Shown: positions 1 through 51,266 of the stretch, piece after piece | How positions within the stretch are numbered: the stretch's first letter is position 1 | How the letters are laid out: the number at the start of each line of letters is the position of its first letter | From: Bacteroidales bacterium | GTDB lineage: Bacteria > Bacteroidota > Bacteroidia > Bacteroidales > F082 | Direction: 5' to 3' | Assembly (NCBI GenBank): GCA_029933225.1 | Contig: JAOZOO010000008.1 | Coordinates: 1-51,266 of the forward strand | Length of the DNA stretch: 51,266 nucleotides | The notes under the pieces: generated by a model | What the model was told of the DNA's origin: nothing | Databases searched by the model: none | What the model saw: only the letters and a program-made list of their open reading frames with translations | Made by a program: the position numbers and the translations under genes

Positions 1-106
1 TATTTAAACTTAACACATTACATTCACCACGAATCAGATTATGTGTTACGGTTATAGAATTAAAGAGTAATCGAACTATCAAGCCATCGAGCCAACCTGA
101 CCTCTT

Positions 107-1324
107 CTACAGCTTCCTCACCACCAACGAAGAATTCGTTCCGCCAAAACCAAACGAGTTGGACAGAAAAGTATTGAATTTTTGTTCTTTTGTTTTGGAA
201 ATGATGTTCAGCTTTACCGAATGTTCATCGGGATTTTCAAAATTGATATTGGGTGCTATAAAGTTATTTTGCGACATAAGCAATGAGTAAATGACTTCGC
301 TGGCACCGCCCATCCACATTTCGTGGCCTGTCATTGACTTGGTCGAGCTGACCGGAACGGTTTTTTCACCGAAAACCTGGTGAATGGCATTTGCCTCATT
401 GGAATCACCTACAGGCGTAGAAGTGGCATGAGCATTCAGGTATTGAATATCAGAAGGTTTTAATCCCGAATCTTTTAAAGCCATCATCAGTGATCTCACC
501 GGGCCTTCCACATTGGGAACCGAAATGTGCTCGCCGTTGGAAGAAAAACCGTATCCCAGCACTTCGGCAAGGATCGGCGCACCTCTTTTTTTTGCAGATT
601 CATAGCTTTCGAGGATAACGGTTGCCGCCCCGCCGCTCGGCACGAGCCCGTCACGGTCGCGGTCGAAAGGACGACTGGCTTTTTGGGGTTCCCCGTTACG
701 TACAGAAAAAGCAGCCAATGCATCAAAACTTGCCGTTGACACCGCATTGATTTCTTGTGCTCCACCGCAGAGGATGGTTTGCTGTAACCCTTGTTTAATC
801 AGCAGATAACCCAGCCCGATAGCATGCGATCCGCTGGCGCAGGCCCCGCTGATGGTCAGGTTGATGCCTTTCAGTTTTAGGATAACCGACAGGTTCATCG
901 AAACTGTGGAATTCATCGACTGAAAGATGGATCCCGAGCCGATGAGCATGGTGTCTTTTTTCTCCCGTAAAATATCAGCAGATTCCACTACAGCCGTCGC
1001 CGAACTGTCGTTTCCGTAAAGTATCCCCACTTCATTATTGTTCAGGAAATTTTCATCAAGGCTGGCATTACCAAGCGCTTCCATCGTGGCGAGATAAGCA
1101 TACTCGCCCTGTTCGGGCAAACCCACGCGCATACGCCGCGGAAGTATTCCTTTCAGATTGGGACGCTCGACAAATCCGGTCAGTTTGGAACGGAATCCCA
1201 GTTCTTCCCTTTCTTTATCATAAACAATACCTGATCTCCCGTAATACAATGAATCGCGGACTTCTTCCAGGTTTTTCCCGATGGTGGAATAGATACCCAT
1301 TCCGGTAATGACAACTCTGTTCAT
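107..1324 (-). CDS. beta-ketoacyl-ACP synthase (FabF/KAS II type)
   Basis: Condensing enzyme of 405 residues, normal for FabF-like synthases. The catalytic triad is visible: Cys162 in GACASGSHAIG, His299 in NAHATSTPVGD and His334 in STKSMTGHE. It should extend an acyl-ACP by decarboxylative condensation with malonyl-ACP. It is the last gene of a minus-strand set tyrosine ammonia-lyase, FabG-like reductase, KAS, with a 51-base gap to the reductase gene. The neighbours point to secondary (aryl-polyene or flexirubin-like) rather than housekeeping fatty acid synthesis; that assignment is inference. Start is ATG at 1324. A second KAS of identical length lies at 24969-26186. Confidence 0.9.
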   Translation of the reverse strand: MNRVVITGMGIYSTIGKNLEEVRDSLYYGRSGIVYDKEREELGFRSKLTGFVERPNLKGILPRRMRVGLPEQGEYAYLATMEALGNASLDENFLNNNEVGILYGNDSSATAVVESADILREKKDTMLIGSGSIFQSMNSTVSMNLSVILKLKGINLTISGACASGSHAIGLGYLLIKQGLQQTILCGGAQEINAVSTASFDALAAFSVRNGEPQKASRPFDRDRDGLVPSGGAATVILESYESAKKRGAPILAEVLGYGFSSNGEHISVPNVEGPVRSLMMALKDSGLKPSDIQYLNAHATSTPVGDSNEANAIHQVFGEKTVPVSSTKSMTGHEMWMGGASEVIYSLLMSQNNFIAPNINFENPDEHSVKLNIISKTKEQKFNTFLSNSFGFGGTNSSLVVRKL

Positions 1325-1375
1325 ACTTTGGCTTTCGGTTTAAACGGGCAAAAATAAACGATTTATGGAAAGATA

Positions 1376-2104
1376 TCAGGTGTAAAGCCCGCCGTTTACA
1401 TGAATTACTTCACCATTGATGTAAGAAGCACCTTTTGAAGCAAGGAAGCCGACAACTTCAGCCACTTCTTCGGGTGTGCCGAAACGGTTGGCAGGGATCA
1501 GCTTTTTCAGTTCTTTTTCATTCAGGTCACGGGTCATCTCGGTTCGGATATAACCGGGAGCCACTGCATTTACCGTGACTTTTTTCCTGCCGACTTCCTG
1601 TGCCAGGGCTTTCGTGGCGCCGATCACACCGGCTTTGGCTGCCGAATAGTTTGTCTGGCCCGGTAATCCCTTTATGCCTGACAGCGAAACTATATTAATG
1701 ACCCTGCCAAATTTATTCACTACCATATCCTCAAGCAGAGGGGTGGTAACATTGTAAAAGCTGTTCAGGTTAGCGTCGATAACCCCCGACCATTCGTGAG
1801 GTTTCATCCAGACCATCAGCACATCTTTGGAATAACCGGCATTGTTGACAAGCACGGAAATGTATTCATTTTCATGATTCGATTTCCATTGCTGCAGTGC
1901 CGCTTTTACCGCTTCATGATCCGTAACATCAAATTGAATGATCTCTCCGTTTCCTCCCTGTTCCCGGATGGCTGACAAAGTATTTTCAGCCGCTTCTTTG
2001 TTTGAACGGTAATGCACCAGCACATGGTAGCCCATTTGTGAAAGTTTCAGGCAAATGGCGCTGCCAATGCCTCCCGAGCCGCCTGTTACCAATGCAGTAT
2101 TCAT
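1376..2104 (-). CDS. 3-oxoacyl-ACP reductase, FabG-like SDR
   Basis: Short-chain dehydrogenase/reductase of 242 residues. The NAD(P)-binding glycine motif TGGSGGIG lies at residues 7-14, NNAG at 87-90, and the active-site Ser140, Tyr153 and Lys157 (YSAAK) are all present. The protein ends VNGGLYT, typical of FabG. Family role: NADPH-dependent reduction of beta-ketoacyl-ACP to beta-hydroxyacyl-ACP. Its ATG overlaps the stop of the ammonia-lyase gene by four bases (ATGA), so the two are probably translationally coupled. Together with the adjacent KAS it supplies condensation and keto-reduction for the pathway. A housekeeping FabG cannot be strictly excluded, but the coupling favours a pathway-specific one. 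Confidence 0.9.
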   Translation of the reverse strand: MNTALVTGGSGGIGSAICLKLSQMGYHVLVHYRSNKEAAENTLSAIREQGGNGEIIQFDVTDHEAVKAALQQWKSNHENEYISVLVNNAGYSKDVLMVWMKPHEWSGVIDANLNSFYNVTTPLLEDMVVNKFGRVINIVSLSGIKGLPGQTNYSAAKAGVIGATKALAQEVGRKKVTVNAVAPGYIRTEMTRDLNEKELKKLIPANRFGTPEEVAEVVGFLASKGASYINGEVIHVNGGLYT

Positions 2105-3648
2105 TTGTTTGAAACGATTTCAGGGTTGTTGGAAAGAAGGAATTCCTTGATCTTTTTCAAATCCCTGTATTTGGGTGTGTCTTCCCTGAAGACCGGGACA
2201 AGTTCCCGCAACCGGGAATAAATATCTTTTGTGCGCCCGGCCAGCTTCTCCGCATCTTTCAGGTAATCCACCGCCTGGATAATAGCGAGAAATTCCACTG
2301 CCAGCACCTCGAAAGTATTCTCAATCACCTTCTTTGTCATCAGTGCGGCATTGGTGCCCATGCTTACGATATCCTGATTGTCGTTGTTGTTGGGGATGCT
2401 GTGCACATACATGGGGTTTGACAGGGTCTGGTTTTCGGCCACCGTAGAAGTGGCTGTGAATTGTGTGCCTTGCAGACCGAGGTTCAGACCCAGGGTTCCC
2501 AGGTTGACAAAGGGTTGCAAAACTTCGTTCAGTTTGTTGTTCATCAGGAAATTGATTTGCCTTTCAGCCAGCATGCTCAGTTTGGTGACGGCAATTTTTA
2601 GTTTGTCCATTTCGAAAGAAACATAATCGCCGTGGAAATTGCCTCCGTGGTAAACGGTTTTGGTTTTAACATCCACCACCGGATTGTCATTCACCGAGTT
2701 GACCTCGTTGACCAACACATTTTCGGCACTGTTAATGGCGTCAAATACAGGACCCAGCACCTGCGGGACACATCGCAATGAATAGTATTCCTGTATTTTC
2801 TGCTTGAATATTTTCTCTTCAATTTTACCGTTGTAGAGGTGGTCGCCTCTTTTCTCAATCAGTTTGCTGTCGGTCAGTATGTTACGCATGGCACCGGCAA
2901 TCACCTGTTGCCCGTTATGCATTTTGGTGGAGTTCAGCTCTTTTGAAAAATGGTCGTCGAACGACTGAACGATCTCGTTGATCATCGAGGAAGCCACCAC
3001 CGACCAGTTAATGAGTTGCACGGCCCTGATGATGTTGATGATGCCGATTCCCGACATGACCGATGTGCCGTTGATCAGCCCCAGACCTTCACGCAGGTAA
3101 ACCTTCAGCGGCCGGATGTTCAGCTTTTCAAAAACGGTTTTTGTGGGTTGTCTCTTGCCTTCGTAAAACACTTCGCCCTCACCGATCAGCACCAGCGCAA
3201 TGTGTGAGAGTTGTACCAGGTCACCGCTGGCGCCCACACCTCCGTGTTCTGGAATGATCGGGATAATGTCTTTATTGATGAGTATGGAAAGTAATTTTAT
3301 GGCATCGGGATGAATACCGGAATAGCCCAGCGACAAACTTTTCAGCCGGCTGATCATGGCTGCTTTTACATACAGTGGCTCAAGCGGTTTACCACATCCG
3401 GAGGTATGACTTCTGATCAGATTGTATTGCAGTTGCACCTGGTCTTCGGATTCAATGCGATACTGCGCCATCGGTCCCAGCCCTGTGTTAACACCGTAGA
3501 TCACTTTATTCACCGAGAAGTCCTTGAGAAAAGCATAGCATTTTTCAACTATTTCCAGTGTGGAGTCTGTTATTTCAATTTGTTGGCTTTTGAAAAGGAT
3601 GTCGTAATAATCTGACAGCGCCAATCGATCTCCCGAAATTTTAACCAT
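2101..3648 (-). CDS. tyrosine (aromatic amino acid) ammonia-lyase
   Basis: Member of the HAL/TAL/PAL family, 515 residues. The MIO cofactor triad Ala140-Ser141-Gly142 sits in GGVGASGDLVQLSH, and the Tyr51 loop YGVNTGLGPM and LINGTSVMSG are intact. The selectivity-loop segment NLIRSHTSG and the tail motif SIPNNNDNQDIVSMG closely match, from memory, the flavobacterial tyrosine ammonia-lyase from flexirubin-producing Flavobacterium. Predicted reaction: L-tyrosine to 4-coumarate plus ammonia, giving an aryl starter. The Ser-His pair at 80-81 is also the classical histidine-lyase pair, so HutH activity is the alternative, but no other hut gene is present. I chose ATG at 3648; an in-frame TTG at 3672 would overlap the promoter-like motif. 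First gene of its set. Confidence 0.85.
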   Translation of the reverse strand: MVKISGDRLALSDYYDILFKSQQIEITDSTLEIVEKCYAFLKDFSVNKVIYGVNTGLGPMAQYRIESEDQVQLQYNLIRSHTSGCGKPLEPLYVKAAMISRLKSLSLGYSGIHPDAIKLLSILINKDIIPIIPEHGGVGASGDLVQLSHIALVLIGEGEVFYEGKRQPTKTVFEKLNIRPLKVYLREGLGLINGTSVMSGIGIINIIRAVQLINWSVVASSMINEIVQSFDDHFSKELNSTKMHNGQQVIAGAMRNILTDSKLIEKRGDHLYNGKIEEKIFKQKIQEYYSLRCVPQVLGPVFDAINSAENVLVNEVNSVNDNPVVDVKTKTVYHGGNFHGDYVSFEMDKLKIAVTKLSMLAERQINFLMNNKLNEVLQPFVNLGTLGLNLGLQGTQFTATSTVAENQTLSNPMYVHSIPNNNDNQDIVSMGTNAALMTKKVIENTFEVLAVEFLAIIQAVDYLKDAEKLAGRTKDIYSRLRELVPVFREDTPKYRDLKKIKEFLLSNNPEIVSNK

Positions 3649-3669
3649 CCCCGTTTTAGTTTTAATGTG

Positions 3670-3677
3670 CAAATGTA
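3670..3677 (-). promoter_or_regulatory. putative -7 box upstream of ammonia-lyase gene
   Basis: The minus strand reads TACATTTG, matching the Bacteroidota -7 consensus TAnnTTTG. It ends 21 bases before the chosen ATG at 3648, leaving a short leader. No convincing -33 TTTG was found at the usual spacing, so this rests on one motif. It would separate this three-gene set from the upstream acyltransferase gene. Confidence 0.4.
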
Positions 3678-3749
3678 CAATAATGCATCAAAAATATTCA
3701 GTCTCAGGATAAAAAAGCAAAAAGAAGGTGAAAATAAAAATGAACCTGT

Positions 3750-4886
3750 TTACTGTTTCTCAAACCGGTTGAAGACAGGGTTGGCATATAAACGGAGGAA
3801 AAAGTCCGTAATTCTTATCCGGTCGCCATTGGTCATCTCAATGGTCTTTTCCAATCGTTCGTTCAACTTTTCGCGGGTCTTGTCATCATATTTACCGGCA
3901 AACTGTGTGCTTCCTGTCAGCATATCGTAAGCGAGATAATTGGATGGCCACAATTTATAGTTAGCATGGATATGATCATCCACTTTGGCAGCCACTTTTT
4001 GCATCAGTTCGTTAACTCTCATGTTTTCGTCAATGGCATCAAGCTCATCATTTATCTGTTTGCCGACATGCAGATGGATACGGCCTTTTTCGGAAACCAC
4101 TCCGCCGATGATGCTGTTCAGGTCTTCGTTTTTATCTTTGATGTATTCCTGATTTTCGGAGATATAAAGTTCTCTGACCTTCAGTGCATCGCAGGGTTCC
4201 CATTCGTAAGAGATCGTCACGGGTGTGATGTTCAGATCTTTCAATGCCTGTATGATTCCGTTCTCTTTGGAAAGGATGAGCATTTTCAGTACGCTGGCGT
4301 CTGTGGTGTCGGTACCGTCTTTGGAACGGCCTTTGCGCTGGGCAATCCATACGGACTGATTTCGCCGGGTTACCGCATGACGAATATAACGTGACAGGGT
4401 CTGTGAGTTTTTCAACATTTCTTTCGGGCTGCCGCTTCGGAAAACAGTGATCATCTTATTGGATTTGCCGATATCTTCAACAAAAGAGGAAATGATGAGG
4501 TTGTCGCCCCAGGCAATTTCACAAGTGTCGAAGCCATTTTCCACGAGTATCAGATTCAGCAATGCCGAGTCCAGTAATATATCACGATGGTTGGCCAGAA
4601 AGATGAATGCTCTGTCAGGGGAAAGATTTTCCATGCCGGAAAAAGTAAGCGATGTGGCGGTTTTTTGAATAATCGACCTGATAATGGTTCCCATCACCTG
4701 AACCTGAAAATTCTGTGTGGTGGTAAAATTTCTCATCTCATCGATTATTTCCTGATGTTTCTCCTCAGGTAGTAAAAACTTAAGCATTCGTTTGAAAAAG
4801 GGGTTGGAAGCAACCCTGTTGAGTGCAGCAGGAATCTCATCTCCGTAATAGGGTCTTATCGGGTCGAATTCTTTATCCGGTATCAT
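3750..4886 (-). CDS. PlsB/PlsC-type glycerolipid acyltransferase
   Basis: Protein of 378 residues from the chosen ATG at 4886; a longer reading from 4922 adds twelve unlikely residues. The acyltransferase block I motif is FLANHRDILLD (His100), with Asp at +6 rather than the +5 of the textbook HX4D. Block III is QRKGRSKDG, resembling the substrate-binding motif of glycerol-3-phosphate acyltransferases. No membrane segment is obvious. Family role: transfer of an acyl chain to glycerol-3-phosphate or a related alcohol. It is the last gene of the guaB-foldase-MoxR group, 45 bases after moxR. It may serve phospholipid synthesis or acylate the product of the adjacent pathway; the sequence does not decide. 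Confidence 0.75.
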   Translation of the reverse strand: MIPDKEFDPIRPYYGDEIPAALNRVASNPFFKRMLKFLLPEEKHQEIIDEMRNFTTTQNFQVQVMGTIIRSIIQKTATSLTFSGMENLSPDRAFIFLANHRDILLDSALLNLILVENGFDTCEIAWGDNLIISSFVEDIGKSNKMITVFRSGSPKEMLKNSQTLSRYIRHAVTRRNQSVWIAQRKGRSKDGTDTTDASVLKMLILSKENGIIQALKDLNITPVTISYEWEPCDALKVRELYISENQEYIKDKNEDLNSIIGGVVSEKGRIHLHVGKQINDELDAIDENMRVNELMQKVAAKVDDHIHANYKLWPSNYLAYDMLTGSTQFAGKYDDKTREKLNERLEKTIEMTNGDRIRITDFFLRLYANPVFNRFEKQ

Positions 4887-4931
4887 TTTTTTAATGTCGG
4901 ATAAAAGTAAACAAATTATCAATGTCAGCCA

Positions 4932-5912
4932 TTATACTTCTTCGTTTAAAAATGTTTTGATGATGTCATCTGTTTCCACCCGGTCGGCCTCGGCTTTGTA
5001 ATTGCGCACGATACGGTGCCTTAAAACGGGGAGTGCCACGGCCTGAACATCCTCAATATCGGGAGAATATTTCCCGTTAATGGCAGCATGGGTCTTGGCG
5101 CCGATGATCAGGTACTGTGACGCCCGGGGCCCGGCGCCCCAGTTCAGGTATTTTTCTGCCCACGGGTGTGCTTTCGGAGTATATGGCCGGGTTTTGGAAA
5201 CCAGGTTGACAGCATAATTGATCACGTTGTCGGCGACCGGTATTTTTCGGAGCAGATCCTGGAAAAACAGAATCTCCTCATTGTTGAGGACTTTTTTGAC
5301 TTCTTCGGTTTTGCCTTTTGTTGTATGTTTTACAATGTTTACCTCTTCTTCAAAAGAGGGATAATCCAAAATAAGATTGAACATAAAACGGTCGAGCTGG
5401 GCCTCGGGAAGGGGATAGGTTCCTTCCTGTTCGATGGGGTTTTGCGTAGCCAGTACAAAGAAAGGCGAATCCAGTTTGTAAGTTTCCCCGGCAACGGTGA
5501 TGGCTTTTTCCTGCATGGCTTCGAGCAGTGCCGACTGTGTTTTGGGCGGTGTACGGTTGATCTCGTCGGCGAGGATGATGTTGGCAAAAACAGGGCCTTT
5601 GATAAATTTGAACTGCCTTGTCTGATCCAGTATTTCCGTTCCCACAATGTCGGATGGCATCAGGTCGGGGGTGAATTGTATGCGGCTGTATGTGAGTCCC
5701 AGTGCCTGCCCGATGGTGTTGACCAGCAAGGTCTTTGCCAGCCCCGGAACGCCCACCAGCAGCACATGGCCCTGACTGAAGATGGAGATCAGCGTCTGGG
5801 TGACAATCTCGTCCTGACCAACGATGACCTTGGCAATTTCCTGTTTCAGGGATTTATATTTTTCCACAAAAGCATCTACGGCTTCCACATCATTTTTATA
5901 ACTCATGGACAT
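4932..5912 (-). CDS. MoxR-family AAA+ ATPase
   Basis: AAA+ ATPase of 326 residues. Walker A is GVPGLAKT at 54-61, Walker B is ILADEINRTPP, followed by QSALLEAMQE and the sensor segment FFVLATQNPIEQEGTYPLPEAQLDRF, all hallmarks of MoxR. The family acts as chaperone-like ATPases that mature metalloenzymes or envelope proteins, usually with vWA or DUF58 partners. No such partner gene follows here; the neighbours are three foldase genes and an acyltransferase. It begins one base after the SurA-like gene ends, so co-transcription is nearly certain. ATG at 5912 and at 5906 are both possible starts. Confidence 0.92.
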   Translation of the reverse strand: MSMSYKNDVEAVDAFVEKYKSLKQEIAKVIVGQDEIVTQTLISIFSQGHVLLVGVPGLAKTLLVNTIGQALGLTYSRIQFTPDLMPSDIVGTEILDQTRQFKFIKGPVFANIILADEINRTPPKTQSALLEAMQEKAITVAGETYKLDSPFFVLATQNPIEQEGTYPLPEAQLDRFMFNLILDYPSFEEEVNIVKHTTKGKTEEVKKVLNNEEILFFQDLLRKIPVADNVINYAVNLVSKTRPYTPKAHPWAEKYLNWGAGPRASQYLIIGAKTHAAINGKYSPDIEDVQAVALPVLRHRIVRNYKAEADRVETDDIIKTFLNEEV

Positions 5913-5913
5913 A

Positions 5914-7320
5914 TTATTTTTTCTGATTTTTAAGCCAGTTATGCTTGAACGGGCAGTTTTGATAATCTTTTTTGATCTTCACGTAAATTTCCTTCATTTT
6001 CCGGTTGATCCAGTCATCAACAGCTTCAGCCTGTTTTTTACGCAGAGCCAGTTTTTCGAGATATGAATAATCGGTTTTTAAACTTGCCCGGTGGGGTTCT
6101 GTTTTTTCTTTCAGCATCAGCAAACGGTAAGCATCTTTTTGCTTTTCAGTTTTCATGGGTACCGCATTGGATATCTCGCCCACTTTCATCTTCTCTATGG
6201 TAAATGAAACCTGCGGATCAAGTTGCTCTGCTTCCCAGGTTGTTCCGCCCGTGTACGGATTGATCAACAGCCCGCCATTGTTTTTATCTTCGGCGTCAGA
6301 GAACTTTTCAACTGCCTGGTCGAAAGTTATGGAATCAGCGCGAATGAGCGCAGCCACGCTGTCCAGCTCATTACGGGCGATCATCAGGTCTTCGGGTGAG
6401 ACTTTCGGCACCAGCAGGATATGGCGGACATTTACGTAATCACCTTTCCGTTCGATCAGTTGAATGATATGATACCCGGCTTCCGTTTCGACCACGCTTG
6501 ATATTTCGCCTTCTTTCAGTTTAAAGGCCACGGCTTCAAATTCGGGATACAACTGGCCTCTTCCGTAAAATCCAAGCTCACCGCCATTCTTGGCCGAGCC
6601 GGGATCTTCACTGTAAAGGATCGCCATGGTGGCAAAACTTTCTCCTTTCAATATCCTTTTCCGTAATTCAAGCAGTCTTTCTTTTACCCGCAACTTTTCT
6701 TCCACGCTGATGGGTGGTTTCTTCACGATCTCGGCAATCACATAGTGTGTCTTGATGAGCGGGATGCTGTCTTTGGGCAGCGAATTGAAAAAGGAACGAA
6801 CCTCGGACGGGGTGATGGTGACCGAGCTGATAATCCCGTTCTGAACCTGTTGGGCAAGCAACTGCTCTTTGATGATGTCAGACAGTTCGCTTTTGATCTC
6901 GGTCAGGCTTCTTCCGTAAAACTTTTCCAGTTTCTCCTGCGATCCAAACTGTCCGATGAAAGAGGATATCCTTCTGTCGAGCTCGCTGTTCACCTGATCG
7001 GGCGTCACTTCAATACTGTCGTATTCGGCCTGGACAACCATCAGTTTCTGGTAAAGCAGGTCTTCAAGAATCCGGCAATGAATTTCCTCCGAAGAACCCC
7101 TGATCCCTCTTTGCATCTTGTAAGTAATATACTGGTTCTCAATGTCCGACTTCAGGATAATGTTTCTGCCGACCAAAGCCACAACTTCGTCAATGACCAC
7201 GCCGTTATTGTTGTTGGTGGTGTCCTGGGCTGTTAATGCCAGCCCGGGCAGGATCAGCAAGCCGGTCAACATCATGGTCAGATAATAACTCATCCGGGAA
7301 TTTATTTTTATTTTTTTCAT
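5914..7320 (-). CDS. periplasmic SurA-like peptidyl-prolyl isomerase with two PpiC domains
   Basis: Protein of 468 residues with a signal peptide over about residues 1-31 (LTGLLILPGLALTAQ). An N-terminal SurA-type chaperone region (VALVGRNIILKSDIENQ) occupies about 40-170. Two parvulin/PpiC domains follow at about 180-290 (SEDPGSAKNGGELGFYGRG) and 297-405. Family role: escorting unfolded outer-membrane proteins across the periplasm and prolyl isomerisation. The second PpiC domain looks degenerate (KFSDAEDKNNGGLL). Its ATG overlaps the stop of the upstream lipoprotein gene by one base. It sits in an operon-like run with two further foldase-type proteins and moxR. Confidence 0.88.
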   Translation of the reverse strand: MKKIKINSRMSYYLTMMLTGLLILPGLALTAQDTTNNNNGVVIDEVVALVGRNIILKSDIENQYITYKMQRGIRGSSEEIHCRILEDLLYQKLMVVQAEYDSIEVTPDQVNSELDRRISSFIGQFGSQEKLEKFYGRSLTEIKSELSDIIKEQLLAQQVQNGIISSVTITPSEVRSFFNSLPKDSIPLIKTHYVIAEIVKKPPISVEEKLRVKERLLELRKRILKGESFATMAILYSEDPGSAKNGGELGFYGRGQLYPEFEAVAFKLKEGEISSVVETEAGYHIIQLIERKGDYVNVRHILLVPKVSPEDLMIARNELDSVAALIRADSITFDQAVEKFSDAEDKNNGGLLINPYTGGTTWEAEQLDPQVSFTIEKMKVGEISNAVPMKTEKQKDAYRLLMLKEKTEPHRASLKTDYSYLEKLALRKKQAEAVDDWINRKMKEIYVKIKKDYQNCPFKHNWLKNQKK

Positions 7321-8168
7321 TAATAATACACTTCAAAATCCTTGTTCAGGATTGCTTGTTTGTAAATATCAGCCCTTAATTTTTTCACCAGGTCAACTTT
7401 TCTCTTGTTGATGATAATATCGCGAATGTCATTCCGTCTGAAATCCAGGGGCGAGATATCATTTTTAATTCTGAAGTCGACAAATTTAAGCAGATAAACA
7501 AAACGGTCATCCGAAAGGGAAATAAAACGGTGTCCTTTCAGGAAAAGTTCCTGGTTGTATGTCTCGATGGGAATTGTCGAAAGCAGATCATCGAAGCTGA
7601 CCCAGGTGGCCGTATCCAGAAAATAAGGCACTTCATACAGTTTACTGTAAAATTCCAGCGAATCGGCTGCGATGCTGTCAGGCAGAAAAAACAACTCCTT
7701 GAATTTGCCCTCCAGTTCCTCCTCTTTGTTAAGGATCACGTATTGCACTTTTACGATGTTTTCTTTCAGCTCAAAATCTGCAAGGTGGTCATGATAGTAT
7801 TTCTCAATTTCTTCTTCCGTCACCAGCGTATCTAATTTTTGCCTGACCAGTTCGGTTTCGTACTGATAAATGATCAGCGAGTTTTTGTAATCTTCCAATT
7901 GCCGGTCGAAATTAAGCTGCCTGTCCGTCAGGTTCTTTTCTGCCTGCCTGATCATCAGCCGGGTTTTGATCCATTGATCGGTATAGTTTCTTACAAAAGC
8001 AATGCTGTCGAGCCGGGATAAATTCTCGGGTACCAACCGGCGGATATCGGATTCATAAAGATAATCATCATGCACCCGGGCAATGACAACTCCCCTGCTG
8101 TCAGTCCCGCCGGGCTGACATCCGGCAACCACCAAAGCAAGAAATATGAGTTTTACAAGTTTGTTCAA
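7320..8168 (-). CDS. lipoprotein, SurA/PpiC-related periplasmic chaperone
   Basis: Protein of 282 residues with a lipoprotein signal peptide (MNKLVKLIFLALVVAGC, lipidated Cys17). The start is TTG at 8168; no ATG is available and the signal fits it exactly. The remainder has the SurA-N-like pattern (DDYLYESDIRRLVPENLS, then WIKTRLMIRQAEKNL) and helical charged segments, but I see no clear PpiC core with the GGELG motif. A chaperone-only role is inferred. It lies between two PpiC proteins with gaps of three bases and minus one base, which supports cooperation in outer-membrane protein assembly. Confidence 0.75.
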   Translation of the reverse strand: MNKLVKLIFLALVVAGCQPGGTDSRGVVIARVHDDYLYESDIRRLVPENLSRLDSIAFVRNYTDQWIKTRLMIRQAEKNLTDRQLNFDRQLEDYKNSLIIYQYETELVRQKLDTLVTEEEIEKYYHDHLADFELKENIVKVQYVILNKEEELEGKFKELFFLPDSIAADSLEFYSKLYEVPYFLDTATWVSFDDLLSTIPIETYNQELFLKGHRFISLSDDRFVYLLKFVDFRIKNDISPLDFRRNDIRDIIINKRKVDLVKKLRADIYKQAILNKDFEVYY

Positions 8169-8171
8169 AAG

Positions 8172-10214
8172 TTATTTATTCTGTTGTTCCGATAACAGTT
8201 GCTGCAATACATCTTTATTGACAACAACGGGATATTTTTCCTTTAATTGCTTGATCCACTCCTTCTCAAGGTATTCCTGATAGTCGGCCGTGGCCAGGCC
8301 GCGGGCTTCGTTCAGCTCTTTCTGCTGCGGGGGAAGTACCTTCCTGACCTTTACAAATACGACCGTATTATCCACATCAGAGTCAACCTGCTGGAAACTA
8401 CCGGCTTTCCAATCAATTTTGTCAATGATCTTGTTGTCACCCTTTTCAAACTTTCCCGGAACGATCCTTACGGATGTGATGCTGTCTTTTTCAAAGATGC
8501 CGGCAATATCACCATCGTTGTCAGTGGACAGGATGATCTTTTTTACCGTGTCGATATCATCTTTGTTTTTCACGTAGTAAATGGTGGCATCCAACCGTTC
8601 CTTCCACATGTATTTATCCCTGTTGGCATCGAAAAACTTTTCCAGTCCGGCGGTGTCTTCCACAGCTTTTGTCCAGACTTTTTTATCCATCAGGTTGAAA
8701 AGCAAAATGCCGTCATGGTATTCCTGCATCAGGGCTTTGAACTCGGGGTAGTCCTCTTCGAGGTGAGCATCCTGCCAGGCGAGGCATTTGTCATTTACAA
8801 ATTGTTGAAACAGCTTTTCGAGGTAAACGTCCTTGTCAATATTTGTCTGCTTTTTCTGGTTTTCTTCAATGTAAGCGGCCAGGTCAGACTGGGTGTATGT
8901 TTTATTGCCAATCTTCATGACCGGTTTTTCAAAACCCTGAAGACTGTCGGCGACAAACTCTTTGTACAATACAGAAGTGTCAATGGCAGCAAACAATGCC
9001 AGTTTGTTCTTTTCGTAAACCTTGAAATGATTTTCTTTTTTAATGCGGTTGATCACGGCTTCTTCGCTTTTGTGCGAACGTGAATCTTTCAGTATTCTTT
9101 CTTTCAGGCGCGGGGCTTCTTCTTCAAAAGTTCCCGGAGTTTTCCGGCTGATGAGCTTGATGATGTGCCAACCGTAAGCCGTTTGGACAGGTTGCGATAT
9201 CTGACCGGAATCAAGTTCGCGGATAGCATCCACAAATTCAGGCACAACGCGGTTGCATGAGAAAGGCGTCAGTTTACCACCATTCTTTGCCGATCCTTTG
9301 TCTTCGGAATACTGGGCGACGGCATCTTCAAACGACATGCCTTCTTCGATCTTTTTATAAATATTCTGGATTTTTTCAGCCCGCTGTGCCGAATCTTCAG
9401 CCGTTGCGTTGGGCGGCATGCCGACGAAAATGTGCGCTACCTGAACGACGCCGAGCGCCGGCTTTTTGGCGGTAACGTAAACCAGATGATAGCCGTAGCG
9501 CGTGCGAATTGGTTGTGAAACCTCTCCGGCCGGAGTGGTATATGCAGCGGTTTCAAACGGGTAAACCATATTGAACACAGTGAAATATCCCAGGTCGCCC
9601 TTGTTACCCTTGCGTGCTCTTTGTTTGCCGGGGACAGCTTCAACATCACGGGCTGACGGGTCATCGGAATATTCAACAGCAGCTTCATTGAAGTCTTTGC
9701 CATCCATGATCTCTTTCCTGATCTTTACGATCTTGTTGTATGCAGCCAGCGTGTCCTCGGGGGTTGCATCCTGATCGACCATGATGAGGATATGACTGGC
9801 CCTGACATCCTGCAGCTTACGTTCATAAGCCTCTTTCAACAGGTCTTCGTTGACTTTTTCGTCCACAAAATAAGGCTTGGCCAGTTGTTTGCGGTAGCCC
9901 GCAAGTTCCTTTTTGAAAGCAGCAGCGGTGTCCATTTTCAGGTCTTCGGCTTCTTTCACTTTCAGTTTAAAATCAATATACAGTTCAAGATAATCTTCGA
10001 TGGTGCTGGGTTCTTCGAGGTTGGTTTGCGTATTGTTTTTGTTGTAAACACGCATGAATTCGCCAACTGTAATTTTCTCTCCTCCGATGGTCAAAAGCGT
10101 TTTTTTATCCAGCTTGCTTTGTGCGGATAAACTGCCTGCAAAAAAGACGAGTAAAAAAATTACGAATGCTGTTTTTATCAGACGTTTTGTTGCTTTCATC
10201 ATGGTATTATTCAT
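8172..10214 (-). CDS. periplasmic peptidyl-prolyl isomerase with tandem PpiC domains
   Basis: Large foldase of 680 residues with an N-terminal signal peptide (AFVIFLLVFFAGSLSAQ). Two canonical parvulin domains are visible: about 135-250 (RASHILIMVDQDATPEDT, then GDLGYFTVFNMVYPFE) and about 258-365 (QVAHIFVGMPPNATAEDS, then SEDKGSAKNGGKLTPF). The C-terminal 300 residues are helical and lack a recognised domain. The start may be ATG 10214 or a nearby internal ATG. It follows guaB by 25 bases and precedes the SurA-like genes. Expected role is folding of secreted or outer-membrane proteins. Confidence 0.88.
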   Translation of the reverse strand: MNNTMMKATKRLIKTAFVIFLLVFFAGSLSAQSKLDKKTLLTIGGEKITVGEFMRVYNKNNTQTNLEEPSTIEDYLELYIDFKLKVKEAEDLKMDTAAAFKKELAGYRKQLAKPYFVDEKVNEDLLKEAYERKLQDVRASHILIMVDQDATPEDTLAAYNKIVKIRKEIMDGKDFNEAAVEYSDDPSARDVEAVPGKQRARKGNKGDLGYFTVFNMVYPFETAAYTTPAGEVSQPIRTRYGYHLVYVTAKKPALGVVQVAHIFVGMPPNATAEDSAQRAEKIQNIYKKIEEGMSFEDAVAQYSEDKGSAKNGGKLTPFSCNRVVPEFVDAIRELDSGQISQPVQTAYGWHIIKLISRKTPGTFEEEAPRLKERILKDSRSHKSEEAVINRIKKENHFKVYEKNKLALFAAIDTSVLYKEFVADSLQGFEKPVMKIGNKTYTQSDLAAYIEENQKKQTNIDKDVYLEKLFQQFVNDKCLAWQDAHLEEDYPEFKALMQEYHDGILLFNLMDKKVWTKAVEDTAGLEKFFDANRDKYMWKERLDATIYYVKNKDDIDTVKKIILSTDNDGDIAGIFEKDSITSVRIVPGKFEKGDNKIIDKIDWKAGSFQQVDSDVDNTVVFVKVRKVLPPQQKELNEARGLATADYQEYLEKEWIKQLKEKYPVVVNKDVLQQLLSEQQNK

Positions 10215-10239
10215 TTTAATAATGATTTATATTTTAATA

Positions 10240-11932
<1,693 letters not shown>

Positions 11933-12379
11933 TCATTTCTCCGGTTTTTTCTTTCTGCTGTAAATCATTTTTATGGCGATGGTGGTGTCATTTTCCAAAT
12001 GAAAAGAGGCCAGCACAAAACCCGGAGGCTTCAACCGGCTGTTAAAATTGCCTGAAAAACCGACACCTTCCAACGGGATGCCCAGCACCTTGAAGTTCAG
12101 CGTGTCATCATTGTTTTCATCGTGAAACGCAGCCACGGCATATTTTCCCGGCTTTAAATCTTTGGCTACATATCGCGTAACCGGTTTTTCGGGCGAACAT
12201 TTGACACCCACAACGGGGTCTTTTTTTCGCATAAAGTCATGCGCATTGTCGAAAATGCCGATTTTCAGCAAACCCGTATCGGAACGGATGCCTTCAAAAA
12301 GGATTGTCAGATCAGCCGACTGCGAAAAGCAAGAAACAAAAACCAACAACAAACTACCCAGTAAAAAATATCTGATCAT
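11933..12379 (-). CDS. secreted DUF2141-family protein
   Basis: Protein of 148 residues with an N-terminal signal peptide (MIRYFLLGSLLLVFVSCFSQ). The mature part has the DUF2141 pattern: LTILFEGIRSDTGLLKIGIFD, then KPGKYAVAAFHDENNDDTLNF and GIPLEGVGFSGN. The family is predicted beta-rich and extracytoplasmic; its biochemical role is not known to me. It is the last gene of the minus-strand operon of ligase, C45 protein and oxidoreductase, 16 bases after the preceding gene, so a link to processing, binding or export of the pathway product is plausible but inferred. Confidence 0.75.
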   Translation of the reverse strand: MIRYFLLGSLLLVFVSCFSQSADLTILFEGIRSDTGLLKIGIFDNAHDFMRKKDPVVGVKCSPEKPVTRYVAKDLKPGKYAVAAFHDENNDDTLNFKVLGIPLEGVGFSGNFNSRLKPPGFVLASFHLENDTTIAIKMIYSRKKKPEK

Positions 12380-12395
12380 TCAATGCTTTTCGTTA

Positions 12396-12983
12396 CTAAT
12401 ATTTCTTTCCTACTTCTTTCAGTACGAGATAATAGGTTTTTGCCCAGTAATTCCGGAGGCCGAATCCGCCGGGCTTGCCCAGCATGCGATCGGTTGACAG
12501 CACTTTTTTAGAAGCAATATCAAAAAAAGTTACATAATAAGCGCCTGCTTCGTTGGGTTTGCTGTAACTCTCTGCAATCAGCACCAGCCCGGTACCACTT
12601 AAATCCGGCGGGATATCGTAACTGTTGATGATCTCCTGTACCTTTGCCGGGTCAAGGTGGCTGCTTTTGAAACCGTCATCGGTGATATGATCTCGCACAT
12701 TGATCCCTTCATTTCTTTTGTTTACGGTTTCCAGTGCAAATTTTACATTTTTACCTTTCAGCGTTTTGTCAATGAATTTGTCCCTTTCATACAGAACAAG
12801 GTCATTCCATGCCCTTAATTTGAGTTTTAAATCTCCGACATTCGGGAAGTCCATCGGTGTCAGGAAATAGCAATTTGTGTAATCAATCCCAAACCAGGTC
12901 AGATTGTTGGTGTTGAATGACTGGCTGATACCGGTTGTTCCAAAAAGAACGCTTAAAACAATAAGCAATAGATTTTTTTTCAT
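12396..12983 (-). CDS. secreted protein of unknown function in biosynthetic operon
   Basis: Protein of 195 residues that I do not assign to a named family. It has a clear signal peptide (MKKNLLLIVLSVLFGTTGIS) and a soluble mature domain. Conspicuous segments are TWFGIDYTNCYFLTP, VLIAESYSKPNEAGAYYVTFFD and an aromatic C-terminus LRNYWAKTYYLVLKEVGKKY. The pattern suggests an alpha/beta periplasmic protein. It starts 12 bases after the ligase stop and is followed 16 bases later by the DUF2141 gene, so it is very probably co-transcribed with the pathway genes. Confidence 0.75.
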   Translation of the reverse strand: MKKNLLLIVLSVLFGTTGISQSFNTNNLTWFGIDYTNCYFLTPMDFPNVGDLKLKLRAWNDLVLYERDKFIDKTLKGKNVKFALETVNKRNEGINVRDHITDDGFKSSHLDPAKVQEIINSYDIPPDLSGTGLVLIAESYSKPNEAGAYYVTFFDIASKKVLSTDRMLGKPGGFGLRNYWAKTYYLVLKEVGKKY

Positions 12984-12995
12984 AACATTGGATTT

Positions 12996-14291
12996 TTAGT
13001 TATTTCTTTTGTCGATAAAAATAATAGGTTTTCTTGTATTCGGGGGCATCTGGAGTTTAAAGATATCAACCGGGTTCAAAAACTCGATTTTGGGGGCAAC
13101 ACGCAGCTTGGCCCTGAAGTGGTCTTTTATCCTTTTTTCATCGGGTGGTACCCCGGTTTTGCAGCCTACTTTTATCAATATCTCATCCGTGCCGAGGTTG
13201 TTGGTGTAAACTTCAATGATAAAGTTTTCGATGCATTCAATCTCATTGATAACATCATAAATAGCTGGCGGATACAAAGTTGTTCCTTTAAATTTGATCA
13301 TTTGCTGTTTTCTCCCGATCACGGGTCCCAGCCGGATAGTGTTCCTGCCGCATGCGCAGGGTTCGGTATGGTGGTAACAAATATCGCCGGTCTTAAAACG
13401 GAGCAACGGCATGCCTTCCACGCCGAGTGTTGTGATTGTCACTTCGCCGGGTTCTCCTTCTCCAACAGGCCGGTTGTCTTCATCAAGGAATTCCACAATG
13501 ATCATTTCGGGATGATGATGCCCGCCCCGGCCTTCCCCGCATTCGGTAAATGCCGTTCCCATTTCCGTGGAAGCATAAGTTGAATACAGTTTAAGATTCC
13601 ATTTTTCCGTTATCTTTTTTCCAAGCGTATTCAACGTAAAATCATTGTTGCGGATGGGCTCGCCGATGCAAACGGCTTTTTTGACAGAAGAGCTCTTGTA
13701 ATCAATGTCATGTTCTTCGGCATATTGAATCAGTTTGGGAATGAATGACGGAACTGTGATAAAGCCCGTTGGCGAGAAACGTCTGATGGATTCAAACTGC
13801 AGCTCCTGCAGTCCCGGCCCGATACGGATAACTCCGGCGCCCAGCTTGCGCAGCCCCAGAAAATAAGCCAGCCCGGCCATGAACCGTTTGTCCATGGTGA
13901 CCATCAGTTGAAAAATATCATCTTCAGTGGTTTCGGCACAGGAAAAGGAAATGTATTCGTTGTAAGCCAGCCGGTCAAGATCGGAATCCGTCATGGCAAA
14001 AGTCACCGGCTCACCGAGTGTGCCGGAAGTGGTGATAAAGTCAACAACCCTGCTTTTGTCAACACACAAAAAATCATCATTCCTCTCCTGCAGGTCTGTT
14101 TTTGTGGTTACCGGAATTTGTGTGAGGTCTTCAAGTGTTTTTATTTTCCGGATGTCGATGTTGTTTTTTAAAAAAAGCTCTTTGTAGAATTTTGAGTGTG
14201 CATTCAAATACTCCAGCAATTCCGGCAGGCGGGACTCCTGATAGGATTTGATTTCGGGGAGTGACTTTTTTTCTATTTCAGGGATGAACAT
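12996..14291 (-). CDS. PaaK-like AMP-forming acyl/aryl-CoA ligase
   Basis: ANL-superfamily ligase of 431 residues, the length of phenylacetate-CoA ligases. Motifs: phosphate-binding TTSGTLGEP at 88-96, YASTEMG, the adenylate-binding LLRFKTGDI and the hinge region VIGRKQQMIKFKGTTLYP. A Cys-containing turn CACGR resembles the PaaK C-terminal region. It should activate a carboxylate with ATP and transfer it to CoA or an ACP thiol. Given the tyrosine ammonia-lyase and the ACP in the locus, 4-coumarate is the natural candidate substrate; that is inference. The gene lies 16 bases after the C45 gene in the same operon. Confidence 0.85.
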   Translation of the reverse strand: MFIPEIEKKSLPEIKSYQESRLPELLEYLNAHSKFYKELFLKNNIDIRKIKTLEDLTQIPVTTKTDLQERNDDFLCVDKSRVVDFITTSGTLGEPVTFAMTDSDLDRLAYNEYISFSCAETTEDDIFQLMVTMDKRFMAGLAYFLGLRKLGAGVIRIGPGLQELQFESIRRFSPTGFITVPSFIPKLIQYAEEHDIDYKSSSVKKAVCIGEPIRNNDFTLNTLGKKITEKWNLKLYSTYASTEMGTAFTECGEGRGGHHHPEMIIVEFLDEDNRPVGEGEPGEVTITTLGVEGMPLLRFKTGDICYHHTEPCACGRNTIRLGPVIGRKQQMIKFKGTTLYPPAIYDVINEIECIENFIIEVYTNNLGTDEILIKVGCKTGVPPDEKRIKDHFRAKLRVAPKIEFLNPVDIFKLQMPPNTRKPIIFIDKRNN

Positions 14292-14307
14292 TTTCTATTT
14301 AAATGTG

Positions 14308-16020
14308 TTACTGTTTTTCTCCGGATTTTAAAATCCGGATGGCTGAATTCAATTTTTCTTCAACGTGTTGTCTCGCTATCGTGTTCTCAAATTCTTTTGT
14401 GAGTGACAGCTTGTAATATTTTACCGCTTTTTTCAGGAGGCCAAAATTATAATAATAATCGCCTGCCAGTTTATATCCGAGATAATAATCGGGATCGAGC
14501 GAGACAAAATTTTCGATAAAACGGTCTTCATTATCCAGTGGAATATCCTTGTCAATGGCTTTTTCGATCTGATGTTTTTGCTGTCTGAACATCATGAAAT
14601 CTGTAAATGCCTTTGAATTCAGGAACGGGTCCGCCGGAATCGTAAAAGCCGAATCATAAACACCGTGTTGTAGCGGCACATTCCACGACATACTGAAAAC
14701 TTTGTTCAGGTTGTATTCGAGGTATTCCCCCAGTTGATAAGGGTGCGTGGAAACCCACATCTGCCGTTTAAGCGGCATGAAGATCACGCTGTGGTGTGAG
14801 ATCATCTGGGCCATGGCTTTCTCGTTGCCGATGCCAATGGATTCTCCGTTAAGCCCGTTCCGGTCACGCAGGATAGCCGCCGCTTCCAGATAATTCAGCG
14901 TGTCGTCACTTTCGATCAGTTGTGTCGCCCTTTCCTCCCTGTAAAGTGAAGGCGATTCGCTGATGTATTTCATGTTTTCGGGATCGTTGGCAAAAAGTTC
15001 TCCCTGGAAATGATTGGAGCAGACCAAAAAATTATTTTTCACACTGACCACATCCATCCGCGAAGGTGATTTTTCAATGATGATGGCATTGTTGACTTCG
15101 GCCGAGCCGATGAGCAGCGATTCGGAAACAAATATTTTTCGTTTTCGGGCAATGGCGATAGCTTCGTCAAAATTACCGGCATATTGCAAAATTTCGCGTG
15201 CCAACAGCGAAATGGGGGTTGCCGCTTTAGTCGGGATCTCCGACTTACCGGCATTGATGGTCACGGTCAGGCCTTCCTCGTTCATCCCGGACACCACGCC
15301 GATCATACTTGCCCATGTGATGTATGCAAACTTGTGGCCCTTTTCCGGGTTTACAAAAACCATAATCTTGTCTTCGGCAAACTCATCATTGATGTAAAAA
15401 TCAAAGTTGCGACCGATAATCATGCTGCTATCCTGAAATCCCAGGTTGGCAGCAAACGAAGTGCAGCCCACCAATGCCAGGTCTTTCAGTGCATGGCCGA
15501 TGTCGTGGGCAGCATGGTAGTTCAGCATCCGTTCGTAATTGCTGCCGATGTAATCGTATTTGTCGGATGCCGAGAATGAAATGCCGTAAATCTCTTTCTG
15601 GTATTCGGGGATGATGTATTCGTCGATGTCGCGATTGAACCACGCAATAAAATACCGGAGAAACTTCAGATAAAAAGGCGATGGGATCATTTCTTTGATC
15701 TGCTTCACAAAAGCATCTTCCTGTTTGGCAATCAGTTCTTTCGTGAGTTTGCCGTTGGCCACACCCATTTCAAACGGGGAACCTTCGAGGTACATTTCCC
15801 ATAGCCCGTATTTGTTTTTGCGCAGCCAGTTGTTGCCGATTTTGTAATAATCGGGACCCAGCGTATCCCTTTTCTCGTTCAGGGCAGACATGTCCTTCAT
15901 TTCCGGCGGAGTAATTTTAGTGTCAGTTTTAAAATAGATGCCGAAAGCGATCAAAGCCAGGATGAATACACCCAGCAAATACAACACAATTTTTCCGAAT
16001 CTTTTTTTCCTACGCTTCAT
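14308..16020 (-). CDS. membrane-anchored C45-type Ntn acyltransferase/hydrolase with C-terminal TPR-like tail
   Basis: Protein of 570 residues. A single N-terminal membrane anchor (IVLYLLGVFILALIAFGIYF, 11-30) precedes an NlpC-unlike, C45/acyl-CoA:6-APA acyltransferase-type domain. The likely autoproteolytic nucleophile is Cys186 in LALVGCTSFAANLG, followed by the family pattern IIGRNFDFY and YITWASMIGVVSGMNEEGLTV with INAGKS. Residues about 500-560 (YYLGYKLAGDYYYNFGLLKKAVKYYKLSL) look like a TPR. The orientation suggests action at the outer face of the inner membrane. It overlaps the oxidoreductase gene by 11 bases. Possible role: transferring or releasing the acyl/aryl chain; substrate unknown. 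Confidence 0.8.
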   Translation of the reverse strand: MKRRKKRFGKIVLYLLGVFILALIAFGIYFKTDTKITPPEMKDMSALNEKRDTLGPDYYKIGNNWLRKNKYGLWEMYLEGSPFEMGVANGKLTKELIAKQEDAFVKQIKEMIPSPFYLKFLRYFIAWFNRDIDEYIIPEYQKEIYGISFSASDKYDYIGSNYERMLNYHAAHDIGHALKDLALVGCTSFAANLGFQDSSMIIGRNFDFYINDEFAEDKIMVFVNPEKGHKFAYITWASMIGVVSGMNEEGLTVTINAGKSEIPTKAATPISLLAREILQYAGNFDEAIAIARKRKIFVSESLLIGSAEVNNAIIIEKSPSRMDVVSVKNNFLVCSNHFQGELFANDPENMKYISESPSLYREERATQLIESDDTLNYLEAAAILRDRNGLNGESIGIGNEKAMAQMISHHSVIFMPLKRQMWVSTHPYQLGEYLEYNLNKVFSMSWNVPLQHGVYDSAFTIPADPFLNSKAFTDFMMFRQQKHQIEKAIDKDIPLDNEDRFIENFVSLDPDYYLGYKLAGDYYYNFGLLKKAVKYYKLSLTKEFENTIARQHVEEKLNSAIRILKSGEKQ

Positions 16021-17506
16021 TGATCTCTTTGATTAATTCATTCAGGTCCGTAAACTCGCCGCAGGTGACCAGCGCCGTCAGTGAGACGCCGAGCATGCCA
16101 TGCAGATTAACATTTTGTCCCGTAAAAAACAGGTTCGGGATTTTGGTTTTCGGAAAAACATAAGTTTCCATCGGTTTGTGATAATCGCGCATGATGCCGT
16201 ACATTCCCCCGTCGGGCGTACCGATATAATCCCTTAAAGTCAGCGGTGTGCTTGCAGAATAGTCTTTCACATTATTTTTTATTTCCGGAAACCGGCTGCT
16301 CACCAGCTCCAGCAATTTTTCCGCTTTTTCCGCTTTCCAGTTTTTGTAATCCCGGCCGCGTTCATGAGGTAAAAGGCCTGCCCATCTTTCCACCTCTTCA
16401 TACTTCATATAAGTTAATACCGTAACACAATCGGAATAACGGTCGTTGCCGGCTTTTGCAGGAGTGAACAAAAAGAAATATTCAGGCCATTTTTCAGGGT
16501 CATAACCGGACGCATACCACACATCATCTTTCTGCCACTGGTGATAGTTGTAATTCAGATAGGGAAAAGTATCTTTTTCAAGCTGAATGTGCAATCCGAA
16601 AGCAGAAATGGTATTTTTCAGGTTCATGATCCTGTTCCGGTAGGATTTTCTTAACCTTGATTCATCCATCATCCCGAAGGTGAGCGCCGGGTGGATGTTG
16701 GAGATAAATCGTTCTGCAAAAAAGGTTTCGCCGTCTGCGGTTTCAACACCTGTCAGTAGTTTATCATTGAAAATAAACCGGTTGGCTTTTTTGCCTGTCA
16801 GCACCGTTCCGCCTTGTTCTTCAATATTTTCAACAAAACGGACCGCCAACTGATCGCTTCCGTCGATCAATTTGTAAGCGCTGTTGATGTAATAATTATT
16901 GATAAGTGCATGTGTGTAAAACGGGGAAGTCTCTTTTGTTCCGGCATAATTGAAATTCTGTGCGGCCAGCACATTTTGCAATGTGGTATTTCCTGTTATT
17001 GACCGGATGTATTCATAAGCACCCATCGTCAGCGATTTGCTGTTTCGGATGTCATAGTTTATAGGAGTCCTTAAGTTATAAATATCCACTTCGCCGGCAG
17101 CCGCCCGGATATCCAGAACATATTTTTCAACGGCTTTTTTCTCTTCCGGGAAATAGCTGATCATTTGTTCCTTAAAGTGCTGATGTCCGATGGGATATTT
17201 GTATTCTATTCCGCCAATATTGAAAACTTCAAATCCGTCCTCGTCCATGCGTTTCAGTTTCAGCTTGTTTAGGATGCCAAAATATCTGAACATACGGTTC
17301 ATCACCTGACCATCATCGAAACTTCCGATATAATGCATGCCCGAACTGAACTCGCAACTGCCGCGCTGAAATCCCTGCAATGTCCCGCCGGTTTTCGGAT
17401 TTTTTTCCAGCACACAAACTTTGTATCCTTTTTTGCCAAGAATGTAGGCACACTCAAGACCTCCCAATCCTGCTCCGATGATGATGATGTCGTATTTGCT
17501 GTCCAA
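16010..17506 (-). CDS. FAD-dependent CrtI/phytoene-desaturase-like oxidoreductase
   Basis: Flavoprotein of 498 residues. The dinucleotide-binding motif GAGLGG is at 11-16, followed by the long ADP-binding stretch ending VCVLEKNPKTGGTL. The C-terminal FAD motif IPNLFFTGQNVNLHGMLGVSLTAL is typical of the CrtI family. These enzymes desaturate, isomerise or saturate polyene chains. In this locus it could introduce or adjust conjugated double bonds. The start is TTG at 17506, the only start codon available in frame, and the FAD motif begins ten residues in, as expected. The gene precedes and overlaps the C45 gene. No phytoene synthase is in the window, so carotenoid synthesis is not supported. Confidence 0.85.
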   Translation of the reverse strand: MDSKYDIIIIGAGLGGLECAYILGKKGYKVCVLEKNPKTGGTLQGFQRGSCEFSSGMHYIGSFDDGQVMNRMFRYFGILNKLKLKRMDEDGFEVFNIGGIEYKYPIGHQHFKEQMISYFPEEKKAVEKYVLDIRAAAGEVDIYNLRTPINYDIRNSKSLTMGAYEYIRSITGNTTLQNVLAAQNFNYAGTKETSPFYTHALINNYYINSAYKLIDGSDQLAVRFVENIEEQGGTVLTGKKANRFIFNDKLLTGVETADGETFFAERFISNIHPALTFGMMDESRLRKSYRNRIMNLKNTISAFGLHIQLEKDTFPYLNYNYHQWQKDDVWYASGYDPEKWPEYFFLFTPAKAGNDRYSDCVTVLTYMKYEEVERWAGLLPHERGRDYKNWKAEKAEKLLELVSSRFPEIKNNVKDYSASTPLTLRDYIGTPDGGMYGIMRDYHKPMETYVFPKTKIPNLFFTGQNVNLHGMLGVSLTALVTCGEFTDLNELIKEINEA

Positions 17507-17749
17507 ATCAGCGGTTCCGTTTACAAAAGGCCAAAGATAGAAAGATCGGAAAAAGAAATTGCTTTTTTACCATTTAACAATTTCATAACACAGGCCGGTT
17601 GAATTAAGGTTATTTTTGCACCAGAAAACAACCAAACGGTTGCGGAGATAAAGCGGTGGCGGCCAAGTAAAAGCTCGTCGTCGCGGCGAAGGACACCGAA
17701 CAGAGGATCCTTCATGATGGCTGGAATTTCCGGCTTTTTTTGTGTCCTG
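17507..17749. other. 243-base gap inside biosynthetic operon
   Basis: No convincing gene. This is the only sizeable gap in an otherwise tightly packed minus-strand run. A minus-strand TTG-initiated 82-codon frame (17521-17769) resembles nothing I recognise and overlaps the FabD-like gene. The right-hand end contains a promoter-like motif, so the gap may separate ACP-acyltransferase from the downstream genes as two transcription units, or mark a lost gene. Confidence 0.5.
17532..17539 (-). promoter_or_regulatory. putative -7 box for oxidoreductase-C45-ligase unit
   Basis: The minus strand reads TATCTTTG, matching TAnnTTTG, 25 bases upstream of the TTG start at 17506. No good -33 box is seen at the standard spacing. 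Its position in the one large gap of the operon makes an internal promoter reasonable. Confidence 0.35.
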
Positions 17750-18658
17750 TCAGAAAATAAGTTTATCAATCTTATTCATGGGATACACTTTAAAATCTCC
17801 CGGTATAAACCGGCTGATTTTTTGAAGACTTTTACCTGCCCCGCATTCTACGAACCGGGTAATTCCCATGCTCAACAGTTTTTCAAAAGTTTTTTCCCAG
17901 TTCAGGCTTTCGTAAAGATTTCGGGTCAGCTCTTTTGTAATGTCTTCGGAGGTTTTCAGAATGGTTTGGTCGATGGAGGAAATCACGGGATAATCCGGCG
18001 CTCTCAACGATATTTGTTTCCGGATAAACCGGCTGAACTCATCGTTTGTTTTTTTCAGAAGGCGGGAGTGGTAAGGTGTTTCAAGCGGTAAAAAAGAAAC
18101 GTTCAGGGCGCCTGTTTTGCGTGCTTCGTCAAGCAAACGGCTGATATCCGACTTATCGCCGGTAACGAGGTGCGAATGCTCGCTGTTGACATTGGCAATT
18201 TCTGCTTCCAGTCCGGCTCTCACAATGATGTTTTCAATCTCTTCTTTTGTCAGGCCAATGACCGACCCCATTCCACACCGGGTTTTTTCGATGGCAGCCC
18301 GGGAAACCGCAAAAGCTTTTTCAATCAGCCGGATACCATCTTCAAAATGATAAACGCTGCTACTGTAAAGTGCCGCATAGAGTCCCATACTGTAACCGGA
18401 AACGGCATCGGGTTTTACTCCGCGGGATATCAGCTCGTCAGACAAAGAGCAACCAAAAAGATAACTGATGATCTGGCTACGCAGTTCATCTCCGGTAAAC
18501 CGGGGGTCATCCAGTGAAAACTCCATATAGTCATCTCCGGTAATTCGGGTTGTCTCTGACAGCTTTTGCTGAAAATTTTCTGAAAAGGCATGCAGGATTT
18601 CGCTTTCCGTACCGATGAACTCGGAGACAAACGCAGGAAAGATAAAGGCGGTTTTCAT
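17750..18658 (-). CDS. FabD-like acyltransferase lacking the malonate-binding arginine
   Basis: Acyltransferase of 302 residues, normal for FabD. The nucleophile Ser90 is in GYSMG and the partner His197 in ETPYHSRL. An ungapped alignment by eye over 49 residues to E. coli FabD puts Ala115 where Arg117 (which binds the malonyl carboxylate) should be. The N-terminal GQGSQ motif that supplies oxyanion Gln11 is replaced by FPAFVSE, with Phe at the Gln position. So the fold and dyad are kept, but malonyl specificity is doubtful. Inference: it loads a non-malonyl acyl or aryl group onto the adjacent ACP, whose gene ends three bases upstream. Confidence 0.8.
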   Translation of the reverse strand: MKTAFIFPAFVSEFIGTESEILHAFSENFQQKLSETTRITGDDYMEFSLDDPRFTGDELRSQIISYLFGCSLSDELISRGVKPDAVSGYSMGLYAALYSSSVYHFEDGIRLIEKAFAVSRAAIEKTRCGMGSVIGLTKEEIENIIVRAGLEAEIANVNSEHSHLVTGDKSDISRLLDEARKTGALNVSFLPLETPYHSRLLKKTNDEFSRFIRKQISLRAPDYPVISSIDQTILKTSEDITKELTRNLYESLNWEKTFEKLLSMGITRFVECGAGKSLQKISRFIPGDFKVYPMNKIDKLIF

Positions 18659-18661
18659 GTG

Positions 18662-18970
18662 TCAGGCATCCACTTCGATGATCTTGTTGCCATACTCGAT
18701 GATCTGCAATTGCATATCAATCAGTTCTCCGATCGTTTCCACCGGATGCTGGATGCTGTATTTTCCGATGGTTTTCAAATCAATTTCCTGTCCGTATTTT
18801 TTTGTAAAAATCTCGATTAAAGCCAGAAACATTAGTGAATCACCACCCAAGTCAGTAAAAATATCCGAGTCATCGTTTATTTCATCCACATCAACTTCAC
18901 ATTCTTCTGCGAAAAATTCATAAATCACTTTTCGTACTTCTTCTCTTATTTCATCGGTTACCTTTGCCAT
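18662..18970 (-). CDS. acyl carrier protein
   Basis: Acidic protein of 102 residues with the phosphopantetheine site Ser45 in DLGGDSLMFL, a conservative variant of the usual DSL motif. Helix I (EIREEVRKVIYEFFAEE) and the acidic loop VDVDEINDDSDIFTD fit the ACP fold. It is somewhat longer than housekeeping ACPs (about 78 residues), typical of dedicated carrier proteins. It is the first gene of the minus-strand operon, three bases ahead of the FabD-like gene, so it is probably that enzyme's acceptor. A minus-strand promoter-like motif lies 54 bases upstream. Confidence 0.92.
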   Translation of the reverse strand: MAKVTDEIREEVRKVIYEFFAEECEVDVDEINDDSDIFTDLGGDSLMFLALIEIFTKKYGQEIDLKTIGKYSIQHPVETIGELIDMQLQIIEYGNKIIEVDA

Positions 18971-19023
18971 ACATTCAATATTTGTTTACTATCCAACTGG
19001 AAAATTCCGTTATTTTGGACTGG

Positions 19024-19031
19024 CAAATATA
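19024..19031 (-). promoter_or_regulatory. putative -7 box for ACP operon
   Basis: The minus strand reads TATATTTG (TAnnTTTG), 53 bases upstream of the ACP ATG. A T-rich GGTTTT on the minus strand lies about 21 bases further upstream and could be a weak -33 element. It is directly adjacent to the plus-strand box at 19032-19039. Confidence 0.5.
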
Positions 19032-19039
19032 TAGATTTG
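19032..19039 (+). promoter_or_regulatory. putative -7 box for thioesterase-crotonase operon
   Basis: The plus strand reads TAGATTTG (TAnnTTTG), 63 bases upstream of the thioesterase ATG. A TTTTGG lies at 19013-19018, closer than the usual -33 spacing. The motif abuts the minus-strand box, so the two operons would be driven from back-to-back promoters. Confidence 0.45.
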
Positions 19040-19102
19040 TCGGGCATATTTTAAAACCTTAATGGAATTTGGATACAAAAAACTGAAAAGAAACACAACA
19101 AC

Positions 19103-19528
19103 ATGAGCAACAATAAAGGACGTACATTTTATTTTGAACTTCAGGCACGGGGATATGAGCTGGATTCATACGGACATGTGAACAATGCTGTTTATCTGAA
19201 CTATACGGAACAGGCACGGTGGCAGCTTTTCAGGGAACTGGGACTGTTGGACGAACTCATATCAAGCGGCAGAAAGATCGTTATCGTTGAAAACCTGATC
19301 AAATACATCAGACAAGTCAGGCTGTTTGATGAACTTATCGTTGAAACGCGGATGGAAAAATCGGCTCATTTCCTTTTGTTTACACATGTTTTATTGAATA
19401 AAGAAACCGGAAAACCGGTGGCCAAAGTCAGGGTAAAAAGTGTTTTTCTCGGTGAGGATGATAAACCCTGTGACATACCGGAGTCTTTATTGCCTTTTTT
19501 AAAAACAGAAATCTCTGAAAATGGATGA
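19103..19528 (+). CDS. hotdog-fold acyl-CoA thioesterase (4HBT/YbgC type)
   Basis: Protein of 141 residues with the 4-hydroxybenzoyl-CoA thioesterase signature: Asp21 with DSYGHVNNAVYLNYTEQAR at 21-39. Family role is hydrolysis of acyl- or aryl-CoA, or of acyl-ACP, to a free acid. It is the first gene of the plus-strand operon diverging from the ACP gene, and its end overlaps the first crotonase gene by eight bases. In this context it could release 4-hydroxybenzoate, 4-coumarate or an elongated chain; substrate is inferred only. Confidence 0.88.
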   Translation: MSNNKGRTFYFELQARGYELDSYGHVNNAVYLNYTEQARWQLFRELGLLDELISSGRKIVIVENLIKYIRQVRLFDELIVETRMEKSAHFLLFTHVLLNKETGKPVAKVRVKSVFLGEDDKPCDIPESLLPFLKTEISENG

Positions 19529-20270
19529 CAACCAAAAAACCATACTTAATAAGGAAAGAGATGTGGGAGTACTCCTGCTGAACAATCCTCCTGAAAACTA
19601 TCTTGAACAACCGGAGTTTACAGGCACGGAGAAGCTCAGGGATTTTGTCAATAGCGGAATAAAAGCGCTTGTGATCGGAAGTACAGGCAGGCATCTCAGC
19701 GCAGGCGCCGATCTGAAGATCATGAGAAACAGCATAAAAAATATCAACCGTTTTAAAAATGAAATGACTGAAGGCAGCCGGCTGCTTAATTATGTTGATG
19801 AACTGGAAATTCCGGTCATTGCTGCCATTTCAGGTGTTTGCTTTGGCGCCGGCCTGGAAATAGCGCTGGCATGTGATATCCGGATTTGTGAGGAGGATTC
19901 CATGTTTGCTTTTCCCGAAATCAATCATGGCCTTTTTCCGGGACTCGGCGGAACGCAAAGACTGGTCAGGCTGGCGGGTAGGGCTGTAGCATTGGAACTG
20001 GTTCTCGGCGGAGATATGATCAGTGCGGAAAAAGCAAAAGAACTCCACATAGTCGATGAAGTGGTACACAAAAAGAAAGCAAATGACTTTGCTGTTGAAC
20101 TTGCAAAAAAACTTACGGATAATCGTCAGCTAAAAGTGATCAAAGCGGTGATGCTGTCCATCCGAAACCATGAAAAACTGCCTGTGGAAGAAGCCATTAA
20201 AAAAGATGCGGAAATGTTTGCTCAACTGGCAAAAGAAGCGTTGGGAGACGAAATACCTGCGAATGACTGA
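19521..20270 (+). CDS. enoyl-CoA hydratase/isomerase (crotonase), full length
   Basis: Crotonase-family protein of 249 residues. The oxyanion segment HLSAGADL is at 58-65. Both acid/base glutamates of true enoyl-CoA hydratases are present: Glu113 in GAGLEIALACD and Glu133 in FPEINHGLFPGLGGTQRL. It should hydrate or dehydrate 2-enoyl-CoA/3-hydroxyacyl-CoA. It overlaps the thioesterase gene by eight bases and the second crotonase by eight bases, so the three are translationally linked. With the downstream dehydrogenase it forms a beta-oxidation-like pair. Confidence 0.9.
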   Translation: MDDNQKTILNKERDVGVLLLNNPPENYLEQPEFTGTEKLRDFVNSGIKALVIGSTGRHLSAGADLKIMRNSIKNINRFKNEMTEGSRLLNYVDELEIPVIAAISGVCFGAGLEIALACDIRICEEDSMFAFPEINHGLFPGLGGTQRLVRLAGRAVALELVLGGDMISAEKAKELHIVDEVVHKKKANDFAVELAKKLTDNRQLKVIKAVMLSIRNHEKLPVEEAIKKDAEMFAQLAKEALGDEIPAND

Positions 20271-20931
20271 AAAAAGAAAAATATCGTGGGAGGTCAGGAA
20301 AAGGATTGGATATCTGACATTGACCGATCCGCCGGAAAACCGAATGGATACGTTATTTTTCAGTGAGTTGCATATGCTGACAACAGAAGTTATACCGCAA
20401 GGCAAAGTTTCGGCGATTATCGTTTCGGGCAGCGGCCGTCATTTTTCCGCCGGTGCCGATCTGGATGACCTGACGCGGGAAATACGATCTGGAAAAGGAA
20501 ACGGATTACTGATCTCAAATTATGATTCGTTCCGATTTCTGGATGAACTGGACATTCCGGTTATTGCTGTTATCCGGGGAGTCTGTATCGGTTCGGGACT
20601 GGAACTGGCCATGCATTGTCATTTCAGGTTATGTAGTACAGATGCATTGCTGGGGCTGCCCGAAACAGGATTCGCTCTGATCCCCGCTGCGGGAGGTATC
20701 CGTAAAATGATTTCACAAACGGGAAAGGCAAAAGCCATTGAACTGATCTTAAAAGGAACTAATTTTGTAGCAAACGAGGCCCTCGACCTGCGTATTGCAG
20801 ATGCGGTTTTCCCGAAAAAAGAGCTGATGGAAAAAGCAGAGAAGCTTGTGGAGATTGCGGCGGATGGATACAGAAGATACAGGAAAAAGGAGTATCTGGA
20901 AAGGTTAAGCCGGCACGCAACCCCGGCCTGA
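20263..20931 (+). CDS. second crotonase (enoyl-CoA hydratase/isomerase), short C-terminus
   Basis: Crotonase of 222 residues from ATG 20263; the upstream in-frame extension to 20170 is coding for the preceding gene in another frame. The oxyanion segment HFSAGADL and glutamates Glu114 (GSGLELAMHC) and Glu134 (LPETGFALIPAAGG) are intact. The region after the core is about 27 residues shorter than in its neighbour, cutting into the C-terminal helices that build the trimer. The stop codon TGA at 20929-20931 lies in the loop of a perfect hairpin, suggesting the end was set by insertion of a palindromic element. Activity is plausible but not assured. Confidence 0.85.
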   Translation: MTEKRKISWEVRKRIGYLTLTDPPENRMDTLFFSELHMLTTEVIPQGKVSAIIVSGSGRHFSAGADLDDLTREIRSGKGNGLLISNYDSFRFLDELDIPVIAVIRGVCIGSGLELAMHCHFRLCSTDALLGLPETGFALIPAAGGIRKMISQTGKAKAIELILKGTNFVANEALDLRIADAVFPKKELMEKAEKLVEIAADGYRRYRKKEYLERLSRHATPA

Positions 20932-20940
20932 AGGCCGGGG
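20921..20940. repeat. perfect GC-rich palindromic hairpin spanning crotonase stop
   Basis: CCCCGGCCT-GA-AGGCCGGGG: nine-base-pair arms with a two-base loop. It resembles REP-type palindromes or the subterminal hairpins of IS200/IS605 elements. It contains the crotonase stop codon. There is no downstream T-run, so it is not a standard terminator. Confidence 0.8.
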
Positions 20941-20983
20941 AAACTGAAGGCCCAAGGAATTTTAATACTGTAACAAATCAGTT

Positions 20984-21009
20984 ACCCCGTCTTTTAGGGC
21001 GGGGCCCTA
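20984..21009. repeat. overlapping alternative hairpins before KAS III-like gene
   Basis: CCCCGTCTTTTAGGGCGGGG (20984-21003) folds as a nine-pair stem with two G-T pairs. The overlapping TAGGGC-GGGG-GCCCTA (20994-21009) is a perfect inverted repeat using some of the same bases. The two folds exclude each other and end five bases before the ATG at 21014. The element pairs with the hairpin at 20921-20940, 43 bases away. Confidence 0.7.
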
Positions 21010-21013
21010 GAAG

Positions 21014-22120
21014 ATGAACCATAAAGTAAAAATAACAGGAACCGGAACTTTCCTCCCGGGTGAAAGAATTCCCCTCGATGGGGTGGACTACTATCTCGGT
21101 GAGCTGGACGAAGCTCCATCGAAAATACGTAAATGGCTTAAAATGAGCAAAGGCCTGATGGGACAGATGCTGGAAGTGGAATATTATCATTTTGCCATCG
21201 ATCCCGAAACGCGGGAGTTCACCGAGGACAACATCACCATGTCGGTGAAAGCTGCCCAAAAAGCCATCGAAACAGCAGGTATCCGGCCCGGCGATATAGA
21301 TTTTATTGCTTATGGCAGTCCGCACCAGGACCAGATGCCTACCGCCTCGGTCAGAATTCAGGAGCAATTGGGTATTGAGCGGTGCGGAGAAGTTTCTATC
21401 CATGCCAATTGTACCTCGGCCTACAAAGCCCTGCTCATCGCCCACGATATGATCCGCAGCGGCAGATACAAAACAGCCCTCGTGGTTGCTTCCAACATGT
21501 CTTCATCGGAACTGCGTGCCGAATATTACAATCAGCAACTGATAAAAAAAGAAGAAGTCCTGCTCCGTTATTTTCTCAGCGACGGTGCCGGAGCGCTGAT
21601 ATTACAGGCTGATGACACACCGGGCGGCCTGTTCGTGGAACATACTTACATGGAATCCGTCGGCGGAAAAAAACCGGCGGCCATGTTCAACAAACGACCT
21701 GCTTACTGGCTGAATCCGAAAGAAGAATACGAAAAGGGATTTCACCATCTGGCCCAGTTGTTTAACGACCAGTTAAGGAAACATTTCAACGAAAAAGGGG
21801 GCTCGGTCTTTTACAAAGGATTGAAACGGATGATGGAGAAATATCCGTTTGACGTGACTGCCGTCCGTTTTTTTCAGGTGAATTTCCCTTCACGTCATAT
21901 TTCGGAAATGGTGATGGAAGAATGCGAAACGCTGGGCATTCCGAAAGAAAAACTCTACTCGAAAATGAGCACGATGGGTTACATTGGTCCGCCCATGGCG
22001 CTGGTAAGCATTGACCGGATGATTCGCGAGGAGCAATTCCAAAAAGGAGACTTGATACTCAGCTTTGTCACCGAGGTCAGCAAGTTCATGCAGGCCGGTT
22101 TTGTGTTGAAATACGAATAA
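21014..22120 (+). CDS. KAS III (FabH)-like protein without canonical His/Asn
   Basis: Thiolase-fold protein of 368 residues. The nucleophile is Cys133 in HANCTSAYKALL, and the fold pattern SDGAGALILQAD and KGDLILSFVTEVSKFMQAGFVL is FabH-like. The HQAN motif holding the catalytic His reads QVNFPS here (289-293 region), and the GNT motif holding the catalytic Asn reads GYIGPP (Tyr323). Both assignments are by-eye alignment. With Cys alone, decarboxylative condensation is doubtful; acyl transfer or a thiolase-like role is possible. The gene follows the hairpin region and directly abuts the dehydrogenase gene. FabH from housekeeping synthesis is unlikely. Confidence 0.82.
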   Translation: MNHKVKITGTGTFLPGERIPLDGVDYYLGELDEAPSKIRKWLKMSKGLMGQMLEVEYYHFAIDPETREFTEDNITMSVKAAQKAIETAGIRPGDIDFIAYGSPHQDQMPTASVRIQEQLGIERCGEVSIHANCTSAYKALLIAHDMIRSGRYKTALVVASNMSSSELRAEYYNQQLIKKEEVLLRYFLSDGAGALILQADDTPGGLFVEHTYMESVGGKKPAAMFNKRPAYWLNPKEEYEKGFHHLAQLFNDQLRKHFNEKGGSVFYKGLKRMMEKYPFDVTAVRFFQVNFPSRHISEMVMEECETLGIPKEKLYSKMSTMGYIGPPMALVSIDRMIREEQFQKGDLILSFVTEVSKFMQAGFVLKYE

Positions 22121-23197
22121 TTGGTGGGAGAAGAATATAACATCGGCATCATTGGTTGCGGGGTGACCGGCAAAGGACTGTTTGATCATCTCAGCGGTTT
22201 TTCTTTTCCGGTTACCCTGATCTGTCACAGGGAAGAAAAAGCCAGGCAAATTAAAGAAGGGTTTGAAAGGCAGTTAAACCGTGCTTTAAAATACGGCCTG
22301 ATCACACAGGAACTGCATGATCTTCGCAGGCAGAAAACCGTCATCACCTCCAATCCTGAAAAGCTGGCAATATGCAACCTGGTCATAGAAACCATTACCG
22401 AAAACGCAGAAAAAAAGAAGGAATTGTTCCGGCAGATTGAGCCGATCGTTTCAAAGGATTGTTTACTCGCCAGCAACACTTCTTCCATTCCTCCGGAGAA
22501 ATTGTTTTCCGGAATGAAAAATCCGGAACGATGTCTCGGACTTCATTTTTTCTTTCCCGTGGGCATGCAGAACTATGTAGAGATCAATGTGTCTGACAAA
22601 ACTGGAGAGCAGATCGTTGAACAGGTAAAAAAGTTTCTTGAAACAATTGGGAAGAAATACCTTGTGCTCACCGGGAATGACCATTTCATCATCAACCGGA
22701 TGTTTCTGAAAATGCAGGCCGGATGTTGCCGGATATTGCAGGAAGGCAAGCTGAATGTAACACAGATTGACGAGATCGTCAGAAATAATCTTTTTCCGAC
22801 AGGTATTTTCCGTTTTTTCGACGTGGTGGGAAATGATGTAATGCTGCGATCGGTAAAAAATTACTCCCGGTATGAAAACGACGGGGAATTTCTTCTGCCT
22901 TTAATTGAATGTCTTGAGGAAAAAGTAAGAAATGATAAACTCGGAAAAAAGACCAAAACAGGTTTTTACGATTACCCGTTGAAACCCTGGAGTAATGAAT
23001 CGGAATCACTTGATGAAACTGAAAAAAAGGAAATACTGAAAACGATCACCGGATGGTATCTGGGAGGGATTTATAAAGTGCTTGAAAAATCGGTTTGCAG
23101 CAAAACCGACCTGGAGCAGATCGTGAAAGAATACCTGATGGTCGAGAAAAGCCCGTTTGATCTGGCAGAGGAGACGGGGTATGTGTTTAATAATTAA
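22121..23197 (+). CDS. 3-hydroxyacyl-CoA dehydrogenase
   Basis: NAD-dependent dehydrogenase of about 358 residues. The Rossmann motif GCGVTG starts at residue 12, the substrate/NAD segment SNTSS is at 118-122, and catalytic His142 (GLHFFFP) and Glu154 (YVEIN) are conserved. The C-terminal helical domain (INRMFLKM) is present. Reaction: 3-hydroxyacyl-CoA to 3-oxoacyl-CoA or the reverse. The start is TTG 22121 or GTG 22124, immediately after the upstream stop, so coupled translation is likely. No thiolase gene accompanies it, unlike ordinary beta-oxidation operons. Confidence 0.9.
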   Translation: MVGEEYNIGIIGCGVTGKGLFDHLSGFSFPVTLICHREEKARQIKEGFERQLNRALKYGLITQELHDLRRQKTVITSNPEKLAICNLVIETITENAEKKKELFRQIEPIVSKDCLLASNTSSIPPEKLFSGMKNPERCLGLHFFFPVGMQNYVEINVSDKTGEQIVEQVKKFLETIGKKYLVLTGNDHFIINRMFLKMQAGCCRILQEGKLNVTQIDEIVRNNLFPTGIFRFFDVVGNDVMLRSVKNYSRYENDGEFLLPLIECLEEKVRNDKLGKKTKTGFYDYPLKPWSNESESLDETEKKEILKTITGWYLGGIYKVLEKSVCSKTDLEQIVKEYLMVEKSPFDLAEETGYVFNN

Positions 23198-23281
23198 TAT
23201 TCTTTTTCTGTTTACCGGGATTTTCGATATCTAAATTAGGATTCCCAAACCATATATTGTTACCTGCGATACAATCTCTAT

Positions 23282-24403
23282 TCAAATAAACATTTTTAAC
23301 CACAAACTAAAGAAAACATCATAAACCTTGTAGGTATCATTGTCCCGGTAAATCAACTCTTTATTTAACAGACTTTTAATAGCCGAATTGATCGTACTGG
23401 TTGTTCCCAGTTTATGTTTATTAATAAATTCCTGTGCTGACGGTTGGGTTACACCCCCTTCTTTTGCAATGGCTTTCAAAAGTGAAAATTGTTGTTCCGT
23501 CAGGAGATTTCTGAAACCATAATAATATGCCTCATTTTCCTGAAGAATGGTAATCAGTTTGTCCATGATGACATCTTCACTAATCTTCTCGAATCCATTT
23601 TCAAACAACCTGTTACACAAATATTGAACATAATAGGTATGGCTTCTTGAAAGTTCCAGAATTTTTGAAGCGCCTGCTGTGGAGATTTCAATATTTCCGG
23701 AGGCAAATTTATCTTTCATAAACCGGATATAACTTTCACTGTCAATTACTCCCAATTCAAGCATTTGTGAACTCTGGTAAAACGGCCTGCCCTTGTCCGA
23801 AAACATAGCAGCCAGAAGGTGTTTGCTACTTCCGGAATAAATAAGATGAAGGTTATTCAGTGGTTGGATGTGAGTCCTCAAAATGGCTTCCACATTCTTT
23901 TCAGGAAACTTTTCAATTTGCTGAAACTCATCAAAAACAAGAACAGTTGGTTTATTCGACTTTTCAATCATCGAGAAAATCTGCTGAATGGTTCTTTCTG
24001 CTTCTTCTTTGGATTCGATTCGGAAATCTATATCCGTTTGCATCGTGATGGGATTGATCGATACGGAAGGGGATAATCCTGCAAAAAACTTTTTAAGTTT
24101 ATTGAGTATCCTGTCGGAAGTCTTTTCCAACTGGTTGAAAACAGCATTTCCGAATATTTTTGTCATTTCCGACAGGTTGGTTGCCTTGTATATATCGCAG
24201 TAGATCAGATTGTAATCAGACTTCATTTCCTTTTGGTAAAAAACATGGTAGATAAGACCTGTTTTCCCCATCCTTCGGAAAGAGATCAATGTGATATCCC
24301 TTCCATTCCTGATTGCCGAAATAATTTTCCCGGTTTCCTCTTCCCTGTCGCAAAAATATTCCGGGGAAATATAGCCCTTGATTAAAAACGGATTTATTTT
24401 CAT
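23282..24403 (-). CDS. AAA+ ATPase with C-terminal winged-helix domain
   Basis: ATPase of 373 residues of the type common in Bacteroidota and archaea (STAND-like arch_ATPase). Walker A is SFRRMGKTGL (41-50) and Walker B is TVLVFDEFQQI with Asp158-Glu159. The tail (about 305-370) looks like a winged helix (LLKAIAKEGGVTQPSAQEF, then STINSAIKSLLNKELI). Its cellular role is unknown. It lies on the strand opposite to the flanking biosynthetic genes and separates the dehydrogenase from the second KAS, so it is probably a transferred cargo gene. The upstream tandem dyads suggest self-regulation. Confidence 0.85.
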   Translation of the reverse strand: MKINPFLIKGYISPEYFCDREEETGKIISAIRNGRDITLISFRRMGKTGLIYHVFYQKEMKSDYNLIYCDIYKATNLSEMTKIFGNAVFNQLEKTSDRILNKLKKFFAGLSPSVSINPITMQTDIDFRIESKEEAERTIQQIFSMIEKSNKPTVLVFDEFQQIEKFPEKNVEAILRTHIQPLNNLHLIYSGSSKHLLAAMFSDKGRPFYQSSQMLELGVIDSESYIRFMKDKFASGNIEISTAGASKILELSRSHTYYVQYLCNRLFENGFEKISEDVIMDKLITILQENEAYYYGFRNLLTEQQFSLLKAIAKEGGVTQPSAQEFINKHKLGTTSTINSAIKSLLNKELIYRDNDTYKVYDVFFSLWLKMFI

Positions 24404-24428
24404 TTTCTAGTAATTAATTGAGAACACA

Positions 24429-24469
24429 TAACGAACTATTCGTTACGAACTTTTCGTAACGCAAATATC
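24429..24469 (-). promoter_or_regulatory. tandem operator dyads and -7-like box of ATPase gene
   Basis: Two inverted repeats share the half-site ACGAA-N3-TTCGT. Dyad 1 is TAACGAA-CTA-TTCGTTA (24429-24445). Dyad 2 has nine-base arms CGTTACGAA and TTCGTAACG (24441-24449, 24453-24461). Their centres are 14 bases apart. On the minus strand a near -7 box GATATTTG (24469-24462) lies directly upstream, so the dyads would cover the transcription start of the ATPase gene, as expected for a repressor site. Confidence 0.65.
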
Positions 24470-24545
24470 GTAAAAATCCTGGTTCTTTAAACCATTAAAA
24501 TTTCGTTTCGATGGAACTTTGGTACATTGTGTTGAATTCCAAAGG

Positions 24546-24825
24546 CTCATGTCCCTGGTTAGAACATGCCATCCTGATGGGACGGGCTCTATAATGAAAT
24601 GAATAGAGGATATACCGTACCGGCGACTAAAGTCGCCGACTTGGAAACAACTGAAACGGGCGACTAAAGTCGCCTGTACAGAATAAAGACAATTATACCG
24701 GCATTCAAACTGCCAGCGGCAGGATATGTTCTTGCCAGGCACGTAAGTGCCTGGTTCATAATAAATCAGAAAATGAGTTCCATAGGAACGGCATCTGAAT
24801 TTACCCTCTAAACGACTCATGTCCC
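24546..24825. repeat. array of short hairpins bracketed by direct repeats
   Basis: Perfect inverted repeats in order: CCATC-CT-GATGG (24569-24580); CGGCGACT-AA-AGTCGCCG (24621-24638); GGCGACT-AA-AGTCGCC (24659-24674); CTGCC-AGC-GGCAG (24710-24722); CCAGGCAC-GTAA-GTGCCTGG (24735-24754); GTTCC-ATA-GGAAC (24777-24789). The array is bracketed by direct repeats CTCATGTCCC at 24546-24555 and 24816-24825. It resembles REP/RAYT-type or IS200/IS605-derived palindromic DNA; no transposase is present. Confidence 0.75.
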
Positions 24826-24968
24826 AAGAATGTTCTCAACTTATTTTGTCAATATCCAGGTAATGCATAATGAAGAATTCATAAATAATCCCCAAAAATG
24901 GTTTTTACAAATCATCCATCAATCCCAAATAATCCCGTTCTTTGCAAGAGCTTTTTATTGTGCAAAAA

Positions 24969-26186
24969 ATGGAAAACAAAGTATTGATCACCGGGATGAA
25001 TATCATTTCTTCGCTGGGGCTGAACCTGAAAGAGAACTGGGAAAACATGGTGCAGGGGAAAAGCGGTGTGAGCAGGATCACTTTGTTTGACCCGTCGGGA
25101 CTGGAAACACAAATTGCTGCACAGGTACCCGAGAATTTTGATGAATATGCTGCCGGTAAAATAAAAAAGAGGCAATCGCGCCAAATGACCCGCGTGACCC
25201 GAATGTGTTTTGTTTGTGCAAAAGATACTGTTGAGCAAGAGCATATTGATTTTGAACAATTTGACAAAAGCCGCGTAGCTGTTATTCTGGGTGTCGTCAA
25301 CACGGGTAACTCCAGCGTGGAAGGAACGGAGGTTTCAAGGGATTCAATCCTGAAAGGCATGAACAATGCCATGGCAGCATGGGTTTCGCTGGAATACGGC
25401 CTGACAGGCCCAAGCTATACAGTGGCTACTGCCTGTTCTTCTTCGGCTTATGCCATCGCGCTGGGTTATGACCTCATCAAAAGTGGCAAAGCCGATATGG
25501 TGATAGCCGGCGGTGCGGATTCCATCATCAATCCCGAAGAGATTGCCGGTTTCAACCTGTTGTATGCCCTTTCCACACAAAATGACAAACCTGAAAAAGC
25601 CAGTAAACCCTTTTCGGCTGATCGTGATGGCTTTGTCATCGGCGAAGGTGCCGGAGTGATGATCCTGGAATCGGAACAGTCGGCAAAAGCACGTAATGCA
25701 ACCATTTATGGCGAGCTGGCCGGCTATGCACTGACTTCCGAAGCTTACAACATCATGGCCCCGAGAAAAAACGGAGAAGGCATGGCCGAAACCATGGAAA
25801 AGGCGTTGAAGGACAGCAATATTGACAAGCATGAAGTGGATTACATCAGCGCCCATGGTACCGGCACAACTCTGAACGACCTGTACGAAACAATGGCCAT
25901 CAAAACAGTATTTGGTGACAAGGCAGGAAATATCCCGGTTTCTTCACAGAAATCCATGATCGGGCATACGGTGGGTGCAGCCGGTGTGATCGAAGGGGTA
26001 ATTACTGTTATGACTATAAAAAATAATTTATTAACCCCTACCATCAACCGGGATAATTCCGATCCGGACCTTGACCTTGATTTTGTCCCCAACGTCAGCA
26101 GACAGGCCGGTGTGAAAGTGGCGCTGTCCAATTCCTTTGCCTTCGGCGGGCACAATGCCACACTGGTTTTCAGGAGATATTATTAA
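24969..26186 (+). CDS. beta-ketoacyl-ACP synthase (FabF/KAS II type), second copy
   Basis: Condensing enzyme of 405 residues from ATG 24969; an earlier in-frame start adds nine residues unlike the family. The triad Cys156 (ATACSSSAYAI), His296 (SAHGTGTT) and His333 (SMIGHTVGAAG) is complete, so it is not a chain-length-factor type partner. It shares the FabF domain order with the synthase at 107-1324. Probable role: chain extension in the pathway. It lies downstream of the ATPase and hairpin insertion, in the same direction as the thioesterase-crotonase operon, and was probably once joined to it. An outer-membrane-type protein gene follows. Confidence 0.92.
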   Translation: MENKVLITGMNIISSLGLNLKENWENMVQGKSGVSRITLFDPSGLETQIAAQVPENFDEYAAGKIKKRQSRQMTRVTRMCFVCAKDTVEQEHIDFEQFDKSRVAVILGVVNTGNSSVEGTEVSRDSILKGMNNAMAAWVSLEYGLTGPSYTVATACSSSAYAIALGYDLIKSGKADMVIAGGADSIINPEEIAGFNLLYALSTQNDKPEKASKPFSADRDGFVIGEGAGVMILESEQSAKARNATIYGELAGYALTSEAYNIMAPRKNGEGMAETMEKALKDSNIDKHEVDYISAHGTGTTLNDLYETMAIKTVFGDKAGNIPVSSQKSMIGHTVGAAGVIEGVITVMTIKNNLLTPTINRDNSDPDLDLDFVPNVSRQAGVKVALSNSFAFGGHNATLVFRRYY

Positions 26187-26235
26187 AAACACTTTGAAAT
26201 TTGAAAGAGTTTGTATTTCTTTTTCCTTGAAAAAC

Positions 26236-27099
26236 ATGACAAAACGATTCCTCATATTTATTCTCCTGTTGTTAATGACTTCAATGGTGTTTTCGCAAGA
26301 CACACTAACCAAAAAAGAATGGCGGAAGCAGTACAAAAACTTTTTACTTAACGACAGGCCATGGACAATCGAAGCGCCTTTGTGGATACCTGGTTTTCAA
26401 GGGGTATTTGCCTACGGTGATGTGGAAATTGAAGGTGAAGATGGTGTTGACCCCGAAAACCCCATTGAACCTCCGGGCGGCTGGCTGGGAGATGTTCTTT
26501 CACGAATATTCACAAAAGACTGGTACCTGAAGTTCTTTTTCCTTACCAAAGTAGCGTATGAAAAAAACAAGTTCATTGTGCAGTTAGATGGTCTGACCGG
26601 CGCTGTCGGGTTCTCCACCAAATTCAAACTCAACGACCAGCAGATTGTTCAGGCCAACTTCAGGTCAACAAATATCCGTCTGTACGGCGGGTACAAGCTG
26701 GTTGAGGCAAATTCAAAGAATAAAAAATTCCGGTATGAATTATTCGGATATATCGGGGCAAGGGCCTATTTTCAGAATGTCTATTCCGACCTGAACGGGA
26801 TATATGATAAACTGGATTTTCACCCTTTCTGGATTGAGCCCGTTCTCGGTTTGCAGAACCAGCTTGCTTTCAAAAGATGGTTCATTGTCGTACAGGGCGA
26901 CTATGGCGGTTTTTTTGATAAATCGAAATATTCAATTCAAATAACCGGTTATGTTTATTACAGAACCGGAAGAATTACTTCCCTGAAATTTGGCTGGAAC
27001 CATTTGCAATTGAATAAAACAGGCGTTATACGGGATAAAGATTTTAAAGTAAAAGTAACGTTGTCAGGTCCTTCTGTCGGCCTTGTTTTTCACTTTTGA
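26236..27099 (+). CDS. predicted outer-membrane beta-barrel protein
   Basis: Protein of 287 residues from ATG 26236, giving a clear signal peptide (MTKRFLIFILLLLMTSMVFS). The mature part is rich in alternating, aromatic strand-like stretches (YLKFFFLTKVAYEKNKFIV, FRYELFGYIGARAYF, RWFIVVQGDYGG, YSIQITGYVYYRTG) and ends in GLVFHF, a C-terminal Phe as in barrel proteins. An insert GEDGVDPENPIEPPGG may be a loop. I do not recognise a family. It lies 49 bases after the KAS gene; an envelope role for the pathway product is conceivable. Confidence 0.75.
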   Translation: MTKRFLIFILLLLMTSMVFSQDTLTKKEWRKQYKNFLLNDRPWTIEAPLWIPGFQGVFAYGDVEIEGEDGVDPENPIEPPGGWLGDVLSRIFTKDWYLKFFFLTKVAYEKNKFIVQLDGLTGAVGFSTKFKLNDQQIVQANFRSTNIRLYGGYKLVEANSKNKKFRYELFGYIGARAYFQNVYSDLNGIYDKLDFHPFWIEPVLGLQNQLAFKRWFIVVQGDYGGFFDKSKYSIQITGYVYYRTGRITSLKFGWNHLQLNKTGVIRDKDFKVKVTLSGPSVGLVFHF

Positions 27100-27125
27100 T
27101 TACGTAACATTATTAGTTGAGACTT

Positions 27126-29171
27126 TTAATAAATTACCATTACGGTTCCTCTTTTTATTACCGTGGTTTTGTCGGAATTGCGGTAAGAAAGTTTATAAAC
27201 ATAAACACCTTGCGACACGGCAGACCCTTTGTATTTTCCGTCCCAGCCTTCTTGCGGGTCATAAGTTTCAAAAATAAGCTGTCCCCAGCGATTGAATATC
27301 TGGAATAAATATTCCGAACCGCTGAAGAAACGGAAAACCGGTTTGAACTCCGGTGTAATCCCGCCGGGTTTAAAGGCATTGGGGACGAACATTTCCGTTT
27401 CCGGCGCTGCGCCGATGCGGTTGGAACGGGCTTCTTCGGTGTAGCCGTATTCATCTCCGTCATCTTCCACGGCCTGCACCCAGTAAACGGGTTGTGTTTC
27501 CGAGTCGGGCAGGGAAGAAATATCATCTGTGTATTCAAGCGTTTGTGAGTCCACCGAATCAATGGGCCCGGTGGGTTCAACATCGCCGGTCATTCTGAAA
27601 ATATAATACTGTTTCACACCTCCGCCCCATCCCTCAAAGGCATTCCATTGCAGATAGTTATGTTCTGGATCCACATTCCCTCCCGTCAGATAGATGGTTT
27701 TCAGCAGGTTCGATCCCAGTGCCTCGCGGCCGCAACTGTCCAGCACTTTCAGGTCGTATTCGTAATAGCCAAGGTAAGCATCTGCCGAAGTATCGGTGAA
27801 TGTCATGGGCAGTACAACCGGTTTGGTGATATTTATTGTTTCTATCAGTGCAGAGTTCCCCCCGTTCGGTTCACTCCTGAAAACCTGTACCGAACTTTTT
27901 TCCGGTAAGGTATCCACAGCGAAGGTTAACTCTACATCATAGTCTGGCAGCACGTCGGCATTGGCAAGGTAAACATAATCCGGTTTGCGGTAGCCGGATG
28001 CTGTGATTGATTTCCGGCATGATGAGGATGTGCCGGATGCATAGAAAGCCTGTATGTAATAATCGTATTGTGAACCTCCAATCAGATTTTCGTGGACAAA
28101 TACCGTGTCTCCGGGTCCTGTTTGCCCGATTATTTCATAAGGTTGTCCGTTAAGTGAGCTAAAGATTTTGTAACCCTCCAGATTTGGCATAGCATTGATG
28201 TATTGTGACCAGGTCAGGGTGTTGGTTTCTTCGCATTTGTTGTAAAGAATATTGTTGAGCAGGATGGTCTTCCGGGGTTTCAGGAAAGTTCCGGGGCTCT
28301 TGTTTTCACAACTGTCCATGGTGGCGATGGCATAGGAGACAGGCCCGGAACATGGAGAAGAAAGCGTATCAATGTAATATGTTGAATCCCTGCCCCCTAT
28401 CCGGTCTGTTTCAATCCATGTCCCGTTTTCATTCCGGTAAATGATGTATCCCGCGGCATCCTCACTGGTGGATGGTTCCCAGCCCAACACTGCATTTTCG
28501 TCCGTGTTGATACTCACCGAGTCGAACACCGGTTTTTCAGGATATTCTGTGTCTTTGAATGTAGCTCCCTGAACATTAGAAACCGAGCTGCAGCTAATGG
28601 TATTTTTCAATTCAATCCGGTAGCTAATGGAGTCGTGGCATACGATTTCAGGTTTGCTGTAAAAAAAAATGTCATTTGGAACCGAATCGATGAGCTGCCA
28701 GTTGCCCGGGGGCGTTTCCCTGTAAATCAGAAACCAGTCTGATGAACCGTCAGGCAACGGGTCATGCAGGGTATTCCAGTACAGGTCGGCCTGGTTGTAA
28801 TCGGGAACGTTGTTGTCTAATTGCAGAAAGATAGTTTGCAAAGTATCTGACAAAGCGTTTCCTTCGTCAAAGTTTGCCCGGATATAATAATACCGGCTGG
28901 TCAGACCGGCTTCTGCCGTAGCATGAAAATACTGGGTTGTTGCAGCATCATTAATTGTTGCTATCCTGGTGAAACTGCTTCCGTTACCGGAATAATAGAG
29001 TTCGTAATTGATAAAGCCCGTCATATCTGTAGGTGCTGTCCATGTGATTGTCACTGCACCGTTGGCATCAACAGCAAGGCATCTCATATCTGCTGGTTGC
29101 TGGGCGACTACTCCGCTTGCTGATAGCAGTAAAATGAGAAAGAAAACCGATATATATCTTATAATAAACAA
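27126..29171 (-). CDS. secreted multi-FN3 protein with T9SS type B (CHU_C) sorting domain
   Basis: Protein of 681 residues with a signal peptide (YISVFFLILLLSASGVVAQ) and TTG start at 29171, the only available start. The body consists of repeated fibronectin III-like modules (VTITWTAPTDMTGFINYELYYSG, YYYIRANFD and similar patterns through about residue 590) with several cysteines. The last 85 residues form the gliding-motility-associated C-terminal domain: PNAFKPGG, then LFQIFNRWGQLIFE, GWDGKYKG and GVYVYKLSYRN. That marks it as a T9SS substrate anchored or released at the surface. Specific function unknown; adhesin-like role possible. Convergent with the upstream barrel gene. Confidence 0.88.
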   Translation of the reverse strand: MFIIRYISVFFLILLLSASGVVAQQPADMRCLAVDANGAVTITWTAPTDMTGFINYELYYSGNGSSFTRIATINDAATTQYFHATAEAGLTSRYYYIRANFDEGNALSDTLQTIFLQLDNNVPDYNQADLYWNTLHDPLPDGSSDWFLIYRETPPGNWQLIDSVPNDIFFYSKPEIVCHDSISYRIELKNTISCSSVSNVQGATFKDTEYPEKPVFDSVSINTDENAVLGWEPSTSEDAAGYIIYRNENGTWIETDRIGGRDSTYYIDTLSSPCSGPVSYAIATMDSCENKSPGTFLKPRKTILLNNILYNKCEETNTLTWSQYINAMPNLEGYKIFSSLNGQPYEIIGQTGPGDTVFVHENLIGGSQYDYYIQAFYASGTSSSCRKSITASGYRKPDYVYLANADVLPDYDVELTFAVDTLPEKSSVQVFRSEPNGGNSALIETINITKPVVLPMTFTDTSADAYLGYYEYDLKVLDSCGREALGSNLLKTIYLTGGNVDPEHNYLQWNAFEGWGGGVKQYYIFRMTGDVEPTGPIDSVDSQTLEYTDDISSLPDSETQPVYWVQAVEDDGDEYGYTEEARSNRIGAAPETEMFVPNAFKPGGITPEFKPVFRFFSGSEYLFQIFNRWGQLIFETYDPQEGWDGKYKGSAVSQGVYVYKLSYRNSDKTTVIKRGTVMVIY

Positions 29172-29271
29172 TGCGAATCAAGGATTAAAATTCAGTAAAT
29201 AAACGCTACAGCATTTTTTTCGCGTATAGTTTTTCGGAAGGTTTTTTGTTTCTCCCGCACAACACATTCTG

Positions 29272-30564
29272 TCAGATCACTTCCGCCACCACGAATGTAC
29301 TGCCGCTTACAAAAACAAGGTCGTTCGGGCCGGCGTTGTTTTTTGCCGAGTTGAGTGCCAGCGTCACCGAGTTGTATGCTTCTCCCCGGAGGCCGGCTTT
29401 AAAAGCGTGTTGTTTGAGTTCATCCGCATCCATGCCTCGCGGAATGTCCGGTTTGCAAAAATAATAAGTTGCATTTTTCGGCAGCAGGTACAGGATACTT
29501 TCGGGGTCTTTGTCGTTGACCATCCCGAAGATGAAATGCAGGTGTTTGAATGATAGCCCGTAAATCTGATCAACAACCGCCTGAATACCTTCAGGGTTAT
29601 GAGCCGTGTCGCATATTGTCAGTGGATTGGTACCGATGATCTGCCACCGTCCCTGCAATCCTGTATTGTCAATTACATTCTCAATACCTGCGCGGATAAC
29701 TTCCTTTTCAACAGGTTTATCATTGATCTCATTGAATATACGGATAGTCTGGAAGGCAGTTTTCAGATTATCCTTTTGATAATCGGCGAGCAATGGCGAT
29801 TCCAGATGTTCAAGAAACAGCCCTTTGTCATCCCAGACATCGAAAACCCGGTTTTTCCGGTCCACCGTGTGTATCTCTTTCAAATCAAAATGTTCATCGG
29901 CATAAGTGACAGGTACATCTTTTTCTTTGGCGACTTTTTCAAATACATGGCTTGATTCCTCCTGCTTCCGTCCAACCACAAGCGGAATTTCCTTTTTGAT
30001 TATTCCGGCTTTCTCACCGGCGATCTTTTCAATGGTATCGCCCAGAAAATGAAGATGATCATAACCGATATTCGTAATAACAGTCAGTATCGGATTGCTG
30101 ATATTGGTAGAATCCAGCCGTCCGCCCATGCCGGTTTCGAGAACGGCAAAATCAACCTGTTCTGCTGCGAAATGTTCGAAAGCCATGGCTACCGTCATCT
30201 CAAAAAAAGAAGGTTTCAATTCTTCAAAAATCTTTTTGTGCTTTTCGATGAAATCCATCACCTCCTGCTCCGAGATCATCCCGCCGTTAATCTTAATTCT
30301 TTCCCTGAAATCTTTCAGGTGCGGCGAAGTGTAAAGGCCCGTTTTGTATCCTGCCTCCTGTAAAACGGAAGCCAGCACGTGACATACGCTACCCTTGCCA
30401 TTGGTTCCGGCCACATGGATGGCTTTAAATTTTTCCTGGGGATTGCCCAGTTTGTCAAGCAAATGAATGGTCGTTGACAGGTCGGCTTTGTATGCTGCCC
30501 TGCCGATGCGCTGATACATGGGCAGCCTGCTGTACATCCAGTCGAGTGTTTGTTGATAGTCCAT
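29272..30564 (-). CDS. folC: folylpolyglutamate synthase / dihydrofolate synthase
   Basis: Mur-ligase-fold enzyme of 430 residues from ATG 30564; the longer frame would translate the upstream repeat tract. The ATP loop HVAGTNGKGSV and the following LYTSPHLKDFRERI are characteristic. ETGMGGRLDSTN and the C-terminal motif DTAHNPEG also fit FolC. It adds glutamate to dihydropteroate and to folates. It is downstream of the TonB gene on the same strand, 170 bases apart, with a simple repeat in between. Confidence 0.93.
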   Translation of the reverse strand: MDYQQTLDWMYSRLPMYQRIGRAAYKADLSTTIHLLDKLGNPQEKFKAIHVAGTNGKGSVCHVLASVLQEAGYKTGLYTSPHLKDFRERIKINGGMISEQEVMDFIEKHKKIFEELKPSFFEMTVAMAFEHFAAEQVDFAVLETGMGGRLDSTNISNPILTVITNIGYDHLHFLGDTIEKIAGEKAGIIKKEIPLVVGRKQEESSHVFEKVAKEKDVPVTYADEHFDLKEIHTVDRKNRVFDVWDDKGLFLEHLESPLLADYQKDNLKTAFQTIRIFNEINDKPVEKEVIRAGIENVIDNTGLQGRWQIIGTNPLTICDTAHNPEGIQAVVDQIYGLSFKHLHFIFGMVNDKDPESILYLLPKNATYYFCKPDIPRGMDADELKQHAFKAGLRGEAYNSVTLALNSAKNNAGPNDLVFVSGSTFVVAEVI

Positions 30565-30611
30565 AACACAAAGGTAAGGGATAATTTGATTTGAAGGGGA
30601 GGTTTTTTTGG

Positions 30612-30725
30612 ATTGGGGCAATGGGTGCGATGGGTGTAATGGGTGCAATTGTTGCAATTGTTGCAATTGTTGAATCCGGGTATAGAGGTATAAAGGTATA
30701 GGGGTATAAAAGCATAGAGGTATTG
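30612..30725. repeat. simple-sequence repeats upstream of folC
   Basis: The spacer contains GCAATTGTT three times in tandem (30645-30671), preceded by (a)tgggtg(c/t) repeats (30621-30645) and followed by degenerate ggtata(g/a) units (30680-30725). Related ggtataa motifs recur in other spacers of the window. Slippage-prone sequence; no coding content. Confidence 0.75.
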
Positions 30726-30734
30726 GGAGTCAGA

Positions 30735-31658
30735 TTACTTCATCAGGATAAAAGTGTAGGTGATGGTTCCGCGCTGGGTTTCTGGGGCGGAAGGGTCTGC
30801 AGTAAAAGTGGAATTTTTAGCGGCAGCCACGGCGATTTTACGCTGTTTTTGATTGATAATATCGGTTCCCCTCGGGTTAACCTGGGCCTTGACGACATTC
30901 CCTGATCTGTCCACATAGATGTTCACAACCACAGTGCCCACTTCGCTGAATTTTGCAGAGGGACGCTCCAGATATTTTGAACCACGTCCGCCGAGACTGA
31001 AGGAAACGCCGTTGCCTTCGCCGCCACGTCCGTCGTACTTGTCGCTGTCTTTGTAACCCTGTGGCCTGCCCATGTCGCCTGCGCCCTGTTTAACGCCCTG
31101 GTTTGTTCCTTCTTTGTTTTTGGAAGTGCCCGGGTAAAGCGCTTTGGGGTTGACTACCGGCTGGGGTTCTTCCACAGGCTCTTCCACAACTTCCTCCTCC
31201 TGATTCATCATAACCGAATCCACCGGTGTTTCTTCCGGTTTCTCTTCTTCGACTTTTTCAATAGGCTCTTCCGGTTTTTCTTCTTTTTTTATTTCTTCAG
31301 GCTCTTCCTTTTTTACTTCTTCTTTTTTGGGTTCTTCGATGGCAGGCGCTTCTTCGGTTTCCTGTGTGATTATTTCTTTTGGCGGCTGTGGAGCTTCCGG
31401 TCGTTCGATTTTTTGCGGTTTGGGTTGTACCGAAGGGAGTTTTTGTACCGGAGGAGGCGACTCACGCTGAATATCGCCATAGCCCTGATCATCGTAACCA
31501 AAATTTACCTCGACACCTTCTTCGCCCGGAAGGGGCAGGGGAGTTCTTAAAGCAAGGAAAAACAAAGCCACCAGAATGATCACGTGGACGATGAACGTCC
31601 CAATGATGCCGCGGCGGCGGTCTTTGTCTTTTAGTATTTGTTTAAATTTGTTCACCAA
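30735..31658 (-). CDS. TonB-family energy transducer
   Basis: Protein of 307 residues. A cytoplasmic basic N-terminus (KDKDRRRG) precedes a single membrane helix (about 18-40, IIGTFIVHVIILVALFFLAL). Residues about 65-170 form a Pro/Glu/Lys-rich periplasmic spacer (EEVKKEEPEEIKKEEKPEEP). A TonB C-terminal domain fills about 230-307 (SAKFSEVGTVVVNIYVDRSGNVVKAQ). The start is TTG 31658 or GTG 31655. It follows exbB and exbD on the same strand, so the three make one TonB-ExbBD motor for outer-membrane receptors. A TolA-like role is the alternative. Confidence 0.88.
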   Translation of the reverse strand: MVNKFKQILKDKDRRRGIIGTFIVHVIILVALFFLALRTPLPLPGEEGVEVNFGYDDQGYGDIQRESPPPVQKLPSVQPKPQKIERPEAPQPPKEIITQETEEAPAIEEPKKEEVKKEEPEEIKKEEKPEEPIEKVEEEKPEETPVDSVMMNQEEEVVEEPVEEPQPVVNPKALYPGTSKNKEGTNQGVKQGAGDMGRPQGYKDSDKYDGRGGEGNGVSFSLGGRGSKYLERPSAKFSEVGTVVVNIYVDRSGNVVKAQVNPRGTDIINQKQRKIAVAAAKNSTFTADPSAPETQRGTITYTFILMK

Positions 31659-31710
31659 TCGCTATTCTATAGTCTTTGACAATTATTAACAATTTCTGTT
31701 CCAAAGTATA

Positions 31711-31752
31711 GTCAGCAGTCTTCAGTCAGCAGTCTTCAGTCAACAGTCGGTA
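31711..31752. repeat. 14-base tandem repeat between tonB and exbD
   Basis: The unit GTCAGCAGTCTTCA occurs twice exactly (31711-31724, 31725-31738), with a degenerate third copy (31739-31752). The same cagtcttca word reappears between exbD and exbB at about 32341-32362. The surrounding spacer 31659-31839 also contains tataccttta/taccctatacc motifs (31791-31812). Confidence 0.8.
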
Positions 31753-31839
31753 GTCGGCTAATCCCAAGACACACACTATTTCAACTCCACTATACCTTTA
31801 TACCCTATACCTTATTTCCCAATTCCCCACAAACCAACC

Positions 31840-32253
31840 TCACCTTCTCGGTTTTGTCGCCAGTATTACTTTATGCGATGTACCGTTTTTCCGGTTGATT
31901 TCGTTGACGGCGTCAATCACAGTCACCACATCCTGCACAGGCACGGTTTTATCGGACCGTAAAACGACGGAAGCCGATTGCTCGTTTCTTATCTGACTGT
32001 AAATGATATTTTCCAGATTCGCCGGCTCAACCCTTCTGTCATCAACATAGATATCCCTTGCTTTATTAATGTAAACCGTTATGGTTTGCTTCGACATGGT
32101 TTTGCTGTTACTGTTAGGCAAAAGCAGCTTGATGGCATTGGGCGCCACCAGCGTGGATGTCAACATAAAAAAGATCAGCAACAGGAACACCAGATCCGAC
32201 ATGGAAGCCATGCTGAACTGTGTATCCCGTTTATTTCGCATTTCAATTGCCAT
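31840..32253 (-). CDS. ExbD/TolR-family biopolymer transporter
   Basis: Protein of 137 residues. The single membrane helix (SDLVFLLLIFFMLTSTLV) begins with Asp20, the conserved proton-path residue of ExbD/TolR. The periplasmic domain contains the family pattern TITVYINKARDIYVDDRRV and VLRSDKTVPVQDVVTVIDAVNEI. It pairs with the ExbB-like protein encoded upstream to use the proton gradient. Start ATG 32253. The spacer on either side carries short repeats, but gene order and strand indicate an operon. Confidence 0.92.
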   Translation of the reverse strand: MAIEMRNKRDTQFSMASMSDLVFLLLIFFMLTSTLVAPNAIKLLLPNSNSKTMSKQTITVYINKARDIYVDDRRVEPANLENIIYSQIRNEQSASVVLRSDKTVPVQDVVTVIDAVNEINRKNGTSHKVILATKPRR

Positions 32254-32408
32254 ACCTTTTTAAGTTTAAAGTTTGATCGTATTATTTCACTTTTTAAATC
32301 ATTGATCAGTCTGCAGCCTGTCCGGATTCCGAAGGAGACGGGTCTTCAGTCGGCAGTCTTCAATCTCCAGTCGAACTAACCAACCATCCATTATTCCAAC
32401 ATTCCATC
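32254..32408. repeat. exbB-exbD spacer with degenerate repeats
   Basis: Spacer of 155 bases without a gene. It holds ggtcttcagtcggcagtctt (32341-32360), related to the 14-base tandem repeat in the next spacer, and ccaaccatccattattccaac-like repeats (32380-32405). Confidence 0.5.
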
Positions 32409-33101
32409 CTACTTTGCCGGTTCATGTAGCACATCCATAAATTCCGAGGCGGTGATCTCCAGATTATATACTACCTTTTGTACTCTGGCAACCAGGACAT
32501 TATAAAAGATATAAGCAATAATACCCACGATCAGACCTCCGACGGTTGTGATCATTGCCTGATAGATTCCACGTGACAATAACTCGATGTTGATGTTGTT
32601 TCCAGCCATTGACATATCATAAAAAGCCCGGATCATTCCAATGACCGTTCCGAGAAAACCCAGCATGGGAGCTGCTCCTGCAATGGTAGCCAGCCCGGCA
32701 ATGTTTTTCTCCAACCGGGACACTTCCAGTTTACCCACGTTTTCGATGGCGGCATTGATGTCGTTCAACGGCTTTCCTATTCTTGACAGTCCTTTGTCGA
32801 TCATCCGGCCAATGGGCGAATTGTTGGTGACACACAGCGCTTTTGCCGACTCAAGTTTTCCATCCAGAATGTAATTTCTGATGTTGTTCATGAAATTCTT
32901 ATCCTGGCGTGCAGCTTTTGAGATAACAAAATAACGCTCAAAAAAAATGTAAAAAGCAATCAGGGAAAGAATACCGATGATGGCCATGATCCATCCCCCT
33001 TTGAGAACGAGGTCAATAATGGGGAGCGTGATATAATCTCCTGATCCGCTGACGGCAGAAGCTGTCTCGTTGATTTGCATTAAAAGAAATCCGGTTGTCA
33101 T
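32409..33101 (-). CDS. ExbB/TolQ/MotA-family proton channel
   Basis: Protein of 230 residues with three membrane segments: about 35-53 (WIMAIIGILSLIAFYIFF), about 135-158 (LATIAGAAPMLGFLGTVIGMI, the family signature) and about 180-205 (MITTVGGLIVGIIAYIFYNVL). It should form the pentameric stator of the TonB motor with the ExbD-like protein. The start may be ATG 33101 or ATG 33080. First gene of the exbB-exbD-tonB run. Confidence 0.92.
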   Translation of the reverse strand: MTTGFLLMQINETASAVSGSGDYITLPIIDLVLKGGWIMAIIGILSLIAFYIFFERYFVISKAARQDKNFMNNIRNYILDGKLESAKALCVTNNSPIGRMIDKGLSRIGKPLNDINAAIENVGKLEVSRLEKNIAGLATIAGAAPMLGFLGTVIGMIRAFYDMSMAGNNINIELLSRGIYQAMITTVGGLIVGIIAYIFYNVLVARVQKVVYNLEITASEFMDVLHEPAK

Positions 33102-33429
33102 ATTCTCTTTTTTATTTAAGATGCTGTAAAAGTACGGTTACATGAATTTGGGTCTGTGGTTGATAAAGTTCTTTTCCACATAATTCTGTTAATAGTAACT
33201 GTTTTTTGCCGGAATTATTATTGTGTGCAATGTTTTACTGATAAAAAGAAGGATCATCATTTTCAAACGGTCTGTTAACCTTATAACAGATTGTAACTCG
33301 ATTATTTAGACCTGCTCTAAATTTACCAGACATGAACATATTTACATTGTTAGTATATAACAAGGCAAAAAAACTTCCTACATTTGCCGCCATTAAAATT
33401 TTAACAATTATTAATAAATATTAATACTT
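33102..33429. other. 328-base divergent intergenic region, exbB / nhaD
   Basis: AT-rich, no gene seen. It must contain promoters for both directions. Only the nhaD side shows a clear TAnnTTTG motif (33379-33386). No hairpins or repeats of note. Confidence 0.6.
33379..33386 (+). promoter_or_regulatory. putative nhaD -7 box
   Basis: TACATTTG matches TAnnTTTG, 43 bases before the nhaD ATG. The only nearby TTG (33347-33349) is about ten bases too far for a standard -33 box. Confidence 0.4.
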
Positions 33430-34875
33430 ATGACGGCTTTTATATTAATGGTTATTGTCTTTATCCTTGGATATATGGCCATAGCGCTTGAGCACCCTAT
33501 AAAAGTTGATAAAGCTGCATCAGCTTTAATCCTGGGCGTTCTGGTATGGGTTGTATTTATTCTTGAGGTAAGCAATATTTTGAGTCTGGGCTTTAGCAAT
33601 GCCTGGCAATCTTTCCTTGAAAGTACAAATCTGGCGGAGTTCAAAAAACTTTATCCCGAGGCGGATATGCTGGAACAAATGAGGCATTTCGTGATCGAAA
33701 ACCAGATTGTAGAACATCTTGGAGAAATATCAGAAATCCTGTTTTTCCTGTTGGGCGCAATGACCATTGTGGAAACGGTGGACCAGCACCAGGGTTTTAA
33801 ACTGATCACCGACAAGATCAAGACAACCAACAAGGTTAAACTTTTATGGATACTCAGCATTTTGACATTCTTCATGTCAGCCATGCTGGATAACCTGACC
33901 ACAACTATTGTGATGGTAGCGCTGTTGAGAAAGCTTGTGGCGGATAAAAAAACAAGATGGTTTTATGCCAGTATGATCGTAATCGCTGCCAATGCCGGTG
34001 GTGCCTGGTCGCCAATCGGTGATGTTACGACCATCATGCTGTGGATCGGACAACAGGTCACCGCAGCCAATATCATTGCCATGGTTTTTGTACCGAGTGT
34101 TTTCAATATGGTCTTCCCGTTGATCATCGTATCGTTTATGATGAAAGGAAATGTAGAGAAACCGGATTTGAACGGTGCCGAAATGCAGGATTATACTACC
34201 CCCGGAGAACAAAGATTATTACTGATTATGGGTGTTGGTGCTTTGTTGTTTGTGCCTGTTTTCAAAACCGTTACTCATCTTCCGCCATACATGGGGATGT
34301 TGTTCGGACTGGGCGTATTGTGGGTTACTACGGAGATTTTGCACCGGAACAAACCTGTTGAAGACAAGCGCAAGCTGACCATTGTCGGCATTTTGCGTAA
34401 GGTTGATGTCCCGACGATTTTCTTCTTCCTTGGCATTCTGTCAGCCGTCGCCGCACTTGAAAGTGCCGGACACCTGCATCTGCTTTCGGAATACCTCGAT
34501 GAGCACGTTCATAACATATACGGCATCAATGCCGCCATCGGGCTTTTGTCAGCCATTGTGGACAATGTGCCGTTGACTGCCGGTGCCATGGGAATGTATC
34601 CGATCATGACCGAAGCTCTGGTTGCCGCTTCTTCCGAGCCTACCTATATGCATCACTTTATCCAGGATGGTGCTTTCTGGGAACTGCTGGCATACTGTGC
34701 CGGTACAGGCGGAAGTATCCTGATCATTGGTTCTGCTGCCGGTGTGGCCGCCATGGGTCTGGAAAAAATAGATTTTATCTGGTACATGAAGAAGATCAGC
34801 CTGCTGGCTATGGTTGGCTATTTTGGCGGTATTCTTATTTACTGGCTTCAGGAGATGCTCCTTTTCCACATGTAA
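33430..34875 (+). CDS. nhaD: NhaD-type Na+/H+ antiporter
   Basis: Integral membrane protein of 481 residues of the ion-transporter superfamily with about a dozen hydrophobic segments. NhaD-like conserved motifs are SAMLDNLTTTIVMVALLRKL, NAGGAWSPIGDVTTIMLWIGQQV and AIVDNVPLTAGAMGMYP, containing the two repeated Asn/Asp-Thr unwound-helix motifs that bind ions. It exports Na+ (or Li+) in exchange for protons. Single gene between divergent exbB and convergent anmK, ended by an intrinsic terminator. Confidence 0.92.
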   Translation: MTAFILMVIVFILGYMAIALEHPIKVDKAASALILGVLVWVVFILEVSNILSLGFSNAWQSFLESTNLAEFKKLYPEADMLEQMRHFVIENQIVEHLGEISEILFFLLGAMTIVETVDQHQGFKLITDKIKTTNKVKLLWILSILTFFMSAMLDNLTTTIVMVALLRKLVADKKTRWFYASMIVIAANAGGAWSPIGDVTTIMLWIGQQVTAANIIAMVFVPSVFNMVFPLIIVSFMMKGNVEKPDLNGAEMQDYTTPGEQRLLLIMGVGALLFVPVFKTVTHLPPYMGMLFGLGVLWVTTEILHRNKPVEDKRKLTIVGILRKVDVPTIFFFLGILSAVAALESAGHLHLLSEYLDEHVHNIYGINAAIGLLSAIVDNVPLTAGAMGMYPIMTEALVAASSEPTYMHHFIQDGAFWELLAYCAGTGGSILIIGSAAGVAAMGLEKIDFIWYMKKISLLAMVGYFGGILIYWLQEMLLFHM

Positions 34876-34899
34876 AAAAAATTAATTAGTGATATTTCA

Positions 34900-34929
34900 A
34901 GCAGCCTGAATTTCCGGGCTGCTTTTTTT
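34900..34929 (+). terminator. intrinsic terminator of nhaD
   Basis: AGCAGCC (34900-34906), ten-base loop, GGCTGCT (34917-34923), then a run of seven T. Located 24 bases after the nhaD stop and before the convergent anmK end at 34947. Confidence 0.85.
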
Positions 34930-34946
34930 GTTATAAACAAGATGTT

Positions 34947-36008
34947 TCAGGGTTGGAAAATATCTCCGCAGCACGAATCTTCTCTTGCCCCTGTTACCGA
35001 TGCCAGGCAGTTGATTTCATTTCTGATCCGCAAGACACCGAGGAAAGCAAAGATCAGGGCTTCTTTAAAATCGATGATCTGTTTTCCGGGAATGACGATT
35101 GTGTGTTTGGTTTCCAGTTCAATGGCTTTTACGAGAAAGCCGTTATGTGCTCCCCCGCCGGTGATCAGCATCTTTCCTGCCTGAAATGGTGAGATGGCGC
35201 TGTCAACCTGAAAAGCAATATGTTTGACAACCGTGTAGAGTTTATCTTCTACCGTTGAATCGCGGGATTCAATTCTATGAATGAAAGATTCGAGAACATA
35301 CTGATTGCTGAGTGATTTCGGTTTTTCTTTTTGATAATAAGGATCCGAATTCAGTAAATCAAAAAGCTCCTTATCTAATTTGCCAAGACCGGCAAAAAAA
35401 CCGTCTTTATCATAAGGTACCCCCAGTTGCAAACTCAAATAATTGAGTAACTGGTTGGCAGGACAAACATCAAAAGCCCGTCGTTCGCCATCTTTTGTGT
35501 AAGAAATATTGGCAATTCCGCCGATGTTTAAACAAAAATCATATTCTGAAAAAAGCAACTGATCGCCAACCGGCACAAGCGGAGCCCCCTGTCCGCCAAG
35601 TTCTATGTCTTTCGCTCTGAAATTATTGACTGTCGGAAGACCCGAAATGCGGGCGATGGTCTGTCCGTCGCCAATTTGCAAAGTGTAGCCGTTTTCAGGA
35701 TCATGGAATATGGTATGCCCGTGTGAGGCAATCAGGTCGGGTTTTGTTGGACTTCCGGAAAGAAAATCATTGACCAGCATTCCCAGAAAACGACCGTATT
35801 CAATATCGGTTTCAATGATCTCTTTTTCTTTTTTTTCAGGCAATGAGCGAAGCGTTATTTTCCATTCTTCGGAATAGGGCAGGGTGTCGGCTTTGATAAT
35901 GTTGAATGACCACTGCTCATTTTTTTTAATAAACTCACACAAAGCCAAATCAATTCCATCCAGCGAACTGCCCGACATGATCCCCAGTGCTGTATATTTT
36001 TCTGCCAT
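34947..36008 (-). CDS. anmK: anhydro-N-acetylmuramic acid kinase
   Basis: Sugar kinase of 353 residues. The N-terminal signature LGIMSGSSLDGIDLAL and the downstream IASHGHTIFHDP, NIGGIANIS and ITGGGAHNGFLV match AnmK. It phosphorylates and opens 1,6-anhydro-MurNAc for cell-wall recycling. Its ATG overlaps the murF stop by one base, so the two peptidoglycan genes are coupled. Convergent with nhaD. Confidence 0.93.
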   Translation of the reverse strand: MAEKYTALGIMSGSSLDGIDLALCEFIKKNEQWSFNIIKADTLPYSEEWKITLRSLPEKKEKEIIETDIEYGRFLGMLVNDFLSGSPTKPDLIASHGHTIFHDPENGYTLQIGDGQTIARISGLPTVNNFRAKDIELGGQGAPLVPVGDQLLFSEYDFCLNIGGIANISYTKDGERRAFDVCPANQLLNYLSLQLGVPYDKDGFFAGLGKLDKELFDLLNSDPYYQKEKPKSLSNQYVLESFIHRIESRDSTVEDKLYTVVKHIAFQVDSAISPFQAGKMLITGGGAHNGFLVKAIELETKHTIVIPGKQIIDFKEALIFAFLGVLRIRNEINCLASVTGAREDSCCGDIFQP

Positions 36009-37297
36009 CAGAGGTAGGTTATCAGTGTTTCAAGATGCATGCCCCGCGAACCTTTAATCAGGATATCGGCATTTTCGATTGGAGCGGATTGCAGGTATCC
36101 GGCAGCTTCTTCGGTTGATGCCAGGGTCGTAAAACGGCTTTTGTCTTTCAGTTGATAAAAGTCCCTGCCCACCAGGATCACATTCCTGAATCCCAGCTTT
36201 TCAATCAGCCGGATGATGTTTTCGTGTTCTTTCAGGGATGCATCGCCCAATTCGAACATATCGCCGATGATCAGCCAGGGATTATTTGTTTCCTGTTCAC
36301 GGAAGCTTTTCAGGGCCTCGGTCATGCTCACGGGATTGGCGTTGTATGCATCAAGGAAAATGCGGTTCTTTTTTGTTTTCAGACGTTGCGAACGGTTGTT
36401 TTCAGGGATGTAATTTTCAACAGCACGATGAATATCAGTCACAGGAACCCGGAAATGCAGACTCACGGCAATGGCTGCAAGGATATTGTACAGATTGTAA
36501 TGTCCGTACAACCGGGTTTTGATGAGGTGTTCTTTGTTATTGTGATTCCATGCAACGGTTAAATCAGGGGTTGACTTTATAATTTCCCCAGTAATGTCTG
36601 CCTCATTCCGGCCGTAAGTAATTCGGTTCATCCCTTCACTTAAATTCATCAACAACTGATCATCCGCATTGACAAACACGGTTCCCGAATGATTTTTCAG
36701 GAATTTGTACAGTTCACTTTTTTCTGCAATTACACCGTCGAGATGACCAAGGCCTTCGAGGTGTGCTTTGCCGATGTTGGTGATCAGTCCCACGTCGGGC
36801 CGGGCAATGTTGCACAACATTTTAATTTCTCCCGGATGGTTGGTGCCCATTTCAATGACGGCAACTTCCGTGTACTTATTTATTTTCAAAACCGTAAGCG
36901 GCAATCCGATAAAGTTGTTCAGGTTTCCCTCGGTGGAGACCGTTTGAAAGGTGGTTCCCAAAATGGCGGATATCAGTTCTTTGGTGGTTGTTTTGCCGTT
37001 TGAACCGGTTATTCCGACAACAGGTACAGAAAATCTCTCCCTGTGATAGCGCGCAAGTTGCTGAAGTGTATTTACCGTATCATCAACAAGGAAAAAACGA
37101 TCGCCGGTTTTATATTTCTCATCGTCGATCACAGCGATCCGTGCGCCTTTCCGCAAAGCGTCTTTTGCGAAAGCATTGCCGTTAAAATTATCCCCCGAAA
37201 TAGCAAAAAAGATACTGTCCGACACCTCTTTACGCGTATCGATGCTTATTTTGGGAGACTGTTCAAAATAACCGTATAATTTTTCAATGATGTTCAT
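36008..37297 (-). CDS. murF: UDP-MurNAc-tripeptide D-alanyl-D-alanine ligase
   Basis: Mur ligase of 429 residues. ATP loop GITGSNGKTTTKELI, the conserved EMGTNHPGEI and ITNIGKAHLEGLG, and the C-terminal DAYNANPVSM are MurF hallmarks. It adds D-Ala-D-Ala to the cytoplasmic peptidoglycan precursor. It follows gldJ across an intrinsic terminator; gldJ next to murF is, as I recall, also the arrangement in Flavobacterium. Coupled to anmK. Confidence 0.95.
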   Translation of the reverse strand: MNIIEKLYGYFEQSPKISIDTRKEVSDSIFFAISGDNFNGNAFAKDALRKGARIAVIDDEKYKTGDRFFLVDDTVNTLQQLARYHRERFSVPVVGITGSNGKTTTKELISAILGTTFQTVSTEGNLNNFIGLPLTVLKINKYTEVAVIEMGTNHPGEIKMLCNIARPDVGLITNIGKAHLEGLGHLDGVIAEKSELYKFLKNHSGTVFVNADDQLLMNLSEGMNRITYGRNEADITGEIIKSTPDLTVAWNHNNKEHLIKTRLYGHYNLYNILAAIAVSLHFRVPVTDIHRAVENYIPENNRSQRLKTKKNRIFLDAYNANPVSMTEALKSFREQETNNPWLIIGDMFELGDASLKEHENIIRLIEKLGFRNVILVGRDFYQLKDKSRFTTLASTEEAAGYLQSAPIENADILIKGSRGMHLETLITYL

Positions 37298-37303
37298 CTG
37301 GTA

Positions 37304-37334
37304 TAAAAAAACCCCACTCGTAAACGAATGGGGT
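37304..37334 (-). terminator. intrinsic terminator downstream of gldJ
   Basis: On the minus strand: ACCCCA, one mismatch, then a continuing stem around a two-base loop (arms 37311-37321 and 37324-37334), followed by seven T (37311-37305). It lies 29 bases after the gldJ stop and just before the murF ATG, so it ends the porP/gldJ transcript. Confidence 0.85.
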
Positions 37335-37362
37335 AAATGTAATCAATATTGTTAAAATATTT

Positions 37363-38853
37363 TTACTTTCCTCCCGGTATGGGGCTGCCCACCCGTATCA
37401 TGGCACAACGGAATCCCACAGTCGCCGAGGCGTCGTTTTCATCGAGGAACCTTCTGACTCCCGGGCTGAGGAAATACGGAGTATCTTTCCACGAGCCTCC
37501 TTTAACCACCCTGGAATGGTCAGTGATCAGCGATGTTACGCCATATTCGTACATCATGTTTGTGCTGTTTGCCGTGTTATCCTGGTTGGTCCAGTCAGCC
37601 TGAACCTGGATGGTGGATTCGTAATCGCCGTCACGATAGTTGATGTTGTTGGCCTTACGGTAATTTCTCCGTTTGGCAGCTTCTTCGGGCGAAACTTCAC
37701 TATATTGCAGGCGGCCCAGTGAATCTTTTTCGGCAATGCTGCCTTCCATGTCTTTCTTGATGTTTTTGAAAACATTACCCCGGTAAGGGTTAAGATCTGA
37801 AACATACTGGTAAGTCATGGGCCTGTAAACGTCAAGTACCCATTCGCTGACATTTCCCGCCATATTATAGAGGCCGTAATCGTTCGGCCAGTATGAACCA
37901 ACCGGAGCAGGTATGGCGGCGCCATCGTTCAGGTTACCGGCAACACCCATGTAATCTCCTTCGTTTCTCTTGAAGTTAGTCACAAAACTGCCGTAATATT
38001 TTCTCTCGTCCGTGCGAATGGTCTGTCCGTTCCAGGGATACTGACGTCTTTCGACAACCCTGTTGTAAAGGGTGTTGCCAATAAGTCCCAGCGCTGCATA
38101 TTCCCATTCGGCTTCGGTAGGCAGGCGGTAGTTGGGCAGCAAAATGCCGTCTTCAAATCTCACGTTTCTCACACCTGTACCTTTGGGGTTCAGGTCTTCT
38201 TTGCCTTCATTGACCAGACCTTCATATTGTCCGGCAAGATAGGCTTCGGTATTAAAATTATTTTCATTTTTCTGATCCGGGTCAAAATCCAGAATGCCTG
38301 CCTGGATCAAAAGATTTTCATTTACCCGGTCGGTACGCCATGAAGCATAATCGTTGGCCTGAACCCACGAAACGCCCACAACGGGATAAAACTGATAAGA
38401 AGGATGCCTGAAATAAGTCTGAACCAGCGGTTCATTGTATGCCAGACGGTCACGCCAAACCAGCGTATCGGGGAGCGCATTCTGCACAACGCCGGGATAG
38501 TCCTCGCCATAAACACGGTTCAACCAGAAGATATATTCCCTGTAATCCAGGTTGCTGACTTCGGTTTGATCCATGTAAAAGCTTGTGACGGTAACCTGCC
38601 TGGGCTGGTTATCCCAAACGTAAAACGGTGTTTCTTCCGTTGCACCCATAGTATAAGTTCCCCCTTCAATCAAAACAAGGCCGGGACCTGTGATCTGCTC
38701 GTGAACCTGTGCAACTTCAAAACCGCCGTTTTCAGGATTATTGTATTCCCATCCGGTCGTCCTCGATCTTTCATGGCTTTTACAGGATGAGGCTAATATC
38801 GCAATGCTTGCCACTGCAAGTAAAGCGAATACTAACTTTCTGAATCTAAACAT
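37363..38853 (-). CDS. gldJ: GldJ-like T9SS/gliding lipoprotein with FGE-sulfatase fold
   Basis: Lipoprotein of 496 residues; lipobox LASSC with Cys24. The mature start RTTGWEYNNPENGGFEV is characteristic of GldJ. The rest is a formylglycine-generating-enzyme/SUMF1-type domain: LIEGGTYTMG, VSWVQANDYASWR, LPTEAEWEYAALG, GNVSEWVLD and VVKGGSWKDTPYFLSPGVRRF. GldJ and GldK-type proteins build or stabilise the T9SS ring and gliding machinery at the outer membrane. Position beside murF and the porU-porV genes supports GldJ over GldK, which would sit with gldLMN. Transcribed after the porP-like gene, 38 bases apart. Confidence 0.87.
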   Translation of the reverse strand: MFRFRKLVFALLAVASIAILASSCKSHERSRTTGWEYNNPENGGFEVAQVHEQITGPGLVLIEGGTYTMGATEETPFYVWDNQPRQVTVTSFYMDQTEVSNLDYREYIFWLNRVYGEDYPGVVQNALPDTLVWRDRLAYNEPLVQTYFRHPSYQFYPVVGVSWVQANDYASWRTDRVNENLLIQAGILDFDPDQKNENNFNTEAYLAGQYEGLVNEGKEDLNPKGTGVRNVRFEDGILLPNYRLPTEAEWEYAALGLIGNTLYNRVVERRQYPWNGQTIRTDERKYYGSFVTNFKRNEGDYMGVAGNLNDGAAIPAPVGSYWPNDYGLYNMAGNVSEWVLDVYRPMTYQYVSDLNPYRGNVFKNIKKDMEGSIAEKDSLGRLQYSEVSPEEAAKRRNYRKANNINYRDGDYESTIQVQADWTNQDNTANSTNMMYEYGVTSLITDHSRVVKGGSWKDTPYFLSPGVRRFLDENDASATVGFRCAMIRVGSPIPGGK

Positions 38854-38891
38854 CTTGATTTCTTTTTTTGTTTATGCTAACGTGTTAATAA

Positions 38892-39902
38892 CTAAAAGCT
38901 GGGCGATTTTATTGCCCTGATACGCATTCTTTTTTCTTGTTTGTACAAACAGAAGCTCCAGGCAAATGAAATTTCATGGGCTCCGCCGGAAGAACCTCCG
39001 ATATTGGAAATTGTGAAATCGTAACTGTAACCGATCTTTATGTTGTTGAACTGAAGCCCGACCATGGCAATGAAAGCATCAGGATTGCTGAAGTTATGCC
39101 TGAACCAGGCACCGACAACCAAAATGCTTTTGCTGAAATACAATCCGGCATTTAACTGTTGAAAATTTTCCTGCTGCATATACATTAATTGTGGCGCCAG
39201 AACAAAGTCGTCGATACTTGTGTTACCCAGTCCGCCTTCTGATAAATTAATATTTATACCTCCGTGTACGGTAAAACGCATAGGAAGTTTTGATTCGCCG
39301 TTATTATAAAACGAAAGATTCGGCTGGGTGAGGTGATGTGCGGCGATGCCGACAAACCATTTATCGTAGTAAGCCATGATGGCTCCCGCTGAAAAGTCGA
39401 ACACAGAAACCCGTTCATTTTCAGGCGGTTTCTCCTGTGAACTCGGATCCACATTTCCCGTTGTCGGGTCTATCTGATCGGCAAAGATCAGCTTGTTCCA
39501 GTCCAGCTTTTCCATGTAATATTTTCCTTCCACACCAAAGCTGATCATGATGGATTCACTAACTTTCAGCTTGTAGGAATAAAATAACGAAATGGCATTC
39601 CTGATCAGTGCCCCGCTGCCCTGGCGGTCACTCATCGCCAGCAACCCTACTCCACTGTTGATTTTCGGAATGGACATATCGTAACTGGCATTGTAAGTGA
39701 TGTAAGCTTTTGAAAGCGCAGGCCACTGATTCCGGTAATTTAAAATTACCCTGCCACACCGGGTGTTTCCCGCCAGTGCCGGATTGAGGTATAATGGATT
39801 GGCATAAAACTGCGAAAACTGTGGATCCTGGGCACTTGAACTTGCCCATATTCCTGCCAGCAGCAGAATTAAAACGATCCGTAATGACTTGCGATTTAAC
39901 AC
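38892..39902 (-). CDS. PorP/SprF-family outer-membrane protein
   Basis: Beta-barrel-type protein of 336 residues. From GTG 39902 the signal peptide is ideal (RIVLILLLAGIWASSSAQ); an earlier TTG at 39932 would add ten residues. The mature start DPQFSQFYANPLYLNPALAG is the PorP/SprF family signature, and the strands include IMISFGVEGKYYMEKLDWNK and FNNIKIGYSYDFTISN. These proteins act in T9SS function, often as partners for specific cargo or anchors for the PorE/GldJ-type components. Same strand as gldJ; divergent from the porU genes across 188 bases. Confidence 0.88.
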   Translation of the reverse strand: MLNRKSLRIVLILLLAGIWASSSAQDPQFSQFYANPLYLNPALAGNTRCGRVILNYRNQWPALSKAYITYNASYDMSIPKINSGVGLLAMSDRQGSGALIRNAISLFYSYKLKVSESIMISFGVEGKYYMEKLDWNKLIFADQIDPTTGNVDPSSQEKPPENERVSVFDFSAGAIMAYYDKWFVGIAAHHLTQPNLSFYNNGESKLPMRFTVHGGININLSEGGLGNTSIDDFVLAPQLMYMQQENFQQLNAGLYFSKSILVVGAWFRHNFSNPDAFIAMVGLQFNNIKIGYSYDFTISNIGGSSGGAHEISFAWSFCLYKQEKRMRIRAIKSPSF

Positions 39903-40090
39903 TTTTTCAGGGATGTTATTTTGCGGGTACAATTATACGACAAATTTTATTGCCTGTTAAAAATGAGTTAAATTTTTATTTGCATGGATAACCTTCTTTT
40001 CTTTGCAAAATATTAAAGCAACTCTCACGTTATAAACTTTGTCAAATTCTATATAGATTCTCAATTGTAAAGACAACAAAAAATTGATTG

Positions 40091-43000
40091 ATGTTGCATA
40101 AAAAATTTATTTTCTCATTTTTTCTCCTCGCTTTCTGGATGAGTGGTTTTGCCATTGGTTATCAGTTTCAGGAAAAGATTTCATGGACTAAAAATGAAGA
40201 AGTTACGAATTATAAAAATGAACCTTTCCTGCGGATGGTATTCGATGGGGGTGTGTACCATGAACTGAATCCTGTTCCGTATTTTGTAAAAATGTATGCC
40301 ATACATACTTCCGATGCTTTGCTTACGGTAAAGCTGATGAATACCAAAACCGTCCCGCTGACACCTGAAGAAACAGAGATCATCAGGGAACAATCCATAC
40401 AGGATACTTCATTTTTGAGCACCGTATCCATGAGTTTTATCCGAAAATCGCCTTATGCCAAAGTGAAAATATTTCCGGTAAGATGGAATGACAGGGAAAA
40501 GGTTTACGAAAAACTGCTGACGTTTGATATTGAAATAGAGGTTGAAGACATTGAAACTCCGCAAACGACAGGTGTGCTTACCAAATCCAGTTCGGTGCTG
40601 GCTACGGGTGACTGGTTTAAAGTGAAAATCGACCAAAGCGGTATTTTCAAAATTACCTATCAGGAGTTGCAGGAAATGGGATTCAATGTTTCGGGAAATC
40701 CCCGGAATATTGCCGTTTACGGTAATGGTGGCGGCATACTCCCTGAAAAGAATGATGACTTTTGGTATGATGACCTGGTGGAAAATCCCATTGTCGTCGT
40801 TGGCGAAAGTGATGGAAAATTTGACCCTTCCGACTACATCTTATTTTATGGTGAGGGCCCGGTACTGTGGAAATACAATAAACTGTCGAACGCCTTTTTC
40901 CATCAGAACAATTATTATGATGATTATTCCTGTTATTTCATCACACTGAAAACGAGCCCGGGTAAACGGATTACGGAAGCACCCGAACCCGGTGGCCCGG
41001 TCGATTTTGAAGTCGATGATTTTCTGGATTACGATTATCACGAACAGGATCTCGTAAACATTGCGGGAACGGGAAGAACGTGGTATGGTGAATTGTTCGA
41101 TTTCAATTCCACTTATGATTTTACTTTTAACTTTCCCAATATCATCAGTGGCAAAGAAGCGCATTTCAGTGCAGACTTTGCATCCGTTTCTTCCACACCC
41201 AGCCAGTTTTTGATCTATGTCAACGGACAGCTTCAAAAAACCCTGCCCATGCCGGTGATTCCGGTGAACAGCCCTTATCAGAAAGGAAAAGAAAAAGACA
41301 CACAGTTTCCGTTTTTTGCAGGCCAGGATAAGCTTAACGTAAAACTCGTCTATCAGAGGAATTCCGGCAATGCTTCGTCGTATTTGAATTTTATAGAGAT
41401 CAATGTTCCGCGTCAGCTTAAAATGGCCGGCGATCAGATGATGTTCCGCAAACCTTTGAGTGAAGTGGGTAAAGTGAGATATACCCTGGGCAATGCCGGT
41501 AACGGTGTGACAATCTGGGATATCACGGTCCCGGTCAATGCCCGTAAAATAAAAACACAGACGTCAGGAAACAGCCTGATCTTTTCTGCATCTTCCGACA
41601 GCCTGCGCCAGTTTATTGCTTTCACAGGCGATGAGTATTACACGACGACCATTGTCGGAAAAGTGGGAAATCAAAACCTGCATGCCGTAAAGAACATTGA
41701 CTATCTTATTGTGACGCATCCCGATTTTATGGAGCAGGCCCGGCGCCTGGCTTTGTTTCATTCCGAAGAGGGCATGTCGGTTTATGTAACCACACCACAG
41801 AAAATTTACAATGAGTTTTCCTCCGGTTCCCAGGATGTTTCGGCCATACGCAATTTTGCCAAACATCTGTACGAAAACAGTGATGCCGGAAAAGAGCTTA
41901 AATACCTGCTCCTTTTTGGCGATGCGTCTTATGATTATAAGGATATAATGGAGGCCAATACAAATTATGTCCCCTGCTGGGAGTCGGTGAATTCGCTGAA
42001 TATTGTATGGTCGGTGGCTTCGGACGACTATTTTGGTTACCTCGACGACGGCGAGGGGGTTTCAGATGACGATAACGTGGACATCGGTATCGGAAGATTT
42101 GTTGTGATCAGTCCCGAAGAAGCCAAAACGGCAGTTGACAAGGTGGTACATTACGGAACCAACACAAAAAAAGTGATGGGACCCTGGAGGAACATCGTTA
42201 CTTTTCTTGCGGACGACGGCGATAACAATATACACCTGAAACATGCCGAAACCATAGCCAATTACATCGAATCAAATGATCCGGTTTATAATATTGAAAA
42301 AATATATGTGGATGCCTATCAGCAGATATCTACTCCTTCGGGACAACGGGCGCCGAGTGTGAACAAAGCCATAACCGACCGTATTGAAAAAGGAACGTTG
42401 ATCTTTAACTACAGTGGTCATGGCGGTGAAATAGGGCTCGGCCATGAACAGTTTCTTCAGATAGCTGACATTCAGTCGTGGGAGAACTACGACAAATTAC
42501 CCATTTTTATTACCGCCACCTGTGAGTTCAGCCGTTTTGACGACCCCACAAGGATATCGGCAGGGGAGATCACTTTTCTGAGTGACCACGGCGGGGCCAT
42601 AGCCATGTTTTCCACCTCACGGGCCACTTTTGCCAGTGCAAACCTGGCGCTGAACATGGCGATCTTCAAGGATAACATTTTCACAAAAATTGACGGGGAA
42701 GATCCCTGTTTCGGTGATGTGATCAGGCGATCCAAAGTGCTGGGCGGCGACAATGACAAAAAATTCGTCTTGCTGGGCGATCCTGCTTTGAAGCTGGCTT
42801 ACACCAAATACCGCGTTGAAACGACAAAAATAAATCACGAGGTGAGCAATGAAGAAGAGCCCGACACGTTAAGGGCGCTTTCAAAAGTAAGGGTCGAGGG
42901 GATCATCACCGATCAGCAGGGCAACCTGGTGGATTTTTATAACGGGATGCTTTACCCTTTGGTTTACGATAAATATTCGGAGATCAGGACGCTGGGTGAT

Positions 43001-43888
43001 GACAATCCGGTTTATACTTTTTATGTGCGGAAAAATATATTGTTCAATGGCAAAGCCACTGTCCGAAACGGACAGTTTGATTTTGAATTCATTGTGCCCA
43101 AAGACATTGCCTATAAATTTGGTGAGGGACGTATCAGTTATTACACAAACAACGATTCCATTGACGGCTCCGGCTATTATGAAGGAGTGATCATCGGCGG
43201 GTATGATGAAACGGCCATGGAAGATGTAACAGGACCTGAAATCAGGTTGTTTATGAATGACACCACTTTCAACTCCGGTGACATTACCGATCAGAACCCG
43301 GTTTTGCTTGCCAGGGTGTGGGACGAAAGCGGGATCAACACCACCGGAAACGGAATTGGCCACGACATCATTGCCACCCTCGATGGCGATGATACACAAA
43401 CTTTTACGCTGAACCAGTTTTATGCAGCCGACGAAAACAGTTACAACAGTGGCCGCATAACCTATCCGTTTAAAGGTCTTAATCCGGGAAAACATACGCT
43501 TTCGCTGAAAGTGTGGGATATTTACAACAATTCTTCAACGGCGCAACTGGAATTTGTCGTGACACCATCCGAAAATGTCATTATTGATAATCTGATGAAT
43601 TATCCCAATCCGTTTTCGACCTTCACAAATTTCGTTTTCGATCATAACCAGTCGGGGCAGGAACTGAGCGTGAAAATAAATATCTATACCCTGGCAGGAG
43701 CCCTTGTCACGACATTAGAAACAACATTTACACCGGAGGGCTACAGGTCACCGCCACTCAGGTGGAATGCCACAACCGGAACAGGCGATATCATCAGCCG
43801 GGGATTTTATCTCTACCAGGTGATCGTCAGAAATCAAAATGGCTCCACAGCCGAAAAACACGGGAAAATGGTTTTTACCCGTAAATAG
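40091..43888 (+). CDS. porU: T9SS C-terminal signal peptidase PorU, first of two tandem copies
   Basis: Protein of 1265 residues from ATG 40091 (a TTG lies one codon earlier). Signal peptide KFIFSFFLLAFWMSGFAIG. The C25 (gingipain-like) peptidase domain spans about 540-900 with LLFGDASYDYK, catalytic His777 in YSGHGGE and Cys811 in ITATCEFSRFDD. The tail contains a sorting-domain-like module (NYPNPFSTFTNFVFDH, then GFYLYQVIVRN). PorU removes the T9SS C-terminal signal and attaches cargo to anionic LPS. The downstream gene is a full-length paralogue, 42 bases away. Which copy is the main sortase cannot be told from sequence. Confidence 0.9.
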   Translation: MLHKKFIFSFFLLAFWMSGFAIGYQFQEKISWTKNEEVTNYKNEPFLRMVFDGGVYHELNPVPYFVKMYAIHTSDALLTVKLMNTKTVPLTPEETEIIREQSIQDTSFLSTVSMSFIRKSPYAKVKIFPVRWNDREKVYEKLLTFDIEIEVEDIETPQTTGVLTKSSSVLATGDWFKVKIDQSGIFKITYQELQEMGFNVSGNPRNIAVYGNGGGILPEKNDDFWYDDLVENPIVVVGESDGKFDPSDYILFYGEGPVLWKYNKLSNAFFHQNNYYDDYSCYFITLKTSPGKRITEAPEPGGPVDFEVDDFLDYDYHEQDLVNIAGTGRTWYGELFDFNSTYDFTFNFPNIISGKEAHFSADFASVSSTPSQFLIYVNGQLQKTLPMPVIPVNSPYQKGKEKDTQFPFFAGQDKLNVKLVYQRNSGNASSYLNFIEINVPRQLKMAGDQMMFRKPLSEVGKVRYTLGNAGNGVTIWDITVPVNARKIKTQTSGNSLIFSASSDSLRQFIAFTGDEYYTTTIVGKVGNQNLHAVKNIDYLIVTHPDFMEQARRLALFHSEEGMSVYVTTPQKIYNEFSSGSQDVSAIRNFAKHLYENSDAGKELKYLLLFGDASYDYKDIMEANTNYVPCWESVNSLNIVWSVASDDYFGYLDDGEGVSDDDNVDIGIGRFVVISPEEAKTAVDKVVHYGTNTKKVMGPWRNIVTFLADDGDNNIHLKHAETIANYIESNDPVYNIEKIYVDAYQQISTPSGQRAPSVNKAITDRIEKGTLIFNYSGHGGEIGLGHEQFLQIADIQSWENYDKLPIFITATCEFSRFDDPTRISAGEITFLSDHGGAIAMFSTSRATFASANLALNMAIFKDNIFTKIDGEDPCFGDVIRRSKVLGGDNDKKFVLLGDPALKLAYTKYRVETTKINHEVSNEEEPDTLRALSKVRVEGIITDQQGNLVDFYNGMLYPLVYDKYSEIRTLGDDNPVYTFYVRKNILFNGKATVRNGQFDFEFIVPKDIAYKFGEGRISYYTNNDSIDGSGYYEGVIIGGYDETAMEDVTGPEIRLFMNDTTFNSGDITDQNPVLLARVWDESGINTTGNGIGHDIIATLDGDDTQTFTLNQFYAADENSYNSGRITYPFKGLNPGKHTLSLKVWDIYNNSSTAQLEFVVTPSENVIIDNLMNYPNPFSTFTNFVFDHNQSGQELSVKINIYTLAGALVTTLETTFTPEGYRSPPLRWNATTGTGDIISRGFYLYQVIVRNQNGSTAEKHGKMVFTRK

Positions 43889-43930
43889 TACAGGGAGAAG
43901 CAAATTATTCTGAACTTTGCACAACAGAAA

Positions 43931-46900
43931 ATGAAGCGATTTATACTTTTGATAGGATTTATTGTTCCGTTGATCCTAACGGGACAAACTGTTGTGCCGG
44001 TCAGCCTGAACTGGTCGGAATTGGAATCCGTACCCTCTTCAGTAACCGGAGGGAGCATCAATTATTATTCTTTTGACGGATCAACCAATGTGATGGATTT
44101 TGGCGCTTTGCCTGTGTTCAGTTACGAGGCTGCCCTGCCTGCCGATTATTTTCATTGTCAGATAGAATATAAAGTGACTGATGCCGACACTTTGTCTTAT
44201 GAGGAAACGGAACAACTAACAGATAATGACCTGCTTGCCGATAGCGTATCTTATTTCGTGGAATATCACGGGCCAAAAGCGCTGGTCTATCTGATACCCA
44301 TGTATAAAATAAAAGATGATATCGGGGAACGTGTTGTACGCCTGAAAAAGTTCCGGCTTTTCATCGATTTTATCCCTTATGAGCCGGAAGAAAAAAAATC
44401 AACGGCTGCCGTGGAATATGCCACTTCCTCGGTATTGAGTTCGGGAACCTGGTTCAAAATGGGAATCGTCAAAACAGGTGTTTACAAGCTGACTTACGAT
44501 GACCTGATTGAAATGGGAGTTGATCCCTCACAGCTTGATCCTGCAAAGATTGGCATTTATGGTAATTATAACGGTCTGTTACCCGAAGCCAACGAAAAAC
44601 CGGCACCCGATGATCTGGATGAAAATTCCATTTTTATTAAAGGTGAATCTGACGGAAAATTCAACAAAGAAGATTACATCCTGTTTTATGCCAATGCGGC
44701 CCTGACCTGGAGGTACAATATCTTCACAGGACGCTTTGATCATACCACAAATATATATGCCGACACGGTTTACTATTTTTTTACACCTGACAGGGGAACG
44801 GGAAAACGGATTGTCAAAGAGGAAAACCTGTCGATAGAGCCCACGGTAACTGTCAATTCATTCATTGATTACGGGTTGCATGAAGAAGAACTGGAGAACC
44901 TGTTGAAATCAGGAAAAGAATGGTTTGGCGAACGATTTACCGGTGATACCACGGAACGCTCCTTCTCGTTTGAGTTTCCCAATATCAGAAAAGACCGTCC
45001 TGTTTATTTACATTTTCAAATGGCAGGCAGAAACTTTGTGGAGTCTTATTTTGATGTCTTTGCGGGGAATAAACGTGTTCTGGATTCTGTCGTACTCAAC
45101 AGGGTCAGCCCTTCCAGCGCCAATTATGCCATTTTGCAAAAGCGAAAAACCACATTTCTGACCAATGATGAAAAGATCGTTATCAAAGTAAAGTATTATT
45201 CTGACGACCCCAACTCAATTGCCTGGCTGAACTTCATCGAGCTAAATGCCGAAAGAGAACTTATTTTCAGCGGAGGACAGATGGGATTCAGGGATCCTCA
45301 TGCTTCGGCATCAGGTAACATTGCCCGGTTCAATGTGCGGGGAAACATACAGAATGCCAGTGTTTGGGATGTTTCTGATATTCATAATCCCAAAGAAGCG
45401 GAATTTGACATCCATGCCGATACCCTCTGTTTTACGCAACATGCCGACGAATTGAAAGATTTCATCATTTTTGACGGTTCGGAATTTTACACGCCGGTGG
45501 AATATGTGCCCGTTCCGAATCAGAATCTGCATGGTATCAGCTCGGTAAATCTGGTGATCATCAGCCCGGAGATGCTTTTGCCCCAGGCACAGAAGATTGC
45601 CGAACTGCACAGGGAAAACGACGGCCTTCAATACGTTATTGTGACTCCCGGACAGGTTTATAATGAGTTTTCTTCAGGTTCGCAGGACATCTCGGCCATC
45701 CGTAATTTTATGCGAATGCTTTGGAAAAGGGATGCTTTTGACAGCAGCCCCGGCTATTTGTTTTTGTTCGGAGATGCTTCATTTGATTATAAATACAGGG
45801 TGCCGGAAAATACGAACCTGGTACCGACGTATGAGTCGGAAAACTCTTTGCGCGAAACCCAGTCTTTCGTAACGGATGATTATTTCGGCTTGCTGGATGA
45901 TGATGAGGGCGCTGCTTCCTCGGGCGACCTCGATATTGGCATCGGAAGGTTCCCGGTTTCTTCTCCCGAACAGGCCGCTACCGTTGTAAATAAGATAGAA
46001 CATTACATGTCGAAAGATCTTTCGGTGATGAGAGACTGGCGGACAAAGCTGTGTTTTGTTGCCGATGACGGAGATAAAAACCTGCACCTCAAACAGGCCA
46101 AAAACCTGATCAGCATTGCCGATACACTTCATCCCGGAATTAATATCAACAAAATATTTTCGGATGCCTTCCCCAAAGTAAAGATACCGGGAGGAGAACG
46201 CTTTCCGGAGGTGAACAAGCAGATCAACAAGCAGGTGGAGTCCGGTTCCCTGATCATGAACTACACAGGGCATGGCGGGCTGATCGGCTGGTCGAACGAA
46301 TTGATCCTCGACGTGCCCACCATCCGTTCTTACGACAACATTGACAATTTACCGCTGTTCATCACGGCCACCTGTGAGTTCAGCCGTTTTGACAATCCCG
46401 AGTTCGTTTCTGCCGGCGAATATGTTATCCTGAATGAAAAGGGCGGAGGCATCGGACTGCTGACGACAACCCGTCTGGCGTATGCCCATGCCAATATTCA
46501 GGTCAACATGCGGGTTTATAAAAATCTGCTCACCCGCGAAGACGGCGAAAGGCCTCGGTTGGGAGACATCGTCAGAATGTCGAAAATACCGTCGAACAAG
46601 AATTTCCTCAACTTCGTGCTGCTTGGCGACCCCGCCCTCCGGCTCGCCTATCCGCACTATGATATTACGACCACTTCGCTGACAAACAAATCCACAGGTG
46701 GAGTTGCCGATACGGTAAGTGCATTATCAAAGGTAAGTGTCAGCGGTGAAGTGATTGATGAATCGGGAAACAGGGTTGAGCATTTTAACGGGTACATTTA
46801 CCCCAAGGTTTATGACAAACCCAGTGTGTACATGACGCTCGGAACGGACGACGGCAGTATTCCCGCTGAATTTACGCTGTCGGACAAAATACTTTACAGC

Positions 46901-47746
46901 GGGGTAATTTCCGTTAAAAACGGGAAGTTCGACTTTACCTTTATGGTTCCGCGTGATATTTCTTACAATTACGGTTTTGGAAAGATCAGCTATTATGCAG
47001 TGGACACCGTCAAATTCATTGATGCCTGGGGCGCTTATGATGACCTCCTCATTGGCGGTTATGACGATAGTGCGGAAAATGACGGGGAAGGCCCGGAGAT
47101 CGACCTTTATCTGAACGACAAAAGCTTTGAATCCGGCGACATTGTTTCTTCCCATCCCAGGTTGTTTGCCGAAATACGTGACGAGCAGGGAATCAATTTT
47201 ACCGGCCATAGCCTTGGACGGGACATTACGCTCGTAATAGATGGAGATCAGGCCAATACACTGGTGATGAATGATTATTTTAAACTGGATGTTGACACTT
47301 ATAAAAGCGGGAGCCTCACTTATCAGCTTAATTCATTGCCCAGGGGCTGGCATAGTGTAACCCTGAAAGCCTGGGATCTTGAAAACAATTCATCTGAAAA
47401 AGCAATCGAGTTTTATGTGGACGAGTCTGCCAATATCACTTTGATGCATGTCATGAATTATCCCAACCCCTTTCAGGACGAAACACATTTCAGTTTTACG
47501 CACAATAAAAACGGTGAAATCCTTGAGGTAAATATCGACATTTTTGATATCAATGGCCGGTTCATCCGCAACCTGTACCAAAAAACAAATCCCGAATCAG
47601 TCCGCTCAGTCGTAATAACCTGGGACGGAACAAATTATAATGGAAGCATCATCCCGGCGGGCATTTATTTTTATACGATGACGGTTACCGACATTTATGG
47701 TAACGAAACCGTTCAATATCAAAAAATGATGAAAATGACTAACTGA
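43931..47746 (+). CDS. porU: T9SS C-terminal signal peptidase PorU, second tandem copy
   Basis: Protein of 1271 residues with signal peptide MKRFILLIGFIVPLILTGQ. Domain order matches the first copy throughout: N-terminal module with SSVLSSGTWFKMGIVKTGVYKLTYDDL, C25 domain with LFLFGDASFDYK, His781 in YTGHGGL and Cys815 in ITATCEFSRFDN, and a C-terminal NYPNPFQDETHFSFTH / GIYFYTMTVTD module. His-Cys spacing (34) is identical in both copies. It is adjacent to porV, the usual neighbour and partner, so it may be the ancestral copy. Both look catalytically intact. Confidence 0.9.
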   Translation: MKRFILLIGFIVPLILTGQTVVPVSLNWSELESVPSSVTGGSINYYSFDGSTNVMDFGALPVFSYEAALPADYFHCQIEYKVTDADTLSYEETEQLTDNDLLADSVSYFVEYHGPKALVYLIPMYKIKDDIGERVVRLKKFRLFIDFIPYEPEEKKSTAAVEYATSSVLSSGTWFKMGIVKTGVYKLTYDDLIEMGVDPSQLDPAKIGIYGNYNGLLPEANEKPAPDDLDENSIFIKGESDGKFNKEDYILFYANAALTWRYNIFTGRFDHTTNIYADTVYYFFTPDRGTGKRIVKEENLSIEPTVTVNSFIDYGLHEEELENLLKSGKEWFGERFTGDTTERSFSFEFPNIRKDRPVYLHFQMAGRNFVESYFDVFAGNKRVLDSVVLNRVSPSSANYAILQKRKTTFLTNDEKIVIKVKYYSDDPNSIAWLNFIELNAERELIFSGGQMGFRDPHASASGNIARFNVRGNIQNASVWDVSDIHNPKEAEFDIHADTLCFTQHADELKDFIIFDGSEFYTPVEYVPVPNQNLHGISSVNLVIISPEMLLPQAQKIAELHRENDGLQYVIVTPGQVYNEFSSGSQDISAIRNFMRMLWKRDAFDSSPGYLFLFGDASFDYKYRVPENTNLVPTYESENSLRETQSFVTDDYFGLLDDDEGAASSGDLDIGIGRFPVSSPEQAATVVNKIEHYMSKDLSVMRDWRTKLCFVADDGDKNLHLKQAKNLISIADTLHPGININKIFSDAFPKVKIPGGERFPEVNKQINKQVESGSLIMNYTGHGGLIGWSNELILDVPTIRSYDNIDNLPLFITATCEFSRFDNPEFVSAGEYVILNEKGGGIGLLTTTRLAYAHANIQVNMRVYKNLLTREDGERPRLGDIVRMSKIPSNKNFLNFVLLGDPALRLAYPHYDITTTSLTNKSTGGVADTVSALSKVSVSGEVIDESGNRVEHFNGYIYPKVYDKPSVYMTLGTDDGSIPAEFTLSDKILYSGVISVKNGKFDFTFMVPRDISYNYGFGKISYYAVDTVKFIDAWGAYDDLLIGGYDDSAENDGEGPEIDLYLNDKSFESGDIVSSHPRLFAEIRDEQGINFTGHSLGRDITLVIDGDQANTLVMNDYFKLDVDTYKSGSLTYQLNSLPRGWHSVTLKAWDLENNSSEKAIEFYVDESANITLMHVMNYPNPFQDETHFSFTHNKNGEILEVNIDIFDINGRFIRNLYQKTNPESVRSVVITWDGTNYNGSIIPAGIYFYTMTVTDIYGNETVQYQKMMKMTN

Positions 47747-47781
47747 TCAATTTTTGCATAATAATACTGTATTAAATTCGT

Positions 47782-47789
47782 TACTTTTG
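47782..47789 (+). promoter_or_regulatory. putative porV -7 box
   Basis: TACTTTTG fits TAnnTTTG, 24 bases before the porV ATG. A TTTG at 47753-47756 is 25 bases upstream, slightly beyond normal spacing. It would allow porV-ispF transcription independent of porU. Confidence 0.4.
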
Positions 47790-47813
47790 CAAACCATTTT
47801 TTAATCCTGATTT

Positions 47814-49049
47814 ATGAAATTTAAAATTCTGTTGATTGGGGCGTTGGCCTCTGTTTTTTTTACGGCTAATGCTCAAAATTATAATAATCTGAATGGACAG
47901 GCCAGCGGAGTAAATGTGATTACCACGGCTGTTCCTTTTTTGATGATTGGACCTGATGCCCGTGCGGGCGGTATGGGTGACGGCGGCGTAGCTTCATCAG
48001 CCGATGCCAACTCGATGCACTGGAATCCTGCCAAATATGTGTTTTCAGAAAACAAACAGGGATTTGCAATCTCTTATACCCCCTGGCTGAGAAACCTGGT
48101 CAATGATATCAACCTGGCTTATGTTTCGTATTACAACAAGCTCGACCGGATGAATGCCATTGCATTCACCATGCGGTATTTTTCGCTCGGTGAGATTCAG
48201 TTTACCGATCAGAACGGACAAAGTCTTGGTTATTTTAAACCCAATGAGTTTGCTTTGGATGCGACTTATTCGCGTTTGCTGACCGATAATCTTTCACTCG
48301 CAGTTGCCGGACGGTTTATCTATTCAAACCTGACTGCAGGACAAACTGTTCAGGGCGTTGAAACAACAGCCGGTATTTCAGTAGGAGCTGATATTGCTTT
48401 GTACTGGGAAAAGGATGTGGACTGGTTTAAAAACATGGATGCACAATTTGCCTGGGGTGTTAATATCTCTAACATCGGCAACAAGATGTCCTATACAAAG
48501 TCGAATATCGAACGGGACTTTATTCCTACCAACCTTCGGATTGGTCCCCGACTGACACTCGACCTCGACGATTATAATTCACTTTCATTCCAGGTGGACA
48601 TCAACAAACTGCTTGTGCCCACACCTCCGATCTATTGTACCGATTCTGCCGGAAACCCCATTCCTGACCCGGGCAATAACAATAAAAACCAGATTTGCGC
48701 CGGAAGGGATCCTGATGTAGGTGTAATCGCAGGTATGATACAATCATGGTATGATGCTCCCGGCGGATTCTCGGAAGAGCTTCGTGAATTTAGTTTAGCA
48801 GTGGGTGTTGAATACTGGTATAATAACCTGTTTTCTGTCAGGGCCGGTTATTTCTGGGAAGACAAGACAAAAGGTGCCCGTCAGTATGTTACGCTCGGCG
48901 TTGGCCTGAGGTATAATGTTTTCGGGCTGGATTTTTCTTACCTGATACCGACATCCGGTGTGCAGAATCCGTTACAGAATACCTTACGGTTCAGTCTGCT
49001 GTTTAATTTCGGCAAGCCGAAAACCACAAGTGTTACACCTGCGGGCTAA
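47814..49049 (+). CDS. porV: T9SS outer-membrane protein PorV (LptO)
   Basis: Barrel protein of 411 residues of the FadL-like PorV family. Signal peptide KILLIGALASVFFTANAQ. The mature N-terminus carries the family signature TTAVPFLMIGPDARAGGMGDGGVASSADANSMHWNPAKYVF. Later strands include LSLAVAGRFIYSNL and FSVRAGYFWEDKTKGARQYVTLGVGLRYN. PorV shuttles T9SS cargo from the translocon to PorU and is part of the attachment complex. Its stop overlaps the ispF start by one base (TAATG). Confidence 0.95.
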   Translation: MKFKILLIGALASVFFTANAQNYNNLNGQASGVNVITTAVPFLMIGPDARAGGMGDGGVASSADANSMHWNPAKYVFSENKQGFAISYTPWLRNLVNDINLAYVSYYNKLDRMNAIAFTMRYFSLGEIQFTDQNGQSLGYFKPNEFALDATYSRLLTDNLSLAVAGRFIYSNLTAGQTVQGVETTAGISVGADIALYWEKDVDWFKNMDAQFAWGVNISNIGNKMSYTKSNIERDFIPTNLRIGPRLTLDLDDYNSLSFQVDINKLLVPTPPIYCTDSAGNPIPDPGNNNKNQICAGRDPDVGVIAGMIQSWYDAPGGFSEELREFSLAVGVEYWYNNLFSVRAGYFWEDKTKGARQYVTLGVGLRYNVFGLDFSYLIPTSGVQNPLQNTLRFSLLFNFGKPKTTSVTPAG

Positions 49050-49540
49050 TGATCGGTTTTAAAGTCGGTTTCGGATACGATGTTCACCGTTTTGCTGAAA
49101 ACCGCCCGCTGATCCTCGGCGGAGTTACCATTCCCCATTCACAGGGCCTGCTTGGCCATTCCGATGCGGACGTGCTGCTGCATGCCATTGCCGATGCTTT
49201 GCTCGGCGCCGCCAATCTGGGAGATATCGGTTTGTTCTTCCCGGATGACGATCCCGCATTTAAAGATATGGACAGCTCCGTGATGCTTTCGGAAGTGGTG
49301 GAAATGATAGAGATAAACGGTTATCGTGTGGGTAACCTGGACGCTACCCTCGTTTTGCAGTCGCCGAAGATTGGTGCATATATCCCCCGGATGAAAAAGA
49401 AAATTGCCGGTTTATTGAAAGTGGAAGAATCCGATGTTTCCATTAAAGCCAAAACTTCCGAGCGGCTGGGCTTCGTGGGACGCGAAGAAGGTGTTTCCGC
49501 TTTTGCCACAGTCTTGATCTTCAGAGAAGAAGCAACCTGA
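49049..49540 (+). CDS. ispF: 2-C-methyl-D-erythritol 2,4-cyclodiphosphate synthase
   Basis: MEP-pathway enzyme of 163 residues. Metal-binding GYDVHRF near the N-terminus, LGHSDADVLLHAIADALLGAANLGDIG and the C-terminal TSERLGFVGREEGVSA are all conserved. It cyclises CDP-methylerythritol 2-phosphate to MEcPP for isoprenoid synthesis. Start codon shares a base with the porV stop; this porV-ispF coupling also means isoprenoid supply could vary with T9SS expression. Confidence 0.96.
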   Translation: MIGFKVGFGYDVHRFAENRPLILGGVTIPHSQGLLGHSDADVLLHAIADALLGAANLGDIGLFFPDDDPAFKDMDSSVMLSEVVEMIEINGYRVGNLDATLVLQSPKIGAYIPRMKKKIAGLLKVEESDVSIKAKTSERLGFVGREEGVSAFATVLIFREEAT

Positions 49541-49847
49541 TTTGCCGTTGCATATTTATCATGTCTTCTGTCTCCGTTTTGATACCATACCAGAGGAAAA
49601 TCCCGGAAAAAGGCTTAAATTACAACACACCTCACTTGATATAAATGCCTGATACAAAACCTCCTCTTTGCAATCAGGAACAGGGTTTATTTATATTTAT
49701 TGAAACAAAATTCCCAACAGTCTGTTTTTTTGTATATTTGAGAATTAATGACATTAAGAGTTGTAGGGCATCGTGAGATTGACAGAAACTTTGATACTCA
49801 TTGAAACAAAATACTTAAAAGTACACGGAATAAAACTCTTGAAAACC
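49541..49847. other. 307-base spacer between ispF and T9SS cargo gene
   Basis: No gene seen. A weak GCAAC...GTTGC stem without a T-run follows ispF (49531-49550). The only regulatory-looking motif is TATATTTG at 49733-49740. Otherwise AT-rich and featureless. Confidence 0.5.
49733..49740 (+). promoter_or_regulatory. putative -7 box of T9SS cargo gene
   Basis: TATATTTG matches TAnnTTTG, with the ATG 107 bases downstream. No -33 box at standard spacing. Confidence 0.4.
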
Positions 49848-51266
49848 ATGAAATCGCCTGATGTTAAAACAATACTGACCCTGATTGCTTTTTGGGTGGG
49901 TATATCCGCCTGCGCCCAGCAGACGGGCAGGGACACAGAAAGGATCCTTCTCGCAACTGACAACGCCACTGTTACTGTAGATACGGTAAACCAGACCACC
50001 AAGACTCTTAAGACTCCACATGTTGATTTTACCTATAACGGTGGACCTCTTGCCATATACCTGTTTGATGAACAACATTCGAGCCAGGATGGTGATTGGT
50101 CATTAATCAACACTGATGCTGCCACCATGACACTTGACCCTGCCATCTTAGGAAATACATTTTACACTACAGGTGCAATAACCGACGAGATGGCAGGCAA
50201 GGACTACACCTTCACTGTCCGTGCCAATTCAGTAACTGGCGGTCCTAATGGTGCTTTGCAGGTTATTTTTGACGAGTTTGATTATTATCGCTCTAAGATC
50301 ATTGTTACCTATGTTGAGAATGGTCAGTCCTATGCCAGTTATTTCTATTCTCCTAATTCTGCCACCGCCCATGTTTTTGGTTGGGAGCAGCCCATTCCTT
50401 TCTATGAGTCCTATGGTTTGGATGATTTGAATAATCCTGTTGAATTTCATGATGCCATGGTTAATTTGGGTGATCTTTTTGATTCTGATTCTGATTCCAT
50501 GGATATCAAGGTTGACCAGCGAAATGTCAATCACTTGAACTGGGCTGAGGAAGAGGCTTTGTACAGGAAGTTGGTTGAGAATCTTGGGACCACCACTGAG
50601 CCCCATCCCATTGGTGTTGGTGTTGATATGGTTGATTTTGGTGATAAGAAGTCTTCGCCTGTTGTTTCTCCTTCGAGGCAGCTTGAGCGGTGGGCTTCAG
50701 GGTCTGATATGGTTTTTGATCCTCCTCTTGGCACTGATCAGGTGATTGATACCAGTTCTTTGTTCTGTCATACTTATACTGTGACCATGGATGATCCTGG
50801 CACGATGCCTGTTCTTGATTTTGAGGGTTTGTCTCCTAATCTGACGGTTGATACTGTTTACACCACGAAGATTGATTCTTTGAGGTACAGGGTTGATGTT
50901 GTTTTCAGGGCTGGTTCTGCTGTTTCCACTGAGGATTTCAGTGTTGATTTTACTGCTGTTGCTGTTGGTGAGGATGAGCACAGCATTGATGATTTGATTA
51001 TCAAGTACGGTCCTAATCCGTTTTCGAGCAGGATTAATATGTCCTATGATTTGCTTGATAATTATGATTTGCAGCTTAGTGTTTACAACACTTCGGGTCA
51101 GCTCATAGAGAATGTTGATTTGGGCAGGCAGGCTCCGGGTCGGCATGACTTTAGTTGGGGGCCGCCCAAGGGCAGTCTTCCCGATGGCATGTATATCTTC
51201 CGTATTGAGGGTTTTAACACGACGGGCGGGCATTTTAGCAAAGCGGTTAAGATCAGAAAATATTAA
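49848..51266 (+). CDS. secreted T9SS cargo with type A sorting domain
   Basis: Protein of 472 residues from ATG 49848; a GTG at 49773 would place 25 unlikely residues before the signal peptide. Residues 1-24 (TILTLIAFWVGISACAQQ) form a signal peptide, possibly with a lipobox-like ISAC. The body is beta-rich and acidic (LFDSDSDSMDIKVDQRN) with no family I recognise. The C-terminus is a type A sorting domain: YGPNPFSSRINMSYDL, VYNTSGQLIENV, then DGMYIFRIEG and KAVKIRKY. Predicted to be processed by PorU encoded nearby. Codon style changes partway (see findings). Ends exactly at the window end with a TAA. Confidence 0.85.
   Translation: MKSPDVKTILTLIAFWVGISACAQQTGRDTERILLATDNATVTVDTVNQTTKTLKTPHVDFTYNGGPLAIYLFDEQHSSQDGDWSLINTDAATMTLDPAILGNTFYTTGAITDEMAGKDYTFTVRANSVTGGPNGALQVIFDEFDYYRSKIIVTYVENGQSYASYFYSPNSATAHVFGWEQPIPFYESYGLDDLNNPVEFHDAMVNLGDLFDSDSDSMDIKVDQRNVNHLNWAEEEALYRKLVENLGTTTEPHPIGVGVDMVDFGDKKSSPVVSPSRQLERWASGSDMVFDPPLGTDQVIDTSSLFCHTYTVTMDDPGTMPVLDFEGLSPNLTVDTVYTTKIDSLRYRVDVVFRAGSAVSTEDFSVDFTAVAVGEDEHSIDDLIIKYGPNPFSSRINMSYDLLDNYDLQLSVYNTSGQLIENVDLGRQAPGRHDFSWGPPKGSLPDGMYIFRIEGFNTTGGHFSKAVKIRKY

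Follow-up and report, generated by a model that had tools for sequence, protein, structure and literature searches.

A conserved tandem of two full-length PorU sortase genes beside porV in a Bacteroidales family

Analysis of a 51,266-nucleotide stretch of Bacteroidales DNA (the window; contig C159 of a 3.68 Mb genome, G000, assembled in 361 contigs and 92% complete) and of its relatives identifies two genes for PorU, the C-terminal domain (CTD) signal peptidase/sortase of the type IX secretion system (T9SS), arranged in tandem upstream of porV. Judged from comparative sequence evidence, this tandem is a genuine, ancient and conserved variation on an established component; any function of its second protein, PorUb, is putative. 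The first-pass annotation had described a tandem of full-length porU genes of 1265 and 1271 codons, and both open reading frames were found, separated by 42 bp and free of internal stops (Table 1). A gldJ-like gene and a porP/sprF-family gene on the reverse strand precede porUa, porUb and porV on the forward strand, and porV is followed by an ORF (49049-49540) whose translation reads as what we take to be ispF. The porUa start is the ATG at 40091, with a TTG one codon upstream at 40088.

Table 1. Features of the tandem porU locus, in window coordinates.
Feature	Position	Strand	Evidence
gldJ-like lipoprotein gene	37363..38853	-	TIGR03524, 436 bits, slightly below cut-off 458
porP/sprF-family gene	38892..39932	-	TIGR03519, 256 bits
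porUa, full-length T9SS CTD signal peptidase/sortase, 1265 aa	40091..43888	+	NF033707, 1346 bits
PorUa catalytic His777	42419..42421	+	aligns with PorU/gingipain His; invariant in 68/68 PorUa
PorUa catalytic Cys811	42521..42523	+	invariant in 68/68 PorUa
PorUa Arg844, corresponding to Arg722 of P. gingivalis	42620..42622	+	conserved without exception among the aligned active PorU
PorUa C-terminal sorting domain (PorU-type, long)	43583..43885	+	NF033707 to position 1094/1095; type A tail match weak, 20 bits, below cut-off 23
porUb, second full-length PorU, 1271 aa	43931..47746	+	NF033707, 1275 bits
PorUb catalytic His781	46271..46273	+	invariant in 49/49 PorUb
PorUb catalytic Cys815	46373..46375	+	invariant in 49/49 PorUb
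PorUb Arg848	46472..46474	+	invariant in 49/49 PorUb
PorUb C-terminal sorting domain (PorU-type, long)	47441..47743	+	TIGR04183, 28.5 bits, above cut-off 23
porV, outer-membrane shuttle/anchor, predicted to be common to both PorU	47814..49049	+	NF033710, 509 bits

By every sequence measure applied, both window genes encode true, full-length PorU. Their scores against the NCBIfam PorU model (NF033707) are approximately three times its cut-off of 420 bits and cover model positions 1-1094 (PorUa) and 1-1093 (PorUb) of 1095, and the two proteins share 40% identity across 1230 aligned residues (855 bits). The solved structure of P. gingivalis PorU (6za2) matches PorUa with 500 bits (1.2e-148) and PorUb with 490 bits (1.4e-145), from around residue 163 to the C-terminal end in both, and this close relation already gives their predicted fold. 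The C25 domain spans residues 538-902 of PorUa (2e-104) and is recovered with similar significance in PorUb (3e-103). Each protein thus combines a full-length model match with the catalytic dyad, the conserved Arg and a sorting domain of its own, at a locus that adjoins porV. P. gingivalis PorU (PG0026) is alike in its domain order, C25 domain, Cys/His dyad, Arg, sorting domain and adjacency to porV, but P. gingivalis has one PorU where the window has two paralogues, its dyad spacing is 33 rather than 34 residues, and the window proteins carry a stretch of about 160 N-terminal residues ahead of the part matching 6za2. Conservation is lowest across these first 160 residues, with a mean identity of 15% between the two copies within one genome, and the 'long form' model NF052318 scores 36.5 bits against PorUa, just below its cut-off of 40.

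Two related C25 proteins were considered and rejected as identities for these genes. PorU2 (NF052324), a putative second T9SS sortase, is matched only partially, with 174.7 bits for PorUa and 159.4 bits for PorUb against a cut-off of 450. Gingipain R (RgpB; 1cvr, 4ief) shares the catalytic fold and the dyad, but is without the conserved PorU Arg and is a secreted cargo protease outside the attachment complex; a gingipain-like, non-sortase protease is discarded for the window genes on the basis of the Arg and of the N-terminal, Ig-like and all other PorU domains, present in both copies. The first-pass annotation had also allowed that the first copy might belong to a C25 family unrelated to sorting, or show pseudogene-like decay in sister strains. 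The former is excluded by the NF033707 score and by the trees described below, PorUa being the PorU that is never lost, and PorUa is undecayed in those relatives.

The His and Cys residues of both copies align with those of P. gingivalis PorU and gingipain R, and the identical dyad spacing claimed for the two genes was confirmed, with 34 residues in each (H777/C811 and H781/C815). The distance from Cys to Arg is likewise the same, at 33 residues (R844 and R848); an Arg located 32 residues past the Cys, Arg722, has been described in PorU and is missing from gingipains (Gorasia et al., PMC4560394). Dyad and Arg are intact in all 68 PorUa and all 49 PorUb aligned from the window's GTDB family, ruling out that one of the tandem copies is catalytically dead, a condition that applies only to an unlinked third homologue discussed below.

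The porUa-porUb-porV arrangement is nearly fixed in this family. Tandem porU genes were seen at more than 40 loci, with porV 3' of porUb at nearly every one for which downstream sequence is available, and the recurrence of the same layout across the family excludes a chance arrangement. The gldJ-like gene is a conserved neighbour even in lineages without porP and porUb. In several genomes porUa and porUb abut or overlap by a few bases, which is consistent with joint expression, and a public near relative ('Chlorobiota bacterium isolate M_MetaBat.24') is 83% identical. Beyond the family, two adjacent PorU genes occur in 14 of the 79 PorU-bearing genomes of the order (one genome per genus), and in three genomes besides the window's in the class sample. 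The notion of a single porU adjoining porV in known loci stands for most Bacteroidia sampled, but tandem porU is also found in other families of the order and, rarely, outside it. The literature searched, with incomplete open-access coverage, contained no report of tandem active PorU, which is weak evidence of novelty.

Since the family genomes are mostly fragmented MAGs, an assembly duplication or an incipient pseudogene might produce a second copy. In genus g14, moreover, PorUb can be N-terminally shortened and fast-evolving, and in an uncultured flavobacterial Crocinitomix MAG (L046:3905-14590) three shorter PorU-matching ORFs lie between a full PorU and porV, so that the second copy looks fragmented. 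The chance that the tandem is such an artefact or decaying duplicate is nonetheless close to nil, given 40% identity between the copies, the number of tandem loci, the invariant PorUb dyad and the uninterrupted window genes; for the window itself, identity, dyad and synteny, together with the topology test reported next, refute it.

Phylogenetic inference on 110 proteins resolved the family's PorUa (support 99) and PorUb (support 100) as two distinct clades; in other families, the second copies mostly fall near PorUb. Each of the two formed one supported group in two trees, the PorUa group taking in the single copies of genus g2 and of genome G018. A topology constrained to unite the family's PorUa and PorUb was rejected (AU test, p=0.0013), and with it a recent, local or family-specific duplication; on this evidence, the PorUa/PorUb split predates the family. 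A single clade for all b copies was tolerated (AU p=0.535). Second copies in families f51, f76 and f83, however, lie near PorUa in one tree, and PorU pairs in other orders are either each other's sisters or placed elsewhere, which makes repeated origins of tandem porU probable. The PorU of Tannerella and P. gingivalis group with those of other families in the window's GTDB order, which points to Bacteroidales as its probable identity.

The two copies differ markedly in their retention. PorUa is present in 109 of 109 family genomes, whereas PorUb is absent from nine of the ten genomes of genus g2 and from 17 of 47 in g14. The sole g2 genome with PorUb (G268) is a doubtful exception, being 6% contaminated and with the gene on a short contig. 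PorUb is also fast-evolving in g4, and a fragmented genome of genus g12 (G238) yielded a single PorU match. Loss is asymmetric, affecting only PorUb, which points to a housekeeping role as CTD peptidase/sortase for PorUa and an accessory one for PorUb. With slightly more confidence than doubt, we favor this reading, in which PorUb is a diverged second enzyme with a different cargo or acceptor.

In P. gingivalis, cargo carried by PorV has its CTD cleaved off by PorU, which transfers the resulting C-terminus to A-LPS or a different amine (PMC4560394, PMC10202324). By analogy with that species, type A CTD cargo would exit the translocon on PorV; the Cys/His dyad of PorU would then cleave off the CTD, and either water or an amine acceptor, for instance LPS at the surface, would receive the new C-terminus. 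In the window's organism, two PorU enzymes would rely on a single set of PorV, PorQ and PorZ, with PorUa acting as the indispensable general CTD peptidase/sortase and PorUb, with an altered active-site rim, taking a cargo subset or another acceptor. We infer catalysis by both proteins, the docking of both on PorV and their differing substrates or acceptors. Two different, apparently working PorU encoded side by side imply that one export machine may have two finishing enzymes. Duplicated T9SS components have a precedent in the GldK/GldJ and GldN/GldO pairs (PMC10202324), which differ in being ring-complex lipoproteins and periplasmic proteins rather than a sortase.

Single orthologues of PorV, PorQ and PorZ were identified in the window's genome, and two PorU would therefore have to share them. 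We considered and rejected an additional PorV reserved for PorUb: the extra barrel of this genome does not reach the cut-off for either PorV or PorQ, and G018, a genome without PorUb, encodes a similar one. This PorV-family barrel (L188:5761-6822, contig C118) lies beside a large ORF, located upstream, that ends in a PorZ-like/type A sorting domain. Barrel and large protein recur as neighbors in many family genomes, a pairing not seen in g2.

Among the residues that separate the two copies are those directly following the conserved Arg, A845-T846 in PorUa and L849-A850 in PorUb; a third diagnostic column holds K891 and N894, respectively. These three columns separate most a copies from b copies, relatives in other families included, and are eroded in g14, where PorUb mostly carries P-T at the pair. 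Three positions past the catalytic His, a first set of family sequences had E in 28/28 PorUa and L/V/I in 24/24 PorUb, and a larger set had Glu in PorUa, with two exceptions among 68, and Leu/Val/Ile in 48/49 PorUb. In a profile alignment, the A-T/L-A pair falls beside the substrate-binding loop of gingipain R (1cvr), which presumably lines the substrate pocket. The altered active-site rim suggests a different cargo or acceptor preference, and such a preference is, in our judgement, the likeliest of the candidate reasons why both copies have been kept. The a/b-diagnostic columns, though, are not significantly enriched in the catalytic domain (Fisher p=0.34), so specificity-directed divergence is not demonstrable.

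The division of labor proposed in the first-pass annotation is in line with the long co-retention of the two genes and their separate conservation patterns, but the form suggested for it, type A versus type B cargo, finds no support. PorU is dispensable for the secretion of type B proteins in F. johnsoniae, and PG1035 of P. gingivalis retains its CTD (PMC9143113); the idea is weak because type B export is PorU-independent in the species studied. A version of it in which PorUb handles gliding adhesins or proteins exported by the PorP/SprF (type B) route draws on the loci themselves. In g2, and again in g4 and g14, no porP gene lies between gldJ and porUa, and these are the genera in which PorUb is lost or fast-evolving. 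Among the loci fetched from other genera, those extending far enough upstream keep both porP and PorUb. Type B CTDs, too, are fewest in the sampled genomes that lack this porP (1-5 vs 6-18). These patterns, however, amount to about two independent losses, porP occupies the same place beside a single PorU in many genomes of other families, and g2 is low in type A cargo too. The co-absence of porP and PorUb is for these reasons a lead only, and we consider this reading very unlikely.

Returning to an accessory PorUb with its own cargo or acceptor, the main competing explanation is that the two proteins are interchangeable, kept together to process a large cargo load with substrates undivided. 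Across the order, genomes with more than one PorU have a larger repertoire of type A CTD candidates (median 145 vs 79, p=0.0015, uncorrected for phylogeny), and g2, without PorUb, has only 29-51 type A matches. Within g14, however, the number of type A CTDs shows no significant difference with or without PorUb (p=0.21; per Mb, p=0.93). A dependence of copy number on cargo number, suggestive across the order, is hence gone within this genus, and because the g14 counts are unrelated to PorUb presence, a PorUb-requiring cargo set was not identified. Divergence to 40% identity, clade-specific residues and a split older than the family are unlike what is expected of copies kept for dosage, and the copy that goes missing is never PorUa. 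Taken together, redundancy appears unlikely.

The adjacency of the genes also accommodates a mixed PorUa-PorUb pair, with one protein controlling the other. P. gingivalis PorU is reportedly held inactive as a dimer (reviewed in PMC10202324), and the window's genes and their homologs are retained together, adjacent and sometimes overlapping, with both active sites intact. Such a pair cannot be obligatory, because PorUa persists alone in g2 and in much of g14, and we regard a hetero-oligomer as quite unlikely, if less so than the assignment of PorUb to type B cargo.

A third PorU homologue, approximately 980 aa long and unlinked to the tandem, is present in some family genomes. In the window's genome it is found at L088:83-3025 (contig C20), and its relatives (L089-L096 and L125) are patchily distributed. 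All 10 sequences, one of which comes from another family, carry Gly, Ala or Ser in place of the catalytic Cys, while the His is retained in nine and the Arg in eight; the copy of the window's genome ends in a type A sorting domain (29.1 bits, above cut-off). The third homologue thus looks like a secreted, catalytically dead PorU. A broader scenario, speculative and on the whole unlikely to hold, is that of a multi-sortase attachment complex in which two active PorU on shared PorV, PorQ and PorZ would give cargo C-termini different fates, through different acceptors or anchoring versus release, joined in some lineages by the secreted dead homologue as a possible competitor for cargo or acceptor.

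How PorU chooses between anchored and released effectors 'remains to be unravelled' (review PMC10202324). A natural comparison for effector anchoring versus release is offered by organisms that encode both PorU intact and by their close relatives without one of them, and the picture of one porU per T9SS, drawn from P. gingivalis and F. johnsoniae, fails in a large lineage of mostly uncultured organisms.

The window's genome encodes another four C25 peptidase domains (L004-L007; contigs C227, C222 and C343), in large ORFs that are not PorU by score. Elsewhere in the window, positions 27126-29171 encode a 681-aa protein with a C-terminal type B sorting domain (TIGR04131, 33.1 and 36.8 bits, cut-off 35), and flexirubin biosynthesis genes are located at 1376-3672, with matches to flxB (385 bits) and to flxA, a tyrosine ammonia-lyase (853 bits), both above cut-off.
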